From assembly GCA_024998685.1 (NCBI GenBank), contig JACOEH010000025.1:1-62490 (forward strand): a stretch of DNA of 62,490 nucleotides, given 5' to 3'. The notes beneath the pieces were generated by a model. That model searched no databases and had not been told where the DNA came from. It saw only the letters and a list, made by a program, of their open reading frames with translations. The DNA comes from Nitrospira sp. GTDB lineage: Bacteria > Nitrospirota > Nitrospiria > Nitrospirales > Nitrospiraceae. A program made the translations under genes and the position numbers. Positions 1 through 62,490 of this stretch are shown piece after piece (within the stretch, counting starts at the first letter, position 1; every line of letters starts with the position of its first letter).

Positions 1-83
1 CATAGTGAATCAAAAAATGGAGATTCTGTGAACCCTAATTGTCAACAGGCCCTAGTCTGCCATCCTCAGGAAATTCTCATGGC

Positions 84-92
84 TGTGGATAA
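84..92 (-). promoter_or_regulatory. DnaA box (exact TTATCCACA)
   Basis: The minus strand reads TTATCCACA. It is one of two exact matches 219 bases apart in inverted orientation. Two exact copies of a 9-mer so close together are unusual by chance, but function is not shown. Confidence 0.45.
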
Positions 93-310
93 CCGCTTTC
101 TTGGCTGTTGACCAACCATTCCGGTAGGGATTTTTTATGAAGGCCGCACATACACTGCTAGGAATGTGTAAAAAATGTCTAGAAAAGGATAGAACCTACT
201 ATTAGTTGGGGCTCTTCTAATACTGTGCGGATGCCTAAAAAGCAGGCACTTTGATAAATAGATATGTCATTTGTGCATGATTTGTCTCAGCTACAGACTT
301 GTTCACAAGG

Positions 311-319
311 TTATCCACA
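311..319 (+). promoter_or_regulatory. DnaA box (exact TTATCCACA)
   Basis: The plus strand reads TTATCCACA, 15 bases before the 8-bp target duplication of the transposon. See the companion box on the opposite strand at 84-92. Confidence 0.45.
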
Positions 320-333
320 GAAGATGGGGACCA

Positions 334-341
334 ACGTTTTA
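334..341 (+). repeat. 8-bp target-site duplication, left copy (ACGTTTTA)
   Basis: ACGTTTTA directly abuts the left inverted end of the transposon and is repeated exactly at 3405-3412 directly outside the right end. Eight base pairs is the duplication length known for the IS1595 family. Confidence 0.93.
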
Positions 342-365
342 GGCATTAATATACAAGACTCATCA
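342..365 (+). repeat. Left terminal inverted repeat of the transposon
   Basis: 24 bases starting GGCATTAATATAC and ending GACTCATCA. It matches the reverse complement of 3381-3404 at 22 of 24 positions. Confidence 0.92.
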
Positions 366-416
366 CGATAAAGAAATGGGGATAACCTATGGCATTGCCT
401 GGGCTGAGAATGTTTA

Positions 417-863
417 CTAGGGTGGAGGCCCATCTAAAACGCCTGCCTGCTGATCAATGACTTTCATCTGTTGTAGTTTTTCTAATTCATTTTCATCCAT
501 TAAAATAATATGTTTGCTTGTCATAAATATGGCTAATTTGAATCTTCTTAGAAAGTCGATACCGAGCAAAATATCAACTGAATGTTCCTCAATAGTGATA
601 GTTCCTTCATGCACTTTACCCCCGATTGAGGCATATCCCAAAGCTCCAAAGGCAGCATGTGTTTTACCATCGGCATATGTTAGTTGTTGTGCATGGTCGG
701 GTTTGATATTGAGATGCCCAGCCACCGCACTAGGGATTGATAAGAACCCCGTACAGCCCGTATCAATGATGGCATCAAACTGCTGAAAATTCTCTGGATC
801 AGGACCGATGGAGATTTTTAGGACAGGATCAGAACCGTTATACCGACCGGTGGCTACCAGCAT
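417..863 (-). CDS. Retropepsin-like (clan AA) aspartic protease
   Basis: A 148-residue protein of single-domain retropepsin type. Near residue 33 it has the active-site signature DTGCTGF (D-T-G followed by hydrophobic residues), and around residue 100 the second hydrophobic element LLGIDFLRRF typical of these small, probably dimeric, proteases. No signal peptide is visible, so it should be cytoplasmic. It overlaps the upstream gene by 26 bp, indicating coupled translation as the last gene of a passenger operon inside the IS1595 transposon. Substrate and role are unknown. The fold call is good; proteolytic activity is inferred from the DTG motif. Confidence 0.85.
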   Translation of the reverse strand: MLVATGRYNGSDPVLKISIGPDPENFQQFDAIIDTGCTGFLSIPSAVAGHLNIKPDHAQQLTYADGKTHAAFGALGYASIGGKVHEGTITIEEHSVDILLGIDFLRRFKLAIFMTSKHIILMDENELEKLQQMKVIDQQAGVLDGPPP

Positions 864-1119
864 AGATATGACTTACTTTGAAGGCTGCCGGTGCACCAAT
901 TCTAATGAGATGGAATTGACCGTCGGGGGCGTCTGTTTTTGCCAGCCTTAATGCATCTTCAGGGAAAGGTGCAACGTAGGCATTAGTAGTGGCAATATCG
1001 ATTACCACATACTGACCGCCATGCTCTTTTTCATAAACTGCTTGGAACTTCTCTTTATAAATTTGCTCGCCGCGATTGGCAACATCTTGAGGATTGGAGA
1101 AGCTGGTAATAGGAGTCAT
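838..1119 (-). CDS. Small DUF5678-like protein paired with the protease
   Basis: A 93-residue soluble protein starting at ATG 1119; an in-frame upstream ATG at 1161 would add 14 residues. The middle reads GQYVVIDIATTNAYVAPFPE then DALRLAK and FHLIRIG, the beta-strand and short-helix layout of DUF5678-like proteins, though this assignment is by eye. Its 3' end overlaps the retropepsin gene by 26 bp. Small partner proteins encoded tightly with clan AA proteases suggest a functional pair (substrate, inhibitor or regulator), but nothing in the sequence says which. Confidence 0.75.
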   Translation of the reverse strand: MTPITSFSNPQDVANRGEQIYKEKFQAVYEKEHGGQYVVIDIATTNAYVAPFPEDALRLAKTDAPDGQFHLIRIGAPAAFKVSHIYAGSHRSV

Positions 1120-1228
1120 GGTATCTATCCTAGAACATCTCTCCAAAGAATAGCTACTCATGAGTACCCTAGCAGGGGGCTAAGATTCTACCAACACAAA
1201 AGCGCATTTTTCAATAGGGCGGGCAGAG

Positions 1229-1357
1229 CTACTTCTTTATTTTTTTCTTTGTCTTAATAATGGAGGACTTGGGGACGGAGGCAACTATGGACAAAGCTTC
1301 CTTGAAGCGGTCAAATGGCGTTTGCGTCTTCGTGGTGTGAGTGGTAGAGTCCTGCAC
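1229..1357 (-). CDS. Possible 42-residue basic protein, first gene of the passenger operon
   Basis: From a GTG at 1357 preceded by an AGGTGA ribosome-binding site runs a 42-codon frame containing TPFDRFKEALSIV, then SVPKS and a lysine-rich tail. The PFDRF...VPKS pattern resembles short helical proteins often encoded in front of small toxin-like or unknown genes; that comparison is from memory. The frame stays open upstream to about 1420 without an ATG. It lies 109 bp ahead of the DUF5678-like gene on the same strand and inside the transposon. Treat as a probable small gene. Confidence 0.5.
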   Translation of the reverse strand: MQDSTTHTTKTQTPFDRFKEALSIVASVPKSSIIKTKKKIKK

Positions 1358-1459
1358 GGTTTCACCTAAATAGTGCCAGAAGTGAGGCTTATTACTGCGA
1401 ATAATAGGCCCCCCTCATGTGGCGTATGGCTGACCACCATACAACCATAAGAGGGAAGA

Positions 1460-2350
1460 ATGGTCAAGCCTGCCTATTCAGTAGTCGAACATCTAGCAAA
1501 ATCCATATGGTTGTCACGATGGCGAGATGGGTACTTCGCAGTGTTTAGCGCATACTTTGACGCTAGCGGCGCTGAAACAGACAAACAGGTAAAATATGTT
1601 GCCGTTTCTGGATTTATTGCTCACACAGATATATGGATTGAATGGGAAAAGAACTGGCTAGACTGCTTAGAGCGTTATGGAATCTTAAATGAAAAAGGAC
1701 TGCCAGAATTTCATATGGCGGAATGCGCTAATTATACCTATTCATTTAAGGGATGGGATAAGCGTGAACAGGATCGCCAATCTCTTCTACGTGAATTAAT
1801 TGAAATTATTAAGGTTCTTGGAAGGAAGGCAAGTTGCGTCATAAATATTGAGCTGTTCAAAAAGCATATTGATGCAGACTTGCGGGAGGACTTTTTCTTT
1901 TCGGGGGCATATGTTCTTGGGGGTCGTGCGTGCGCTGCTAGGGTGAGAGAATGGTGTAAACAATGCAATTCTCCTATATTTTCACAAGTGCAGTTATTTT
2001 TTGAGCAGGGAGATGGCAAGGTATTGCAAACAGATCTTCGAGATCGGTTTTTAGGTGATGAGTTTCCAGAGCCTTTCTTTAGACATAAACGCAATAAATA
2101 CTCAAAATCAGGAGAGTTAATAGAGGAACGTCTCATACCGTTTCAAGCCGCTGATGTACTGGCTTATCTGACAAATATTAATGCTAAATTTTCTGAACGG
2201 GGCCATTGGGGAGATAAAGAGAAGATCCGTTGGATGTATGAAGATTTATCGCAAATGGCGGAGCAAACAGTAGTATTCTCTGAGGCGGATATGAAGGGAT
2301 TAAATGAGCTTATGCGAGTCAGTAGAAATAACCCATTAAATCCAGCTTAG
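1460..2350 (+). CDS. DUF3800 domain protein (transposon passenger)
   Basis: A 296-residue protein with hallmarks of DUF3800: an early acidic strand AYFDASG followed by VAVSGFIA (residues ~31-53), a WEKNWLDCL helix, and the late motif PFQAADVLAYL (residues ~228-238). DUF3800 proteins are thought to have an RNase H-like fold and are common on mobile elements and near defence genes; function is unproven. A GAGGGAAG site precedes the ATG. It is transcribed away from the protease operon and toward the transposase. Base composition is clearly more AT-rich than the host genes, fitting foreign origin. Confidence 0.85.
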   Translation: MVKPAYSVVEHLAKSIWLSRWRDGYFAVFSAYFDASGAETDKQVKYVAVSGFIAHTDIWIEWEKNWLDCLERYGILNEKGLPEFHMAECANYTYSFKGWDKREQDRQSLLRELIEIIKVLGRKASCVINIELFKKHIDADLREDFFFSGAYVLGGRACAARVREWCKQCNSPIFSQVQLFFEQGDGKVLQTDLRDRFLGDEFPEPFFRHKRNKYSKSGELIEERLIPFQAADVLAYLTNINAKFSERGHWGDKEKIRWMYEDLSQMAEQTVVFSEADMKGLNELMRVSRNNPLNPA

Positions 2351-2398
2351 CATTATTCTCTGCGCTTCCCTCTCCCCTGCCTTCTGTACCCATTCACC

Positions 2399-3337
2399 CT
2401 AGCTCCACGTCGTTTGACCGATCAGAGCTTTATATTCCACACGCTTCCCTGAAATCTGTGAAAGCGCAGTCATAAACCGGCCCTGATCGTTGTCCTTTCG
2501 AGTGTTGAACCGGAAGGATTGCTCATCCAAATAACGGAACAAGTGGAACGGCTCGACACTGACATAAGTTCCCTTGATCCCGCGCTTGAGCAAGCTCCAA
2601 TAGTTCTCAATGCTGTTAGTGTGAACGTTGCCTTTCACATAGGTTTCAGCATGGTTAATAATCTTGTGGGCATATTCTTTGCCGACTCGCACATAAGAGT
2701 TTAATTGGTCACTGTAGAGGTTGCTTCCTGGCACGACGTTCTCTTTGACAGCTTTTTCAATTAGCTTGGTATTGGCACGATTCAGCACAGCGGTTCGGAC
2801 TTCGCCTTTCCGCTCTAACATGCCGATAACCACGGCCTTTCTAAAGAACCCTTCTGCCCGTTTCATCTTGATTTGCTTATCTTTATGCATGTTTCTGGCT
2901 TGTCCGCCGATGTAAGTCTCGTCTACCTCGACATCTCCCATAAGCTTGCGATCTATCGAGCCTTTCTGTAAGGCGAGCCGTAGCCGATGCATCATGAACC
3001 ATGCAGTCTTTTGAGTCACCTTCAAGGCTCGATGAATTTCATACGAACTCACGCCATTCTTGGCACTGGTTATCATCCAGAGCGCACAAAACCATTTATC
3101 TAAGGATAGGGCGCTATCCTCGAAAATAGTCCCAAGCTTCGCAGTGTACTGCTTGCGGCAATCTTTGCACTGGTATACATTGCGCGACTTTAAATAGCCG
3201 TGACGCAGAGAATTACACTTGGGGCAGACTGGGCCTTGCGGCCAACGCATGGCCGACAGGAGGTCTTGGCATCGTTGGGGATCAGCGAAGTACTGGATAG
3301 CTTCTTGAAGGGTGGTCGGGAGCTTGGGCTGACTCAT
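2399..3337 (-). CDS. IS1595-family transposase
   Basis: A 312-residue transposase. The N-terminus carries a zinc-ribbon with CPKC and CKDC pairs (residues ~38-60), then a helix-turn-helix-like stretch around SSYEIHRALKVTQKTAW. The catalytic domain shows VDETYIGG (first acidic residue), YSDQLNSY (second) and NSIENYWSLLKRGI, the C-terminal catalytic block of IS1595-type enzymes. Length is normal and no frameshift is seen, so it is probably active. It lies at the right end of the transposon and reads inward. Confidence 0.95.
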   Translation of the reverse strand: MSQPKLPTTLQEAIQYFADPQRCQDLLSAMRWPQGPVCPKCNSLRHGYLKSRNVYQCKDCRKQYTAKLGTIFEDSALSLDKWFCALWMITSAKNGVSSYEIHRALKVTQKTAWFMMHRLRLALQKGSIDRKLMGDVEVDETYIGGQARNMHKDKQIKMKRAEGFFRKAVVIGMLERKGEVRTAVLNRANTKLIEKAVKENVVPGSNLYSDQLNSYVRVGKEYAHKIINHAETYVKGNVHTNSIENYWSLLKRGIKGTYVSVEPFHLFRYLDEQSFRFNTRKDNDQGRFMTALSQISGKRVEYKALIGQTTWS

Positions 3338-3380
3338 GGGTTCCTCCGTAATGGATGAACCATAATGGCATATTCGCTAT

Positions 3381-3404
3381 TGATGAGTCAAGTATATTAA
3401 TGCC
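3381..3404 (-). repeat. Right terminal inverted repeat of the transposon
   Basis: Read on the minus strand this is GGCATTAATATAC, TT, GACTCATCA, matching the left end except for the two central bases. Confidence 0.92.
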
Positions 3405-3597
3405 ACGTTTTAGGCATTGTTACCCGCGTTCCTCGATCCTCGCAATGAATGATGATCTCCTTGAAATGTTTCTTGACACCCTTCTTGCATTTCTCCGACA
3501 ATCCGGCGAATTTCTGTCGGCTCGAACGCCGATCTTCGGGGACAATCAAGTGCTTCACCAAGCGGCCCGCGCCTCGTTCTTTGAGGTCCATTGACAT
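3397..3597 (-). CDS. Possible small lysine-rich protein with 3' end altered by the transposon
   Basis: A 66-residue frame from ATG 3597 with a hydrophilic, basic sequence (for example KCKKGVKKHFKEII). Third codon positions are mostly G or C, as in genuine host genes. The last codons run into the transposon: joining the flanks without the insert gives a frame that reads on a few more residues and stops at the left flank. So if real, the gene lost only its last residues. No clear ribosome-binding site is seen and the family is not recognised. Confidence 0.4.
   Translation of the reverse strand: MSMDLKERGAGRLVKHLIVPEDRRSSRQKFAGLSEKCKKGVKKHFKEIIIHCEDRGTRVTMPKTWH
3405..3412 (+). repeat. 8-bp target-site duplication, right copy (ACGTTTTA)
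   Basis: Exact repeat of 334-341, directly outside the right inverted end of the transposon. Confidence 0.93.
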
Positions 3598-3635
3598 CTG
3601 CAATTTGGTCGGTGCCTAAAGATTTCGTGGTAGTC

Positions 3636-3962
3636 ATGAGACGCTTTTTCGTCGTGCTTGTCGTCATCGCTCCGATGTTTCTCGTCGCCTGCGCTTCTCA
3701 TGCTAACAAGGCGACGGGAGGGTCGAGTGAGCCTGGAAAGGTAGCCGCAAGTGGATATACTCAAGAAGGCTGTTTACTCAATCTGAAACTAACGGCACGC
3801 GAGAGAAACGTGCGATTGATACCCGACGACGTACAAGTGGAAACGCCTTGGTTCATGTTTCTCTTCCCATTTCTGGATCATGAAGGCTATCGGTGTTCAG
3901 GGAGCTTCACCGAGCGACAGAAACGGCCCTTGAGCAAAGATTCTCTCTATCCCATCGATTAA
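3636..3962 (+). CDS. Small predicted lipoprotein
   Basis: A 108-residue protein starting at ATG 3636; the same frame extends upstream to 3591 but the shorter start gives a proper signal. MRRFFVVLVVIAPMFLVAC is a lipoprotein signal ending in the lipobox LVAC at residue 19. The mature part (~90 residues) has two further cysteines (EGCLLN and GYRCSG) that could form a disulfide. It should be anchored to the outer or inner membrane facing the periplasm. No family is recognised and the neighbours give no clear context. Confidence 0.72.
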   Translation: MRRFFVVLVVIAPMFLVACASHANKATGGSSEPGKVAASGYTQEGCLLNLKLTARERNVRLIPDDVQVETPWFMFLFPFLDHEGYRCSGSFTERQKRPLSKDSLYPID

Positions 3963-4291
3963 CGCGGGCAGCGACTCATCTCATCTCATTTCATTTCTGT
4001 GTCCGATCTCGTCTGCCGACGCGGCGACATCCGGTAGACCATAGAGGACTCTCATCACAATAGTGAACGGCCTCACTGTCCGGTTGAAAAGTGAATCACG
4101 AAGACGATAGGATCGTTTTCTCCTTTCTCTTCCCATTATGAAGGGGGGAAAGTGTCGATATCGGCTTAAGGTTCAACAGGTGCTCCTGCCTGTGCGTTTC
4201 CTAGGCGGATTTCATGTACACATGCGTGCATTGAAGTCCGATGGCGGGGCGAATCCATTATGGCCACCGCGCCGTGACTTGTGGGTGAGAC
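3963..4291. other. Intergenic stretch, nothing identified
   Basis: About 330 bases between the lipoprotein gene and the coiled-coil OmpA gene. Open frames here overlap the next gene and have no coding look. It probably carries the promoter of the OmpA gene, but no sites can be assigned confidently. Confidence 0.4.
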
Positions 4292-6016
4292 ATGATCATC
4301 AAGTTATCCCCCTTCGCTTTTGTATCCATCGCCGTGTTATGCGGCATCATACCGGTTTCTGTTGCCGCTGGAGATTCAGAGGTTCGATCGCCGCAAGAAG
4401 AATTGAGCATGATGAGAAATAATCTCCAGCAAGCCAAACAAAAAATCGATGAGCTCGAGCGGCAACTTGCTGCCGATAATCTGGAAAATGCAAAGCGACG
4501 GATCGGTGAGCTCATTCTCCAGCTCCATGCCAAGGAGAATGAGCTCTCGTCCTTAAGATCCAGCGCCCATGAGAATTCCAAGAAGCTTCGAGAAGACCTT
4601 GCGTCACAGACTGAGGAGCTCAACCAAGCCAAGCGCCGTACCGCCGAAGTCGAACAACAATTGACGGCGGGGAAAGGGCAAGATTTGATTCAGGCCAAAC
4701 GCCGCGCAACCGAAGCCGAACAACAGGCGACGAGGAAAGAGCAGGAACTGGCTCAGGTCAAGCGGCGCATAACCGAAGTCGAACAACAAATGGCGGGAAA
4801 AGAGCTCGAACTGTCGCAGGCCAAACGTCGCCTAGCTGAAGCAGAACAACAGACGACCGGAAAGGAACAGGAACTGACCCAGGCTAAGCGCCGCACAACC
4901 GAAGCGGAACAGCAGACGACGAGGAAAGAGCAGGAACTGGCCCAGGTCAAGCGGCGCATAGCCGAAGTCGAACAACAGATGACCGGGAAAGAGCAGGAAC
5001 TGGCCCAGGCTAAACGCCGCGCTGCCGAAGTCGAACAACAGACGGCAGCAGGAAAAGAGCAAGAACCGGCCCAGGCTAAACGCCGCATGGTTGAAGCAGA
5101 ACAACAGACGACCGGGAAAGAGCAGGAATTGGCCCAGGCCAAGCGCCGCATGGCCGAAGCAGAACAACAGACGGCGAGGAAAGAACAAGAACTGGCGCAA
5201 GTCAAGGACGACCTCAAACAAGTCACACAAAAATTGGCGGATCTCAATCCCCAACTCATGGCGAGAGATGCGGAACTCGCCCGTATGAAACAATTGCTGG
5301 AGAACCTGGAGCACATTCCCTCCAAACCGGCCGAGGCGACCTACTCTCCAGAAGAAAGCCTTTCCGAGAAGAATCCACCTCCCCCCCAATCGGTCGAAGA
5401 GAACGTCTCCGTGACCAACCTGCTGCCGCCCGCCCCCGGAATGACAGCTGATGCAGAGGTCTTATTAAGTAGCGACCTCGGCAAGATGAGTGAACGCCTT
5501 GCGAGCCTGTTACAGCCGGAACTCAAGAAGGGCAATGTGACCTTGAGGCAGCGAGGAAACAAATTGACACTCGCGTTTTCGACCGGTGAACTATTCACTT
5601 CGGGTGATGCCACGGTCTCCCTGGGAGGCACCTCATTGCTTGAGCGGGTCGGAACCGTCTTACACGGATTCCGTTACCAGAGCGTAGAGGTTGCCGGACA
5701 TACCGACAACACACCACTCCGGAACGATTCTCGGAGAGGCTTTCGGGATAATATCGAACTGTCCAGGACACGGGCTGAACATACAAGCCAGGCACTGGTC
5801 AACGGAGGGCTTGATGCCGATCGAGTCAAGGCAGTCGGGTACGCGGACACTAAACCTATCGCGGCGAATGACACCGAAAAAGGCCGGAGTAAGAATCGTC
5901 GAATGGAGATCGTGATTACTCAGTGGTTGGAAACCGGTTCTAATTCAGACGATGCGAAAACCCAGGTCGGCAAGAAACTCCGAGGATTCTCCACTCAGGC
6001 GGTCACCCATCATTGA
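4292..6016 (+). CDS. Coiled-coil OmpA-family peptidoglycan-binding protein
   Basis: A 574-residue envelope protein. An N-terminal signal (residues 1-26, ending SVAAG) is followed by a long helical region (residues ~30-345) of heptad-rich sequence including nine near-identical 21-residue units (core QAKRRxxEAEQQ...KEQELA). A proline-rich linker leads to a C-terminal OmpA domain (residues ~440-555) with HTDNTPLRN and LSRTRAEHTSQALVNGGL, and NRRMEIVI near the end, the usual peptidoglycan-binding elements. It likely spans periplasmic space with the OmpA domain on the wall, in the manner of MotB/YiaD-like proteins. Partners are unknown. Confidence 0.9.
   Translation: MIIKLSPFAFVSIAVLCGIIPVSVAAGDSEVRSPQEELSMMRNNLQQAKQKIDELERQLAADNLENAKRRIGELILQLHAKENELSSLRSSAHENSKKLREDLASQTEELNQAKRRTAEVEQQLTAGKGQDLIQAKRRATEAEQQATRKEQELAQVKRRITEVEQQMAGKELELSQAKRRLAEAEQQTTGKEQELTQAKRRTTEAEQQTTRKEQELAQVKRRIAEVEQQMTGKEQELAQAKRRAAEVEQQTAAGKEQEPAQAKRRMVEAEQQTTGKEQELAQAKRRMAEAEQQTARKEQELAQVKDDLKQVTQKLADLNPQLMARDAELARMKQLLENLEHIPSKPAEATYSPEESLSEKNPPPPQSVEENVSVTNLLPPAPGMTADAEVLLSSDLGKMSERLASLLQPELKKGNVTLRQRGNKLTLAFSTGELFTSGDATVSLGGTSLLERVGTVLHGFRYQSVEVAGHTDNTPLRNDSRRGFRDNIELSRTRAEHTSQALVNGGLDADRVKAVGYADTKPIAANDTEKGRSKNRRMEIVITQWLETGSNSDDAKTQVGKKLRGFSTQAVTHH
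4625..5197 (+). repeat. Nine tandem 63-bp units encoding a 21-residue coiled-coil repeat
   Basis: Nine successive units of 21 codons (three heptads), each built on QAKRR...EAEQQ...KEQELA. One unit has an extra alanine codon. Units 2-3 and 5-6 are especially alike, suggesting duplication of a two-unit block. The repeats also create long spurious frames on the opposite strand. Confidence 0.9.
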
Positions 6017-6111
6017 CAGTGCAGACCCGACCGTGTTTTTCATAATCGGGTGGAGGAATTCTTAGGCACTCCTCAAGCAGCGAGTCCGGCATTGGTAATA
6101 ATGAAGAGCGA

Positions 6112-7299
6112 TCAACGAGCTACGATTCCTAACCTGACGAGCCCGGAGATATCCTCGGTGTCGGTGGAACGGGCGAGTCGATCGGTCACGCGATTGTAAC
6201 CGGCTTCGAATCCAATCTTGGTCACCCACCCGGTTGACGAGTACAACGACCAATCCAGGGTACCTCTCCACTTGAGGTTTTCATTGCGGATCAATCCATC
6301 GGACGAATGGGAGGTCGAATAGTTGCCCACGGTGCTGAAAAAGAGCTGCCGGCTCTGCTGGTAACTGAGAGCAAGAGAAGCGGTGGGGTTGTCGATGCGT
6401 ACGCCGGACCAGGATTGAAACTCTTGGCGATAGGCGAAAACCGGCGTGATGGTCAGCTTGTTGATCGGCCGAAGAATCGCCGAGAGCGTTTGCGCTCTGA
6501 TGTTACTGTCGGCGTCGTTGCGGAGCAGATCGCTCGCCACGATGTAGCTCGACGCGAATCTGAGATCCCAGCCCGGACGTTGGAGCGTCACGACGCCTTC
6601 AATCGTGTGGTTCGAGGATCGTTGCGGAACCACTCCTATCGGTTCGAACACGCTGTGCAGGGAGTTTCTCGAATACGTGACGCTGAGTTCCGGCCATTGC
6701 GGCTTGCTAAGAAACAGCCCAACCCGCCCATACGTCTGTTCCAATCGGGACCGCGTCGCTTCTCCTTCAACATTGTTCCATGCTTGACCGACGGCATTCT
6801 GGAACGTCATCCATCCTGTTTTCCACTCGCTCCAAATTTCGCGGCTGGCTCGATCAGGAGAGAGAAGGAAACCTTGTCCTGCATGACGAAATGTCACTCC
6901 GTATCGAAGACTTCCCTCCGAGCCGGCGAGCCCAATCCTGAACATGCGTGCCGACGCATCGGTTTGTGTATTTCCCATAAGCGACGGCATCGGCCGACTC
7001 ACTCCTGTGGGAGTGTATGCAGTCTCCGCCTCAGTCCCTAATTTTCCGCTGAACCAGGTCGTTGTCCCCGACAGCTCATCCGCACGTGGTGTCACGATCG
7101 ACGGATGAGGAATATATGATGCGAACATGGTTCGGAATCCATCGGCTTGAGCAGAAATAGGGTCAACAGTCTGTGGAGCCGGAAATCCGATGGACCGATT
7201 CGAGAGTGGTCTGTTCAGGAAGACGCCGTCGCTGCACCAGGCCTGAGAGGCAATGCCCACAAACGCCACTAGACTCGATACCAATAGAGGATGCGTCAT
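6112..7299 (-). CDS. Predicted exported outer-membrane-type protein
   Basis: A 395-residue protein with a cleavable-looking signal (MTHPLLVSSLVAFVGIASQAWCS). The rest alternates polar and hydrophobic residues, rich in aromatic residues and in short strands such as LSVTYSRNSL, LALSYQQSRQ and FFSTVGNYST, and ends with GLVRLGIVAR. This suggests a beta-barrel in the outer membrane; the last residue is arginine rather than the usual phenylalanine. No named family is recognised. It is convergent with the OmpA-family gene. Confidence 0.7.
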   Translation of the reverse strand: MTHPLLVSSLVAFVGIASQAWCSDGVFLNRPLSNRSIGFPAPQTVDPISAQADGFRTMFASYIPHPSIVTPRADELSGTTTWFSGKLGTEAETAYTPTGVSRPMPSLMGNTQTDASARMFRIGLAGSEGSLRYGVTFRHAGQGFLLSPDRASREIWSEWKTGWMTFQNAVGQAWNNVEGEATRSRLEQTYGRVGLFLSKPQWPELSVTYSRNSLHSVFEPIGVVPQRSSNHTIEGVVTLQRPGWDLRFASSYIVASDLLRNDADSNIRAQTLSAILRPINKLTITPVFAYRQEFQSWSGVRIDNPTASLALSYQQSRQLFFSTVGNYSTSHSSDGLIRNENLKWRGTLDWSLYSSTGWVTKIGFEAGYNRVTDRLARSTDTEDISGLVRLGIVAR

Positions 7300-7514
7300 G
7301 AATGATGCCGGCCATTAGCCAACCCCTCTAAAGTGTAGCAGCCAGGATTGTGACTCTAAGTTATGGATTATATTTATAAATTATTCAGCAGAGCGATGAC
7401 GATAGACAAAAAGGGACGCGGCATCGGCGGTTCTAAGACCGCTTGAAGCCTTTCTCATCAAGCCATCTCAGGCGAGATTGACAGGCCAATGGGTAGCGGA
7501 TTACGGTAACATGC

Positions 7515-8372
7515 GTGACGCAACATCGGGATGGAAGGAACGGCGAGCGCATCCCTACATCCGAACCACGGTATCGTCTTGCTGCAACCGGACGCCAAAA
7601 GGCTGAAGATCATCGACTCAGCCTCCTAGAAACAATTTTCGACCCGCTTTCTCGTCAACGGCGTGCCTTCGTTCAACCCGGCTGGCGCTGTCTCGAAGTC
7701 GGCGCAGGCCGCGGGTCCATGGCTGTGTGGCTGTCCCAGCGAGTCGGGATCAACGGTCGAGTCATGGCCACTGATGTCGATATCACGTACCTCAATCGGC
7801 TTGACCTTCCGAATCTCGAAGTCCGCCGGCACGACATCCTCAGTGATTCCTTGGATGCGCTGGATCCCGGCTCATTCGATCTTGTCTGTGCGCGGCTTAT
7901 GTTATTTTGGCTTGCCGGCAAACAGGAGATCGCCATCCGACGCATGGTGGAGTGTTTACGACCGGGTGGATGGCTTCTCGACGAGGATGGTGACTGGGGC
8001 GTGGTCGCTCCGGTAGACCCTTCTCATTCACACTACGAACTCTACCACCGCGTCTGGAAGAACGGCGAATGGTGGGCGGAGCGTGGCTACGATCCTATGT
8101 TTGGAAGAAAGCTACCGATGTTGTTCGAACGCTGTGGCTTGGTGAATATTCGCCACAAGGCGAGCGCATCGGTGGTCCGTGGAGGCAGTCCATGGGGACA
8201 GTGGTGGTTGCAAAGTCTGGAAGCGATACGTGCTTCCGAGCAGACCGACGGGAGCCTCACCGAGGAACGAGATAAAGAATACGGAGTGCTCACCGCCCCT
8301 TTGACCGACCCATCTTTTTGGTTTCTCAATGCACTGATCCATGCCTGTCGGGGCCAACGCGGCGTCTCCTAG
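7515..8372 (+). CDS. Class I SAM-dependent methyltransferase
   Basis: A 285-residue soluble protein. Motif I is clear at residues ~60-70 (CLEVGAGRGSMAVWL), followed by an acidic end of strand 2 (ATDVD), then FDLVCARLMLFWL and RMVECLRPGGWLLDEDGDWG, the standard order of a UbiE/Methyltransf_11-type fold. Substrate cannot be told; the long C-terminal part (residues 170-285) may form it. The start is uncertain: GTG 7515 is used here because no in-frame ATG lies close. Its last bases overlap the convergent ybgC gene by 4. Confidence 0.83.
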   Translation: MTQHRDGRNGERIPTSEPRYRLAATGRQKAEDHRLSLLETIFDPLSRQRRAFVQPGWRCLEVGAGRGSMAVWLSQRVGINGRVMATDVDITYLNRLDLPNLEVRRHDILSDSLDALDPGSFDLVCARLMLFWLAGKQEIAIRRMVECLRPGGWLLDEDGDWGVVAPVDPSHSHYELYHRVWKNGEWWAERGYDPMFGRKLPMLFERCGLVNIRHKASASVVRGGSPWGQWWLQSLEAIRASEQTDGSLTEERDKEYGVLTAPLTDPSFWFLNALIHACRGQRGVS

Positions 8373-8785
8373 CAGGATCGAGGCAGTATAGAAGGATGGG
8401 CCGCTGATTGGAGCGCAACAACCATGGCTCCGTCCAGACGCACGACTTTCCCGTTCCCGTCCGTCGCCGCCAACCGAGCCGAGCCTTTCACCACCACGCG
8501 GCCGCTCACCTTCTCGCGCACGACATGCGAAAATGTCAAAGCAGCCCGCGTCACATCGCCTACGTCCGTTTCGACGACCAACGTTTCTCCGTATCGGCCG
8601 GGCGAGCAATAGTCCACTTCGGCATGCACGACCACGAAGATGATGCCTTGTTTCATCAAGGCCGCAACTGAATACCCTCGCATTTCAAGGTATTCGGTAC
8701 GAGCCCGCTCAAAATACTTCAGATAATTGGCATAGTATACGACCCCACCGCAATCGGTGTCCTCGTAGTAAATACGAATTTCCAT
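8369..8785 (-). CDS. ybgC: YbgC-family acyl-CoA thioesterase (hot-dog fold)
   Basis: A 138-residue protein of usual length for 4-hydroxybenzoyl-CoA thioesterase-like proteins. The N-terminus carries the signature YYEDTDCGGVVYYANYL with the catalytic Asp, followed by FERARTEYL. In other bacteria YbgC hydrolyses acyl-CoA thioesters and often neighbours tol-pal genes, which are absent here. It is the last of three leftward genes (CARF protein, 108-residue protein, ybgC) and overlaps the methyltransferase end by 4 bp. Confidence 0.88.
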   Translation of the reverse strand: MEIRIYYEDTDCGGVVYYANYLKYFERARTEYLEMRGYSVAALMKQGIIFVVVHAEVDYCSPGRYGETLVVETDVGDVTRAALTFSHVVREKVSGRVVVKGSARLAATDGNGKVVRLDGAMVVALQSAAHPSILPRSC

Positions 8786-8812
8786 GAAGGCATATCGCTG
8801 ATAGCTTACTGC

Positions 8813-9139
8813 TTACCAAATTTTTGTCTTCTTCCTGTTTTCAGGCTCTTTTCTAATAGTGACCCAGTATTCCTCTCGGACATCGTCGTCAATTTCCATT
8901 GGTAGTCTTTCACCATACAATCGATCCTGTCCATTTTTCTTTGGGCCGGAAATCCAATACTCCTCTCCAGTTTCTATATCGTAGTAGTTTGCCTTAAACC
9001 CTGCTCCCTTCAACGTTTTGAAAGTCTTTCCATTGTAGTAGATCGACTTGCCTGCCCTAGAAAAAGTTACTCGACCAATTCTTGCCTCGCCGATTATTCC
9101 TCCAGCTTTGCATTCTATGTACATGATTCGGTTTTTCAC
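8813..9139 (-). CDS. Conserved 108-residue protein of unknown function (next to the CARF gene)
   Basis: A short basic protein starting MKNRIMYIECKAGG; ATG 9124 is an alternative start. Recognisable pieces are ARIGRVTFS, KTFKTLKG, FKANYYDIETGEEYW and WISGPKKNG. Similar small proteins are widespread and are sometimes mislabelled as 1-deoxy-D-xylulose-5-phosphate synthase; nothing here resembles that enzyme, which is far larger. Codon use is visibly more AT-rich than neighbours, hinting at transfer. It follows the CARF gene by only 17 bp on the same strand, so the two are probably co-transcribed. Confidence 0.8.
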   Translation of the reverse strand: MKNRIMYIECKAGGIIGEARIGRVTFSRAGKSIYYNGKTFKTLKGAGFKANYYDIETGEEYWISGPKKNGQDRLYGERLPMEIDDDVREEYWVTIRKEPENRKKTKIW

Positions 9140-9156
9140 TAACTTGCTACAAGCCT

Positions 9157-10413
9157 CTAGACCGCAAGAGTGGGAAACTTCGGCAGCGACGTCTCATTGA
9201 CACTGGACAGCTTGAGAACCACCTCGTAGAGCTGCTGCACTCGTTCTGATTTGATGGGTTCGAAACCGTGCCCCAACACTGCATGATTCGAGGCATCCAG
9301 CAACGGCTTCATCTTAGGCCATTCCCTGAGAAAGGCTTGCCCCAGTTGGTCGCCCAACCCGGCCAGCACGCGAAACTGGGCTTGAAGCGGCAGTTTGTAC
9401 TTGCCGTCGATATCTTCGAGATAACAAGCGCGGCAGATCTCTTGTAGCCCTTGCGGAAGCTGCTCGGGCGACACATCCCAACTCTTGATCTTGTGCGATT
9501 TATGAAGCCGGACTTGTGCGAATGCCTCGAGCGCACGAACGAGCGCGGTCATGGCCGCTTCAGGATCGCGGCCGGCGCGGAGCCTTCTTTCGGCATGGGC
9601 CAGCAAATCCAAGGATACAAATTCTTTGACTTCAGCGGGATCGAGAACGAGCTTTTCGAGGAAGCCGGCGTTGGCCTTGAGGGGGGGAAGTACCGCTTTC
9701 AATCCGGAAGGTCCGCCCCACAGCGAAGCCATCTCGAGCGCCTTGGTCGCGGTTTTCAATTTATCCCAAGCCTGGCGGTAATGAAACCGTTCCCACAACT
9801 CATAGCCCTCGGCTAAATCCTTCAATGCCCGATACAACGGCTTCTGCCCGCCACTTACTAATAGTTCTATATCGTGAAACATTTTAACGGCGGTATGAAA
9901 GAGACCTCGGTTGAACAACTCACATGCCTCTCGCCGCGACACCGTCCCCTGCTCATCCCACGGATTCGTTTGAGCCCAGACCCGCGTCTTGGAACCTAAC
10001 TCGACACGATCGCTCTCCGAACCTTCGCGTGCAGGAGCCAGTTCAACCACCCGAGAAGTCCACGGAAGCGCCACCAAGGTGAGCGCGCCCGCCATCGCAG
10101 CGGTCGCGCCGCTCAGATCCACGACCAGCTCCCCAGGCTGTATCCCCCATGTGCGTAAGAGATCCGGTAACGACCGCGCAATCGTCTGATAGGTGGACGG
10201 AAACTCCGTAGCATCGGCCACCACAATCCAATCCCACCGCCTCGGCATCTGTTGGATCTTCGGCTGGACGTCCGACTCCACCAAAGCCTTGCTCCCTTCA
10301 GGCAACACGAAACACAAGGTATCCGGGTTGAGCCTGTTGATCGAATAGACCGCCGACGCCGCGTCATCGACGAATGCGGTCACAAGCGTCTTGATGGATT
10401 GGTCTTGTGCCAT
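9157..10413 (-). CDS. CARF-HEPN protein of the TIGR02710 (Csm6-like) type, no CRISPR nearby
   Basis: A 418-residue protein. The N-terminal half looks like a CARF (Rossmann-like) sensor domain: strand TLVTAFVDDAA, then VVDLSGATAAMAGAL (residues ~93-107), the position where TIGR02710 proteins carry a D-x-TGGT-like ligand-binding loop. The C-terminal half is helical with RALEAFAQVRL and ends in NHAVLGHGFEP, the late histidine motif of these HEPN-type proteins. Such proteins bind cyclic oligoadenylates and cut RNA in type III CRISPR systems. No cas genes or repeats occur in the window, so it is an orphan. Assignment is by motif; activity is inferred. Confidence 0.75.
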   Translation of the reverse strand: MAQDQSIKTLVTAFVDDAASAVYSINRLNPDTLCFVLPEGSKALVESDVQPKIQQMPRRWDWIVVADATEFPSTYQTIARSLPDLLRTWGIQPGELVVDLSGATAAMAGALTLVALPWTSRVVELAPAREGSESDRVELGSKTRVWAQTNPWDEQGTVSRREACELFNRGLFHTAVKMFHDIELLVSGGQKPLYRALKDLAEGYELWERFHYRQAWDKLKTATKALEMASLWGGPSGLKAVLPPLKANAGFLEKLVLDPAEVKEFVSLDLLAHAERRLRAGRDPEAAMTALVRALEAFAQVRLHKSHKIKSWDVSPEQLPQGLQEICRACYLEDIDGKYKLPLQAQFRVLAGLGDQLGQAFLREWPKMKPLLDASNHAVLGHGFEPIKSERVQQLYEVVLKLSSVNETSLPKFPTLAV

Positions 10414-10560
10414 GGCGCGACGACTATATCATCGCATGCATGGGCGTTCAATTCGCTGCGGTTCAACCATACTCCCCTTGACGGTCATTCGAATGAGCCC
10501 TAGACTCCACAAGGATTCCCGATTCTCATCAGTGTCTCTTGCGCAGCAACGAGGTTTTCA

Positions 10561-10989
10561 ATGATCTGGTCGTACTGGTTGTTCATGGGATTAGTCCTTG
10601 CCGGCGCAGAAATGCTTTCGCCGGGGGGATTCTATCTCCTGTTCTTCGGCATTGCGGCATTGATCGTTGGTGCATTGGCCGGTCTGGGTATCGTGCAGAC
10701 TGCATGGCTGGAATGGCTGCTGTTCTCCATTCTGGCTGTCGTCTCGCTCCTGCTTTTCCGCGGCCCGCTGCTGCTATTGACCAAAAACACTCCGACTCAT
10801 GCGGTGGACAGCATGGTAGGAGAATCCGCCGTTCTACTTGACGATCTTCCCTCGGGGCACACAGGCAAGGCAGAATTGCGCGGTACGACGTGGACGACCC
10901 GCAACGAGGGGGACTCTCCGCTGGCCAAGGGGCAGCGCGCAATCGTAACAAAAGTGGACGGGTTGACGCTCTGGGTGAGATCCGAATAG
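10561..10989 (+). CDS. NfeD-family membrane protein
   Basis: A 142-residue protein with two or three membrane segments in residues 1-75 (WLFMGLVLAGAEML, FGIAALIVGALAGLG, LLFSILAVVSLLLF) and a C-terminal OB-fold-like soluble part ending TKVDGLTLWVRSE. This is the short NfeD1b type, which usually accompanies a stomatin/SPFH gene. The SPFH gene follows 27 bp downstream on the same strand, supporting joint function in membrane domain organisation. Confidence 0.9.
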   Translation: MIWSYWLFMGLVLAGAEMLSPGGFYLLFFGIAALIVGALAGLGIVQTAWLEWLLFSILAVVSLLLFRGPLLLLTKNTPTHAVDSMVGESAVLLDDLPSGHTGKAELRGTTWTTRNEGDSPLAKGQRAIVTKVDGLTLWVRSE

Positions 10990-11016
10990 CGAACCCTACT
11001 AAAACGAGGTGTGGGC

Positions 11017-11955
11017 ATGGAAGGTGGAATATTTGTCGTCGTCGTGCTGGCGGTGATCGTTTTAATCGTGATCGCGAAAACCGCCGTGGTCGTTCCTCAA
11101 CAGAGCGCCTACGTCGTGGAACGTTTGGGGAAATACAGTTCCACGCTTGACGCGGGATTCCACATTCTGGTGCCCTTTGTCGACGCAATCCGATACAAAC
11201 ACGTGCTGAAGGAAAACGCCGTCGATATTCCCGAACAGATATGCATTACGCGCGACAATGTCCAAGTCCATGTCGACGGAGTTCTGTACATGCGGGTTCT
11301 CAATCCGGAGCGGGCGTCTTACGGGATCAGCGACTACCAGTTTGCACTCACACAATTGGCCCAGACGGCGCTGCGAAGTGAGATCGGCAAGATCGAGTTG
11401 GACAAGACCTTTGAGGCCAGGACCACCATCAATGCGCAGGTCGTCAATGAATTGGACAAGGCTTCGGAACCCTGGGGCGTGAAAGTCCTTCGTTACGAGA
11501 TCAAGAACATCACTCCGCCGAAAGATGTGCTCAACGCAATGGAAAAGCAGATGCGCGCGGAACGAGAGAAACGTGCATTGATTTTGTCGTCGGAGGGAGA
11601 GCGCGACGCCGCGATCAATCAGGCCGAAGGTGAAAAGCAACAAGTGATCAAGGCGTCCGAAGCCAAGAAGCAGCAACAGATCAACGAAGCGGAAGGTGCT
11701 GCGGCTGCCATACTTGCCATTGCGCAGGCCACCGCTGAGGGGCTCCGCAAGGTCGCAGAATCCATCAAAGTCCCCGGAGGCCAAGAAGCCGTGCAACTTC
11801 GGGTCGCGGAGCAGTACATCGCCAAGTTCGGCGAACTTGCAAAGTCGAGCAACACACTGGTGCTTCCTGCCAGTGTTTCTGATGTCGGTTCGATGATCGC
11901 GCTGGCGATGAACGCCATGAAGCAGGCCGGAACTTCAGGTGCGGCAAAACCATGA
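11017..11955 (+). CDS. SPFH/stomatin-family membrane protein (QmcA-like)
   Basis: A 312-residue protein with a single N-terminal membrane anchor (FVVVVLAVIVLIVIA) and an SPFH domain (residues ~28-190; VVPQQSAYVVERLGKY, GISDYQFALTQLAQT). A helical tail rich in glutamine and alanine follows. ATG 11017 is preferred over GTG 11011 because GAGGT lies 7 bases before the ATG. It forms an operon with the NfeD gene. Family members oligomerise in membranes and affect protease and protein quality control; the role here is inferred. Confidence 0.9.
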   Translation: MEGGIFVVVVLAVIVLIVIAKTAVVVPQQSAYVVERLGKYSSTLDAGFHILVPFVDAIRYKHVLKENAVDIPEQICITRDNVQVHVDGVLYMRVLNPERASYGISDYQFALTQLAQTALRSEIGKIELDKTFEARTTINAQVVNELDKASEPWGVKVLRYEIKNITPPKDVLNAMEKQMRAEREKRALILSSEGERDAAINQAEGEKQQVIKASEAKKQQQINEAEGAAAAILAIAQATAEGLRKVAESIKVPGGQEAVQLRVAEQYIAKFGELAKSSNTLVLPASVSDVGSMIALAMNAMKQAGTSGAAKP

Positions 11956-12009
11956 GGATAAGGCCGCGCCATTTGACAGACTTGCACGCATCATCCTAGA
12001 ATCGCGACC

Positions 12010-12588
12010 ATGCAAACAATTGTTTTAACGGCTTTTGCGGACAGTGCCAGGGTCAAACAGCAGTTCGCACATGACCATGCCGATCGTATCGTGCAGGTCG
12101 CGACGCTCATCGCGAAAGCCTTCCATAACGGCAATAAGCTCCTCCTCTTCGGCAACGGCGGGAGCTCGACCGACGCGGCGCATATCGCGGCGGAGTTCGT
12201 GGGGCGATACAAGCGCGAGCGAGCACCCATGCCTGCCATCGCTCTGGCGACGGACATCGCCGCCATTACCTGCATCGCGAACGACTATGGGTATGAAGAA
12301 TTGTTTGCCCGCCAGGTGCGGGCGCACGGCCGGCAAGGCGACATTGCCGTCGGCATCAGCACGAGTGGGAATTCTCCAAACGTGCTGAAAGGTGTCGAGG
12401 CGGCCCGCGACTGTGGCTTGACCACGATTGCCTGGACCGGCGCCAACGGCGGCAAGCTGGCCGGGCTGGTCGATTATCCCTTCATCGTCCCCTCGACGGT
12501 CACATCTCGGATTCAAGAGAGTCACATCACGCTCGGCCACGTTTTGTGCGAACTGGTAGAGGATCATCTCCTTGGGAAAGCGTCCTGA
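12010..12588 (+). CDS. gmhA: Phosphoheptose isomerase (SIS domain)
   Basis: A 192-residue protein of normal GmhA length converting sedoheptulose 7-phosphate to D-glycero-manno-heptose 7-phosphate for LPS inner core. The SIS sugar-phosphate loops are visible: LLFGNGGSSTDAAHIAAEFVGRY (residues ~43-65) and ISTSGNSPNVL (~117-127), and near the end RIQESHITLGH with the active-site residues of GmhA. It starts a compact rightward cluster including the later heptose enzyme rfaE2. Confidence 0.93.
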   Translation: MQTIVLTAFADSARVKQQFAHDHADRIVQVATLIAKAFHNGNKLLLFGNGGSSTDAAHIAAEFVGRYKRERAPMPAIALATDIAAITCIANDYGYEELFARQVRAHGRQGDIAVGISTSGNSPNVLKGVEAARDCGLTTIAWTGANGGKLAGLVDYPFIVPSTVTSRIQESHITLGHVLCELVEDHLLGKAS

Positions 12589-13561
12589 TCGGACTTCCGT
12601 GACTCGGCCTCCTTCCTTGATTCCGCCGATCAATACGTCCGATCTGAAGACGTATCCGCTGAAAAGACGACACAGCAAGGTCAGACTCTCGGACTTGGCC
12701 GCGCCGTGGAAACGCGGGGGTGCGTTCTCGACATTCTATTCCCGTCTCCCGAACATCTTAGCGGTCAAGACATTACGGGCCGTCACCCAAGCCGTCGTGA
12801 AGGCGCATCGACGGCGTCGCCCCGTCATTGTCGGAATCGGCGCCCATGTGATCAAGGTGGGGCTGGCGCCGATCATTACGGACTTGATGGAACGACGGAT
12901 CATCACGGCAGTGGCCATGAACGGGGCGGGGATTATTCACGACTTCGAATTGGCCTTCATGGGCCATACCTCCGAAGAAGTCGATGCCGAGATCGATGAG
13001 GGTCGGTTCGGCATGGCGGAGGAAACAGGACGGATGCTGAATGAAGCCATCGTGCATGGCGCCAAAAACGGCCAAGGGTTGGGTGAGGCCATCGGCTGCT
13101 ACATCAACCAAACAGCCGATCAATTCCCGAATCGCGCCGTCAGTATTCTGTCAGCGGGCGCGCGACTCGGCATTCCGGTGACCGTGCATGTCGCGGTCGG
13201 GACCGACATTATCCACATGCATCCCTCGGCGGACGGTGCCGCCATCGGAGCGACTTCTCTCCTGGATTTCAGGCGTCTCACCGCCGTCGTCGCAGGAATG
13301 GAAGGCGGCGTCTATGTGAACATCGGCTCGGCCGTGGTTCTTCCGGAGGTCTTTTTAAAAACCCTGTCGTTAGGGAGAAACCTGGGCCATCCGATCGCGA
13401 ACATTACCACCGTGAACATGGATTTCCTCTCCCATTACCGGCCGCAGACCAACGTCGTGCGGCGCCCCACACAAAAGGGCGGGCACGGCTATTCCTTGAC
13501 CGGTCATCACGAAATCATGCTGCCGTTGCTCGCGGCAGCCGTGTTGGAGGAATTGGGATGA
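12572..13561 (+). CDS. Deoxyhypusine-synthase-like conserved protein in the heptose cluster
   Basis: A 329-residue protein recognised by VAMNGAGIIHDFELAFMG, then EVDAEIDEGRFGMAEETGR and a late block VNIGSAVVLPEVFLK followed by SLTGHHEIMLPLLAAA. Related bacterial proteins are usually labelled hypothetical or deoxyhypusine-synthase-like and often neighbour gmhA or rfaE. Bacteria lack the eIF5A substrate of true deoxyhypusine synthase, so that reaction is unlikely. The start used is TTG 12572, which overlaps the gmhA end by 17 bp and has AGAGGA 8 bases before; the N-terminal 20-40 residues are uncertain. Stop overlaps the next start (ATGA). Confidence 0.75.
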   Translation: MGKRPDRTSVTRPPSLIPPINTSDLKTYPLKRRHSKVRLSDLAAPWKRGGAFSTFYSRLPNILAVKTLRAVTQAVVKAHRRRRPVIVGIGAHVIKVGLAPIITDLMERRIITAVAMNGAGIIHDFELAFMGHTSEEVDAEIDEGRFGMAEETGRMLNEAIVHGAKNGQGLGEAIGCYINQTADQFPNRAVSILSAGARLGIPVTVHVAVGTDIIHMHPSADGAAIGATSLLDFRRLTAVVAGMEGGVYVNIGSAVVLPEVFLKTLSLGRNLGHPIANITTVNMDFLSHYRPQTNVVRRPTQKGGHGYSLTGHHEIMLPLLAAAVLEELG

Positions 13562-14253
13562 GACCCACCGCGTCCGCTCCAGACTTTTCGATACTCCTTT
13601 CTTCCGAAGAGCTACAGGCCCGTTGGCGGCACTTGAATGCACAACACTTCACCGGTTCACTCCGGCCGATCGAGATCGTCTGGAGTCGGCGCCTGACCGC
13701 CTCGGTCGGGATGTTTGCCTGTCGCCAGGGACCAAAAGCCTTCTACCCCCTCGCCAGCACTCACAGTCGGCGAGAAATTCGCCTCTCTCTCCCGCTGTTT
13801 GAACAGCTCGCCGCACGGACGCCATACGCGGAACAAGAACTACTCAACACCCTGGCGCATGAAATGATCCATCAATGGCAGTTCGATGTGCTGAAGCGTC
13901 GACCGGATCATGGCCTGGAATTTTTGCAAAAGACGACGCAGATCAATCGATCAGGGGAAGTGGCCGTGACGACATATCACTCGCTGGAGAAAGAAGTGAT
14001 GGCCTTATCGAAATTCGCCTGGCGATGCCGAGACTGCGGCCGTCTCTATCGCCGCCAACGGAGGACGATCGAACCAACGCGCCACCACTGCGGTGCCTGT
14101 CGCGGTGCTCTGCAGGAGCTCATATGCCGTGCACAACCCGTTTCCTGCCGGACCCCATCTCGCATGGCTCTCCCCCCGCGCAGAACGAATTCATCCGTTC
14201 CACCGGACGGATGCGATCGAGCACTCGAACAATTGACACTTCCATTGAGTTGA
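13558..14253 (+). CDS. SprT-like zinc metallopeptidase-type protein
   Basis: A 231-residue protein. Residues ~95-120 contain LNTLAHEMIHQWQ, the HExxH zinc site of SprT/Spartan-like proteins, followed by a third ligand candidate in DHGLEF. A zinc ribbon sits at residues ~148-180 (CRDCGRLY and CGACRG). Spartan relatives in eukaryotes cut DNA-protein crosslinks; in bacteria the role is little known. The ATG overlaps the stop of the previous gene, indicating translational coupling in the gmhA cluster. Confidence 0.85.
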   Translation: MRPTASAPDFSILLSSEELQARWRHLNAQHFTGSLRPIEIVWSRRLTASVGMFACRQGPKAFYPLASTHSRREIRLSLPLFEQLAARTPYAEQELLNTLAHEMIHQWQFDVLKRRPDHGLEFLQKTTQINRSGEVAVTTYHSLEKEVMALSKFAWRCRDCGRLYRRQRRTIEPTRHHCGACRGALQELICRAQPVSCRTPSRMALPPRRTNSSVPPDGCDRALEQLTLPLS

Positions 14254-14346
14254 TTCCGAAACATCAGAGGGCTGGATTACCAGCCAGGTCCAAACCTGTG
14301 CCCTCTCTTTCCCTTTTGGAGGACAGCCAAGTATGATGGAGTGACG

Positions 14347-14826
14347 ATGACGAAGCTTCTGTCGCAAGAGGACCTTCTTTCCAAACTTTCAGTTGAACGT
14401 GCTGAAGGCAAGCGTATCGTCTTTACAAACGGCTGTTTCGATTTGATGCATATCGGGCACACGCGTTATCTGCAGGCGTCCAAAGCGCTCGGCGACGTCC
14501 TGGTCGTCGGTGTCAACAGTGACGCCTCGGTCCGTGCGCTGGACAAGGCACCCGACCGACCGATCGTCCCTGAAGCCCAACGGGCCGAGGTGCTGGCTGC
14601 CTTAGGCTGTGTGGATTTTGTGGTCATGTTCGACGAATCGGACCCGCTCCAGCTCATCACGGCCATTCAACCGGACGTCCTGGTCAAGGGCGGGGATTGG
14701 ACGATCGATCGGATCGTCGGCCGGGACATTGTCGAAGCGCGTGGAGGTGTGATCAAAACGATCCCGCTGGTTCCCGGTCTCTCCACAACCGGCCTTCTTC
14801 AACGCATCCGGTCAACCACGAAGTGA
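14347..14826 (+). CDS. rfaE2: D-glycero-beta-D-manno-heptose 1-phosphate adenylyltransferase
   Basis: A 159-residue stand-alone version of the C-terminal half of HldE. The nucleotidyltransferase motif FTNGCFDLMHIGHTRYL (residues ~26-42) carries the HxGH site, and VKGGDW plus GRDIVEARGG mark the other active-site loops. It makes ADP-heptose for LPS core. ATG 14347 is preferred; GTG 14341 would add two residues. The kinase half (HldE N-domain) and GmhB are not in the window. It is 3 bp upstream of mfd. Confidence 0.92.
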   Translation: MTKLLSQEDLLSKLSVERAEGKRIVFTNGCFDLMHIGHTRYLQASKALGDVLVVGVNSDASVRALDKAPDRPIVPEAQRAEVLAALGCVDFVVMFDESDPLQLITAIQPDVLVKGGDWTIDRIVGRDIVEARGGVIKTIPLVPGLSTTGLLQRIRSTTK

Positions 14827-14829
14827 TGT

Positions 14830-17800
14830 GTGCCTGAAGCCAACATCCCCATCCCAACCTGGCTCGCCCCACTTCGTTCGGCTCTTGGCCAAGAGCAAGC
14901 GCGAATCTGCCTGCTTGGAGCCCATGGCTCGACTGCAGCCTGCGCCCTGACCCTGCTGAACGACAGCCGCCAAGGCATTCCAGACCACGCCCGTCCATGG
15001 GTTGTGGTGACGTCGAACGACGACTCCGCCGAACGATTGTTCAATGACTTGTCCTTCTTCCATGAACTCATAGGTCGTCCGGTCGAAGACCTCGCTTGGT
15101 TCCCGGAGTGGGAAACGCTGCCCTATGAATCGACGGCGCCGCATGTCGGGTTGATTGCGCACCGGATGACGACGCTCCATCGTCTGTTGATCGCTCCTCC
15201 TACCATCCTTGTCACCTCCGTCGCCGCTGCGATGCACCGTGTCATACCGCGCGCGACATTTGAGCAGGCGGTCTTTCGCTTCGAAACAGCGGCAGCCTTC
15301 GAACGGGACTCGCTCATCACCAACTTACTCCGCCTCGGGTACCGACGAGTGTCCGTCGTGGAAATTCCGGGGGAGTTCAGCATCCGTGGCGGCATCGTGG
15401 ATATCTTCTCGACCGCCTACTCCAACCCGATCCGTGTGGAATTTCTCGGAGACCTGGTCGAATCGATTCGCCTGTTCGACACTTCAACCCAGACCTCCAT
15501 CGAAAAACTGAAGGATAGTTGGGTGTTGCCCGCGCGGGAATTCGTTCGGTCTCCAGACGACCCGGATGCGATCACGCCGATCCAAGCGGATGCTGAGTGG
15601 CGAAGCCCGGATCTGTACGATTCCATGGACACACTGTTCGACTATCTCACGGCCGTTCCGTTCCTCGCCCTCGATCAACCGGATGCGTTGAAAAAAGCCT
15701 GTGAGGCCGCCTGGGGGAAAATCGACGATGGATATCTTCGTCACGTCGACCGCGACGCCACACAGCCGTATCCCTCCCCTGAGCGTCTCTTCCTGACGTG
15801 GGAAGGCATCCAACAGCGGATCGCGACGTGGCCCATGTTGGCTCTTGAACCGCTGGCGGCGCCGGACTCGACCTGGAACCAGACTTTTTCGTTTTCCATC
15901 CAAGTGCCGGGGAGCATCGGGCTCGGGATCAGGGGAACCGCCTTCAGCCAGACCGTGAGTCTATTGGAAGGACTCCGGAACGAACATCGGGTCGTCTTGG
16001 TAGCGCGAAGCCGTGGGCAGGTCGACCGTTTGCTCGCCTTACTCCGAGAGCACGATTTGCCTGCCGACCCGTGGAAGCCGACAGTCTGGTCCAGCCATAG
16101 GACCGGTAAGCTGCCGTTTTATGTTTTGCACGGCGATCTATCCTCAGGGTTTCTTTCCGGCGACCTTCGGCTCGCGCTCCTGACGGAAGAAGAGCTATTC
16201 GCGAAGGGTGCCCGTCACAAACCGCAGCCGAAAAGCAGAACGGCGACCTTTCTCTCCTCCTTGGAAGATCTGAACGTGGGCGACTACGTCGTGCATGTCC
16301 AGCACGGTATCGCCAAATATCGAGGGCTCAAGCGCCTGTCGGTCCAAGATTTCGAGAGCGACTTCCTCATTCTCGAGTTCTCCGGCGGCGATACGCTCTA
16401 CGTTCCTCTCGATCGGTTGAACCAGGTCCAACGGTACAGCGGAGCCGAAAACCATGTTCCACGGCTCGATCGCCTGGGCGGCACCAGTTGGGCCAAGACT
16501 ACCGCGCGTGTGAAAAAAGATATCGAGGAGATGGCCCAGGAATTGGTCGATCTCTACGCAAACCGTGAGCTGGTGAAACGGAATGCCTATGGCACAACGA
16601 CGACTCTCTATCACGAATTCGAAGCGGCCTTCGAGTACGAAGAAACTGCCGATCAACTCAGGGCCATCGAGGACATCGGCCGCGACATGGAATCCACCAA
16701 ACCCATGGACCGGCTGATCTGTGGAGATGTCGGATACGGAAAGACGGAAGTGGCCATGCGCGCAGCGTTCAAAGCCGTGGAGCATGACCGCCAAGTGGCG
16801 GTGCTGGTCCCGACCACTCTCCTGGCCCATCAGCACTATGAGAACTTCGCTGAACGATTCGCACCCTTTCCGATGCGTGTCGCGCTGCTTTCACGGTTTC
16901 AGTCGGCCAAGGAAACCAAAGCTATTCTCAAAGATGTCGCGGCTGGGACCGTGGATGTCGTGATCGGCACGCACCGGCTGCTGCAGAAAGACGTGGCATT
17001 CCGGCAGCTCGGCCTCGTCATCATCGATGAAGAGCAATGGTTCGGCGTCAAGCATAAAGAAAGACTGAAGCAACTTCGCACCCAGGTCGATGTCCTGACC
17101 TTGACCGCCACTCCCATTCCGCGCACCCTCCAAATGGCGATGTCGAGCGTCCGGGATCTCTCGATCATCGATACTCCTCCCGCCGGGCGATTGGCCATCA
17201 AGACGGAGGTGATCCGATTCAGCGACAAGGCCGTGCGGGACGCCATCCTGCGCGAGCTCGGGCGTGGAGGACAAGTCTATTTTGTCCACAATCGTGTCGA
17301 AACCATGGAACGGATCGGGGCATGGCTGCACCAGTTGATCCCCGAAGCGCGTATGGTCATGGCGCACGGCCAGATGGATGCCAGACCGTTGGAAGCCGTG
17401 ATGCTGAAATTCGTGAAGCGCGAGGCGGACGTCTTGATCGCCTCGGCCATCATCCAGTCCGGACTCGACGTTCCCAACGCCAACACCATCATCGTCAATC
17501 GGGCTGATCTGTTCGGCTTGGCGCAGCTGTATCAGTTGCGCGGACGGGTCGGACGCGGCGGAGAGCAGGCCTACGCCTATTTCCTCATCCCTGATGAAGG
17601 CGCACTCACCGGCGATGCGCAGAAACGATTGATCGCGATTCAGCAATTCACCGAACTCGGATCGGGATTCCGTATCGCTGCGGCAGATCTTGAGATTCGA
17701 GGGGCAGGCAATCTTCTGGGCAAACAACAGTCCGGCCACATCGCCGCGATCGGCTTGGATCTTTACATGCAAATGGTGGAGCAGGCTGTCCAGCGGTTGA

Positions 17801-18300
17801 AGGGGCATGTCATGGAGGAGGAGCCTGATCCGACTCTGCAATTCCCGGTTTCGGCGTTTATTCCGGAACAGTATGTGGCCGATCCGCACCACCGTCTGTC
17901 CCTCTATAAACGGCTGACGGCTTGTAGCCAAGTCGGCGAGCTGGCCCTGTTGCATGGGGAGATTCAGGATCGTTACGGACCCCCTCCGGAACCGGTCGAA
18001 CGACTGCTTGAAGTGATGCAACTCCGGACCCACGCCAAACGACTGCACCTGGCTTCGATCGAAGTGCACGGCCAAGCGGTCACGGTTGTGTTCCGCCCGA
18101 AGGCGGTCATTCCTGAGACCTCCGTCCACCGATTGATGGACCAGCTCAAGAAGCGGCTACGGTTCCTGAGCCCGACCTCATTCGAGATCCAGATGCGTCA
18201 GGGCGACTGGCCGTCGCTTTTTTCGGAACTCAACGCAATCTTGCAAAGCCTCGATCTCTATGATACCAAGACCATCCAGAAGGCACCGACTGCCTCTTAA
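14830..18300 (+). CDS. mfd: Transcription-repair coupling factor Mfd
   Basis: A 1,156-residue protein of full Mfd length. The N-terminal UvrB-like region covers ~1-400 with YRRVSVVEIPGEFSIRGG. The RNA-polymerase-interacting domain begins about residue 475 (GDYVVHVQHGIAKYRGL). The translocase has Walker A CGDVGYGKTEVAMRA (~632-646), the Walker B-like IIDEEQWFGVKHKE and TATPIPRTLQMAM, then ASAIIQSGLDVPNANT and QLRGRVGRGG. A TRCF C-terminal domain closes it. It removes stalled polymerase and recruits UvrA. The start is GTG 14830, 3 bp after rfaE2. Confidence 0.97.
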   Translation: MPEANIPIPTWLAPLRSALGQEQARICLLGAHGSTAACALTLLNDSRQGIPDHARPWVVVTSNDDSAERLFNDLSFFHELIGRPVEDLAWFPEWETLPYESTAPHVGLIAHRMTTLHRLLIAPPTILVTSVAAAMHRVIPRATFEQAVFRFETAAAFERDSLITNLLRLGYRRVSVVEIPGEFSIRGGIVDIFSTAYSNPIRVEFLGDLVESIRLFDTSTQTSIEKLKDSWVLPAREFVRSPDDPDAITPIQADAEWRSPDLYDSMDTLFDYLTAVPFLALDQPDALKKACEAAWGKIDDGYLRHVDRDATQPYPSPERLFLTWEGIQQRIATWPMLALEPLAAPDSTWNQTFSFSIQVPGSIGLGIRGTAFSQTVSLLEGLRNEHRVVLVARSRGQVDRLLALLREHDLPADPWKPTVWSSHRTGKLPFYVLHGDLSSGFLSGDLRLALLTEEELFAKGARHKPQPKSRTATFLSSLEDLNVGDYVVHVQHGIAKYRGLKRLSVQDFESDFLILEFSGGDTLYVPLDRLNQVQRYSGAENHVPRLDRLGGTSWAKTTARVKKDIEEMAQELVDLYANRELVKRNAYGTTTTLYHEFEAAFEYEETADQLRAIEDIGRDMESTKPMDRLICGDVGYGKTEVAMRAAFKAVEHDRQVAVLVPTTLLAHQHYENFAERFAPFPMRVALLSRFQSAKETKAILKDVAAGTVDVVIGTHRLLQKDVAFRQLGLVIIDEEQWFGVKHKERLKQLRTQVDVLTLTATPIPRTLQMAMSSVRDLSIIDTPPAGRLAIKTEVIRFSDKAVRDAILRELGRGGQVYFVHNRVETMERIGAWLHQLIPEARMVMAHGQMDARPLEAVMLKFVKREADVLIASAIIQSGLDVPNANTIIVNRADLFGLAQLYQLRGRVGRGGEQAYAYFLIPDEGALTGDAQKRLIAIQQFTELGSGFRIAAADLEIRGAGNLLGKQQSGHIAAIGLDLYMQMVEQAVQRLKGHVMEEEPDPTLQFPVSAFIPEQYVADPHHRLSLYKRLTACSQVGELALLHGEIQDRYGPPPEPVERLLEVMQLRTHAKRLHLASIEVHGQAVTVVFRPKAVIPETSVHRLMDQLKKRLRFLSPTSFEIQMRQGDWPSLFSELNAILQSLDLYDTKTIQKAPTAS

Positions 18301-18325
18301 TCTCGATCCACATGTGCCACGATTT

Positions 18326-19222
18326 ATGATGCCCTTCCGCATCCTGTTCTCCTGTCGAACATATTGTCTGCCGGGGTTGCTTGTCGGCATGTTGGCCGGT
18401 TTGGGACCGATGGTTGCGGGATGCGCCGAGCGACAGGAAGAACCGGTCGTCGCCTTGGTGAACGGACGAGCCATCACTCAAACCGAATTCGACCTTCGGT
18501 GGGGTGAGCTCTCCAAGGCCACACGCTCCCGCTATGAGCAGGAAGGCGGTAAGCGAAGATTCCTGGACGAACTCATCACCCGAGAGTTGCTGATGCAGGA
18601 GGCCCGCCGCCGGGGCTTTGATCAGGACGATACGATTCGGGACAAAGCACAGCGGTATAAAGAGCAGCTGATTCTTGACGAACTGTTGAAAGACAAGCTC
18701 CAATCCAAGGTCGAGGTCACCCAGGCCGAACTCAACGCCTACTACGAAAAGCACGCCGGCCAACTCTTGGACCCCTTGAAGGCCGATGTCTCGTTGATGC
18801 TCCTTCCTAATGTGTATGCCGCCAGAGACCTTGAGGCACAGGTGAATCGAGGCGGGAGCTTTGCCAAGTTTGCGCTGCGATACTCGATCGACGACAAGAC
18901 GAAAGCCAAGGGCGGCGAGCTCGGACCCTATCGAAAAGGATTGGTCCCCCCCGAAGTCGATGCCGTCATCCACACCCTCAAAATCGGGATGGTCAGCGCA
19001 CCGATTAAAACCGACAACGGCTATTACTTGGTCATGCTGACCCCTCTGGATGAAGCCATTATCCAAGCCGACTTGGCGACACAGGAACGGCTCCGCCAGG
19101 AATTACTGTCCGAGAAGCGCCGCGCGCGATTCGAAGAAGTCATCGCCGATATTCGGGCAAATGCCGTGGTTCGCTTCGCCGGAGCCTCCCGCCATATCAC
19201 CGAGGACACCGGTAAACGTTGA
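18326..19222 (+). CDS. PpiC/SurA-type peptidyl-prolyl isomerase lipoprotein
   Basis: About 298 residues from ATG 18326 (GTG 18314 is an alternative). A lipoprotein signal ends at MVAGC near residue 32. A SurA-like helical N-part (VVALVNGRAITQTEFD and FLDELITRELLMQEA) precedes a parvulin domain (residues ~175-265) recognisable by FAKFALRYSIDDKTKAKGG and KTDNGYYLVML. It likely acts as a periplasmic chaperone for outer-membrane proteins together with the adjacent surA gene, in one rightward run with mfd. Confidence 0.88.
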   Translation: MMPFRILFSCRTYCLPGLLVGMLAGLGPMVAGCAERQEEPVVALVNGRAITQTEFDLRWGELSKATRSRYEQEGGKRRFLDELITRELLMQEARRRGFDQDDTIRDKAQRYKEQLILDELLKDKLQSKVEVTQAELNAYYEKHAGQLLDPLKADVSLMLLPNVYAARDLEAQVNRGGSFAKFALRYSIDDKTKAKGGELGPYRKGLVPPEVDAVIHTLKIGMVSAPIKTDNGYYLVMLTPLDEAIIQADLATQERLRQELLSEKRRARFEEVIADIRANAVVRFAGASRHITEDTGKR

Positions 19223-19295
19223 CCTGACTCGATTCCACAAGATTTCTCTATTTCGTGTAGAATCGTCGGTTCCAACACGCTCAGGTGAAAGGATC

Positions 19296-20300
19296 ATGAA
19301 ACGCGTTTTACCGTCATTCGATCGGCTGGTCCGATTCAAGGTGCCGTTAGCCTTGTTGGTGATCTCCACCTGGTTCCCGGCCTTTTCCGAGGCTCATTTG
19401 CAGGATCGCATCGTCGCTATCGTCAATTCCGAATTAATCATGTTGTCGGATGTGAAGCGTGAATTTAAAACGGAGCAAGAGCGGCTTTCCCGTGAGCACC
19501 GTGGAAACGATCTTCCCCAACGGTTAAAAACAGCGGAATACATGGCCTTGACGAAACTCATCGAGCGGCGATTGCAACTGCAGGAAGCCAAAGCCAAAAA
19601 AGTCGAAGTGTCCGACCTGGAAGTCAAGCAAGCGCTTGAACAGATGAAACGGCAAGGCAGCCCCTTCGACCTCACCAATGCGAATCATGTGCAAACCGTG
19701 CGCGATCAGCTCCTTCTCACGAGAGTCGTGGACCTGCATATTCGCGGCAACATTACCGTCGGAGACTCCGAGCTCAAGCGGTTCTACCAAGAGCATCGTG
19801 ACCGGTTCGCCCTTCCCGAAGAGTACCAACTGAGCCAGATCATCATTCACCCGCGCGCCTCGGATGGATTGGCCGATGCCTTGACGAAAGCCCGCCGAGC
19901 CATGGACGACTTGAAGCGGGGAGAGAAATTTGAAGAGGTCGCCATGCAGTATTCCGACGGCGCCAATGCCTTGCACGGGGGACGACTGGGATGGGTCCGA
20001 CAGGGTGAACTCCTTCCCGCCATCGAACAAGCAGTCGCCCATTTAGTGCCGGGAGGAATCTCGAACATCATCGAAAGCTCCGAGGGGATCCAGATCATCC
20101 GCATGGATGACCGAAAGCCGAAACAGTTTCGCCGATACGAGGACGCACGGCGGGAAATTCAGGAACTGGTCTACCGGCAGAAGAGCGATGACATGTATCA
20201 ATCCTGGCTCATTGAGCTCAAAAACAAAGCGTATATCGAGATCAAATTCGAACAAGTCGCCGAAAAATCGCAGCCACAGTCTGTGCGTTCGACACCATGA
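19296..20300 (+). CDS. surA: SurA-like periplasmic chaperone/peptidyl-prolyl isomerase
   Basis: A 334-residue protein from ATG 19296 with a signal peptide (ending FSEAH near residue 32). VAIVNSELIMLSDV begins the SurA N-domain, YMALTKLIERRLQLQEA continues it, and one parvulin domain spans ~180-275 (QLSQIIIHPRAS, MQYSDGANALHGGRLGW). E. coli SurA has two such domains; a single one is common elsewhere. It assists outer-membrane protein folding. It is convergent with engB, 7 bp apart. Confidence 0.9.
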   Translation: MKRVLPSFDRLVRFKVPLALLVISTWFPAFSEAHLQDRIVAIVNSELIMLSDVKREFKTEQERLSREHRGNDLPQRLKTAEYMALTKLIERRLQLQEAKAKKVEVSDLEVKQALEQMKRQGSPFDLTNANHVQTVRDQLLLTRVVDLHIRGNITVGDSELKRFYQEHRDRFALPEEYQLSQIIIHPRASDGLADALTKARRAMDDLKRGEKFEEVAMQYSDGANALHGGRLGWVRQGELLPAIEQAVAHLVPGGISNIIESSEGIQIIRMDDRKPKQFRRYEDARREIQELVYRQKSDDMYQSWLIELKNKAYIEIKFEQVAEKSQPQSVRSTP

Positions 20301-20307
20301 GTAGAGA

Positions 20308-20928
20308 TCAAACAATGCCTGCCGGACGCCTTCCGGCTACCTCGCGTAGAGCTCCCCACAGCCGATCCCGTCCGTCCCCGGTCTCCGACGAATAGGGAAT
20401 CAACAGTTCGCCGTCGGCCAGCCCCAGAGCACGATGTGTCAGCCTCAGGGTGCGCACCCGTTCGCTGGGTTTCAACTTGTCGACCTTGGTCGCCACGACG
20501 AGGGGATTCCGGCGGATTGAACGGAGCCACGCGATGGTCTGACGATCCTGATCAGTCACGACGCGGCTGTCCACCAACATCACAATCCCGAGGAGCGAGG
20601 CCCGACCGACGAGATAGTCTTCGATCAACGGTCCCCACTGAGTGCGGACGGATTTCGACACTTTGGCGAATCCGTAACCGGGCAAGTCCACGAGGTGGAA
20701 TTGTGAAAGGTTCGGATCGGAAGTCGAGACGAGGAATACATTCACGGCTCTGGTCTTTCCGGGCGTCCGGCTGACCTTGGCCAGCTCCCGGCGATTCAGC
20801 AACGAATTGATCAACGATGATTTGCCCACATTGGAGCGCCCCACAAAGGCAATCTCATGAAGTGGACCGGACGGAAATTGTTCTGGAGTGACGCAACTTT
20901 TGATAAACTCAGCTCCGAAGATTTTCAT
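20308..20928 (-). CDS. engB: Ribosome-biogenesis GTPase YihA/YsxC (EngB)
   Basis: A 206-residue TrmE-Era-like GTPase. G1 is GRSNVGKSSL (residues ~30-39), the G2 threonine region is RTPGKTRAVN, G3 is DLPGYGFA, G4 is ATKVDKL and G5 is PYSSETGDG. It helps assemble the large ribosomal subunit. The ATG at 20928-20926 faces the divergent mtgA gene, and one candidate mtgA start overlaps it, so the promoters of both must lie within the other gene. Confidence 0.95.
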   Translation of the reverse strand: MKIFGAEFIKSCVTPEQFPSGPLHEIAFVGRSNVGKSSLINSLLNRRELAKVSRTPGKTRAVNVFLVSTSDPNLSQFHLVDLPGYGFAKVSKSVRTQWGPLIEDYLVGRASLLGIVMLVDSRVVTDQDRQTIAWLRSIRRNPLVVATKVDKLKPSERVRTLRLTHRALGLADGELLIPYSSETGDGRDRLWGALREVAGRRPAGIV

Positions 20929-20944
20929 GCCGATAGGCCGATCG

Positions 20945-21751
20945 ATGGATGCAAGACGGAAGGCACATTACAGTCCGACCTTTCTGCGTCATTACACATA
21001 CGATCCTCCTCCACGCAAGTCAACCGGACGACGCAAGGTGGCCCGTGTTCTTCTCTGGAGCAGCGTACTGATCGGACTTCCTGTGGGCATCCTTGCGCTG
21101 AGCTGGCTCAGCACTCTTCCCGATACAGACCTCCTGGCAAGGACCAACCCGACATCAACGGCTCTCATGGACCATCGGCTGGCACGGGCAGCCGAACAGA
21201 GACGCACCGGCAAACGACAATGGATCTGGACACCCTTGAGCCGAATTGCGCCGGAGTTGCAACGTGCCGTGATCGCGGCGGAAGACGCCTCGTTCTTTGT
21301 CCATGAGGGATTTGATTGGGAGGGTATCCGCGACGCCGCGCTCTATAATCTGGAAGCCGGAGAACTCAAACGGGGCGGGAGCACCATTACCCAGCAGCTG
21401 GCGAAGAATCTCTATCTGTCATCAGAACGTTCGCTGTTCCGCAAAGCCCGTGAGGCCTTGATCACGCGCTCGCTTGAACACCGGCTGACCAAGACACGTA
21501 TTCTGGAATTGTATCTCAATGTCGCGGAATGGGGACGGGGCGTGTATGGGGCGGAAGCCGCGGCTCGTCACCACTTCGGAAAATCCGCCTCCGACCTGAC
21601 CGCCGACGAAGCGGCCTGGCTGGCCGCCATTCTGCCCAGTCCGCAACGATACGACCCCCTGCGCAAAACCGCCTTTCTCACCCGCCGCCATCAACGGATC
21701 CTTGGATGGATGGATAAAATCGCCGTCTCTTCTCACAAACGTCTTCAATAG
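20945..21751 (+). CDS. mtgA: Monofunctional peptidoglycan glycosyltransferase
   Basis: About 268 residues from ATG 20945; ATG 20927 would add six residues and overlap the engB start codon. A membrane anchor (VLLWSSVLIGLPVGILALSW) is followed by a GT51 domain with EDASFFVHEGFDW carrying the catalytic glutamate, GGSTITQQLAKNL and RILELYLNVAEWG. It polymerises lipid II into glycan strands in the periplasm. It has no penicillin-binding domain, as expected for MtgA. Confidence 0.93.
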   Translation: MDARRKAHYSPTFLRHYTYDPPPRKSTGRRKVARVLLWSSVLIGLPVGILALSWLSTLPDTDLLARTNPTSTALMDHRLARAAEQRRTGKRQWIWTPLSRIAPELQRAVIAAEDASFFVHEGFDWEGIRDAALYNLEAGELKRGGSTITQQLAKNLYLSSERSLFRKAREALITRSLEHRLTKTRILELYLNVAEWGRGVYGAEAAARHHFGKSASDLTADEAAWLAAILPSPQRYDPLRKTAFLTRRHQRILGWMDKIAVSSHKRLQ

Positions 21752-21759
21752 AGACTCGG

Positions 21760-22197
21760 CTAGATTTCCTCGGCATCGCCGACCTGGCTGTGATCTGCTT
21801 CTCCGAAGATGGCTGATTCGTGGGTGTAGTGTTTGAATTCGAGTAGGTTGTGTGACGGGTCTTCAAGAAAGAAGGTGCGGTGCTCGATGCGTGTCCCAGG
21901 AAAGCGCACGCGAGGATGTTGGTAGAAGGTAAGCCCCTTCGTCTTGGCCTGATCCACCAGCGCTTGCCAGTCTTCTTGCGAAAGAAAGGTCAACCCGAAA
22001 TGGCGAGGGTAGATACCTTTCTGTTTTGAGGGCTGATCAGGAACGACGTGCGCGACGAGCTGATGACCCCCTAAACCCAACGTCACCGCATGTTTTGATC
22101 GCCGCCCGACGGAACACCCGAGACCATCGACATAGAACCGAAGCGTGGCTTCCACGTCGTGAATCGGAAAGGCGAGGTGAAAAAGAATTCTACTCAT
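21760..22197 (-). CDS. VOC-family (glyoxalase-like) protein
   Basis: A 145-residue protein with the vicinal-oxygen-chelate layout: FHLAFPIHDVEATLRFYVDG at the start with a metal-ligand-type histidine, HFGLTFLS in the middle and FFLEDPSHNLLEFKHY at the end. This matches the glyoxalase/bleomycin-resistance superfamily, and most closely the small dioxygenase-like proteins. Substrate cannot be told. It is convergent with mtgA. Confidence 0.85.
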   Translation of the reverse strand: MSRILFHLAFPIHDVEATLRFYVDGLGCSVGRRSKHAVTLGLGGHQLVAHVVPDQPSKQKGIYPRHFGLTFLSQEDWQALVDQAKTKGLTFYQHPRVRFPGTRIEHRTFFLEDPSHNLLEFKHYTHESAIFGEADHSQVGDAEEI

Positions 22198-22213
22198 TTC
22201 ACATCTGATAGTT

Positions 22214-22927
22214 TCATGATCGCGCGTAGAATGGTCGCAATTTCTCCGCCAGCTTATGGATGAGTGAGTCCGGCATATCAGTAGGCTTGAAAAATGGTGT
22301 CAGAACGATGCCAGACTTCTCATAGACTTTGCAATTATTGAATGCTTCACATTGTCCAGAAGGTGTAAGGAGGTCTTCGAAGTAGTTCCGTCTCTTAGAT
22401 CCAAAGCAAACTGTTATCTTCGGTGCATGATTTTTCCACTCAGATCTTAACAGAGGAAATCGTTCTGCCTTCACTATCCGCTCATACTCATCACGATTTT
22501 CATTCCCATATCCGAAAAGATCTTTGTAGTAAAGTGGCCATTCACCATCATCAGAAGGCTTCCCCAAAGGAAATAGGTTCGATTGAAAGGCCATACCATC
22601 CGCTCGCAGAAGCTTTTCGTTCCGAAAGTTCTTCCATTCTGCTAGATCTTGCCCAGTCGGGTTAATTAACATGATGAGTTTGCTCATAATATCGTAGATT
22701 TTTGTATAACTTCTTCCGTCCCTCTCGGCTTGTGTCTTGATTTCGCCGCTTTCTGCGGGAAACCAGCGGCGTGCGTACTTGTCATACTGCTCCTGGTCCT
22801 TGTCAGGATCCTTGTCCCACGGTTTACCTTCTTCGATGCCTATGAACCAGATCGGGGCGTGAGGATTGCCAAATCCAATAAACTTGCTCACGATTTCAAA
22901 TCGCTCTTTCGCGGTCTTGGGCACCAT
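22214..22927 (-). CDS. Uncharacterised protein with a uracil-DNA-glycosylase-like layout
   Basis: A 237-residue protein from ATG 22927, with AGAGGAG nearby as ribosome-binding site. GFGNPHAPIWFIGIEEGK near residue 12 recalls the GNPxAPxMFVGE start of family 4/5 uracil-DNA glycosylases, FQSNLFPLGKP recalls their middle motif, and ITVCFGSKRRN plus VVLTPFFKPTDMPDSL-like elements recall the later strands, though the catalytic details do not match a known class. Composition is more AT-rich than neighbours. Possible roles in DNA repair or defence are inference only. Confidence 0.6.
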   Translation of the reverse strand: MVPKTAKERFEIVSKFIGFGNPHAPIWFIGIEEGKPWDKDPDKDQEQYDKYARRWFPAESGEIKTQAERDGRSYTKIYDIMSKLIMLINPTGQDLAEWKNFRNEKLLRADGMAFQSNLFPLGKPSDDGEWPLYYKDLFGYGNENRDEYERIVKAERFPLLRSEWKNHAPKITVCFGSKRRNYFEDLLTPSGQCEAFNNCKVYEKSGIVLTPFFKPTDMPDSLIHKLAEKLRPFYARS

Positions 22928-23115
22928 ATGTTTTTCTCCTCTGTTCGATAAAGACTCCTGCAACATCGCACTGGATAAGATAGAGGTAGGGTATATCATA
23001 AGCAACCGCCGCGACGATCGTCGTGCTAGCCGAGCTATATTCCTCAGTTCTTCGGTTTGGCGCTGAATACTCCCCCACTATCACCATCACCTAGAAATTC
23101 AATTTTGATATAAGC

Positions 23116-24405
23116 TCAACCATGGCCATAAGTATCGCCATTGATTGACCCGCAAAACCCCACCGTCTCTCGTTCTTTCATCGATTCCCCAGGCTTCGAG
23201 GCCTCTTTGCGCTGCATACGGAGTACATCCAGACTCTTGAGCATATGGTCGTCGTTCGGCGGCTGGTTGTCATGCGTGCATTCGAGCAACGCGCTCACGA
23301 CGATCTCCTGGACATAGGCCATCGAGAACCCCTCGGAACGTCTGGCTGCCGTTTCGAGGGCTGAGTCTGAAAAGAAATCTTTCCCTCGCTTGCGCAGGAG
23401 AGCCAGGCGCTGGTCGTACTTGGGCAATTCAAACCTCCAGATCCGATCAAACCGGCTCGGGCGATGAATCAACGAGGGGTCCAGCTTGTCCGGCTCGTTG
23501 CAGGTTGCAATCACCAGCACTCCGTTCAGTACCTTGAGTCCATCCAAGAGATTCAAAAAGTGTGACAGCGAGACGCCTCTGGCTTGCACCACCCGGTCGA
23601 GATCCTCCAACATGACAACCGCCGGCGTGCACTGTTCCGCTAGATCCAGTGCGCAATGGAAGGTGCCATCGTCCACATCCGCTTTTCCTAACACAGAAAT
23701 GAATTTCGCAGGCGTGTTGGCCGCCAGTGTCTTGAGTGTGAGCGTTTTCCCGCAGCCGGGCGGCCCGGCAAACAGAAATCCTCGACGGTGCGGGAGACCC
23801 AGGTATGCGTAGCGCTCCCGGCCTGAAAAAAACCCTTCCACATTCTTCTGAATATCGCTCACCATGTGAGCCGGTAACACCAAGTCATCCCATGAACTCG
23901 CGGTGATCGGGATGTTCTCGCCATTGACGACGTAAATCTCTTCCGTCCTTCCTTTGTGCCTGGCTCGACCATACCTATCCAGAACGAGAAGAAGATCTCG
24001 AAAAGCGGCAAGAGACTTGGTCGCTATGAAATAGATCTCTTCTAAGGCGCGGCCCACCACGAGCGAAAACTTGTGACAGTGGATGTCATGACCGTTCCAG
24101 ATCAATTCAATGGTTCCTCGCCAGCTATAAGCGTTCGCTTCTTTCGAAGAATCGTTCTGGCCCCCTGCTTCGGACGAAGCGTAGATGGCTGTCGAATTTC
24201 GGAACGCTCCTGCCCCAACGAGCGGGAGAGCCATGCAGCGTGTTATTGCCGCCGGGTACCACTCTCTGAGGCAATCAAGTAGATAGTTGAGCGACATCTC
24301 GCGACCAGAGTCTCCGTGGATTTGATGGCTGACCCAGCCTGCCTCGCGAGGATGCGCGGCAAGAAACCGGTCGCTTACTCTCTGCAGATACAGGGACTCA
24401 CTCAT
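23116..24405 (-). CDS. AAA+ ATPase (BCS1/CDC48-type) with unique N-terminal domain
   Basis: A 429-residue protein. Residues 1-190 form a domain without a recognised family (including YSWRGTIELIWNGHDIHCHK). The AAA+ module starts about 200: Walker A FAGPPGCGKTLTLKTL, Walker B VVMLEDLD, sensor-1-like VLVIATCNEPDKLDPSLI and the arginine-rich SRFDRIWRFELP. It resembles small AAA proteins often seen next to proteases or defence genes. It follows a WYL-domain regulator gene by 77 bp on the same strand, so the regulator may control it. Confidence 0.83.
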   Translation of the reverse strand: MSESLYLQRVSDRFLAAHPREAGWVSHQIHGDSGREMSLNYLLDCLREWYPAAITRCMALPLVGAGAFRNSTAIYASSEAGGQNDSSKEANAYSWRGTIELIWNGHDIHCHKFSLVVGRALEEIYFIATKSLAAFRDLLLVLDRYGRARHKGRTEEIYVVNGENIPITASSWDDLVLPAHMVSDIQKNVEGFFSGRERYAYLGLPHRRGFLFAGPPGCGKTLTLKTLAANTPAKFISVLGKADVDDGTFHCALDLAEQCTPAVVMLEDLDRVVQARGVSLSHFLNLLDGLKVLNGVLVIATCNEPDKLDPSLIHRPSRFDRIWRFELPKYDQRLALLRKRGKDFFSDSALETAARRSEGFSMAYVQEIVVSALLECTHDNQPPNDDHMLKSLDVLRMQRKEASKPGESMKERETVGFCGSINGDTYGHG

Positions 24406-24482
24406 GTCTTTCCTCCTTCTTGATGGACGAAGAAACCTAGCACGGAGGTGCGACAGAATAGGTCACTGGGAGTTTGAGACGG

Positions 24483-25472
24483 CTAGCGAGAGGATGGATA
24501 CGATTTGGCGGCGGCTGTCAGTTGACAGGCCACCAGGTCGATGAGCGCTTGTGGGCTAATCACCTTCGACCCAGGTCCGAAGGAAAGCACCCAAGCGGTC
24601 AGCTCGTCGAGACCGCCGCACTGCATAGTCAGGATCACGGAGCCGTCTTTCTGAGGCTGCAGCTTTTGCGTCGGATGCCATCTTCGTTCTTTGACGTAAT
24701 AGGCCCACTCTGGCGAGATCCAGATCTTCACTTCCTGAGGATTGTCATCGATCAGACCGAACCCTCGTTTAAACCTCTCCGCGAGGGAAAATGATCGTGG
24801 AATATCAAACGGCTCCTCCGTCACGTCGATGTCTTCGATTCGTTCCACCGCAAAGACTCTGATCGCTTTGGCCTCATGCGAATAGCCGACCAAGTACAGG
24901 CCATGTTGATACAAGACCAGTCCATAGGGATCGACACGATAGTCAATTGGCTTTTCTGCTCCCGGCTTGCGATAACCGAGGAGTACCGCTGTCCGTTGAT
25001 GAAGTAAGGCCTTGCGCAAAGAGTCGAGAACGGGTTTCTTCTCCCCATAGGCACGGGCCGGCCGTTGAAGAGGGACAAAGGCTGTAACAATCCGCTCGAT
25101 GTGGTTCTTGACCCTGTCCGGAAGTCCCGCTTCTATCTTGCGAAGAACGCCTTCCAAGTCATCGAACAGCGAGGTGTCCTGCAGATAGTCCAGGTGGCTC
25201 TTGGCAAGGTACAGTGACATCAGCTCGAATGGGGAGACGACAATCTCCATCCCCTTGAAACCAGGCGGCAGTCTGTACCTGCCGTCTTCCTGAAGGAGTG
25301 GAAATCCGGATTCTTCGAGATGTTGAAGATCCCGGTGAACTTGTCGCTTGGTGACGTGGAACTCTTCGGCCAGCTCAGGAACGGACGCGCCTCCGGTAAG
25401 CCGACGGGCCATGAGATTGATGCGTGCGGCTTGACTATAGGGTTTAGGTTTTCGGCCCTTGCGGCTGGTCAT
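24483..25472 (-). CDS. WYL-domain transcriptional regulator
   Basis: A 329-residue protein. An N-terminal winged helix (residues ~15-70; ELAEEFHVTKRQVHRDLQHL) is followed by a WYL domain (residues ~140-235; VDPYGLVLYQHGLYLVGYS, then AVERIEDIDVT) and a C-terminal WCX-like extension. WYL regulators bind small ligands or nucleic acid and often control defence or stress genes. It starts 4 bp after the isoaspartyl peptidase gene and precedes the AAA+ gene. Confidence 0.9.
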   Translation of the reverse strand: MTSRKGRKPKPYSQAARINLMARRLTGGASVPELAEEFHVTKRQVHRDLQHLEESGFPLLQEDGRYRLPPGFKGMEIVVSPFELMSLYLAKSHLDYLQDTSLFDDLEGVLRKIEAGLPDRVKNHIERIVTAFVPLQRPARAYGEKKPVLDSLRKALLHQRTAVLLGYRKPGAEKPIDYRVDPYGLVLYQHGLYLVGYSHEAKAIRVFAVERIEDIDVTEEPFDIPRSFSLAERFKRGFGLIDDNPQEVKIWISPEWAYYVKERRWHPTQKLQPQKDGSVILTMQCGGLDELTAWVLSFGPGSKVISPQALIDLVACQLTAAAKSYPSSR

Positions 25473-25475
25473 GCC

Positions 25476-26363
25476 TCAGCACTTAAACTTATCATTCACG
25501 GTCGGCTCTCCCTTGCCATCCCACCATCCGGCTGTCATGTGAGGGGTGGAATGGCGAATGGTGAATCGTCCTTGAGGAGTCAGGACCAGGCATCCCGCAG
25601 ATCCGTCGATCCGAGCAACCAGTTTCTGCAACACGAGTCGCGCTGCGGTTGCCGGTGTGGTTCCCTGAACTAATCGGTCGCAAATTTCTTTGGCCACGGC
25701 CAAACGAATGATGCTCTCGCCCCATCCTGTCATTGAGACAGCGCCGGTTTCATTATCGGCATACACCCCGCAGCCGATGATCGGTGTGTCCCCGACTCGT
25801 CCCGGCAACATGCGATCGATCCCACCGGTCGAGGCACCGGCAGCGACCGTCCCGGTTTGATCGAGTGCGACGGCTCCGACCGTTCCGTGCTTTTCCCGAT
25901 TTTGCGCGATTTTTTGGAGAGTCGTTTCGTAGGACATCCTGCGTGGCTTTCCCGACAGCCGATGCCGCTCGAGTTTGAAATGCTGGACAAACCGTCCGGC
26001 CTGCGGGCCAACGAGCAACACATGAGGCGTGTGCTCCATGACCAAGCGAGCAGCGGTAATCGGATGGACAATGTTTTCAATTGAAGCCACCGCCCCGGCG
26101 CGCAGGCTATCCCCTTCCATGATGGACGCGTCCATCCGCTGCACGCCATCTAACTGGAGTCGCGCTCCCTTGCCCGCATTGAACAGTCCGCTGCGCTCGA
26201 GCACGCGAATCGTGTGCTCCACGGCAATGAGCGCCGAGCTGCCGCGATCCAGCCAATGATAGCCGACCTGCAAGGCGGCACGGAGACACGCGGCTTGTGG
26301 TGAGGTCATTGCACGGGAGCCGGCGCCCCCGTGCGCGAGAATGATGGGACGGCAGGATTTCAA
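25476..26363 (-). CDS. Isoaspartyl peptidase / L-asparaginase (Ntn hydrolase)
   Basis: A 295-residue Ntn-hydrolase precursor. The chain is cut before the threonine in HGTVGAVALD (near residue 180), which becomes the nucleophile; GASTGGIDRMLPGRVGDTP and CGVYADNETGAVSMTGWGE complete the active site. It hydrolyses beta-aspartyl dipeptides or asparagine. Its start overlaps the stop of the upstream gene by 4 bp, so the two are coupled. Confidence 0.93.
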   Translation of the reverse strand: MKSCRPIILAHGGAGSRAMTSPQAACLRAALQVGYHWLDRGSSALIAVEHTIRVLERSGLFNAGKGARLQLDGVQRMDASIMEGDSLRAGAVASIENIVHPITAARLVMEHTPHVLLVGPQAGRFVQHFKLERHRLSGKPRRMSYETTLQKIAQNREKHGTVGAVALDQTGTVAAGASTGGIDRMLPGRVGDTPIIGCGVYADNETGAVSMTGWGESIIRLAVAKEICDRLVQGTTPATAARLVLQKLVARIDGSAGCLVLTPQGRFTIRHSTPHMTAGWWDGKGEPTVNDKFKC

Positions 26364-26926
26364 TTCAAGAGCAGATCCCGGGTCTTTTGATAGGCGGGAT
26401 TCTGCATGCGATCCAGATCGGACCGCACAAACCCCAGACCCGTCACGCAGAGTTCAAAGTTCTCAGATAATTTTTGAAACAAGGGCAAATTGGTTTCGGC
26501 ATCATCACGGCCGATTTGCGCGACGATCCCGTAGGACCGTTTCCCCGTCTTCACATAGTCCACAAGGAAGTCCTTGTGATAAATACGTCCGGCCGATTTG
26601 AGCCGTCGAAGGTATTCGGGAAAGAGTCCGGCCATGAACAGCGTGAAATCACCGATGTGACGATGGACATCCCGTTCACGGTCCAGCGACTGGGCTTCGA
26701 GCATGACCTCCGACTCGAACAGCAACTCGACGACGCTATCGACCGGCTGGTCCTGTCGATTTCTAATCTTATAGAGCTGATCCGTATGGGTGAAATCGAC
26801 CAATAGGTCGGAGACGTACGAGGTGACCTTGGCATCAGGCCAGCCAAGGTGTTCCGTAAAGCTCTTTTCGGTTAATGCGCCGAAGAGTTGTCTGAGCGGG
26901 TGTCGTTGGGGAACGTGAGTGCTCAT
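26360..26926 (-). CDS. Conserved hypothetical protein coupled to the isoaspartyl peptidase
   Basis: A 188-residue soluble protein from ATG 26926, which has AGGAGG six bases upstream; a GTG two codons before is less likely. No family is recognised. Features are a helical N-part (PLRQLFGALTEKSF), a central FLFMAGLFPEYLRRL-like segment, and LGFVRSDLDRMQNPAYQKTRD at the end. It has no signal or membrane segment. The ATGA overlap with the peptidase gene indicates one operon, followed by the WYL and AAA+ genes. Confidence 0.82.
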   Translation of the reverse strand: MSTHVPQRHPLRQLFGALTEKSFTEHLGWPDAKVTSYVSDLLVDFTHTDQLYKIRNRQDQPVDSVVELLFESEVMLEAQSLDRERDVHRHIGDFTLFMAGLFPEYLRRLKSAGRIYHKDFLVDYVKTGKRSYGIVAQIGRDDAETNLPLFQKLSENFELCVTGLGFVRSDLDRMQNPAYQKTRDLLLN

Positions 26927-27037
26927 CTCCACCTCCTGCGAAGGCCGATGAGGCTTAAACTCAGTATACCAGATTTCGACTACGAACCGGTCTCCACTCT
27001 TGTCGATTCTATCGGAACGACGCCGTCAGACCTTGAG

Positions 27038-27493
27038 TCAAGGCAAGCGGCGCTCTCTACTATCCACTACGAATGTCACCGGCCCATCGTTCACTAACGC
27101 CACTTGCATATGTGCGGCAAAAACTCCCGTCTCAACCGGCATCCCGCATGCCCGCAGATCAGCCGCAACCTGCTCATAGAGGCGCTTGGCCTGGTCGGGA
27201 GGAGCAGCTCCATCAAAGTTGGGACGACGTCCGTTATCGGTCCGGCCTAACAGCGTGAATTGAGAAACCAACAACACGGCGCCCCCGACGTCTATCACCG
27301 ATCGATTCATTTTCCCTTGATCATCGGCGAACATACGAAGATTTTGAATCTTCTCGACCACATACGCTGTATCCGATTCATTATCACCTTTCGCGATACC
27401 CAACAAGACCATCAAGCCATGTTGGATCCGGCCCACGACTTTTCCTTCGACCTCTACCGAGGCATTGGTTACGCGCTGAAGAATTGCTCTCAT
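27038..27493 (-). CDS. dtd: D-aminoacyl-tRNA deacylase
   Basis: A 151-residue protein from ATG 27493. It carries the diagnostic motifs LLVSQFTLLG (catalytic threonine region, residues ~77-86) and NDGPVTF near residue 139, with N-terminal MRAILQRVTNASVEV. It recycles tRNA misloaded with D-amino acids and glycine. Normal length; no anomalies. Confidence 0.95.
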   Translation of the reverse strand: MRAILQRVTNASVEVEGKVVGRIQHGLMVLLGIAKGDNESDTAYVVEKIQNLRMFADDQGKMNRSVIDVGGAVLLVSQFTLLGRTDNGRRPNFDGAAPPDQAKRLYEQVAADLRACGMPVETGVFAAHMQVALVNDGPVTFVVDSRERRLP

Positions 27494-27589
27494 CTCAATA
27501 CGGAAGAGCATATGGCAGATGGCTTATGGCACACGACAAAAGTCTCCCATAAATCCCTATTTCCCGAACTATAGGCCATACGCTACATG

Positions 27590-28108
27590 CTATTTGCTCC
27601 TCAGCATAGACAGCGTCCCTTCGAGAGACAACAGCTTGCGCTTCATGTCCAGTCCGCCGGAGAAGCCGCCGAGCGACGCATCGTGGGCGACAATCCGGTG
27701 ACAAGGGACGACGATCGGCAACGGATTGGCGCCCACCGCATTGCCGACTGCCCGAGCGTAGTGCCTGCCTCCAACCCTTGCGGCAATCCATTGATATGAA
27801 CGAAGCTTTCCATAAGGTACCCGCTGCAACGTCCGCCATACTTGTCGTTGGAACGATGTTCCCTGCGACAGATCAAGCGGCACATCAAAGGTATTCCTTC
27901 TCCCGGCAAGATAATCGAGCAGCTGCCGACGGGCTTCTTCCAGTTGCACAGATTCTCCTTGTTGCAATGGCCCATCAGACTGTACTCTCAGATCGGACTC
28001 GACAGCCCGCTTCGACCGTTTCGGCAACACGATCGCTTGAATCCCTTTTGTGGATTCCGCGATTCCCATCCAACCCCAGGGTGAACGAAAGATCATCACA
28101 CGCCGCAT
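27590..28108 (-). CDS. ogt: Methylated-DNA--protein-cysteine methyltransferase
   Basis: A 172-residue single-domain DNA repair protein. The acceptor motif VVPCHRIVA is present (Cys near residue 140), followed by LGGFSGGLDMKRKLL, and the DNA-binding part has PYGKLRSYQWIAARVG. It transfers alkyl groups from O6-alkylguanine to its own cysteine. It is 13 bp downstream of murJ on the same strand. Confidence 0.94.
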   Translation of the reverse strand: MRRVMIFRSPWGWMGIAESTKGIQAIVLPKRSKRAVESDLRVQSDGPLQQGESVQLEEARRQLLDYLAGRRNTFDVPLDLSQGTSFQRQVWRTLQRVPYGKLRSYQWIAARVGGRHYARAVGNAVGANPLPIVVPCHRIVAHDASLGGFSGGLDMKRKLLSLEGTLSMLRSK

Positions 28109-28121
28109 GAATCGCCCCTTG

Positions 28122-29735
28122 TTATCCCATCACTCGACCGAGCTTCCTTCGCACCATTCCCCACACTACTGCGAGTTCCTTCGATCGAAACAACACATGA
28201 ACACCAAGATATCCCCCGACACTCAACCCCACAGCTGCAAAAAGCATCGCGGATTTCGTGACCCATTCGGCAGGGTGTGTCCATATCTCTGCTTCAGCCA
28301 CCCACCAGCACACGATGATCAGCGGGATACATGCTGCAAGGACCCGAAGGGAAGAGCGCCCCACCGCTCCCCACCCAACTCCGCCCAGTCTCCGGTTCAA
28401 TACCGCCACCAGAATGACTCCGTTTACCATGGAGGCCAATGCCGTGGCGAGCGCCAACCCTGCCGCGCCAAGTACAGACATCAACACCAGCGAAAAGAGA
28501 ATATTCGCCGCCAGCGCGATCGCCGCCGAAATGGCCGGCGTCTTGGTATCTTGCATCGAATAGAACGCCGAGACAATGATACGGACGCCCCCGAATGCCC
28601 ACAAGCCGACCGCATAGCAGAGAACCGCCAACGCGGTCTCCGTCGTGTCCTGCGCGGTGAACGTGCCGTGCTCGAAAAAAAGATGCACGATCGGTATGCG
28701 CAGCAAGATCAAACCCGCCATCGCCGGCACGATGATGAAGAGGATCATGCGCAGACCGAACCCGAGCGTGGTGCGCAGTTCGTCCAACGCGCCTCGCGCC
28801 GCTTGTGAAGATAACGTAGGCAGAATGGCCGTCGCCAAGGCCACCCCGAAGATTCCCAATGGAAATTGGATCAGCCGCATGCCGTAAAACAGATAGGTCG
28901 GTCCGCCGGCAAAGAATGACGCCAATACCGTACTCACCGTCAGATTGATTTGAGTCACGGACAGGCCGAGCAGCGTGGGCACCATTAATGCGCCGATCCG
29001 GCGCAAGCCCGGATGGCCCGGCTCGAATCGAAAGCCGAACAGCAATCCTCGCAGTTTCAGGCTGGGAAGCTGCATGGCGAATTGGGCCGCCCCTCCCGCC
29101 ACCACGCCGATCGCCACCCCGATGATCGGTTCTTCCAGATACGGAGCCAGCCACACGGCGCCGACGATGATAAAGATATTTAGGAAAAGCGGTGAGAAGG
29201 CCGGAGCTGCAAAAGCCCGTACAGAGTTCAGAATGCCCATGGCCAACGCCGCCAAACTGATGAACAGCAAATACGGAAACATGACGCGGGTGAGCAACGT
29301 CGTGAGCGCAAGTTTGTCGGGATTGTCCTGAAATCCCGGCGCGAGCAGCTGGACGAGCCAGGGAGCGGCCACAATCCCGACCATCGTCACCAACGTGACG
29401 ATGGTCAGGAGCGTCGTGAAGACCGCACTGGCCAGTTCCCAGGCCTCCTGGTTGCTCCGCGTCGTCCGGTATTCCGTATACACGGGAATGAAGGCCGACG
29501 ACATCGAGCCCTCGGCAAACAGCTCGCGGAGGAGGCTGGGGATGCGGAACGCGATGAAAAAGGCATCCGCAGCCGGCGTCGCGCCAAACAATCTGGCCAA
29601 GGCCATGTCGCGAATGAAGCCGAGGATACGGCTGGAAAACGTGGCGACGCCGATCACCCCAGCCGCTTTGACGACTGATTGATTCTCGTCTTGAAGTTTC
29701 GCAGGAGCGCCGGTCGACACGGTGGGCTCTGACAT
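28122..29735 (-). CDS. murJ: Lipid II flippase MurJ
   Basis: A 537-residue polytopic membrane protein, the length and MVF-type topology (about 14 segments) expected of MurJ. The start region AAGVIGVATFSSRILGFIRD and SSAFIPVYTEYRT match the family. It flips lipid-linked peptidoglycan precursors across the inner membrane. It probably forms an operon with the following ogt gene. Confidence 0.95.
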   Translation of the reverse strand: MSEPTVSTGAPAKLQDENQSVVKAAGVIGVATFSSRILGFIRDMALARLFGATPAADAFFIAFRIPSLLRELFAEGSMSSAFIPVYTEYRTTRSNQEAWELASAVFTTLLTIVTLVTMVGIVAAPWLVQLLAPGFQDNPDKLALTTLLTRVMFPYLLFISLAALAMGILNSVRAFAAPAFSPLFLNIFIIVGAVWLAPYLEEPIIGVAIGVVAGGAAQFAMQLPSLKLRGLLFGFRFEPGHPGLRRIGALMVPTLLGLSVTQINLTVSTVLASFFAGGPTYLFYGMRLIQFPLGIFGVALATAILPTLSSQAARGALDELRTTLGFGLRMILFIIVPAMAGLILLRIPIVHLFFEHGTFTAQDTTETALAVLCYAVGLWAFGGVRIIVSAFYSMQDTKTPAISAAIALAANILFSLVLMSVLGAAGLALATALASMVNGVILVAVLNRRLGGVGWGAVGRSSLRVLAACIPLIIVCWWVAEAEIWTHPAEWVTKSAMLFAAVGLSVGGYLGVHVLFRSKELAVVWGMVRRKLGRVMG

Positions 29736-29745
29736 GGACCGGATT

Positions 29746-30066
29746 CTAGCGGAACGATCGCGGGCCGTCTATCGATCGGAGATTTCGTTGTCGTGAACTA
29801 TGGTGAATGCCGACCGGCTGAGGAAGAGGAAGCAGATAATCTCTTTGCCGATCCAAGTTTTCCGAATGCGAGGATTCCTCTTTCTTGAGCTTCAAGATCG
29901 TTTCGATCTTGGACTCGCTGTCGAATAATTTCACCGTCGTCGCCTCAATGAGCGACACCCGAAACTTTCCTTCACGCGCCTCCCCTTCTCTGAGGCTATA
30001 GATTTCCCGGTCCTCTGGTGAAGGATACCTGTGGGGCAGGTATACAAGCCAAGTAACGTAGTTCAT
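29746..30066 (-). CDS. Possible small protein of unknown function
   Basis: A 106-residue frame from ATG 30066. The first ~75 residues look coding (YLPHRYPSPEDREIYSL, FRVSLIEATTVKLF, ILKLKKEESS), while the tail is basic and unlike a folded domain. It ends 10 bp before murJ starts, on the same strand. No family is recognised; it may be real or a remnant. Confidence 0.4.
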   Translation of the reverse strand: MNYVTWLVYLPHRYPSPEDREIYSLREGEAREGKFRVSLIEATTVKLFDSESKIETILKLKKEESSHSENLDRQRDYLLPLPQPVGIHHSSRQRNLRSIDGPRSFR

Positions 30067-30417
30067 TTTCGCCAAGCGCTTAGCTTCGCAAAGACTATGT
30101 GCAACTGTATCAGACAAGCGAAGATGGCAAGTTTTGCTGCCTTTACGAACAGGCGGAGAAATAGATGTCCGATATGGAGGGAGGCACGCAATGTCCTATC
30201 AAAATCAGGGCCGACGAGAGCGGAAATCCATGCTAACATGACGCCTTTCCAGCACATAGAGGAGAGTATGAAGAGGAGCTAGTTTTCCGGAGAGCCTTTC
30301 TGCAGGGGAGGACGACGATCCCACATCAATGCGAAAATGTTATCCAAGCGCATGCGGGCTAAAGCCAACATACGTTCTATGGCATCAATTATGACCTGCC
30401 GGCGGATCTGAGAGCGT
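30067..30417. other. Intergenic stretch, nothing identified
   Basis: About 350 bases between a possible small leftward gene and the acyltransferase gene. No frame with a coding look and no clear hairpin was found. Promoters for both sides probably lie here. Confidence 0.35.
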
Positions 30418-32418
30418 ATGAACCACAGAAGAGAAATTGATGGGCTTCGGGCTTTTGCGGTGCTGCCGGTGATCCTATTTCATGCCGGTTTTCAAACATT
30501 CAGCGGCGGCTTCGTCGGCGTCGACATATTTTTCGTGATCAGCGGCTATCTCATTACGTCTATTATTCTTGAGGAGCAACAGGCCGGCACCTTCACTCTT
30601 ATGGGGTTTTATGAGCGCAGAGCAAGGCGAATACTACCCGCACTGTTTGTCGTCATGGCGGGTTGTGTGGCATTGGGCTGGCTGTGGTTGCTGCCCATTG
30701 ATATGAAACTGTTTTCGGAAAGCCTGGTGGCCGTCCCAGCCTTTGCTTCCAACATCTTGTTCTACGTGACAGGCAGCTACTTTGAGCCAGCCGCCGAACT
30801 GAAACCTCTCCTGCACACATGGAGCCTCTCCGTCGAAGAGCAATACTATGTGGTGTATCCGATCCTGTTGTTGCTGCTCTGGCGATTCGAACAAAAATGG
30901 ATAGTTGGTTTGCTTGCAGGACTAGCGGTCGGGAGCCTGGTCGCCGCGCAATGGGGTTCGCACACGGATCCAACATTCACCTTCTTCTTGCTGCCAACAC
31001 GGGGCTGGGAGCTTTTGATCGGCGCATTGGTCGCGTTCTATCTCTTTCAGGAAGGGCATGGCCAGGCTACAACTCATCATCGGGTCGTGAACGAGGCAGT
31101 CAGCGTGTGTGGTGCCTTGCTCTGCGTGTACGGAGTGCTGAGTTTTGACGCATTGACTCCCTACCCAAGTGCCTATGCCCTACTGCCGACGATTGGCGCA
31201 GCTCTCATCATCGTATTTGCGACACCCCGCACAATAGTCGGCAAAGTCCTTGGTCACAAATTATTCGTGGCGGTAGGATTAATCAGTTACAGCGCCTATC
31301 TCTGGCACTATCCGCTCTTTGTGTTTGCGAGACATCGTTCAATCGAACCGCCCAGTCCAGCGTTGCTCTTGTCGTTAGCGGGTTGTTCATTCCTCTTCGC
31401 CTATGTGAGCTGGAAATATGTGGAGACGCCTTTTCGGAATCGGCAATTCCTCGCGCGTCATCACCTGTTCGCAATGGCCGCCGTCTGTAGCGTAGTGTTT
31501 GTCGCGATAGGGCTGATGGGGTACGTGAATGATGGCTTCCCGCAACGGGTGGACGAAGCCGTTACGAAGGCTCAGAGCGCCCAGTTTGATCCACTGGACT
31601 GTATGTCCGAAGGCGGACGGTATACCCCGGTGCGTGAGAGTTGTGTCTTGGGTGCACGCGTGAATGTCACGGGAGCATTGTTAGGGGATTCTATTGCTGG
31701 CGCGCTCGGCTTTGAACTAAGGAGAAGCTTGGAAAGCCATTCGCTGGGATTTTCCAATATGAGCTATGGGCACTGTCCTCCAATCTTAGATGTGTACCGT
31801 ATAGACCAGGGGAGTACTCATCGATGTCCCGAACACAACCGAGAAGTCTTTGAATATGTGAGAGAGAACGGCAATTACCCCACGCTGATATTTGCGGGGT
31901 ACTGGACGGCGTATCTTAAGGGCGCACTGTTGGACGTCATGGTGAATGGCGTCAGGGAGAGAACTCCCAACGATACACGAAAACCAGCGCTTCAAAAGGC
32001 GTATGTCGATTCACTCTTGAGATATATTCATACCGGAAAAACAATTATCTTAATCTACCCCATCCCAGAAGCTGGCCGGCATGTCCCGCGCTATCTGGCT
32101 AAAAGAGCCATGTTTGCGAGTCCCAATCAAGGGGAGGAGAAGGATGTGACTACGAGTTACGAATCCTATGCCATGAGAAACCAAGACACTATCCAGATTC
32201 TGGACAGTGTCGGCGAACATCCCAACCTCATTCGCATCAGGCCGGACACCATCTTTTGTAATATCGCTGTGCCAGGCAGGTGTGTGGTACAGCTCAACGG
32301 TGTCTCGCTCTATCGAGACGAGTTTCATTTGTCGAATACCGGCGCCAGTTTAGTGGTCCGCGAGATCATGAAGCACCTTGATGACAAAGCATCCAGCATG
32401 GCAAATGCCGGTTTTTAA
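30418..32418 (+). CDS. Acyltransferase 3 with C-terminal SGNH domain (OafA/YrhL type)
   Basis: A 666-residue inner-membrane protein. The N-terminal acyltransferase domain has about ten membrane segments and begins REIDGLRAFAVLPVILFHAG with the catalytic histidine; WSLSVEEQYY follows near residue 140. A further segment precedes an SGNH hydrolase-like domain (residues ~410-655) with GALLGDSIAG and, near the end, RDEFHLSNTGA carrying the Asp and His. Such proteins O-acetylate LPS O-antigen or other surface glycans. Regulation is not visible. Confidence 0.92.
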   Translation: MNHRREIDGLRAFAVLPVILFHAGFQTFSGGFVGVDIFFVISGYLITSIILEEQQAGTFTLMGFYERRARRILPALFVVMAGCVALGWLWLLPIDMKLFSESLVAVPAFASNILFYVTGSYFEPAAELKPLLHTWSLSVEEQYYVVYPILLLLLWRFEQKWIVGLLAGLAVGSLVAAQWGSHTDPTFTFFLLPTRGWELLIGALVAFYLFQEGHGQATTHHRVVNEAVSVCGALLCVYGVLSFDALTPYPSAYALLPTIGAALIIVFATPRTIVGKVLGHKLFVAVGLISYSAYLWHYPLFVFARHRSIEPPSPALLLSLAGCSFLFAYVSWKYVETPFRNRQFLARHHLFAMAAVCSVVFVAIGLMGYVNDGFPQRVDEAVTKAQSAQFDPLDCMSEGGRYTPVRESCVLGARVNVTGALLGDSIAGALGFELRRSLESHSLGFSNMSYGHCPPILDVYRIDQGSTHRCPEHNREVFEYVRENGNYPTLIFAGYWTAYLKGALLDVMVNGVRERTPNDTRKPALQKAYVDSLLRYIHTGKTIILIYPIPEAGRHVPRYLAKRAMFASPNQGEEKDVTTSYESYAMRNQDTIQILDSVGEHPNLIRIRPDTIFCNIAVPGRCVVQLNGVSLYRDEFHLSNTGASLVVREIMKHLDDKASSMANAGF

Positions 32419-32537
32419 TTTTGAGATAGGATGCTCAGGGCAGGTGCCTCGGTGTGACGAGACAGTCCGTCATCATGTGGATTGCAGAACGATGGAAGAA
32501 AGAAGTAAAGAACGCGGGTTGACTTCTTACTGAGTCA

Positions 32538-32575
32538 GGTCCCTGGCGCTGGACGGGGCTTCGCGCCAGGAGACC
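32538..32575. terminator. Hairpin between convergent genes, possible two-way terminator
   Basis: CCTGGCGC pairs with GCGCCAGG around a 13-base loop, extended by flanking GGT and ACC. It lies between the acyltransferase and bactofilin gene ends. No run of T follows on either strand, so it may be a weak or Rho-assisted stop. Confidence 0.4.
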
Positions 32576-32589
32576 CGTTGTTCGATCGA

Positions 32590-33087
32590 TCACGCCGCGA
32601 GTCGTTGAACCGGTAGTCGGCTCGTCATATTGACGACGTTCGGCCCGACCTCGCGCAGCACCTCGACTTTGGCTTGAGGCTTCATCTCCAGCGTTCCATT
32701 GAACACCACTCCCTCTTCCATCGAAAGCACCGGTGTGGTCAGACTGCCTTGAACAACGGCGGGAGCGCAAAGCACAATCTGGTCCTTCGCTTGAATATCG
32801 CCATGGATGGTTCCGTGGCATACCACCGTCCCGGCTGTGACCTTGGCCTTGATCACTGCCTCAGGCCCTACGAGCAAGCCGCCGTCGGTATGAATTTCGC
32901 CCTCCAAGGATCCATCGATCCGTACCGTACCGGAATAGGTGACGATCCCCTTGAACTCGACATCTTTTCCGACGAAGGCGACCTCATCAGGAAGAATCGG
33001 GCCGCTCTTTTTTAATGCACTACGGTTATCCTCCACCCACCGACCTTGTTCCCGCTCTCCCTCTCCTGTCTCTTCCTGCTTCCACAT
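32590..33087 (-). CDS. Bactofilin (polymer-forming cytoskeletal protein)
   Basis: A 165-residue protein. Residues ~35-135 show the repeating beta-strand pattern of bactofilins (FVGKDVEFKGIVTYSGTVRI and IDGSLEGEIHTDGGLLVG). Termini are polar. Bactofilins form filaments on the membrane inner face and position cell-wall or shape factors. A monocistronic gene, as far as seen. Confidence 0.9.
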   Translation of the reverse strand: MWKQEETGEGEREQGRWVEDNRSALKKSGPILPDEVAFVGKDVEFKGIVTYSGTVRIDGSLEGEIHTDGGLLVGPEAVIKAKVTAGTVVCHGTIHGDIQAKDQIVLCAPAVVQGSLTTPVLSMEEGVVFNGTLEMKPQAKVEVLREVGPNVVNMTSRLPVQRLAA

Positions 33088-33190
33088 AATCTCACTCCCT
33101 CCTTGTCCATATGTCGATCGGTCCGCCGGGCCTCTTCTCTATCGGTCGGCAACAGTATTTTATTGAGCGCTCGGGTAGGATAGGGATTCC

Positions 33191-33856
33191 TTATGGTTCC
33201 TGGACTAATTCATTCGATAATTCATCAGGATTGTCGCCAGGACGACCGGGGCAGACTTCGGCGAGAAGAATACCGCAGGTCTGAATGCTCTGGCATAACC
33301 CGCCGACAATATCACCGGCTTTCAATCGGCCGACGGCAGCCTCGACGACCAATGACCACCGCTCCATCGGCACTCGTTGAAACAAAGGTTGATCGGGAAG
33401 CACATAGATCTGATGCTCTAAGAGAGACACCATGAGCAGTACACCCGTGCGCTCCCGAGTCTGAGAGACCGCATGTTGCGCGAAGGCCCGCTCGGCCCTA
33501 AGACGCACCTTTTGATGCATACGATCGGTGGAGGTGAAGAGGCGAATGATAGGAACAAGACCGCCGAGCCATGCTCCTGCGCCATAGGCCAGGATGGTCG
33601 CCAGTACCAGCCACGCCGCATTGGAGGCATGCCAGCCCCAAGGGAGCCAGAGTATTTCCGTGGTCAGCAAAATAGTGAGCGTCACGAGCACGAGGATGAT
33701 TCCGGCGCGGTGTTGCGCATCACGATAGAGCCCCGACCGGCTGACGAGCATCGGAACGATTTCCGCATTCGTGTGTTGTTCCGCCGCATCCACGGCCAGC
33801 CTAATCCGCTCCCGTTCATCGGCCGTGAGCGTCAGTCTTTTACCAGTTTCCACTGG
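33191..33856 (-). CDS. TPM-domain membrane protein
   Basis: About 221 residues from GTG 33856, which overlaps the end of the preceding gene by 17 bp. An N-terminal half with LAVDAAEQHTNAEIVPMLV and, after two membrane segments (AGIILVLVTLTILLTTEI and AAWLVLATILAYGAG), a TPM-type part with RTGVLLMVSLLEHQIYVL. TPM proteins are found with LemA and thought to bind calcium or act in membrane protein quality control. A longer frame upstream would lie wholly inside the previous gene and is unlikely. Confidence 0.78.
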   Translation of the reverse strand, partial: PVETGKRLTLTADERERIRLAVDAAEQHTNAEIVPMLVSRSGLYRDAQHRAGIILVLVTLTILLTTEILWLPWGWHASNAAWLVLATILAYGAGAWLGGLVPIIRLFTSTDRMHQKVRLRAERAFAQHAVSQTRERTGVLLMVSLLEHQIYVLPDQPLFQRVPMERWSLVVEAAVGRLKAGDIVGGLCQSIQTCGILLAEVCPGRPGDNPDELSNELVQEP

Positions 33857-34724
33857 CACCTCCTCCTCCGAAATTACCTCCTCCCCCGCTGAATCCACCT
33901 CCGCCGCCAAATGAACCTCCGCCCCACCCGCCACCGCGACTGCGGTACCACATCCAATCATCTATACCGTTGTACCGACTTCTCCTTCCGCCGGTGCCGG
34001 AGGCACCAATCATCAGCAACAGAACCAAGGTGATACCGCTCGCCATGAGCGCCGGGACCAACCAGGGTGCCAGTAACGTGGAGATCCCTGCACCAGCGAG
34101 GGGCCCGATGAATCGATGGATGTTCATGAACAGGAGCCCGACAAGTACTCCGACAACGACGGCAACGAGGACCTGCCCAATGACATCGCTCTCCTGCCGA
34201 GGAACTGCCTTCTCGGACGCCTGGTAGGTTCCGTCAATGGTTTTTACGATTGCATTGATGCCCCCAGTCACTCCACCGGCCATATCACCGGCCCGAAACC
34301 GAGGCACGATTTCATTTCTGATGATTTGCGCCGATCGAGCGTCGGTCAATACGCCCTCCAATCCGTACCCGACTTCAATGCGGACCTTGCGCTCCTTAAT
34401 CGCCACAAGCAATAGAACGCCGTTATCGGTGCCTTTTTGACCGAGTTTCCATGTGGTTGCTACAAGATGGGAAAATTCTTGGAGAGATCCGCCTTCGAGG
34501 GAGGGAACGATCAGGACAGCCACTTGATTACTCGACTGAGTTTCATGGGCCGCCAGTTGAGCCGTCAGCGACTCAACCGTTGAGCTCGGCAAGACATGGG
34601 CGAGATCGACGATCCGACCGGTCAGCAGCGGGACATCAAGTGCTGCGGCGGATGTGGTGAGGGAAAGGGTTGCGGCTGCCAGGTAACAGCAGCGCGCGAG
34701 ACGGCTCAATCCGAATCCTTCCAA
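33840..34724 (-). CDS. TPM-domain membrane protein (YgcG-like) with glycine-rich tail
   Basis: A 294-residue protein with a signal (ending SAAAL near residue 29), a periplasmic TPM domain (residues ~35-165; IVDLAHVLPSSTVESLT, NGVLLLVAIKERKVRIEVGY), two membrane segments, then a glycine/serine/tryptophan-rich tail (residues ~255-294). This is the YgcG layout. It lies between lemA and a second TPM gene on the same strand, the usual gene set. Confidence 0.9.
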   Translation of the reverse strand: MEGFGLSRLARCCYLAAATLSLTTSAAALDVPLLTGRIVDLAHVLPSSTVESLTAQLAAHETQSSNQVAVLIVPSLEGGSLQEFSHLVATTWKLGQKGTDNGVLLLVAIKERKVRIEVGYGLEGVLTDARSAQIIRNEIVPRFRAGDMAGGVTGGINAIVKTIDGTYQASEKAVPRQESDVIGQVLVAVVVGVLVGLLFMNIHRFIGPLAGAGISTLLAPWLVPALMASGITLVLLLMIGASGTGGRRSRYNGIDDWMWYRSRGGGWGGGSFGGGGGFSGGGGNFGGGGASGNW

Positions 34725-34743
34725 CCTTCACCTCAGCCTCGAT

Positions 34744-35346
34744 TCAAAACTTCACTTCGGGCGGCTTCGCGACAGCATTCTCATCGGCGACCGTAAAGTT
34801 GGGACGCTCTTCCAGGTGCAGCAGAAACTTAGCAGTCAGGTTGGTCGGGAAAAATCGGACCATCTTGTTATATTCCGCGACCCGGTCGATGTATCGTTTA
34901 CGCGCCACGGTAATCCGGTTTTCCGTCCCCTCTAGCTGGCTTTGGAGATCTCTGAAATTTTGATCGGCTTTCAGATTGGGGTAATTTTCGGCAATGGCGA
35001 TGAGCCGGCCTAGCGCCGATGTCAAACCGGCTTGGGCCTTTTGAAATGCCTCGAATGCAGCTGGATCTTTTAATACCTCGGGCGTCACTTGCATCCCCGT
35101 TGCCTTGGCTCGGGCATTTACGACGCTCTCAAGGGTCTCTTTTTCATGGGCCGCGTATCCCTTGACCGTCGCGACAAGATTGGGAATGAGATCGGCACGC
35201 CGCTGATATTGATTGATCACTTCGCTCCACGCCGCCTTCGTATTTTCGTCCAGGCCTTGGAGATCGTTGTAACCGCAACCGGACACAGACAATGTCCCGA
35301 TCATCATGACGGTGATCAGAGTCTTTTTCCACCAAGGACGCCCCAT
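34744..35346 (-). CDS. lemA: LemA-family lipoprotein
   Basis: A 200-residue protein from ATG 35346. The N-terminus MGRPWWKKTLITVMMIG ends in the lipobox VSGC near residue 24. The LemA core follows: NQYQRRADLIPNLVATVKGY, ESVVNARAKAT and AIAENYPNLKAD, with VARKRYIDRVAEYN near the end. Function is poorly understood; it commonly accompanies TPM genes as seen here. Confidence 0.93.
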   Translation of the reverse strand: MGRPWWKKTLITVMMIGTLSVSGCGYNDLQGLDENTKAAWSEVINQYQRRADLIPNLVATVKGYAAHEKETLESVVNARAKATGMQVTPEVLKDPAAFEAFQKAQAGLTSALGRLIAIAENYPNLKADQNFRDLQSQLEGTENRITVARKRYIDRVAEYNKMVRFFPTNLTAKFLLHLEERPNFTVADENAVAKPPEVKF

Positions 35347-35445
35347 CGTTCCCTCCTTCAGCAGTAGAGCAGGACGCAGTATCTCCATCTCTTCGATCAT
35401 GCTACCATGGGTATAATCATTAAGATATGTCGGTCAAGAGAGCCT

Positions 35446-35751
35446 ATGACACGGGAGCAAGCGGTTCATACGCCCGGCGGATTTCAAGTGCGACACCGAA
35501 CATTGGGCATCTACCAAGGCAGTGCGATCGACCTCGCCTTCTGGTATCCGTCGTCAGGCATGCCCGAACACGGGCTCTGCCGATTTTCGACAAGAGACAA
35601 GGCCCAAGCATTGATCGATGTGCTCTGCTCGCCGGCCTGCATGGAACCGATGGCTCGAAACGATTTGACCATCGAGCCCTACGATATTGACGAGCATGAC
35701 CGCTTGATCACTGAATATCCGCTGCCGTCCGCCTGGGAGACGCCTATTTAG
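35446..35751 (+). CDS. Conserved hypothetical protein
   Basis: A 101-residue soluble protein from ATG 35446. No family is recognised. It has two cysteines in LCSPACMEP and an acidic end (DIDEHDRLITEYPLPSAW). Its stop overlaps the convergent PilZ gene by 4 bp. Confidence 0.65.
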   Translation: MTREQAVHTPGGFQVRHRTLGIYQGSAIDLAFWYPSSGMPEHGLCRFSTRDKAQALIDVLCSPACMEPMARNDLTIEPYDIDEHDRLITEYPLPSAWETPI

Positions 35752-36281
35752 ACTGAAGAGCCGGTGACAATCGGCTCGACGGCTTTGGAAAGAATGGAAG
35801 AGGTGAAGCCCGAGTGTGATTGGATGAAGGTCAGAAGCCGTTTGTCCTCTTGGGCCTTCCGGAGAAACTTGAAAGCAATCCCGCGCGCACTGACTGACCT
35901 CACCATGGCAGCGACTTCGACGGGAGGTTCGTTCTCGGCGACGATGATCTCCAGGTAAAAAATGTCGTCCACGTGCACGTGAGTTTCACTCTTGATAATG
36001 CAACCGCCCAGGGAAAGGTCCATCACGGTTCCCTCGCCTCTGACTTTCCCTCCTGAAAAAGACAGACAAAGCCGTACAGGAATACGAAGATGTTCACGGC
36101 GATCCATGAGACGCGAAGGTCCGGCGATGCTGAGACGGCGGCCAAGAAATCGGAGGCGACAGTGGCCGCAATGATACGGAACAATCCAAATCAATGCTGC
36201 GGCCAGTTCACGAGGCGATTGTGGCCTCACACGAAGCGCTCCATCCTTTCGACATCGCGGGCAGATCACTTCACGACCCAT
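35748..36281 (-). CDS. PilZ-domain protein with N-terminal zinc ribbon
   Basis: A 177-residue protein. Two cysteine pairs (CPRC near residue 7 and CGHC near residue 38) suggest a zinc ribbon. A PilZ domain follows (residues ~58-160) with MDRREHLRIPV giving RxxxR and DLSLGGC giving DxSxxG, the c-di-GMP binding motifs. It likely binds c-di-GMP; the output is unknown. Confidence 0.9.
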   Translation of the reverse strand: MGREVICPRCRKDGALRVRPQSPRELAAALIWIVPYHCGHCRLRFLGRRLSIAGPSRLMDRREHLRIPVRLCLSFSGGKVRGEGTVMDLSLGGCIIKSETHVHVDDIFYLEIIVAENEPPVEVAAMVRSVSARGIAFKFLRKAQEDKRLLTFIQSHSGFTSSILSKAVEPIVTGSSV

Positions 36282-36484
36282 TCGGCTTTCCTCTTCTGCG
36301 GCTGAAGGATTTGCAGCCTCCTCATCGCACTATAAAGGCCTTTCTCTCATAGTCAAGCTGATTGCCATCCGGCACATCTCGGCTTTCATCTACTTTTTAC
36401 GCCATAAAGAAATCGGAGATTGCGGCGCGGCATCGCGATTGTTTACGAATTGAAATGAGGGGAAATCGTGTCGCCGGCCTATCG

Positions 36485-37273
36485 CTAAGTGGACTCTGCA
36501 TGGGGAGATTCCGGCTCAGCGGGAAGACCGGATTCGACAATACCGGCCCGGAGATATTCGCGATTGAACCTGGCGATGAAACGGACGCTGATGCGTTTCG
36601 GACAGACGGCTTCACACTCGTTTTGATTGCCGCAAGAACCGAATCCTTCTCGATCCATGGCTTCCAGCATCGTCTTCACCCGCCGGGTACGCTCAGGCTT
36701 TCCTTGCGGCAAGAGCGCCAAGTGAGACACCTTGGCCGCCACAAACAGCATGGCCGATGCATTCTTGCACGCCGCCACACAAGCCCCACAGCCGATACAG
36801 GACGCGGCATCCATCGCGGTTTCGGCCTGGTCTTTGCTGATTAACAGGACGTTCCCGTCCACCGCTCCGCCGGTATGGACGGAGATATAACCCCCGGCTT
36901 GCATGATTCGATCCAACGCTCGGCGATCCACCACCAGGTCCTTGATAATGGGAAACGCTCGCGCGCGCCACGGCTCAATCGTGATGACGGCCCCGTCGGA
37001 AAACCGCCGCATGTATAACTGACAACTGGTGATGCCGCGGTCCGGACCATGCGGGATACCATTGATCACGAGCGAACAACTTCCACAAATCCCTTCACGG
37101 CAATCCTGCTCGAACGCGACCGGCTCTTCTCCCTTGGCGATCAACCCCTGATTCACACTGTCGAGCATTTCCAAAAACGACATGCCGGAGCTCACGTCGT
37201 GAGCCTCATACGTCACAAACCGTCCTTTCTCGTCCGGGCCGTTCTGCCGCCAAATGTTCAACGTGAATCTCAT
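36485..37273 (-). CDS. sdhB: Succinate dehydrogenase/fumarate reductase iron-sulfur subunit
   Basis: A 262-residue protein. A [2Fe-2S] domain is seen at residues ~57-85 ([15 protein letters not shown]), a [4Fe-4S] site [11 protein letters not shown] near residue 148 and a third cluster site with [13 protein letters not shown]. It passes electrons between SdhA and the heme subunit. It is last in the sdhC-sdhA-sdhB operon, 8 bp after sdhA. Confidence 0.95.
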
Positions 37274-37281
37274 GATGCTGA

Positions 37282-39195
37282 TTACTGATAACTCCTCGTT
37301 GTCGGCTGTACAAACTCAAAGGCCAGGGGCTCTTTGTGCAAGATGGGTGATTCCCCCTCTCGGGACTCCCATGCGGCCACATGCGCGAAGCGGCCGTCGT
37401 CGCGTTGCGGCTCGCCTTCGTCCCGTTGATACTCTTCTCGGAAGTGCGCTCCGCATGACTCCTCCCGATGCAACGCATCGTGACAAAGCAGTTCGGCAAA
37501 TTCGAGGTAGTCCGCCACTCGGCCCGCATACTCCAACTCTTGGTTGAAGACCTCTCCTGATCCTGGAACCATTACATTCCGCCAGAATTCTTCCCTGAGC
37601 AACGGAATCGCCGTCAGCGCTGATTTGAGCCCTTCCGCATTGCGGGACATCCCACAGTGATTCCACAACAGCTTACCGACTTCTCGGTGAAATGAGGCAG
37701 CCGTCCGGTATCCCTTTGAATTCAGAAGACGACTGATCCGGCTCGTCACGCGCCGAAGCGCTGCACGAGATTCCTTGTGATCGTCTCGGATCAATGAGAG
37801 CGCGACGGTCGCCAGGTAATGACTGATCGTATACGGCAAGATGAAATAGCCATCGGCGAGCCCCTGCATCAAGGAACTGGCTCCGAGCCGGTTGGCGCCA
37901 TGATCCGCAAAGTTCGCTTCGCCGATCACGAAGAGTCCCGGGATGGTACTCATGAGATTGTAATCCACCCAGAGCCCGCCCATCGTATAGTGCGGCGCCG
38001 GGTAAATTCGCATAGGGACACGATAGGCATCTTCCCCTGTGATCCGCTGATACATGTCGAAAAGGTTCCCATAACGCTCGCGGACCACGTCAACCCCCTG
38101 CTGGGCGATGACGTCGGCAAAATCCAAGTACACGCCGTGGCCGCCCGGACCGACGCCGCGGCCTTCGTCGCACACGGCCTTCACGGCACGGGATGCGAGA
38201 TCTCGTGGCGCGAGATTTCCGAAACGTGGGTATCGGCGCTCCAGAAAGTAGTCGCGTTCCGCCTCGGGGATATCCTCGGAAGACCGCTGATCTCTCGCCA
38301 TTTTTGGAACCCACAATCGCCCGTCGTTGCGAAGCGATTCGGACATCAGTGTCAGCTTGGCCTGACACGCATCTCCCGGTGGAATCGCTGTTGGGTGGAT
38401 TTGCGTAAAGCAAGGGTTCGCGAATGCGGCGCCCTGCTTCCATGCGCGATAGGTGGCCGTCACGTTGCTGCCGCTCGCGTTGGTCGATAGATAGTACACA
38501 TTGCTGTAGCCGCCGGTCGCAAGAACCACGGCATGAGCCGTCTGAACACTGAGCCGTCCTGTGACAAGATCGCGCACTACAATTCCTCGAGCCCGTCCGT
38601 CGACCACGACAAGATCGAGCATTTCTGTGCGTGGGCGCATGATGACCTGTCCTCGATCAATCTGCCAGCAGAGCGCCGAATAGGCCCCTAAGAGGAGTTG
38701 TTGTCCTGTCTGTCCCCGACAGTAGAAGGTCCGCGAGACTTGGACGCCCCCGAAGGATCGATTCGCCAATTGCCCGCCGTACTCCCTGGCAAACGGGATG
38801 CCGAGCGCCACACATTGATCGATGATTTGTGTACTCACCTGGGCGAGTCGGTACACATTGGCCTCTCGAGAACGGAAGTCTCCGCCTTTGATCGTGTCAT
38901 AGAACAGTCGGCCTACACTGTCTCCGTCGTCCTGGTAATTCTTGGCGGCATTGATTCCTCCCTGTGCCGCAATGCTATGGGCACGGCGCGGACTATCCTG
39001 AAAACAAAAGCACTCCACCTGATAGCCGAGCTGTCCCAAGGTCGAGGCGGCACTCGCTCCTGCCAGGCCGGTGCCGACGACGATGACCGTGATTTTCCGC
39101 TTGTTAGTAGGACTCACCAATTTTTCGCTGAACCGTCGCCGGTCCCATTTGGTTTCCAGTGGGCCGGGAGGGATTTTTGGATCAAGTTTCATCAT
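37282..39195 (-). CDS. sdhA: Succinate dehydrogenase/fumarate reductase flavoprotein subunit
   Basis: A 637-residue protein. FAD-binding [20 protein letters not shown] lies near residue 37; [12 protein letters not shown] includes the histidine that binds FAD covalently; [12 protein letters not shown] lies in the substrate site. The stop-start overlap with sdhC is 4 bp. Length and sequence fit the B. subtilis-type (class B) enzyme. In Nitrospira-like organisms this complex also runs as fumarate reductase in the reductive TCA cycle; direction here is not visible. Confidence 0.95.
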
Positions 39196-39872
39196 CCGCG
39201 CACGATCCTCAAGAAGACGGCTAGGATGATCGCGACATTGCCAAGGACCACCACCAACGCCACCGTGGGACCAGCGGTCTTGAAGAATCGGTTGAATGCG
39301 GCATGTTCAAGCCCCAATGTCTGTAAACTGCTGGTGACGGCATGGCTCAGATGCAAGCCCAGTCCAAGCTGGCCCGCCAAGTAGAGCGCCGCGATGAATG
39401 GATTCTGAAAGGCATGGACTATTTCCCCATAGACATCACGATATCCTTCAGCATCGAGGCGGTCGGCAAAAGATGGATCGATGACGCCGGCCGTCAGATG
39501 CAACAGGTGGAAGATGATGAAGAGTAAGAGCACAAGGCCGGAGGCGGCCATGGTGCGGGACGCAAAAGATGCTTGGCGATACTCGCGGACCGCGTAGGCG
39601 ACCGGACGAGCCCGACGATTTCGCAAGGTTAACCTGATCGCCAGCACAATGTGGAGCACCGCAAGGCTCAGCAACCCAATCCGGGCCGTCCACAATAGAA
39701 TCGGCATGTCGCGGAGAAATGCCGCATAGCCGTTGAGCGCATGAGCCCCTTCGAATACTTGTAGGTTCCCCAGCATGTGAAAACCGACGTAGCTCACGAG
39801 CAGCAGCCCGCTCAGGGCCATGACAACTTTACTGCGGACTGAGGATTGGAAATGATTAGACTGGCGTGTCAT
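39192..39872 (-). CDS. sdhC: Succinate dehydrogenase cytochrome b558 subunit
   Basis: A 226-residue membrane protein with about five segments ([92 protein letters not shown]). Histidines in the helices can bind heme b. This single-gene anchor, with no separate SdhD, is the Bacillus/delta-proteobacterial type. It is first in the operon. Confidence 0.93.
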
Positions 39873-40443
39873 CCGCGAGCATTATACACCGCTTGGATGA
39901 TGGAGAATCACGAGCACATTGCAGACATGCCGCGATGAGCGAAGGACCGGCGGCGCTCGTAGGTTCGTGCTCCCTGATTTGTCGCAGGCAGGGATACGAT
40001 CAAGCAGACAATACTCGGTGGACTTGGAGCTCCAGTGGCTCGGACGGATTCATTCCTAGACAAGCGCGTCGAGCTCCATGACCCAATTCCACCCGCACGT
40101 TCACACTGATCCACTTTATATACGATTGGGATGGTGCAACGTCATATGGCGGTACCGATCGTTTTCTCCTGTTTCGAATGATGCGAAGACCGTTTTCCAG
40201 ATGTCATATCTCCGATTTACTCAAACCCATCAGATCTTCGGGTTGCTGCTGAACTCTTTTATTAAAAATGCAGTTTTCTTGAAAAACACAGTTGTGTTTT
40301 TTAAGATACAGTCATAATTCTTGAAATTCATTACTTTTTCATTTAATAGCAACAGTTTATGGTTATCATATTTAGGCACACGAATTGCTTAGCTCAGTTA
40401 CGGATGGCTGTGTTTAAGCATTTATCTGCATGAGGGAGGATTT
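39873..40443. other. Intergenic stretch upstream of lpxC, AT-rich near its right end
   Basis: 571 bases with no supported gene. The part from about 40250 is AT-rich and contains the near-perfect palindrome at 40278-40305. Promoters of sdhC (leftward) and lpxC (rightward) must lie here; none can be assigned with confidence. Confidence 0.45.
40278..40305. repeat. 28-bp near-perfect palindrome upstream of lpxC
   Basis: Left arm CTTGAAAAACACA and right arm TGTGTTTTTTAAG are reverse complements with one mismatch around a 2-base centre. It lies about 140 bases before lpxC in AT-rich DNA. It could be an operator or a weak terminator. Confidence 0.6.
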
Positions 40444-41373
40444 GTGCGCAATCAACAAACTCTGGCATCGGCAGTAACCTGTTCTGGTGTGGGACTCCAC
40501 TCTGGTCAGTCGGCGTCGATCACGCTACGGCCCGCTCCCCCTGACACCGGTGTGGTTTTTGTCAATCGCAGTACCGACGTTGATACGTATCTTTCCGCCT
40601 CCATTGAACATCGGGTCCCAACCGAATTATGCACGGCCATCAGCGGCAATGGGTTCCAGGTTCAGACAATAGAGCATCTGCTGTCGGCGTTGTCAGGCCT
40701 TCATATCGACAATGTTTTCATCGAGGTATCGGCAAGTGAAGTTCCGGTCATGGACGGAAGCGCCGCGCCGTTTGTTCGACTGATCCAATCCGTCGGTATA
40801 GTTCCACAGGAGCGGAAACAGCCGTTTCTTAAAATTATGGTGCCGATTGAAGTGACTGATGGATCGAAACGCGTTCGGATCGAACCGTCCTCAACTCCGA
40901 GAATTACCTACTCCATTCACTATGAACATCCTTTGATTAAGACGCAGACCTATGCGTACGATTGCTCCGCCGACGCGTTCGAGAGTGAGATTGCCGAGGC
41001 CAGGACGTTTGGGTTTCTGTATGAAGTCCAGGCATTGTGGGCTCGAGGGCTCGGCAAAGGAGGCACCCTGGACAACACCGTCGTGCTGTCGAATGACGGA
41101 ATCATCAATGAATCAGGCCTTCGATTCGACGATGAGTTTGTGCGCCACAAGATTCTGGATCTGATTGGAGACTTTTCTCTTTTGGGAGTGCCCTTCATCG
41201 GTCACATTGTCGCAGACCGGTCGGGACATGCACTCCACACTCGGTTGGTCCAGCAGATTCTAATGCAAACGGAGAAATGGGTACTTCTGAATACGGAGTC
41301 TTCAGGAGCAGAGAAGCGATCAGCCGCACACGCGTTTCACCTTCAGCCGTCCGTTGCACTTCAGGCTTCTTAG
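40444..41373 (+). CDS. lpxC: UDP-3-O-acyl-N-acetylglucosamine deacetylase LpxC
   Basis: A 309-residue protein from GTG 40444, preceded by a GAGGGAGG ribosome-binding site. Zinc ligands and active site are visible: TIEHLLSALSGLHIDN (first His), FVRHKILDLIGDFSLLG (His and Asp), and GHALHTRLVQQIL (catalytic His). It performs the committed step of lipid A synthesis. Length is normal. Confidence 0.96.
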   Translation: MRNQQTLASAVTCSGVGLHSGQSASITLRPAPPDTGVVFVNRSTDVDTYLSASIEHRVPTELCTAISGNGFQVQTIEHLLSALSGLHIDNVFIEVSASEVPVMDGSAAPFVRLIQSVGIVPQERKQPFLKIMVPIEVTDGSKRVRIEPSSTPRITYSIHYEHPLIKTQTYAYDCSADAFESEIAEARTFGFLYEVQALWARGLGKGGTLDNTVVLSNDGIINESGLRFDDEFVRHKILDLIGDFSLLGVPFIGHIVADRSGHALHTRLVQQILMQTEKWVLLNTESSGAEKRSAAHAFHLQPSVALQAS

Positions 41374-41460
41374 TCAGCCTAAGGGGCTCTCGGTATCAGG
41401 CCGAGTGCCGTTCTTTACGGTAGGACGCTCTTCTCATTTCAGGACATTGCGGCATGATAC

Positions 41461-41488
41461 GCCGGAAATGAGTGCCCTCACTTCCGGC
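41461..41488. terminator. Hairpin between lpxC and the convergent small gene
   Basis: GCCGGAA pairs with TTCCGGC, and inner TGAG with CTCA, around a TGCC loop. It sits between convergent genes and may stop transcription from both sides, although neither strand has a good T-run. Confidence 0.5.
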
Positions 41489-41507
41489 GTGTCAATCATG
41501 GCGGGGA

Positions 41508-41546
41508 TTACTTCTTCTTCTTTTTCGCTGCCTTCTTTGTAGCCAA
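41508..41546 (-). CDS. Possible 12-residue lysine-rich peptide
   Basis: Behind a strong ribosome-binding site (GGGAGG) a TTG at 41546 opens a 12-codon frame MATKKAAKKKKK followed by TAA. GTG 41555 would give 15 residues. It lies 33 bases downstream of the HARE-HTH gene on the same strand and before the hairpin. Such lysine/alanine runs resemble the tails of histone-H1-like proteins. It may be a real micro-gene or the remnant of a longer one. Confidence 0.35.
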   Translation of the reverse strand: MATKKAAKKKKK

Positions 41547-41578
41547 GAGCCTCACCTCCCTTCGCATTGTCAAGTTAA

Positions 41579-42091
41579 CTATACGGCCTGAATCAGCATG
41601 TCATCCAATGCTTCGAACGTATTGGGACCGACCTTTCTGAAGCGTTTATCGCGCTTGAGCGACGTCGCAATCGACGTGAGCGGCGTTTTCCCTTTGATCT
41701 GCAACCCGCCTTCGATTAAACGCTGCACCAGTTCTTTGGCGTGCATTGCGCGATTCGATTCACGGAGAATCTCATAGGCTGCTTGCGGCACGCTTTTCCC
41801 CACATACTTGCTTCGCCCGAGAAGAATTTCCCGCGATTGATCGGTGACGTCGACCGGCACAGGCCGAATCCCCTTGGAATCATCCGTTGTAATGATCTGG
41901 TTGGAAAGGCTGGCGAGCTTGGCCTTGTCGGCCTCGACACGATAGAGGGTCTCAGCAAGCTCGAGGTATTTCTTAATGGTGGCGATTTCGTCATCGAGTC
42001 GGCGACGCTTCTTCTCCAATTCTTGGAACCGACTTTTGTACGCGTTGATCCGTTGCTCCAGACCAACGAGAATATCTGTTAATTCCTCCAC
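41579..42091 (-). CDS. HARE-HTH domain protein with N-terminal coiled coil
   Basis: About 170 residues from GTG 42091, which has GAGG five bases before; a longer frame begins at 42145. Residues ~5-60 form a coiled coil (FQELEKKRRRLDDEIATIKKYL). The C-terminal part (residues ~95-165) has YVGKSVPQAAYEILRES, MHAKELVQRLIEGG and PLTSIATSLKRDKRFRKVG, the winged-helix HARE-HTH pattern. HARE-HTH domains are thought to link DNA-modification recognition to effectors; the target is unknown. Confidence 0.75.
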   Translation of the reverse strand: MEELTDILVGLEQRINAYKSRFQELEKKRRRLDDEIATIKKYLELAETLYRVEADKAKLASLSNQIITTDDSKGIRPVPVDVTDQSREILLGRSKYVGKSVPQAAYEILRESNRAMHAKELVQRLIEGGLQIKGKTPLTSIATSLKRDKRFRKVGPNTFEALDDMLIQAV

Positions 42092-42276
42092 GAACACCTC
42101 ACATAAGCATGCTTGCTTTATAGCAATGCTTGTAAACCTTGTCAAGACTTATTATTTAAATCATACACTGCTTACTATTTTCGTTTTACTGCACGCAAGT
42201 AATCCTTTTCTGTCTCATGTTGATAAGCCTTGTACCGGTACAAGCTCCTGTTTTTTCCCAATTCAACAGTTCGGCC

Positions 42277-43101
42277 ATGCTACAATCAGGCGTGCCCATT
42301 CATGACGAACCCATCTCACATGACAAGCTCCTCCAAGCAGCAGTCTCCGCCAGCCAAGAAGCCGGTGCCCTATTGCTTCAGTATGCCCGAGCCGGTTTCC
42401 GCATTGAGTATAAGAACCCGATCAATCTCGTCACTGACGCCGATCGTGCCGCCGAGCAATGCGTCATAGAACGTATTCGGGCTCATTTTCCAACCCATCG
42501 GTTCTTGGCCGAAGAGCGAGGTCGCGTCGAAAAGGCGATGTCACCTTATCTGTGGATCATCGATCCGCTGGATGGAACAACTAATTTTGCGCATGGTTAT
42601 CCAGCCTACTGTGTCTCCATCGGTCTCGAGTACGAGGGGCGTTGTGTGCTTGGCGCGATCTTTGATCCCACACGGAATGAACTGTTCACGGCCATTGAAC
42701 ATCGGGGCGCGCAATTGAACGGTCGCCCCATCCATGTATCCACCACAATGACTCTCGACAGCAGCCTGCTGGTGACGGGCTTTGCCTACGACATCAGAGA
42801 AACGCCGCGAAATAATCTCGATCATTTTTCTAATTTTGCCCTCAAGGCCCAGGGACTCCGGAGAACGGGGTCTGCAGCATTGGATCTCTGCTATGCAGCG
42901 GCAGGACGCTTCGATGGGTTCTGGGAAGTCCGGCTCAATCCATGGGATATGGCGGCCGGGTCAGTGATCGTGCGAGAGGCCGGCGGGCAGCTGACCGATT
43001 TCAGCGGAAACGATCTTTCAATTTATGGACAGGAGCTCGTAGCAAGCAATGGACGGATTCATGAGGCGATGCTTGCAGTCCTCAACGAAGAGACCCCTTG
43101 A
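42277..43101 (+). CDS. suhB: Inositol-1-monophosphatase-family protein
   Basis: About 274 residues from ATG 42277; GTG 42292 is also possible. Metal-binding motifs are present: EERG, WIIDPLDGTTNFAHGYP and LNPWDMAAGSVIVREAGG. It dephosphorylates inositol monophosphate or related sugar phosphates; SuhB can also act with transcription complexes in other bacteria. Confidence 0.93.
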   Translation: MLQSGVPIHDEPISHDKLLQAAVSASQEAGALLLQYARAGFRIEYKNPINLVTDADRAAEQCVIERIRAHFPTHRFLAEERGRVEKAMSPYLWIIDPLDGTTNFAHGYPAYCVSIGLEYEGRCVLGAIFDPTRNELFTAIEHRGAQLNGRPIHVSTTMTLDSSLLVTGFAYDIRETPRNNLDHFSNFALKAQGLRRTGSAALDLCYAAAGRFDGFWEVRLNPWDMAAGSVIVREAGGQLTDFSGNDLSIYGQELVASNGRIHEAMLAVLNEETP

Positions 43102-43165
43102 TATACAGAATGGCACAGAATACAGTGTGAGGTATGTGAACGATTTCTATTATGGAGGATCATGT

Positions 43166-43447
43166 ATGGCGCGGGCTGTCCCTCCTTCTGAACAACCAAA
43201 TAGCTTGCCGTCCAAGGATAATCCTGCCGATCCGGCCTGGGATGTGGAACTGCTGCGCGTGCTTGTCAGCCGCAAGGGAACACAAGTCGAGGCCCAATGG
43301 GCTATCCATCCGCAGTTGAAGCAAGACTTGCTGCCCAATGAATGGCAAGAAGTGATGGATCTCATGGCGAAGGCCACCGATATCGTCGGTGATCGCTTTT
43401 CCAAAGCCCTGGCTGAAACCGACCCCATGCCTCCGGGCAATGCCTAA
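43166..43447 (+). CDS. Small conserved hypothetical protein
   Basis: A 93-residue soluble protein from ATG 43166, with GGAGGA upstream. It starts with a polar stretch (MARAVPPSEQPNSLPSKD) and has a helical core (WDVELLRVLVSRKG, LPNEWQEVMDLMAKATDIVG). No family is recognised. It follows suhB by 64 bp. Confidence 0.75.
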   Translation: MARAVPPSEQPNSLPSKDNPADPAWDVELLRVLVSRKGTQVEAQWAIHPQLKQDLLPNEWQEVMDLMAKATDIVGDRFSKALAETDPMPPGNA

Positions 43448-43527
43448 TTGCTCCACCGTTTACTTCTTCATTGTCTAAACGTGGCTGAGAAGCTGTCGAT
43501 GTGACGATTGTGAGAAGAAGCCTAAAA

Positions 43528-44514
43528 TCATTTCGCATCCTTGGCGCAACGAAACCCGATATTGTCGAGCCGAAACGTGGGTGACAGCCCAAGCCGATAC
43601 GAGGATCGAACGTAGGCCGAAGTAGAGTCCCAGGCTCCACCGCGAACTATGCGCTTTTCACCACTCGAACGTCCGGTCGGGTTGCGCTCCGGGTTCGTGC
43701 CGTAAGAGCCCTCGTCGTACCGGTCCGCCACCCATTCCCACACGTTGCCGGCCATATCGTAGACGCCATAGGGACTCTTTCCCTGCTCAAACGACCCCAC
43801 CTCGGTGAGCGCCTCATAGCCTTTCTCACAACAGTGGTCAAAATTTGCCCATTGCCGACTAGGTTCCTCACTCCCCCATGGATACAGACGTTGGTCGGTC
43901 CCTCGCGCTGCTTTCTCCCATTCGGCCCCGGTGGGCAAGCGTTTTTCTACCCAAGCGCAGTAGGCGGCAGCGTCGTTCCAGTCCACTCCCACCACCGGCT
44001 TGCGTTCATGCTGCTTCAGGGCCTCTTCAGACCAATACTTTGGCGCGGGCCGTTTCGTTTCTTGAATGAATTTGGCGTAGCGAGCGGTGGTGACCTCGTA
44101 CTGGTCGATAGAGAAGGCACTCAGATACACCGTATGGGATGTCCGCTCATCCTTGTCGGCCATTTCGTATTCTTGGTGCGCCCCCATCACGAACTCCCCA
44201 GCGGGCACCAGCACCATCGTCTCGGGCCCAGGCTCTTGCATGATTCGCCGGCTTTGGGTACGTAGCGATTCCGTTGCCTGAAATGCTGACGGATTTCTCG
44301 TGATAATAGAAGAGGAGGTAGAAGACAAGATCCATTGCCCCACAAATACTCCAATGACCACCAGCAAGCCCGCTCCGATAATAAGGTATGGTGGAGACTG
44401 CTTTGATCGAACATGGCCGGTCGATCCACTCCGGCGGTCCTCATCTTGTGCCGGCGGTGGCTGCTGGCTATGCATGAAAGAAGATCGTTGACTATCCTCT
44501 GATTTCGGAGGCAT
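43528..44514 (-). CDS. SUMF1/FGE-fold membrane-anchored protein lacking the FGE cysteines
   Basis: A 328-residue protein with one N-terminal membrane segment (YLIIGAGLLVVIGVFVG, residues ~44-60). The SUMF1 fold covers ~95-325: MVLVPAGEFVMGA, HTVYLSAFSIDQYEVT, KRLPTGAEWEKAARGTD, GNVWEWVADRYD and FRCAKDAK. True formylglycine-generating enzymes need two cysteines after RGGxW; here the region reads RGGAWDSTSAYVRSSYR with none. It is therefore probably a binding or structural homologue. A second such gene lies at 49240. Confidence 0.9.
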   Translation of the reverse strand: MPPKSEDSQRSSFMHSQQPPPAQDEDRRSGSTGHVRSKQSPPYLIIGAGLLVVIGVFVGQWILSSTSSSIITRNPSAFQATESLRTQSRRIMQEPGPETMVLVPAGEFVMGAHQEYEMADKDERTSHTVYLSAFSIDQYEVTTARYAKFIQETKRPAPKYWSEEALKQHERKPVVGVDWNDAAAYCAWVEKRLPTGAEWEKAARGTDQRLYPWGSEEPSRQWANFDHCCEKGYEALTEVGSFEQGKSPYGVYDMAGNVWEWVADRYDEGSYGTNPERNPTGRSSGEKRIVRGGAWDSTSAYVRSSYRLGLSPTFRLDNIGFRCAKDAK

Positions 44515-44973
44515 ACCGATGACCCATACAAGATCTTTTATAAATTGGTTGTATCCCTATGGTCGTGGTTCGGTTGCCAGTCCGTCAAACAAACGCGCGG
44601 GTTACAGATGTTCGAATTCAAAGTGTCTCGTGCGTCCGTAACAGTGTCTAAACAAGGAATCGCGAACGAGAATTATAAATGTGGATGTTCGAGTATCGTC
44701 AGGGTGTAAAAAGTTTTGCCGCATTCTTCGTAGAGGCTCGCCGGTTCATGAACTCGATCTCCGGCGGACTAACGGGAGAAAGGTCTGTCGCCTTCGCCGA
44801 CCACGACGTCATTCGATGAACGGGAACGCCTTGAGATGCTCAAGACCCATTCAACCATCGTTCGCTCTGCCGAAAACGAGCGTGATGTGCGGATAGAAAG
44901 CCTTGATCGACTTCGCCATCGCCAGCTCTCCTACTCATCCGATGCCTCGTACGTTCAGGAGAAAACGGTTTGC
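44515..44973. other. Intergenic stretch with possible decayed frames
   Basis: About 460 bases. A 46-codon plus-strand frame (44679-44819) with a plausible look (FAAFFVEARRFMNSISGG) is followed in another frame by a hydrophilic helical stretch up to the end of the region, which might be a frameshifted remnant. No family is recognised and support is weak. Confidence 0.3.
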
Positions 44974-45324
44974 TTAACTTGCAGCTAAGCGAAACGGCTC
45001 AAATTCCCGGTCGGCTTTCGCCGCCAGATAGAAATCGCTCTCTGCCAGGCCGTTAATCTTGTGCGTCCAGATCTCGATCTTGACCTTTCCCCACGATAGA
45101 TACAAATCAGGATGATGGCCTTCTGTCTCAGCAACCGCGCCGACCTTGTTCACAAACGCGAGCGCCTGCGCAAAGTCTTTGAAGGTGTATAACCGCTCTA
45201 GATGTCCTTGTCCGTTAAACGACCACCCTCGCCCCAGTTCTTTCAGCAATGCCTGAGCGCGATCATTCGGCAACGGCGGCACCCCGCCACGACAGGGGAT
45301 ACATTTATTGTCGGCAAGATTCAT
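44974..45324 (-). CDS. phhB: Pterin-4a-carbinolamine dehydratase
   Basis: A 116-residue protein from ATG 45324. The family motif VAETEGHHPDLYLSWGKV contains the catalytic histidines, and WTHKINGLAESDFYLAAK follows. It dehydrates 4a-hydroxytetrahydrobiopterin in amino acid hydroxylation or may have a moonlighting role. No phenylalanine hydroxylase is present in the window. Confidence 0.93.
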   Translation of the reverse strand: MNLADNKCIPCRGGVPPLPNDRAQALLKELGRGWSFNGQGHLERLYTFKDFAQALAFVNKVGAVAETEGHHPDLYLSWGKVKIEIWTHKINGLAESDFYLAAKADREFEPFRLAAS

Positions 45325-45405
45325 ATCAGCCTCCTTCCGAGTGAGCCAACGAATCATTCTAAAGGGGCTATCGACAAATAAACAAGACGAGAGCCGCAGA
45401 GCGAG

Positions 45406-46428
45406 CTATTCAGAGTCGTCTGCAATCCCGCCGGACTTTGCCAAATCATCCATCTTAATTTTGTCGGGATCGAACTTCTGCGCCGCCTGCATCATGCGAT
45501 CGAGCGCGTCATCGAACGACAAGGCCGGCGCATCTTTGGGACGAAACCGAATCGGATTCACGCGGGCGACGACGAAGCTCTTCAGATAGGGACTGGTCAA
45601 TCCCATGGCTTTGAGGGCCTCGACTTGTTTGACGATAAGATCGTCTAGCGCCAGGAGGGTCTTGGCCCGCTGCTGACGAAGGATCAGAGCGGCATGCAGC
45701 GGTTTCTGAAGAAATTCGTCCACTCGTTTCAGCACCGGATGGTAGGCGCCGCCGCTGAACCGAGGCCGTTCCTCATAACAGAGTCCCAATGTGATCAGCA
45801 CCGGTTCCTCGAATTCCAAGGCATAGGCGTCTTCCGTTGCATGGTCGAGCTGTGCCAACTCTCGGTACATCCGGATGACTTCCAGCGCCTTTTCACGAAG
45901 GTTGTGCGCTTTCTCCGTATTCAGCGCGAGAATCTGATAGGCGGCAGCAGCTTCCGGGACCACGATCGCGATGACGCTCTTCGCCCCCAGGGTCCGCATG
46001 GCGGAGAGGCGATGGTTGCCGTTCGGTGTCCAATATTTCGCCGCATGGTCGGGCTTTGCAATTCGCACGGCGATGATGGGATCGAGAAAGCGTCCGATTT
46101 TCCCGATCACCGCTTCCAATTTTCGAACATGAGTATCGGAAAGATTCCGTTGATACGGCGTCGGTTCGACCAGCTCGATCGGCACAGCGGCAAAGACCAG
46201 CCAATGTCCGCCGTAAGGTTCGCGATAGATCGAGAAGACTTTTCCGCCATCCTGTTCGATCACCTGATGCAGCTCGGCCACAACGCCCGGCGGTGCGGCG
46301 GCTTGCAGTTCACTGGCTGCCAAGCCGGTTGAAGCCCCGGTCGGTTTCCGACGTCGCCTGGCCCCCTTGGGCAATGGCGCTTTTTTCGCTTTCTTTTCGG
46401 CCACGGCGATATGGTAGGACAGAGTCAT
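45406..46428 (-). CDS. ParB-like N-terminal-domain protein, orphan
   Basis: About 340 residues from ATG 46428; the start is uncertain because upstream in-frame ATGs exist and the chosen ATG overlaps the glpQ start on the other strand. A basic N-tail (KKAKKAPLPKGARRRRKP) leads to a ParB-like domain (residues ~75-175): VELVEPTPYQRNL-type strand, KLEAVIGKIGRF, DPIIAVRIA and NGNHRLSAMRTLGA. The C-part is helical and unlike chromosome-partition ParB. No parA lies nearby. Possible nucleotide-binding or regulatory role; not assigned. Confidence 0.78.
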   Translation of the reverse strand: MTLSYHIAVAEKKAKKAPLPKGARRRRKPTGASTGLAASELQAAAPPGVVAELHQVIEQDGGKVFSIYREPYGGHWLVFAAVPIELVEPTPYQRNLSDTHVRKLEAVIGKIGRFLDPIIAVRIAKPDHAAKYWTPNGNHRLSAMRTLGAKSVIAIVVPEAAAAYQILALNTEKAHNLREKALEVIRMYRELAQLDHATEDAYALEFEEPVLITLGLCYEERPRFSGGAYHPVLKRVDEFLQKPLHAALILRQQRAKTLLALDDLIVKQVEALKAMGLTSPYLKSFVVARVNPIRFRPKDAPALSFDDALDRMMQAAQKFDPDKIKMDDLAKSGGIADDSE

Positions 46429-47116
46429 GACAAATGAAAGCCCCATGAGCAGGGTTCTCCGCATCGGCCATCGCGGCGCCTGCGGGTATGCTCCTGAAAA
46501 TACTTTGACCTCCATTGAGCGGGCGATCACACTTCAATGCGCCTTCACTGAAGTGGATATCCGACGAACTTCCGACGATGAGTTGGTCCTCCTGCATGAT
46601 GAGCGTGTAGACCGCACCACGAACGGTCGCGGGTTTGTTTCTCAGCTGACTCTTCCAGAGATCCGAAAGCTGGATGCCGGTGGTGGCCAGAGCCCTCCGA
46701 CCTTGGACGAAGTGCTCAAGATCGCGCATGGTCGAATCGGCCTGATTTTAGAGCTGAAGACAGGAGGGTTGGCCTACGATGTCTGCACGATCATCCGAGC
46801 AAGCGGCTTCAATGGACCTGTGATCTATGCCTCATTCCTCCAGGAAGAACTTCGACATATCCGACGGGCGAATCCAAATGCACAGACTATGATCCTCTTT
46901 ACGCGGCTGCCGACGAATCCCCGTGCTGTAACGGCCAGACTTCACGCCACTCACATAGGCTTGCGGTTTGATACCGTAACCAAACCACTCGTGACGGCTC
47001 TGGACAACGAACGTCTGATCCTGTTTGCCTACACCGCCAATCAGGCTGCTGAGATCAGTAGGCTGAACGTGCTCGGTGTGGACGGGATTATTTCAGACTT
47101 TCCAGACATGATCTGA
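46427..47116 (+). CDS. glpQ: Glycerophosphodiester phosphodiesterase
   Basis: A 229-residue cytoplasmic GDPD domain protein (ATG 46445 is an alternative start). GHRGACGYAPENT with the catalytic His, DIRRTSDDELVLLHDERVDRTT with the second His, and LILELKTGG with the metal-binding Glu are visible. The C-terminus GVDGIISDFPDMI is the expected family ending. It hydrolyses glycerophosphodiesters. Confidence 0.94.
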   Translation: MTNESPMSRVLRIGHRGACGYAPENTLTSIERAITLQCAFTEVDIRRTSDDELVLLHDERVDRTTNGRGFVSQLTLPEIRKLDAGGGQSPPTLDEVLKIAHGRIGLILELKTGGLAYDVCTIIRASGFNGPVIYASFLQEELRHIRRANPNAQTMILFTRLPTNPRAVTARLHATHIGLRFDTVTKPLVTALDNERLILFAYTANQAAEISRLNVLGVDGIISDFPDMI

Positions 47117-47660
47117 CACACGAGATAAATTGGAGTGTTTACGGATGCCGACGTATCCCACGGAAGAGGCTCAGAAATGGCGCGGGCGACCCTGCACTAA
47201 GGTGGGAGGTCGCCCGAGCTTTGGCGCTTAGGACGCCGCAATGTTATTATATTAGGCTCTGTTGTCGCGGCCCTCAAGACCCACCCGATACTGGTGATCC
47301 AAAGGTTTCCAATCGGGGGAGACCTCGTCAATCCCAGGTGCTTGTGTTCCTCTTGCTACCGATGTTTCTCCGCTGAAGAATGGCTTTCACCCTTAATTTA
47401 CATTAAAGGCTCAACGTGCCGATTCGGCACAGCCGGCGAAGAACTCGGTTAGCATGACCGACGAGAAACCCACCCTTGCATCGGTGGGCCTGACGGGCCA
47501 GGTGGCGTCGTGTCGTCCATATCCACCTCCTCTCGCGATGAAGTCACCGAGAGACCTGGATGGCAGCCGCGCGGTCTACCCGATCTCTCGAACTTCGATT
47601 GATAGATGGGCCGCAGGTTCTTCACTACGCCCATTAAGAAATCTTGTCAAGCGTCACCTG
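47117..47660. other. Intergenic stretch with one long-stem hairpin
   Basis: About 545 bases without a supported gene. The clear structure is the hairpin at 47183-47216, just after glpQ. The rest shows only short frames without coding signs. Confidence 0.4.
47183..47216. terminator. Hairpin after glpQ
   Basis: CGGGCGACC and GGTCGCCCG form a perfect 9-bp stem around a 16-base loop, 67 bases past the glpQ stop. No T-run follows, so terminator function is probable rather than certain. Confidence 0.5.
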
Positions 47661-48014
47661 TCACTTCTGAGCCCCAGTGCGTAAGGCATAGTAGATGCCA
47701 ACCAATATCCAATATGATGTCCTCGAGCAGGGAATACCACCGCAACGGTCGTGGGAAGAACAGGCCGTAGCACCCACAGTTCAGAAGATCGAGTCATAGG
47801 ACAAGCATGACGATGAGTTCCACGACATAGAGGCCGGTTCAGCGTCAATGCGAGAAGCACACCGGTAGGCAGCTACCGACAACCGTAAATGATCCACCTG
47901 CCACTATCCACTCGATCCCGATGAAAACGAGCACCATTGCCCAGTGAGACCAGCCGGGGAAAAGGAGGTAGGTCACCGACACGTCGACGAATCCTTTGCG
48001 ATCGATCAATTTCC
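47661..48014 (-). pseudogene. Decayed MauE/DoxX-type membrane protein gene
   Basis: Reading the minus strand in successive frames restores a MauE/DoxX-like protein: YLLFPGWSHWAMVLVFIGIE and WIVAGGSFTVVG in one frame, GVLLALTLN in the next, then LYVVELIVMLVL, a TGA, CGCYGLFFPRPLRWYSLLED and finally IYYALRTGAQK before a stop in a further frame. The CGCxG motif followed by a W..LLxD helix is the MauE signature. At least three frameshifts and one in-frame stop show that the gene is dead. It directly follows another damaged gene. Confidence 0.72.
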
Positions 48015-48224
48015 CTAACGCAGAGTACCGTGGGAGCGTCCGTTCTCACGCATCCGATCGATGCGAGCCTTGTCACCTTTGATCGACCAATCCATTTTGT
48101 GAGGAGGTTCCGTACCGTGAGATGTTGACATAAGAAGGATGCCTTCGAAATCCCCTGCGTTGGCCGATGATACCGTCACAGCGACACAGAGCCCGGCACA
48201 GAGGAACAAAGCCGCTTGGCGTAT
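48015..48224 (-). pseudogene. Decayed gene for a small exported protein
   Basis: The frame has a good signal peptide (FLCAGLCVAVTVSSANA) and then DFEGILLMSTS and KMDWSIKGDKARIDR, resembling the start of DUF4412-like exported proteins. AGGAGG lies seven bases before an ATA codon at 48224 where an ATG is expected, and the frame stops after about 65 residues, well short of the family. So both the start and the 3' end appear damaged; the decayed MauE-like gene follows immediately. Confidence 0.55.
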
Positions 48225-48315
48225 GGAATATCCTCCTGGTTAGGATAAACGGTAACGTTGATCAAGAGTGTACGCTCGATAAAAGAAAAAACACCTATGT
48301 GCCGATGAACCTGCG

Positions 48316-49134
48316 TTAGACGATCTTCAGCTTGGTGAAATCGACACCTTCTTGAGCCACAGGCGTCTTGAGATTCATATCCTCCAACACATTCACGACG
48401 CGGTCCGCCACGATGAGATTGCGATACCACTTTCGATTCGCCGGTACGACATACCAGGGTGCTTCCTCAGAGCTGGTCGCCGAGATGACATCTTCGAAGG
48501 CCTTCAGATATTCATCCCACAATTTCCGTTCCTCCAAATCGCCGGAATTCCACTTCCAGCGTTTTTCCGGATCGGCGATGCGAGCTTCCAACCGCTCTTT
48601 CTGTTCCTCCTTTGAGATATGGAGGAAGAACTTGAGCACGGCCGTCCCGCTTTCGGTCAGCAACTCCTCGAATTCTTTGATTTGGTCGAAGCGACGCTTG
48701 ACGACTTTGTCGGACACCCAACCATGGACCCGCGTAATCAGGACATCCTCGTAGTGCGATCGGTTGAAGATCCCGATATACCCTTTGGGAGGCACCTCGC
48801 GATGCACACGCCACAGAAAGTCGTGGGCCAGTTCATCCTTGGACGGAGCCTTAAATGCCGCCACCTTGCAGCCTTGCGGGTTCACACCGGACATGACGCT
48901 CTTAATGGTCCCGTCTTTTCCGCTCGTATCCATCCCCTGCAGCACGATGAGAAGTGATCGTGTCGCGCCGGCATACAAACGCTCCTGCAACCCATCGAGC
49001 CTGGCAATGAGCTTGGCCGTTTCGGCTTTGGCTTTCGCTTTCCCCTGTTCATTCTTCTTGTACTCGCCGGTGTCGTCCGGATCGAATTTCTTAAGAGAAA
49101 GTTTGCTGCCAGACTTCACACGATACTGCTTCAC
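48316..49134 (-). CDS. ppk2: Polyphosphate kinase 2 family protein
   Basis: A 272-residue protein of the short one-domain PPK2 type. Walker A VLQGMDTSGKDGTIKSVM lies near residue 63, Walker B FNRSHYEDVLITRVH near 123, and a lid with ARIADPEKRWKWN near 183. It uses polyphosphate to phosphorylate nucleoside mono- or diphosphates. Substrate class cannot be decided by eye. Confidence 0.94.
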   Translation of the reverse strand: MKQYRVKSGSKLSLKKFDPDDTGEYKKNEQGKAKAKAETAKLIARLDGLQERLYAGATRSLLIVLQGMDTSGKDGTIKSVMSGVNPQGCKVAAFKAPSKDELAHDFLWRVHREVPPKGYIGIFNRSHYEDVLITRVHGWVSDKVVKRRFDQIKEFEELLTESGTAVLKFFLHISKEEQKERLEARIADPEKRWKWNSGDLEERKLWDEYLKAFEDVISATSSEEAPWYVVPANRKWYRNLIVADRVVNVLEDMNLKTPVAQEGVDFTKLKIV

Positions 49135-49239
49135 CAGCTCCTCCTCGGCTCTGTGTTGCGGATACGCGGTTCATCGATACTCGACAGCCCTCTGAGCATT
49201 CGCAGGGGTTGGTGTGCGTCGGGCGGGAAAGGTACGAGG

Positions 49240-50217
49240 TTACGGCTGCTTCTGAATATCCTGGGCACAGCGGAAGCCCACATTCGGATCCTGCTCGGTC
49301 GGATCACCTTTCGTGCGAAACGACGACCGCAAGCGATACGGGGTATTGATGTAGGATCCTCCTCGTTGAACCTTTGCCGCTCCCTCACCGGGTCCGCGCG
49401 GATTAATGGCGGAGCCATTGATAAAGCTGGAATAAAAGTCCTCGGCGTACCAATCCATCACCCACTCGTAGAGATTCCCCGCTAGATCCTGCACACCGTA
49501 CGGACTTTGTCCCATCTTGTGATTGCCGATGACCGACACTGTCTCCGCGCCGCCTTCCTTTAACCCATAGACCGCATGCACCGAAGTCGGTGGATCATTG
49601 CCCCACGGATAGACCCGTTCATCTGTCCCACGCGCAGCCTTTTCCCATTCCGCTTCGGTGGGAAGCCGCTTACCAATCCAGAGGCAGTACCCCATAGCAT
49701 CCATCCAGTTCACCCAGCGGACTGGACGCTCAGCATGGATCAAGGGTGTCTCCTTGTCCGTAAATCCCCATGGGGGTTCGCTCTGAATCGTCTCGACATA
49801 CTTGGCGAATTGTCCGTTCGTCACCTCGAATTTATCGATGTAGAAGGCATTGAGGTAAACGCGATGCGGAGGGGATTCGTCTTCATCACCTTTATCGCTT
49901 CCCATTACAAACTCACCGGCCGGAACCAACACCATCGGCGCACCATCTTTCCCGCTGATTTCAAGAGAGCCCGCCGTCAACACAGCCGACTGGTGCGCAG
50001 CTCCACCATTGGTCGTCGCCTTGCTCCTTTCTCCAGCTTTGGGATCGCCGGTGGAACCTGATGGTTTCGCCGGCACGGGAGAAGGATCAGACTTCAGAGA
50101 AGTTGATGGGACCGACTCGGGTTTGGCTGTCCGGTTTTCGGCCGCTGCAAGCCCTGCCTGTAAAAAGAAGGTCACGACACCGGTAATACACGCGGTAATA
50201 ATCAGTCGGGCATCCAT
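49240..50217 (-). CDS. SUMF1/FGE-fold exported protein lacking the FGE cysteines
   Basis: A 325-residue protein with a signal-like N-terminus (LIITACITGVVTFFLQAGLAAAE), a low-complexity linker (residues ~28-80) and a SUMF1 fold: MVLVPAGEFVMGSDKGDED, RVYLNAFYIDKFEVTNGQF, KRLPTEAEWEKAARGTD, GNLYEWVMDWY and FRCAQDIQ. The site after RGG reads SYINTPYRLRSSFR with no cysteines. It is a clear relative of the gene at 43528 and likely not a formylglycine-generating enzyme. Confidence 0.9.
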   Translation of the reverse strand: MDARLIITACITGVVTFFLQAGLAAAENRTAKPESVPSTSLKSDPSPVPAKPSGSTGDPKAGERSKATTNGGAAHQSAVLTAGSLEISGKDGAPMVLVPAGEFVMGSDKGDEDESPPHRVYLNAFYIDKFEVTNGQFAKYVETIQSEPPWGFTDKETPLIHAERPVRWVNWMDAMGYCLWIGKRLPTEAEWEKAARGTDERVYPWGNDPPTSVHAVYGLKEGGAETVSVIGNHKMGQSPYGVQDLAGNLYEWVMDWYAEDFYSSFINGSAINPRGPGEGAAKVQRGGSYINTPYRLRSSFRTKGDPTEQDPNVGFRCAQDIQKQP

Positions 50218-50383
50218 ACATTGACCTTGGCAATACTAAGGTACCGAAAACGTATGGCCAAATCCAGCCCACCTCGATCTGCCGATCTATGCCCGAGGGC
50301 GGACCCCGTCGAACATGAGAGATAGGGAGTGATGTCCTGTAGAGTTGCACTTACCGGTCGTCCGGTGTAGCGTAGGCGTCAGC

Positions 50384-50830
50384 ATGCCGGTCTCGATTTT
50401 CTCCGCTATTCAGAAGTGGCTCCCTCCTGTCACCTGTGTCCTGCTTGTCGCTTTAGCCGTCGGCTTTTCCGGCTGTGGGGGTCCCTGGAGAGATAGCTAT
50501 TTCAAGAAAGGAATTGGTCGGCTGACACAGGATGACATTCGGGAGCGACTGGGTCCTCCCCACACGGCCAAAACCCCGGCACTCGGCGGGGACAGCCTCT
50601 GGACCTATCGATTCGGGCTCAGCGAGAAGGATCTCACCCCATGGAACTCCTCGTTCGTCGCCGACGCTTCCAATTCGGTCACCAGTTTGATGGGGAAGGG
50701 AGCGGAGACCGCCAAACTCACATTGTATTGTTATCGGTACACATTGACGTTCTCCGAAGACAAGATCCTCAAGAACTGGAATCGTGAGGAATGCGTCCCG
50801 GGTACCCGTGAGACTTTGACTGTCAAGTAG
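50384..50830 (+). CDS. Small predicted lipoprotein
   Basis: A 148-residue protein from ATG 50384. The signal ends in the lipobox GFSGC near residue 31. The mature part has LTQDDIRERLGPPHTAKTPA, the SmpA/OmlA-like pattern in which a short helix is followed by a Gly-Pro-Pro loop, and a C-terminal strand region with two cysteines. It may be an outer-membrane-assembly or lipid-related lipoprotein; the family is a guess. It precedes the MscS gene by 14 bp. Confidence 0.78.
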   Translation: MPVSIFSAIQKWLPPVTCVLLVALAVGFSGCGGPWRDSYFKKGIGRLTQDDIRERLGPPHTAKTPALGGDSLWTYRFGLSEKDLTPWNSSFVADASNSVTSLMGKGAETAKLTLYCYRYTLTFSEDKILKNWNREECVPGTRETLTVK

Positions 50831-50844
50831 GAGTAAGGAGGATC

Positions 50845-51693
50845 GTGCCTCAAAGCGCGTGGTTTGCAATCGACAGCTCGGTCGCGTTGGACGGATTGAA
50901 GTCGCTGATCCTGTTGCTGACCTTGATCATCGTCAGGCCGCTGATCGTGCGTTGGATCGCTCACAACCCGACGCTCTCAATGGAATCGAAACGCCGTTGG
51001 GTAGTCACGGCCAAGAACTCAGTCGTCTTCGCGTTTCTTATCGGTCTTGTGATCATCTGGGCTCACGAACTGCAGGCCTTTGCCGTTTCGCTCGTCGCCT
51101 TGGCGGCGGCTTTCGTCCTGGCGACAAGAGAGCTGATCCTCTGCTGGAGCGGGGCGGCGCTTCGAGTCGGCAGCAAAGTCTTCGCCGTCGGTGATCGGAT
51201 TCAAATCGCAGGCCACCGCGGAGTAGTGCTGGACCACGATGCCTTCGCGACAAAGTTATTGGAAATCGGCCCCGGGCAATCCGCTCATCTGTACACCGGC
51301 CGCGTGACCATCTTTCCTAATAGTTTGCTGCTTACCAATACGTTGATCAAGGAAAATCCTGAGCAAGAGTACGGTCTCTATACGTTGATCGTTCCGCTCA
51401 AAAACGATGACGACTGGCAGAAAGCCGAGCGCGCCCTCTTAGAGGCTGCAAAGGCGGAATGCGCGCCGTTCATGGGTGAAGCCACACGGCATATGAAGCT
51501 ACTGGAGCAGACCAATCTGTTGGAAGCGCCTTCTCCGGAACCGCGCATCACCATTCAACTGCCGGAATCAGGTAAGATACACCTCGTGCTGCGATTCCCA
51601 GCCCCCGATCGGGGACGCTCCCGTATCGAGCAGGCTATCCTGCGTCGGCATCTCTTACAGATGAACAATCAGGAATCATTACCCCGCACCTAA
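50845..51693 (+). CDS. Small-conductance mechanosensitive channel-like protein
   Basis: A 282-residue protein from GTG 50845 with AAGGAGG upstream. Three membrane segments (ILLLTLIIVRPLIV, SVVFAFLIGLVIIWAHE, FAVSLVALAAAFVLATREL) lead to an MscS beta-domain (GDRIQIAGHRGVVLDHD, FPNSLLLTNTLIKENP). It may gate on membrane tension. Its stop codon overlaps the terminator of the convergent peroxidase gene. Confidence 0.88.
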   Translation: MPQSAWFAIDSSVALDGLKSLILLLTLIIVRPLIVRWIAHNPTLSMESKRRWVVTAKNSVVFAFLIGLVIIWAHELQAFAVSLVALAAAFVLATRELILCWSGAALRVGSKVFAVGDRIQIAGHRGVVLDHDAFATKLLEIGPGQSAHLYTGRVTIFPNSLLLTNTLIKENPEQEYGLYTLIVPLKNDDDWQKAERALLEAAKAECAPFMGEATRHMKLLEQTNLLEAPSPEPRITIQLPESGKIHLVLRFPAPDRGRSRIEQAILRRHLLQMNNQESLPRT

Positions 51694-51721
51694 AAAAGAG
51701 GGCCATCGCGCGATGGCCCTC
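51692..51721 (-). terminator. Intrinsic terminator of the di-heme peroxidase gene
   Basis: On the minus strand GAGGGCCATCGC and GCGATGGCCCTC form a 24-base perfect palindrome (51698-51721) followed by six T (51697-51692). This is a textbook terminator for the leftward gene ending at 51750. It overlaps the stop codon of the rightward MscS-like gene. Confidence 0.93.
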
Positions 51722-51749
51722 CGATGACCCCTCATCGTGAACGTTCGAA

Positions 51750-52817
51750 TTACTTCGGAAACGACTTCGGCGCGGAGACGTGCTGCCACCCCTCGCCATT
51801 GAGCGACTTGAGCATAGCCACCAAGTCCTGCTTTTCTTCCTCCGTCAGTTCCAATGGAATGATCGTATTATCTTGGTGTGGGTTCTTGATCCCGCCCTGA
51901 TTATAGAAATTCACCACTTCTTCCAAGGTCTTGAACCGTCCGTCATGCATGTATGGTGCGGTGCGGGCGATTTCCCGTAACGTCGGAGTCTTAAAGGCTC
52001 CAATATCTTCTGGGGTATTCGTGACCATATACCGACCGAGATCGACTGTATTCGTGTCCCAGCCGATGCCTATATTATGAAACTTCTCGTCCGTGAAGTT
52101 GAATCCAGAATGACAACGGGTGCAACGAGCTTTTCCACGGAACAGTTCAAGGCCGCGTTTCGCGGAGTCGCTCAACGCGTCTTGATCTCCTCCGATATCG
52201 AACTTATCTACGGCACTGTTACCGGACAGCACGGTCCGCTGAAAGCTGGCAATCGCTCGACCGACATCTTCAATCATGATTTCTCGACCGAAGACCTCTT
52301 GAAAGAGCTTCCGATAGCCGGGAATCTTTTTCATTTTGGCGACCATTTCATCATGAGTTTTGAACCCATGCTCGACCGGATTGATGAAGGGTCCGATCGA
52401 CTGATCTTCCAGCGTCGCCGCCCGGCCATCCCAAAAATTCAATGTGCTGTAGACCCGATTGAATGACGCAGGCGCGCTGCGGCCGCCTTTCAACCCTTTG
52501 ATGCCGGTCGCGACCGGCATCCCATCGGTAAAACCCTTCTTCGCCAGGTGACAGCTCATACAAGCGATGGTGTTATCTTTCGACAGCCGCTTATCGAATA
52601 CCAGAATCCGCCCCAACTCCACCTTCTCCTTGGTGAGCGGATTATCGGCGGGAACAAAGGTGTTCGGATCTTCCAGCCCTTGAATTTGCGGCAATTGCAA
52701 CGGTGTCTCGGCGCGGCTCATCCCAGCGGCCGAGAGCAATGGCCAAGCCACCGCAACACCCAACCCCAGTATTCCGACCCATCTCATCCTTCCATATACA
52801 CCGCGACGTCTCATCAT
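51750..52817 (-). CDS. Di-heme cytochrome c peroxidase (MauG/CcpA family)
   Basis: About 355 residues from ATG 52817, preceded by GGAGGAGG. A signal peptide (ending AAGMSRAE) and two heme c sites, CMSCH (near residue 90) and CTRCH (near 235), mark the bacterial di-heme peroxidase layout. NPVEHGF and TPTLREIARTAPYMHDGRF are typical. It reduces hydrogen peroxide in the periplasm. Ends at a clear terminator. Confidence 0.94.
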   Translation of the reverse strand: MMRRRGVYGRMRWVGILGLGVAVAWPLLSAAGMSRAETPLQLPQIQGLEDPNTFVPADNPLTKEKVELGRILVFDKRLSKDNTIACMSCHLAKKGFTDGMPVATGIKGLKGGRSAPASFNRVYSTLNFWDGRAATLEDQSIGPFINPVEHGFKTHDEMVAKMKKIPGYRKLFQEVFGREIMIEDVGRAIASFQRTVLSGNSAVDKFDIGGDQDALSDSAKRGLELFRGKARCTRCHSGFNFTDEKFHNIGIGWDTNTVDLGRYMVTNTPEDIGAFKTPTLREIARTAPYMHDGRFKTLEEVVNFYNQGGIKNPHQDNTIIPLELTEEEKQDLVAMLKSLNGEGWQHVSAPKSFPK

Positions 52818-53172
52818 ATCCCCCTCCTCCCTGCTTGTGCTGTCCCTGTTCGTTTCGCCTCTGTCCTCTTTCCGCTTCGTTCGGTCTTCACACACATACC
52901 TCAAGCCAAATAATGCGCCCCTTCTCCCTTCCTCGAAGCGGACCAACGCCCTTCACCGACGGCCACTGCCTTCTGCGCCGCTGTCTTCTGGACACGTGGG
53001 CCGTAGATCAACACGCGCCTTCATATCATGACTCGTGCTGCCGACTCAATCCGTAGACGTCTCATAAACCGGCGATCAACACACTGTTCATGTTCATGGT
53101 CTCCTCTTTCAGACCAGCGACATGCCGTACTGTCCCGCAGCGCCCTCACGCCGAAATATCGCCTGATCGCGA
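52818..53172. other. Intergenic stretch upstream of the peroxidase gene
   Basis: About 355 bases between the peroxidase start and a possible small gene. No frame with coding signs was accepted. A promoter for the peroxidase should lie here; none is assigned. Confidence 0.35.
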
Positions 53173-53382
53173 TCAAGCCGGCAGATCCGGTGCCTGATCG
53201 TCGAGATCGGTCTCGCCTGGCGGTGGAGGCTCACACGGCATCAAGTCATCGACGTGATCCGAGGGGCCGTCCATGCGCTGAAGGTGCCGGGTCTCAAGAT
53301 GGTGACGGATCGACGGACATGACTCGATACTGACCGCCCGCTTGTTGCCCTGGACGACTTTTGTTAGGATGCGCCGACTCAT
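53173..53382 (-). CDS. Possible small protein
   Basis: A 69-residue frame from ATG 53382, 17 bp from the divergent xthA start. About two-thirds of third codon positions are G or C. It reads RRILTKVVQGNKRAVSIES, then a His-rich middle and an acidic, proline-rich tail (CEPPPPGETDLDDQ). No family is recognised and no ribosome-binding site is clear. Confidence 0.4.
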   Translation of the reverse strand: MSRRILTKVVQGNKRAVSIESCPSIRHHLETRHLQRMDGPSDHVDDLMPCEPPPPGETDLDDQAPDLPA

Positions 53383-53399
53383 TTGGAGCGCGCTGGGGG

Positions 53400-54173
53400 A
53401 TGAAAATAGCGACATTCAACGTCAATTCATTGCGCAAGCGTTTGCTGATCGTGCTCGAATGGCTCGATCGGCATCAGCCGGACGTCCTGTGCCTCCAAGA
53501 AACCAAGGTTCAGGATAGCGAATTCCCCTTGCTCGCGCTGGCACCCAGCGGGTACGAGATGACCTTTCGAGGAATGAAATCCTATAACGGGGTGGCAATC
53601 CTCAGCAGAAAGAAACCGGAAGCAGTGTTCTATGGATTCGACGATGGAGGAGATCCCGAGGATTCTCGCTTGTTGCGGGTCCTCATCGATGGAATTCCCA
53701 TCGTCAATACCTACGTGCCGCAGGGGTTCGAAATCGATTCGCCGAAGTATGCGTACAAGCTCGCCTGGTATGAACGGCTACGGAATTACTTCAACGCACA
53801 TCTTTCACCGCAAGCTCCGGCTATCTGGTGCGGAGATATGAATATTGCGCCACGCCCCATGGACGTCCACAGTCCGGATAAACATCTGAACCATGTCTGC
53901 TATCATGAGGCCGCGCGCAATGCGTATGAAAAAACGGTCGCGTGGGGATTTCAAGATGTCTTTGTGAAACTCTACCCGACACGCCAACAATATACATTCT
54001 GGGACTACCGTGCGCCGAGTTCATTGGAAGCCAATAAAGGATGGCGCATCGATCATATGATGGCCACGGCAACGCTGGCGGAAACGTGCGTACAGGTGGA
54101 TGTGGACGTCGAGCCGCGGCGAGCGAAAGAGCCTTCAGACCATACCTTTGTGTGGGCTGAGTTTTCGATCTGA
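53400..54173 (+). CDS. xthA: Exodeoxyribonuclease III
   Basis: A 257-residue protein from ATG 53400. The AP-endonuclease fold shows MKIATFNVNSLRKR, LCLQETKVQ (catalytic Glu), YVPQG, WCGDMNIAPRPMDVH and the ending EPSDHTFVWAEF (catalytic Asp-His). It repairs abasic sites and 3' blocks in DNA. Confidence 0.95.
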   Translation: MKIATFNVNSLRKRLLIVLEWLDRHQPDVLCLQETKVQDSEFPLLALAPSGYEMTFRGMKSYNGVAILSRKKPEAVFYGFDDGGDPEDSRLLRVLIDGIPIVNTYVPQGFEIDSPKYAYKLAWYERLRNYFNAHLSPQAPAIWCGDMNIAPRPMDVHSPDKHLNHVCYHEAARNAYEKTVAWGFQDVFVKLYPTRQQYTFWDYRAPSSLEANKGWRIDHMMATATLAETCVQVDVDVEPRRAKEPSDHTFVWAEFSI

Positions 54174-54247
54174 CTGCGCACGCGACGCCCAATCCGACCA
54201 CGCAATTGAATTCCACAGTCTTCGGTCCGGCCCAAAAATCCCGTCCC

Positions 54248-54403
54248 TTAAGCCGCCTTGGCTCGCATGTGGTTGCTGCGATTCTGTTCAATCAAAGGAT
54301 CAATGATCAGGCCGCAATTGAGACAGCGCAGAACAATCATACTGGATGACATCGCCGGTTGACGCTCGTGGATCATCAATCCTTTGCATTTGACACAGGT
54401 CAT
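54248..54403 (-). CDS. 51-residue zinc-ribbon protein
   Basis: A short gene read from ATG 54403 behind GGAGGG to TAA at 54250-54248. It has CVKCKGL near the start and LRCLNCGLIID later, giving two CxxC pairs about 26 residues apart (residues 3-6 and 29-32) and a likely zinc ribbon. It lies between xthA and the large mechanosensitive channel. Small zinc-ribbon proteins of this kind are common in this lineage; function unknown. Confidence 0.75.
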   Translation of the reverse strand: MTCVKCKGLMIHERQPAMSSSMIVLRCLNCGLIIDPLIEQNRSNHMRAKAA

Positions 54404-54494
54404 GACATCCCTCCTTAGTCGATATTGGATGTGGACGTATCTAACATTCGAAGATTAACGACATGTTAACTGTTAGTTAAAACCCTCTAATTCT

Positions 54495-56810
54495 TCACGC
54501 CGCCGGCAGTACTTTTAGACCGGCTTCCGCGAACTTTTGTTCGATTGCGAAGCGTAATTCGCTTGCGATTCCGCTCGGATCGACATCCGGAGAGATTTCA
54601 TGCCAATAGTTCACCGTGAAGATGCGAGCTTGACTTCCGAATTCGTCGAGAAGCACTTGCGGTGCCGGTTGCTTCATGACTTTCGGATGCTGCAGGACAA
54701 GAACTGAAAGCAGATTCATGATCTGTTGAGCGGCCGTACCGTATGGAGCGCCGACTCGGAGAGAAAACCGCCCGACACGGCTCGAGTAAGTCCAGTTCGT
54801 GAGGGCCCGTTCGAGGAAACTGCTGTTCGGTATCAACGTCTCCGTTCCTTTGGCGTCTCTGATGGTGGAAGAACGAAGACCGATCGAAGTCACCCGACCT
54901 CGAACATTGTCGGCCTCAATAAGGTCGCCGACCCGCATCGGCCGTTCGATCAACAGCAGAATCCCGCTGATAATGTTTTTCAAGAGTGTCTGCGCGCCGA
55001 ATCCGACCCCGATCGCAAAGGCTCCGCCGAGAAACGCAAAAATCGTCAACGGGATCTTCGCCCACGAGAAGCTCAGCACGATCAAGAACATGATGAGAAA
55101 CGCTTGACTCCACTGGCGCACCAGATTCGCGACGTCCGACCCCGTGCCGAGTCTCGTCACGGCCAATCGGCTGATAGCCCGCGCCAAATAGACACAGACG
55201 ACATAGCCGATCAGGAAGATCGCCAAGGCGTTCAACGTTTTGCCGACCGTCACACTGCGATGGCCGGTCATGGTCTTGCCGTCAACCTCGATCGTATCTT
55301 CGGCGGAAAAGAGCTCATACCTCCAGGCATCCTTGATCAGATTCCCGATACGGGTGAGCCACTCTTCGAAGCGTTCGAATAGAGGCAATTCTTTCTGTTG
55401 TTCCTTGAATTCATCCCGCCATCTCTCCATAAACCTGACCGCCTCATCCATCCGATGCAATGCCCTGGTGTAGGCTTGTTCTCGCTCGTGCAATGTCCGA
55501 ATGAGATCTTGCAGTATGGCACGAAGCGGCGCCTGCGAATGGCGCATACGATTCTCAGCTTCGCTGATCTGGCCGGATATGATCCCGGCCTGCTGGCGCA
55601 AGTAATCCCGGGACGCACGAAAATTGTCAAAAAGCAGTGTGAAGCGCTCATAGGCTTCGTGAGCTTTCCCAGGCTCGGACGTATGAGCGATGACAAAGCG
55701 GTTTTCCCACAATTGACGCTCGCCTTCTACGATGTTCATCAATTGCTGCAAGAGATCGCTCTGCGACACCAGATTGTCCATACGTGCTTGGTCCAGCTCA
55801 ACCGCCGCTTTCGCCCGCGATAGGGCCGGCGTCTCCTCTGCCGAGTCTTTTCCTCTCGCCTGTTTGTTTCGGAGAAGGTCTAATCGCTGCTCGGCCTGCT
55901 GGACGATCTGTGACTGCCGTTGTCGCTCAACGAGCGACTGTTCCAGTTGCTCCTCGAAACGCAAGCGTTCCTTCGTCAAACGGGTTCGGACTTGAGCGAG
56001 GTATGCTTCACTGAACATGACGTGAGGAGAAACCGCATCGAGCTGCCGCTGTTCAAAAGCGAGCCTGGCTTTGGTGCCGGCCAGTTCTTCCTCTACCCGT
56101 CTTATCGAGAGTTGCGTCGCTTGCAGCAGGACGGATGCGGCCCGAGCGCGAAGAGCGACGAGTTCGTAATCTCGGCGTTCACGACCGACCTGTCCGGGGT
56201 CTTTGGCTGTTTCCATCCGTTCCGAGGCCTGCCGCAGCCGCTCTTCGGACGTCGCCAGTGCGTCGCGCGCTTGCTCGAATCGCAACGCGAGCAACTCACG
56301 TTGGGATTGCAAACCCTCGACGGCAAGCTTGAGGGAATGCACGGTATCCCGCAATTGGTCCGCGAGGAAAATCGAATGGGGTGACGGCTCAGACAATCCC
56401 TTCCACTCACTGTTGCCACGGACGATGTCGGCGTGCCGCTGACGCGCCTCGGCAAGCCGCTGAACATCGCTCAACTGCTCGTCATATCCACGTACGATCT
56501 GCTCCAACAGCGCCTGCCGTTCCTGCGGCTCCTCTCCAGCCGCGTCGGCCGCACTCTTGGATGCGAGAGATTCTCTCAGGGCATTTAGGTCTGTTTGCGC
56601 TTGTTTGCGTCGTTCCCGGAGCGCCGCCACATCTATTTCGCCCGTCGGAGAGACGCCGCTCGGCCCGCGATCCGCCTGAGAAGCCGACATCATGGGATTT
56701 GGCTCGGCGGCATGAGCAGCGTGAAGGGACCACGAACCCACCGCGGCCAACCCCAGCGCGAAGGTCAGGATAAGACGCAACTTAGCAGCGGAAGAGCTGA
56801 TGATGGGCAA
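54495..56810 (-). CDS. Large mechanosensitive channel-type protein (MscK/KefA-like)
   Basis: About 771 residues from TTG 56810 behind GGAGG; the frame continues upstream without a matching start. A signal peptide (ending HAAHAAEP) and a long periplasmic coiled-coil part (to about residue 460, rich in QAEQRL and LQSQRELLALRFEQ) precede membrane segments and a C-terminal MscS domain (IFAFLGGAFAIGVGFGAQTL, LIEADNVRGRVTSIGLRSST, LIPNSSFLERALTNWTY). It is likely a tension-gated channel of the MscK/MscM type, larger than the MscS-like gene at 50845. Confidence 0.9.
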   Translation of the reverse strand: MPIISSSAAKLRLILTFALGLAAVGSWSLHAAHAAEPNPMMSASQADRGPSGVSPTGEIDVAALRERRKQAQTDLNALRESLASKSAADAAGEEPQERQALLEQIVRGYDEQLSDVQRLAEARQRHADIVRGNSEWKGLSEPSPHSIFLADQLRDTVHSLKLAVEGLQSQRELLALRFEQARDALATSEERLRQASERMETAKDPGQVGRERRDYELVALRARAASVLLQATQLSIRRVEEELAGTKARLAFEQRQLDAVSPHVMFSEAYLAQVRTRLTKERLRFEEQLEQSLVERQRQSQIVQQAEQRLDLLRNKQARGKDSAEETPALSRAKAAVELDQARMDNLVSQSDLLQQLMNIVEGERQLWENRFVIAHTSEPGKAHEAYERFTLLFDNFRASRDYLRQQAGIISGQISEAENRMRHSQAPLRAILQDLIRTLHEREQAYTRALHRMDEAVRFMERWRDEFKEQQKELPLFERFEEWLTRIGNLIKDAWRYELFSAEDTIEVDGKTMTGHRSVTVGKTLNALAIFLIGYVVCVYLARAISRLAVTRLGTGSDVANLVRQWSQAFLIMFLIVLSFSWAKIPLTIFAFLGGAFAIGVGFGAQTLLKNIISGILLLIERPMRVGDLIEADNVRGRVTSIGLRSSTIRDAKGTETLIPNSSFLERALTNWTYSSRVGRFSLRVGAPYGTAAQQIMNLLSVLVLQHPKVMKQPAPQVLLDEFGSQARIFTVNYWHEISPDVDPSGIASELRFAIEQKFAEAGLKVLPAA

Positions 56811-57270
56811 AAGATCCTCCGTGGGCCTCAACGAGTGGGCAGACAAGCAATGTGTAAGAGGGGACAGAGAACTCCGCCGTCGAGCATAATAGGTGATGAG
56901 ATGGTGTTTCACCGTCAAGCGACTGTAGAAGCGACGATCCGTGAGCGTCGAATGGCCGACGTGCGGATAAGCTGAGGCATCACGTTCGCTCATCAGGAGA
57001 GACGCACATGATGTTTGCAACCTCGTCGCGGACTAATCGCTGAGATGATCTGTCATTTATGTATATTCTAATACCAGCCCCTCGTAACCATACTAGGATA
57101 ACCCCTTAGTTATTGGCTCAACTCAATGCCAATGCCTTTGTGACAGGGGGATCACTGTATGACCACACCACATGACAAGCCATATCAAAACCCTATCGCT
57201 CTCCATGATAGAAGTTTAGGCAATGACCGAGTTACAACATTGTCCTGAGTAGAGCGCGAAGGACCAAGTG
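56811..57270. other. Intergenic stretch between divergent genes
   Basis: About 460 bases. A 28-codon frame at 57160 behind a short purine-rich site was noted but has no family or composition support. Promoters of the two divergent genes should lie here. Confidence 0.35.
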
Positions 57271-58557
57271 ATGGCGGACGATGTGGTGAACGTGGCCGTC
57301 GTGGGAGCCGGCGCCGCCGGACTGACCGGTGCAATCGCTGCGGCGGAAACGCTCGCACAAGACGGAACCGCTGGGCGTGTGCTCTTGCTGGATGGGGCCA
57401 AGCAGATAGGGGCAAAAATTCTGGTCTCAGGCGGCGGGCGTTGCAACGTCACGCACGAGGTGATCACCCCAAATGATTTTTTCGGGAATCGAAACATGAT
57501 CCGAAACATTCTCGCGGCGTTTTCAGTCGAACGGACGATTGCATGGTTTAAGTCGTTAGGTGTTGATTTAAAGCGCGAGCCGACAGGCAAGCTATTTCCA
57601 ACTACCGACGACGCGCGCACGATACTCAATGCGTTGCTCGATCGTGCTCGGGGTGTCGGTGTCATCATCCGTCCGAGCCATCGTGTGAGCGAGGTCACGA
57701 CGTCAGGCACAGGATTTCTGGTGCGGCACAGTCACGGCACGACACAGGCAACCCGGATTATGCTCGCCACAGGCGGTCTGGCGTTGCCGAGGACCGGTAG
57801 CGATGGATTCGGATATCGACTGGCTCGTGGATTTGGCCATCGGGTGACGCCGACCGTGCCGGCCCTCGTGCCGTTGGTACTCGATCGTTCTCTGTTTCAC
57901 GCAACGCTCTCAGGCCTATCGCATGACGTGGAGCTGACCACCCTGTTGGATGGCCGAGAGGTCGATCGACGGACAGGGATCCTGCTCTGGACCCATTTCG
58001 GAATCAGCGGCCCCGTGGTCATGGACGCCAGCCGCTTCTGGACCTTGGCGACAAACCGAGGGACGCAAGTTGACCTTTACGGCAACTTTGTTCCAGGCAA
58101 GACATCAGAAGCATTGAAGGAATGGTTTGTGGTCCAAGCGGCTGAACATCCCAGACGTTCACTGGCACGAATACTATCGGTCCTGGTCCCGGATCGATTT
58201 GGCGAATCGCTCTGCCGCCATTGTTCATGCGACCCCCTGGAACTCATGGCTCGGGTCTCGCGTCGCGACCGAGAGCGGGTACTGAGCACTCTGACGAGGT
58301 TCCGATTTCCTATTGAACGGGACCGCGGATGGAACTTTGCGGAAGTCACGGCCGGCGGCGTGCCGTTGGAAGAAATCAACTATCGCACCATGGAGTCGAA
58401 GCTGGTTTCGGGACTCTATCTGATCGGGGAAATGCTGGATTGCGACGGCCGCATCGGAGGGTTCAATTTTCAATGGGCTTGGACGACGGGCTGGTTAGCC
58501 GGCCGGTCAGCGGCGAGGAGCGTTTCGGCCACGAAGGTTCCACCTCACAGCGCATGA
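57271..58557 (+). CDS. HI0933-type NAD(P)/FAD-dependent oxidoreductase
   Basis: A 428-residue flavoprotein from ATG 57271. The dinucleotide site is VVGAGAAGLTGAIAAAE; KILVSGGGRCNVTH follows. The C-terminus has VTAGGVPLEEINYRTMESK, GEMLDCDGRIGGFNFQWAW, both characteristic of the BaiN/HI0933 group. Substrate is not known; related enzymes reduce or oxidise small organic compounds. Confidence 0.93.
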   Translation: MADDVVNVAVVGAGAAGLTGAIAAAETLAQDGTAGRVLLLDGAKQIGAKILVSGGGRCNVTHEVITPNDFFGNRNMIRNILAAFSVERTIAWFKSLGVDLKREPTGKLFPTTDDARTILNALLDRARGVGVIIRPSHRVSEVTTSGTGFLVRHSHGTTQATRIMLATGGLALPRTGSDGFGYRLARGFGHRVTPTVPALVPLVLDRSLFHATLSGLSHDVELTTLLDGREVDRRTGILLWTHFGISGPVVMDASRFWTLATNRGTQVDLYGNFVPGKTSEALKEWFVVQAAEHPRRSLARILSVLVPDRFGESLCRHCSCDPLELMARVSRRDRERVLSTLTRFRFPIERDRGWNFAEVTAGGVPLEEINYRTMESKLVSGLYLIGEMLDCDGRIGGFNFQWAWTTGWLAGRSAARSVSATKVPPHSA

Positions 58558-58605
58558 TCAGGCGGCTCGTTCCCTCTTTCGACTCCGGCTCTCCTGAGCT
58601 GAAGA

Positions 58606-59430
58606 TTACCACACACCCGCCTCTGCTTCTGAACAGGTCTTGGCCCGAGAAAGGACTTGATACGATGCTTCTTGTTCCTTCACATCCGACTCATTGAGCG
58701 GCAACATCGTCACCTGGAGTTTTTCGTCGGCGAAGGTATCATCGCCGGTCCGCAGTACCCCTTCACGATTCAGCATTTTGACCGCATTCGTGCGTGAGAC
58801 AATCGGAGGATATTGCCTGAATTGATCCGCCGAGACATAGGGTACCTGGATGGTCACGGGTCGTCGTTTGACATAGATAAAGTCGCGCAAGTTTTCATCC
58901 ATGACGGTCTTTAATGTGACTACCACCGAGCTGGCGTCTGGAATCTTGTCTATTGAGATGACATATAAGGGTTTGACATCGGGCGGGGCCTCCTTGTTGC
59001 CCATGGCAGCCAAGGTTGGAGCGGTCAACAGCTGCGTCGTCTGATTGATAGCGGGAGACCGCACACCGACCCGGAGGTTGGTGATATCGCGATCGGACAC
59101 GTTTTCCAGCAGCAGTTTGATCAATACCCACGCTTGCGGATCAGGCGCCTTCGCGCGACCGCTCGGGACGGATTGCTCTTCACGACGGATACTGCAATCC
59201 GTCACCAGATTGCGCCTTTCGAAGAAATAGAGGGAATTCATGCCCTGTGGCTGAATTCCCCGTTCATACGTGTAGAAGGCCACGCCGACATGAATCATAG
59301 TCGGCCTGAACCAAGCCACGACCGTTGGAAGGACAAATGGGACAAAAGCTGCGAACAACCCGATGATGACGATCTTATTGAAGACACTCTGATCCCAGAA
59401 CCACTTCCAACATTTCTTCAGCCACTCCAT
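58606..59430 (-). CDS. Membrane-anchored protein of unknown function
   Basis: A 274-residue protein from ATG 59430 with one N-terminal membrane segment (IVIIGLFAAFVPFVLPTVVAW, residues ~20-40) and a large extracytoplasmic part. This part looks like beta-sandwich sequence (LIKLLLENVSDRDITNLRVG, SSVVVTLKTVMDENL). No family is recognised. Confidence 0.75.
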   Translation of the reverse strand: MEWLKKCWKWFWDQSVFNKIVIIGLFAAFVPFVLPTVVAWFRPTMIHVGVAFYTYERGIQPQGMNSLYFFERRNLVTDCSIRREEQSVPSGRAKAPDPQAWVLIKLLLENVSDRDITNLRVGVRSPAINQTTQLLTAPTLAAMGNKEAPPDVKPLYVISIDKIPDASSVVVTLKTVMDENLRDFIYVKRRPVTIQVPYVSADQFRQYPPIVSRTNAVKMLNREGVLRTGDDTFADEKLQVTMLPLNESDVKEQEASYQVLSRAKTCSEAEAGVW

Positions 59431-59787
59431 AAAAGACCTCGTCTCGTGTTTTACCACCTGGAACATCCTAAAACATAGGTCAACCCTAACCATCAGCTGA
59501 TCGCCACTGCCGAGGCAAGACAAAGTGTCTCGGCTTCAGGCCGCAAGTATCTGAAGCCGGGAACGGACACGGAAGCGAACGATTACCAGAAAGTCTCCAA
59601 GTTCAAGATCGGCATAGGTCCCAAACACCTCTACAATGACTCCTTTACCAATCTACCGTTTCCATATGGTCACCAGAAACACTCCCCATGGGAGAGCTGT
59701 CACCTATCCTTCGGAGTAACACGGAATACCATCGCCCAGCGCCGCTTCTCACGCCCATGTTATGGTGAATCGCCCCGAGGCGGATCC
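59431..59787. other. Intergenic stretch, nothing identified
   Basis: About 357 bases between divergent genes. No hairpin or coding frame is convincing. It probably contains both promoters. Confidence 0.35.
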
Positions 59788-60009
59788 ATGGAGAGAAAAA
59801 CCGAAGAAAGATCAACGGAGACGGCTCGTCGGATCTCGATCCGATGGAAGGTCATGCAGGTTCTAGGCGCGGCACTCATCGCGCTGGGTCTTTTCCTCGA
59901 TTGGCCGCCTCCGCAGGAAGCCAACCTGCCGGACACGTCATCGTTTCTGATCATCGTGGGTGGCCTTCTCGGCACTGTAGGACTCCTTGCTGCACTTCGG
60001 CGAGAGTAG
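59788..60009 (+). CDS. Small membrane protein
   Basis: A 73-residue protein with two membrane segments (VMQVLGAALIALGLFLDW and FLIIVGGLLGTVGLLAAL) joined by a short proline-rich loop. No family is recognised. Confidence 0.7.
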   Translation: MERKTEERSTETARRISIRWKVMQVLGAALIALGLFLDWPPPQEANLPDTSSFLIIVGGLLGTVGLLAALRRE

Positions 60010-60070
60010 ACGCTGTCAACAACGAGGCAAACATCCGATATCTTTCAGAGGCGTGAGAAGAAAAGCCGGG

Positions 60071-60379
60071 TTAACGATTTCCCGTCTGGAGCTGAACTGC
60101 GCTCACGCCATATGGGCTAAAGAAGGCAAGAACCTTGTCGCCTATCTTAAACTGACCACCGAGTTGAGTTTGTTGGGTGAGATTCAGAATATGGAGTTGC
60201 CCTTTCTCATCTCGAATGACCATCGTTCCAGGAATACCAGTTGTCATTGATACAACTTCTCCTTGTACAGGCGGAAGTGCGAGAGCGGAATCGGGCAAGC
60301 TGACTATGCTCATAGCCAGAAGGATAAGACTGCCTAGGACTCCGAATGCAAGCCGAACCATGGTGACGTTTCCTTTCAT
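60071..60379 (-). CDS. Small exported protein with a beta-barrel-like domain
   Basis: A 102-residue protein (ATG 60361 is an alternative start). A signal peptide (ending ALALP near residue 36) precedes a short strand-rich domain: GEVVSMTTGIPGTMVIRDEK and FKIGDKVLAFFSPYG. It resembles small OB-fold exported proteins. Its ATG overlaps the stop of the upstream small frame. Confidence 0.75.
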   Translation of the reverse strand: MKGNVTMVRLAFGVLGSLILLAMSIVSLPDSALALPPVQGEVVSMTTGIPGTMVIRDEKGQLHILNLTQQTQLGGQFKIGDKVLAFFSPYGVSAVQLQTGNR

Positions 60380-60588
60380 GTAGGCGGTTTCCAGGTGAGC
60401 AACATGAGTGTTGATAGCTCTTCTTCGATGCCGTCTCCGATGATTGTACCAGTATGTCTGTCACTTACACACATGACGACATAAGAGTTTTCAATGCAGA
60501 GAGCAATGCTCCATTGCACATGCCAACCAGGTCTCAAGGGAAGCGAGGAGGCACGATTCAATTGTGACCTGTAGATTGAAACCGGCAT
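60376..60588 (-). CDS. Possible small protein coupled to the exported protein
   Basis: A 70-residue frame whose stop overlaps the next ATG (ATGA), a common sign of translational coupling. VQWSIALCIENSYVVMCVSD and GIEEELSTLMLLTWKPP look protein-like. No family is recognised. Confidence 0.4.
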   Translation of the reverse strand: MPVSIYRSQLNRASSLPLRPGWHVQWSIALCIENSYVVMCVSDRHTGTIIGDGIEEELSTLMLLTWKPPT

Positions 60589-60669
60589 ATGTGCTGGTGA
60601 ACAATTGGTCCGAGGGACGCATCGTTATCGATCCGGTCACTCGTAGATGAGCTACGGACAGACTCCTGC

Positions 60670-61434
60670 ATGATCACATCCACCTTCTGTTTGCTTCCAG
60701 GGATAGGCCGCACGACCGAACGGCGGCTGTGGCGGGAAGGGATCGCCACCTGGTCGAATTTTCTCGCCGCCTCCTCCATTCGAGGCATCAGCACAGTCCG
60801 GAAATCGCTGTATGACGAGGGTATCTCGGAAGCTCAAACGCATTACACACGAGACGATGCGCGTTACTTCGGCGTGGTCTTGCCTCAGCGGGAGCAGTGG
60901 CGGCTCTATGAATGGCTTCGTGAACGCGCAGTATATCTGGACATCGAAACCGATTCGTTCGGACAGATCACCATCGTCGGGTGCTACGGTCATGGCCGGT
61001 TTACTTCATTCGTTCGCGGTGAGTCGCTGGATGTACGGCAACTTGCGGATGAACTGTCCCAGTACGATTTGCTGGTGACGTTTTGCGGGACGACGTTCGA
61101 TGTGCCGATGTTGCTCGCGCAGTTTCCCAGCCTGCCCTTGGATCAACCCCACATTGATCTCTGTTTTGTGGGACGGCAGCTTGGGTATCGAGGCGGACTC
61201 AAGGCGATTGAAGCACAGCTGGACATTACCCGCGCGGCAGATCTACAGGGCTTGAATGGCCATGATGCGGTGCTGCTGTGGAATCGATGGCGGCACAGCC
61301 ATGATATGGAAGCCAGAGAACGGCTGCTCGGCTACAATGAAGCGGATTGCGTGAATCTGGAGCGGCTGGCCGATACCTTCTATTGCGAGATGGTCCGCCG
61401 GTTAGAAGGAGGCACCTGTTCAACTGCAGGATAG
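60670..61434 (+). CDS. RNase H-like (DEDD exonuclease-type) protein
   Basis: A 254-residue protein. Residues ~5-30 have a helix-hairpin-helix look (LLPGIGRTTERRLWREGI). The catalytic fold begins at VYLDIETDSFGQI (first Asp and Glu), continues FCGTTFDVPML and ends LGYNEADCVNLERLA (Asp with tyrosine-type spacing). It matches YprB/RNase_H_2-type exonucleases, probably in DNA or RNA repair. No neighbour hints at a pathway. Confidence 0.88.
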   Translation: MITSTFCLLPGIGRTTERRLWREGIATWSNFLAASSIRGISTVRKSLYDEGISEAQTHYTRDDARYFGVVLPQREQWRLYEWLRERAVYLDIETDSFGQITIVGCYGHGRFTSFVRGESLDVRQLADELSQYDLLVTFCGTTFDVPMLLAQFPSLPLDQPHIDLCFVGRQLGYRGGLKAIEAQLDITRAADLQGLNGHDAVLLWNRWRHSHDMEARERLLGYNEADCVNLERLADTFYCEMVRRLEGGTCSTAG

Positions 61435-61568
61435 TTGAAGCAGGATATATATCGTACGATCACCTGAACTATCCAACAGTCTCGACGAAGGCAGTGGCAG
61501 ACAGTTACTTGATCAGCTGTCCCTTCCAGTCTCAACAAGGTTATACTTCAAGAACAGTGAGAGTAGCC

Positions 61569-61915
61569 TCAGCGCTCTAATCCCAGCTCAAAACATGTGA
61601 ACGGCAGCCCTCGACGGGAAAACAAGACCGGTCCTGCTTCGTGGTATCCACGTCCCTAAAATAGAGTGCGAGGGCTCGCGGATTTTCTGAGTAGGCATCG
61701 AGGCGTATGCCGGCATATCGATGATGCCTCACATAATTCTCAACATAGTCCATGAGCTGCCGGACGAAGCCCTTCCCTTGAAATGCTGGGGCGACACCGA
61801 GACGGTATATGATCGTGGCTACTTCGATCATGAAGAATGCTTCAGACTGAATAAATAAGCGGTGGTCATTCGTCGCTACGTGAATCTTCGTCGAAAGCCT
61901 ACACCAGAATGAAAG
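61569..61915 (-). pseudogene. Broken GNAT acetyltransferase gene (shortened, frameshifted)
   Basis: A GNAT core is readable: IEVATIIYRLGVAPAFQGKG with the acetyl-CoA loop, then RLDAYSENPRALALYF. At about 61651-61660 the frame shifts; the expected continuation GYHEAGPVLFSRRGLPF and ELGLER lies in another frame ending at a TGA (61571-61569). The N-terminal third is not visible upstream. So the gene is both shortened and frameshifted. Confidence 0.68.
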
Positions 61916-61923
61916 CCGTTCTG

Positions 61924-62466
61924 CTAACCATCCGTAGGAGAGGCGGGCGTAGGCAAGGTCAAGACATAGAATGAAAGATCGAGCCATCGACCGAATTTGT
62001 AGCCGACTTCGTTCAAAGCTCCGGCATGAATGAATCCCAGTTTCATGTGTAGCCTGACGCTGGCCTCATTCCTCCGGTCTACTGCACCGACCATGACGTG
62101 GTAGTCTTGCTCTTGTGCTTGTTGGATGAGTGCCTTTAAGAGGGTCGCTCCTAAGCCTCTCGCACGAACGTCCGAGCGAACATACACGGAATGCTCCACG
62201 GTATATTTGTAGGCCGGCCAATCTCGAAAGTGGCCGTAGGATGCAAATCCTGCTAAGCGACCGCCGTCGTCCTCAAGCCCTATCACGGGAAAGTTCGACC
62301 GTTCTTTTGACTCGAACTACGGGACCATACTCTCTGGGGCGCGCGGGTGATAATCGTACAGAGCAGTGGAACTCACGATGGCGTCATTCAAAATCTCCAA
62401 GATTTGCTCCGCGTGACCGTCGAAGGTGCATTGAACCTGAATCCGGCGTGAAAATGATGACTTCAC
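61924..62466 (-). pseudogene. GNAT acetyltransferase gene with an in-frame TAG
   Basis: From GTG 62466 the frame reads IQVQCTFDGHAEQILEILND, then SSTALYDYHPRAPESMVP, a TAG at 62319-62317, and continues FESKERSNFPVIGLEDDGG, SVYVRSDVRARGLGATLLKA (acetyl-CoA loop) and LHMKLGFIHAGALNEVGYKF. The position of the stop normally holds a conserved tryptophan, a TGG-to-TAG change. The rest is intact. It resembles phosphinothricin-type N-acetyltransferases. It could be a pseudogene, a sequencing error or a true gene with recoding; the first is likeliest. Confidence 0.8.
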
Positions 62467-62490
62467 AGTTTGAGTCTCTCGATCTGCTGG

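Follow-up and report, generated by a model that had tools for sequence, protein, structure and literature searches.

A Csm6-like CARF-HEPN protein carried across Nitrospirales without the sensor lysine and catalytic arginine of its ribonuclease relatives

The open reading frame at positions 9157 to 10413 on the minus strand of the window (the whole stretch of 62,490 nucleotides of Nitrospira DNA analyzed here) encodes a genuine CARF-6H-HEPN protein in which both signature residues of Csm6-type ribonucleases are replaced, and this double loss spans three families of Nitrospirales and every full-length ortholog that was examined. The explanation that we judge likely is that a Csm6-type RNase became fixed in the ancestor of Nitrospirales, lost both of its sites, and is now vertically inherited as a non-cutting housekeeping protein. 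Slightly more guardedly, we favor the wider reading of a domestication, in which an ancillary CRISPR ribonuclease became a core protein of the order, blind to cyclic oligoadenylate (cOA) and non-cutting, with selection keeping the HEPN scaffold and not its chemistry, and in which CARF-HEPN housekeeping exists outside immunity. Csm6-type proteins are known as RNases that an alarm signal triggers in type III CRISPR immunity, and orphan copies are generally classed as defense genes; Nitrospira are nitrite oxidizers and comammox organisms.

The original prediction had called the gene a TIGR02710-type CARF-HEPN protein and had proposed a profile search as the check; profiles and fold agree that the name is right. 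The 418-amino-acid product (ATG start) scores 131 bits against TIGR02710, for which the curated cutoff is 83.9, and it matches Pfam Cas_Cas02710 (the Csm6 HEPN) and Csm6_6H. The family is already catalogued in PADLOC as PDLC01812 (CARF1--CARF_HEPN), which gives 793 bits across 417 of the 418 positions; the entry and the window protein are thus one family matched over the whole length, yet the plain CARF_HEPN name is silent on the missing active sites and on the wide housekeeping presence described below. An AlphaFold2 model built from 71 orthologs (pLDDT 86.4, pTM 0.72) is nearest, among solved structures, to Csm6 of Thermus thermophilus (Foldseek E 9.2e-14), and the VIA comparison with Thermus Csm6 (PDB 5fsh, 8jh1) gives Z 21.3 over 377 residues at rmsd 7.4 and 18% identity. 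The CARF part of the model also has structural matches to Can2, Card1, and Cam1 over about residues 1 to 153. A profile of the 71 orthologs reaches Thermus Csm6 in the PDB at E 6.6e-6; phmmer with the single protein returned nothing from the PDB but a chance NifE-like match. The architecture and fold of Csm6/Csx1 ribonucleases are therefore present, with a CARF domain at residues 1 to 150 (9964 to 10413, minus strand; boundary set from the AlphaFold2 model), a Csm6 6H domain at residues 151 to 256 (9646 to 9963, minus; PF22205 at 158 to 229, boundary set by us from the model), and a HEPN domain at residues 257 to 418 (9160 to 9645, minus; PF09670 at 268 to 403, E 1.8e-22, boundary likewise set by us).

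The two functional sites tell a different story. We compared the 110 distinct full-length orthologs (out of 117 rows, 7 rows shorter than 380 letters having been dropped) with 18 TIGR02710 proteins of the phylum, 14 of which are from other families or are Nitrospirales paralogs and 4 of which are from family f19. In common with TIGR02710/Cas_Cas02710 CRISPR-associated proteins, the window orthologs have Asp99, Arg293, Glu296, Gln300, and Gly383. Unlike them, they have a different commonest residue at 15 positions where 85% or more of the 18 comparators share one residue (fragments L191 and L192 excluded), among them the comparator residues Gly15, Gly103, Lys105, Arg290, Arg375, and Ala381; Gly103, Lys105, Arg375, Asn376, Ala381, and His382 are each present in 18/18 comparators. 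CARF motif II (residues 99 to 107, DLSGATAAM; 10093 to 10119, minus) mostly reads D-x-T-x-G-T-K-x-M in the comparators and has alanine at position 105 in the window protein. Lys105 is kept in none of the 110 orthologs (Pro 85, Ala 17, Ser 5, Val 2, Thr 1), which leaves them without the CARF ligand motif given as (D/N)-X-(S/T)-X3-(R/K) in a passage of PMC4748810, and Gly15 of motif I is retained in only 4 of them. The altered HEPN active-site motif (residues 375 to 383, SNHAVLGHG; 9265 to 9291, minus) corresponds to RNx(S/T)xLAHG in the comparators. The original prediction had pointed to a HEPN-like histidine motif, and its histidine stands, with His382 kept in 105/110 orthologs and Asn376 in 75/110; what is missing is the arginine. 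Arg375 is found in 0/110 (Ala 106, Val 2, Thr 1, and Ser 1, the last being the window protein), so that no ortholog forms R-X4-6-H with an arginine at the catalytic position. Altered residues at 105 and 375 are seen as well in one f3 member and in one additional member of f1, the window's own family.

Based on the ortholog profile alignment, position 105 corresponds to K137 of Thermus Csm6, and positions 375, 376, and 382 correspond to R415, N416, and H422. The mutants described in PMC10897365 speak directly to these residues: with K137A, cA4 binding and the degradation of RNA are both abolished; T59A/S60A, located in motif I, also abolishes degradation; and any one of R415A, N416A, and H422A abrogates RNase activity. 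Taken with the alignment, these mutants indicate that the window protein is naturally changed at residues needed for both functions; it shares the CARF-6H-HEPN fold with Thermus Csm6 but lacks equivalents of K137, needed for cA4 binding, and of R415, needed for catalysis. From sequence, then, we predict that both cA4 sensing and RNase activity have been lost. The earlier suggestion of an RNase activated by cyclic oligoadenylate is not supported by this comparison, the needed lysine and arginine being replaced in all 110 distinct full-length orthologs.

Could the protein have rebuilt its active site? This is the strongest rival of the pseudo-Csm6 explanation, and it posits that the HEPN dimer cuts RNA by means of His382 and other polar residues (e.g., Arg293, Glu296, Lys369, and His377), either constitutively or under a different trigger. 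A HEPN domain that lacks the canonical motif may rely on different residues, and such sites are discussed in PMC3710099. The rival is also favored by the dN/dS of the HEPN domain, the lowest of the three domains, by the persistence of His382, by the presence of Arg293 and Gln300 in all core and f2 rows, and by Lys369, which is invariant in the 71-row alignment. Position 377 can be read in both directions: an arginine there occurs in 3 of the 110 orthologs and produces a literal R-X4-H in three close relatives of the window (L005, L032, and L033) and also in L207, not in the window protein itself, yet the position is variable (His 81, Gln 24, Arg 3, Lys 2; n = 110). We do not take Arg377, which lies two residues off the catalytic position, as a restored site because the comparators also vary there. 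Against a rebuilt site, the gene persists in f2 members in which His382 (kept in 12/17, replaced in 5/17) or Glu296 (replaced in 3/17) is gone, and these losses are what one expects if catalysis no longer matters. We regard a rebuilt site as unlikely. The degree to which His382 and Asn376 are kept nevertheless exceeds what an entirely dead site would call for, and this counts against the loss of both functions as the best explanation.

In the mechanism that we propose, a stand-alone Csm6-type CARF-HEPN ribonuclease would have been fixed in the ancestor of Nitrospirales; its cyclic-oligoadenylate pocket (the motif I glycine and the motif II glycine and lysine) would then have been lost, as would the HEPN catalytic arginine, and the protein would have passed into a vertically inherited housekeeping role. 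Judging by its fold, the protein would dimerize as Csm6 does, in the form of a non-catalytic dimer, and, judging by the residues tested in the homolog, it would neither bind cA4 nor cut RNA. We speculate that it is most likely an RNA- or protein-binding regulator that acts via the conserved HEPN/6H surface, with the HEPN cleft holding the target and the remodeled CARF domain possibly gated by another ligand. The missing motif together with the high constraint would be consistent with a non-catalytic mode of RNA binding, and an analogy for a non-catalytic HEPN regulator or RNA binder can be drawn with MtlR, which is described in part of PMC3710099 as a HEPN protein without the R-X4-6-H motif, thought to be non-catalytic and encoded in an operon with metabolic genes. 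MtlR would thus resemble the window protein in acting through a motif-less HEPN domain without catalysis; it belongs to another HEPN family, and the resemblance is one of mode, not of membership. Residues present in at least 97% of orthologs and in fewer than 35% of comparators include Asn26, Arg27, Trp60-Asp61-Trp62, Trp146, Trp312, Cys327, Gln346, and Gly381 (among others); some of these ortholog-typical residues, Asn26 among them, are common to the f19 copies.

The distribution of the gene is that of a widely kept gene. In a sample of 295 genomes of the phylum, relatives occur in 40/40 members of the genus (the window's genome included), 38/39 of the rest of family f1, 17/18 of f2, and 0/1 of f3; among other class members there is 1/15, through a 46-residue match at E 5e-4 only. 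Order-wide, 204 of 235 genomes have a match (141/153 of those of good quality), distributed as 74/79 in the genus, 85/96 in the rest of the family, and 45/60 in the rest of the order, with two f3 genomes having a match and at least four lacking one. The true ortholog count is somewhat below 204, since some matches, such as those in G387 and G389 (E about 1e-27 to 1e-28), are no stronger than those of the paralogs. The named loci are nearly all Nitrospira or Nitrospirae/Nitrospiraceae, including N. moscoviensis and Ca. N. defluvii; one record (L052) is labeled Nitrosospira. There are 31 order genomes without a match, 12 of them of good quality. In one genome that lacks the CARF gene, G242, gmhA and the deoxyhypusine-synthase-like gene (DHS) are there with other genes on the opposite side of the locus, so the gene was lost or replaced. 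At G135, neither the CARF gene nor gmhA nor ybgC was found, and a missing region and a loss fit alike. Within f3, G282 lacks the gene and G303 has it, with altered residues and an adjoining ybgC. A separate observation on G242 (L203) is a large ORF, presumably for a restriction-modification subunit, where the CARF-ybgC side is expected, which suggests replacement by an island.

Selection on the gene has been measured as pairwise dN/dS, taken as the median over pairs with dS between 0.2 and 1.0. The CARF gene gives 0.100, compared with 0.096 for gmhA, 0.085 for DHS, 0.124 for ybgC, 0.152 for nfeD, and 0.032 for SPFH, and its domains give 0.148 (CARF), 0.079 (6H), and 0.073 (HEPN). Purifying selection on the gene is strong, and it is strongest in HEPN and 6H. 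These values bear on the idea that the protein is a decaying, functionless relic, for which the lost catalytic residues and an in-frame stop in two listed copies (G372 and G346) could be cited; there is no internal stop in the other copies among the matches listed, and a dN/dS of 0.10 is like that of gmhA. We give the relic reading almost no credence.

The phylogeny is consistent with the history proposed above. The tree of 90 rows (IQ-TREE, LG+C20 PMSF), which includes about every second core row and excludes L191, groups all orthologs in a single clade with 100/100 support, which sits at the end of a long branch of 1.0 change per site. This clade is adjacent to four intact f19 copies (100/100), and the type III-linked Nitrospirales paralogs fall outside. 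The order of the deep events is less sure because the root was set at the midpoint and the branches are long, and the program issued a long-branch warning. Alignment A1 holds 71 rows; it omits L102, whose stretch translates with stops, and excludes L045, L070, L071, L081, L084, and L108 to L110.

The neighborhood is likewise stable. Downstream of the CARF gene lies a co-directional ybgC-like thioesterase gene (8369 to 8785, minus; Pfam 4HBT), and ybgC was found in 115 of 137 rows with a CARF gene, in every case (115/115) in the same direction and downstream. On the divergent side are an nfeD-like gene (10561 to 10989, plus; Pfam NfeD and synteny), a neighbor in part of the order, and, in many relatives, a gmhA-like gene (12010 to 12588, plus; synteny), named presumptively from its sequence. 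Of the 91 rows that extend 2.5 kb or more upstream, 79 have a divergent nfeD and/or gmhA within 2.5 kb; of the 12 without them nearby, 7 are f2. Some of these neighbor rows are the same locus fetched twice. At the f3 locus L207, ybgC adjoins the CARF gene and the contig ends on the opposite side. The gap from the CARF stop to the ybgC start varies across 98 distinct loci (30 bp or less in 30, 31 to 249 bp in 32, and 250 bp or more in 36). The CARF gene is probably co-transcribed with ybgC, and its neighbors alone hint at a connection with envelope or lipid metabolism. The gene at 12572 to 13561, kept beside gmhA in many relatives, weakly matches deoxyhypusine synthase (Pfam DS at 21.1 bits, under the cutoff).

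Is there a CRISPR system with which the protein could work? The claim that the window holds no CRISPR locus is borne out: repeat, Cas10, and Cas1 searches, with part of the window's ORFs profiled, found no array or cas genes in it, and the CARF gene stands alone in that no cas genes were found near it. In the searches of the window's own genome for Cas10 and Cas1, nothing fell on the window's contig (C39), and the genome, which is 98.8% complete, yielded no Cas10 match (PF22335). It has one TIGR02710 match and two Cas1 genes; the Cas1 loci, on the contig pair C77/C22 (L205, L206), are of I-G type (Cas4-Cas1 fusion, Cas56g, Cas7g) and I-A-like (Cas8a, Cas5a, Cas7, Cas3), with at least 22 and at least 17 repeat copies, respectively. 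The genome thus shows no match for the Cas10 that would go with a Csm6/Csx1 ribonuclease, a further difference from Thermus Csm6. We therefore reject cooperation of the protein with a type III system encoded at another place in the genome, the Cas10 search proposed for it having found no match and both Cas1-bearing loci being type I. The rest of the order points the same way: among 98 members in the sample, Cas10 matches exceed 60 bits in 6, are weak in 4, and are absent in 88. The weak matches (G274, G145, G212, and G189; E 1e-4 to 1e-6) were not counted because the same profile also matches an E. coli control; with all of them taken as real, Cas10 would be in 10/98. Strong-Cas10 members G216, G127, G248, and G268 also have a separate, intact TIGR02710 paralog; G177 and G197 have a strong Cas10 and no such paralog, and G260 has an intact paralog and no listed Cas10 match. 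Of the 14 comparators from outside f19, nine have a Cas10 match no more than 20 kb away; in the six strong-Cas10 order members, the window-type ortholog is not within 20 kb of Cas10.

These data also weigh on the possibility of a stand-alone defense effector, i.e., a CARF-HEPN RNase switched on by a nucleotide signal whose source is non-CRISPR or acts in trans. Membership in TIGR02710 and the PADLOC listing speak for it, as does the statement, in a part of PMC4012209, that CRISPR-unlinked CARF genes occur in each CARF family. Further in its favor, 2/17 f2 loci have type II CRISPR material (a locus or its Cas1) next to the gene, and these two are exceptions to the rule of a gene on its own: in G177 (L174) and G171 (L173), Cas1 is some 4 to 7 kb away from the CARF gene, with Cas9, Cas1, and an array of at least 22 repeats of 36 bp in the usual ybgC slot of L174 (9308 to 15530) and a Cas1 relative plus a 1,120-amino-acid ORF beyond ybgC in L173. 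This type II material is best read as another insertion at the same slot, and type II loci are not known to make cyclic oligoadenylate, which counts against its supplying the signal. The signature residues are lost, the wide presence, fixed neighbor, and clade structure are atypical of defense genes, no Cas10 match came from the genome of the window, and a pattern-based scan of viral contigs found no relative of the CARF protein. We hold a defense role to be improbable, clearly more so than a rebuilt active site. The f19 relatives are a separate matter. Their Cas10 matches have E below 1e-18 in 4 of the 5 genomes that have the gene, with a weak match in G054. The intact copy in G017 is stand-alone, between rho-prfA-murA and gltA-like/priA genes, and G042 has a similar ORF order, as judged by order alone. 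Two f19 proteins (L122 and L123) have intact motifs with Cas10 on other contigs, the L123 copy standing alone beside rho-prfA-murA, and they are candidates for putative trans-acting type III effectors.

If the domestication reading is true, the protein would be a clear case of CRISPR effector domestication (widespread, syntenic, selected, and missing both residues), and matches to the TIGR02710 and PADLOC profiles would over-call defense in Nitrospira. Our literature search returned no description of a site-less CARF-HEPN protein fixed in an order, although a mention in Makarova et al. 2020 is possible. A question would also become testable: what is the role of CARF and HEPN scaffolds that neither sense cOA nor cut RNA?

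The CARF gene had been described as tightly paired with a 108-residue protein, and here the descriptive part holds and the pairing does not. The small ORF (8813 to 9139, minus; GTG start) lies between the CARF gene and ybgC, 17 bp from the 418-residue ORF and co-directional with it, and its G+C of 0.416, compared with 0.572 for the CARF gene and 0.546 for the window, makes it as AT-rich as had been claimed. A two-gene system of the two proteins would explain this arrangement and its recurrence in G280. Adjacency, however, is limited to 2/99 distinct loci (98 plus the window): in a set of 110 CARF loci, relatives of the small protein occur only at the two copies of the window's own locus, and of the 6/295 phylum genomes with the small gene, only the window's and G280 have it beside the CARF gene. 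The other four genomes have it among unrelated ORFs, namely a glyoxalase-like one together with a heavy-metal ATPase, ankyrin repeats, an AMP-binding enzyme, and genes for JAB and histidine-kinase proteins, and the joint conservation across genomes expected of a two-gene defense or toxin-antitoxin system is not seen. Between the window and G280, the small protein is 83% identical and the CARF protein 67%, which also argues against the pair. The CARF-ybgC gap (8786 to 9156 in the window) is an insertion hot spot of 0 to 4.4 kb, also occupied in L021, L028, L030, L031, L050, L061, L062, L069, and others. An ORF of one similarity cluster sits in this slot at 22/98 distinct loci, and both scanned members of that cluster match PF05635 (23S rRNA-intervening sequence protein, 23S-rRNA-IVP). 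The patchiness of the 108-residue gene and this 23S-IVP-like cluster together indicate that the slot gathers small patchy genes. A two-gene system is scarcely credible, and we have rejected it; the small gene is an incidental insertion and a chance neighbor.

No Pfam, NCBIfam, or PADLOC family matches the 108-residue protein above the cutoff, and the pattern-based scan of viral contigs found no relative of it. Among plasmids, 8 records matched, all below 60% identity, and among phages 1 record did; a single-sequence model is poor, with a pLDDT of 41. Its family is common, with a patchy distribution among bacteria, and frequently carries the wrong name of 1-deoxy-D-xylulose-5-phosphate synthase. 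Elsewhere in the window, the repeat search turned up nothing resembling a CRISPR array, and its sole find is a coding repeat of 63 bp: eight direct copies at 4656 to 5228, inside a 574-amino-acid ORF (4292 to 6016), that are coiled-coil-like and not CRISPR. The end of that ORF is presumably OmpA-like.
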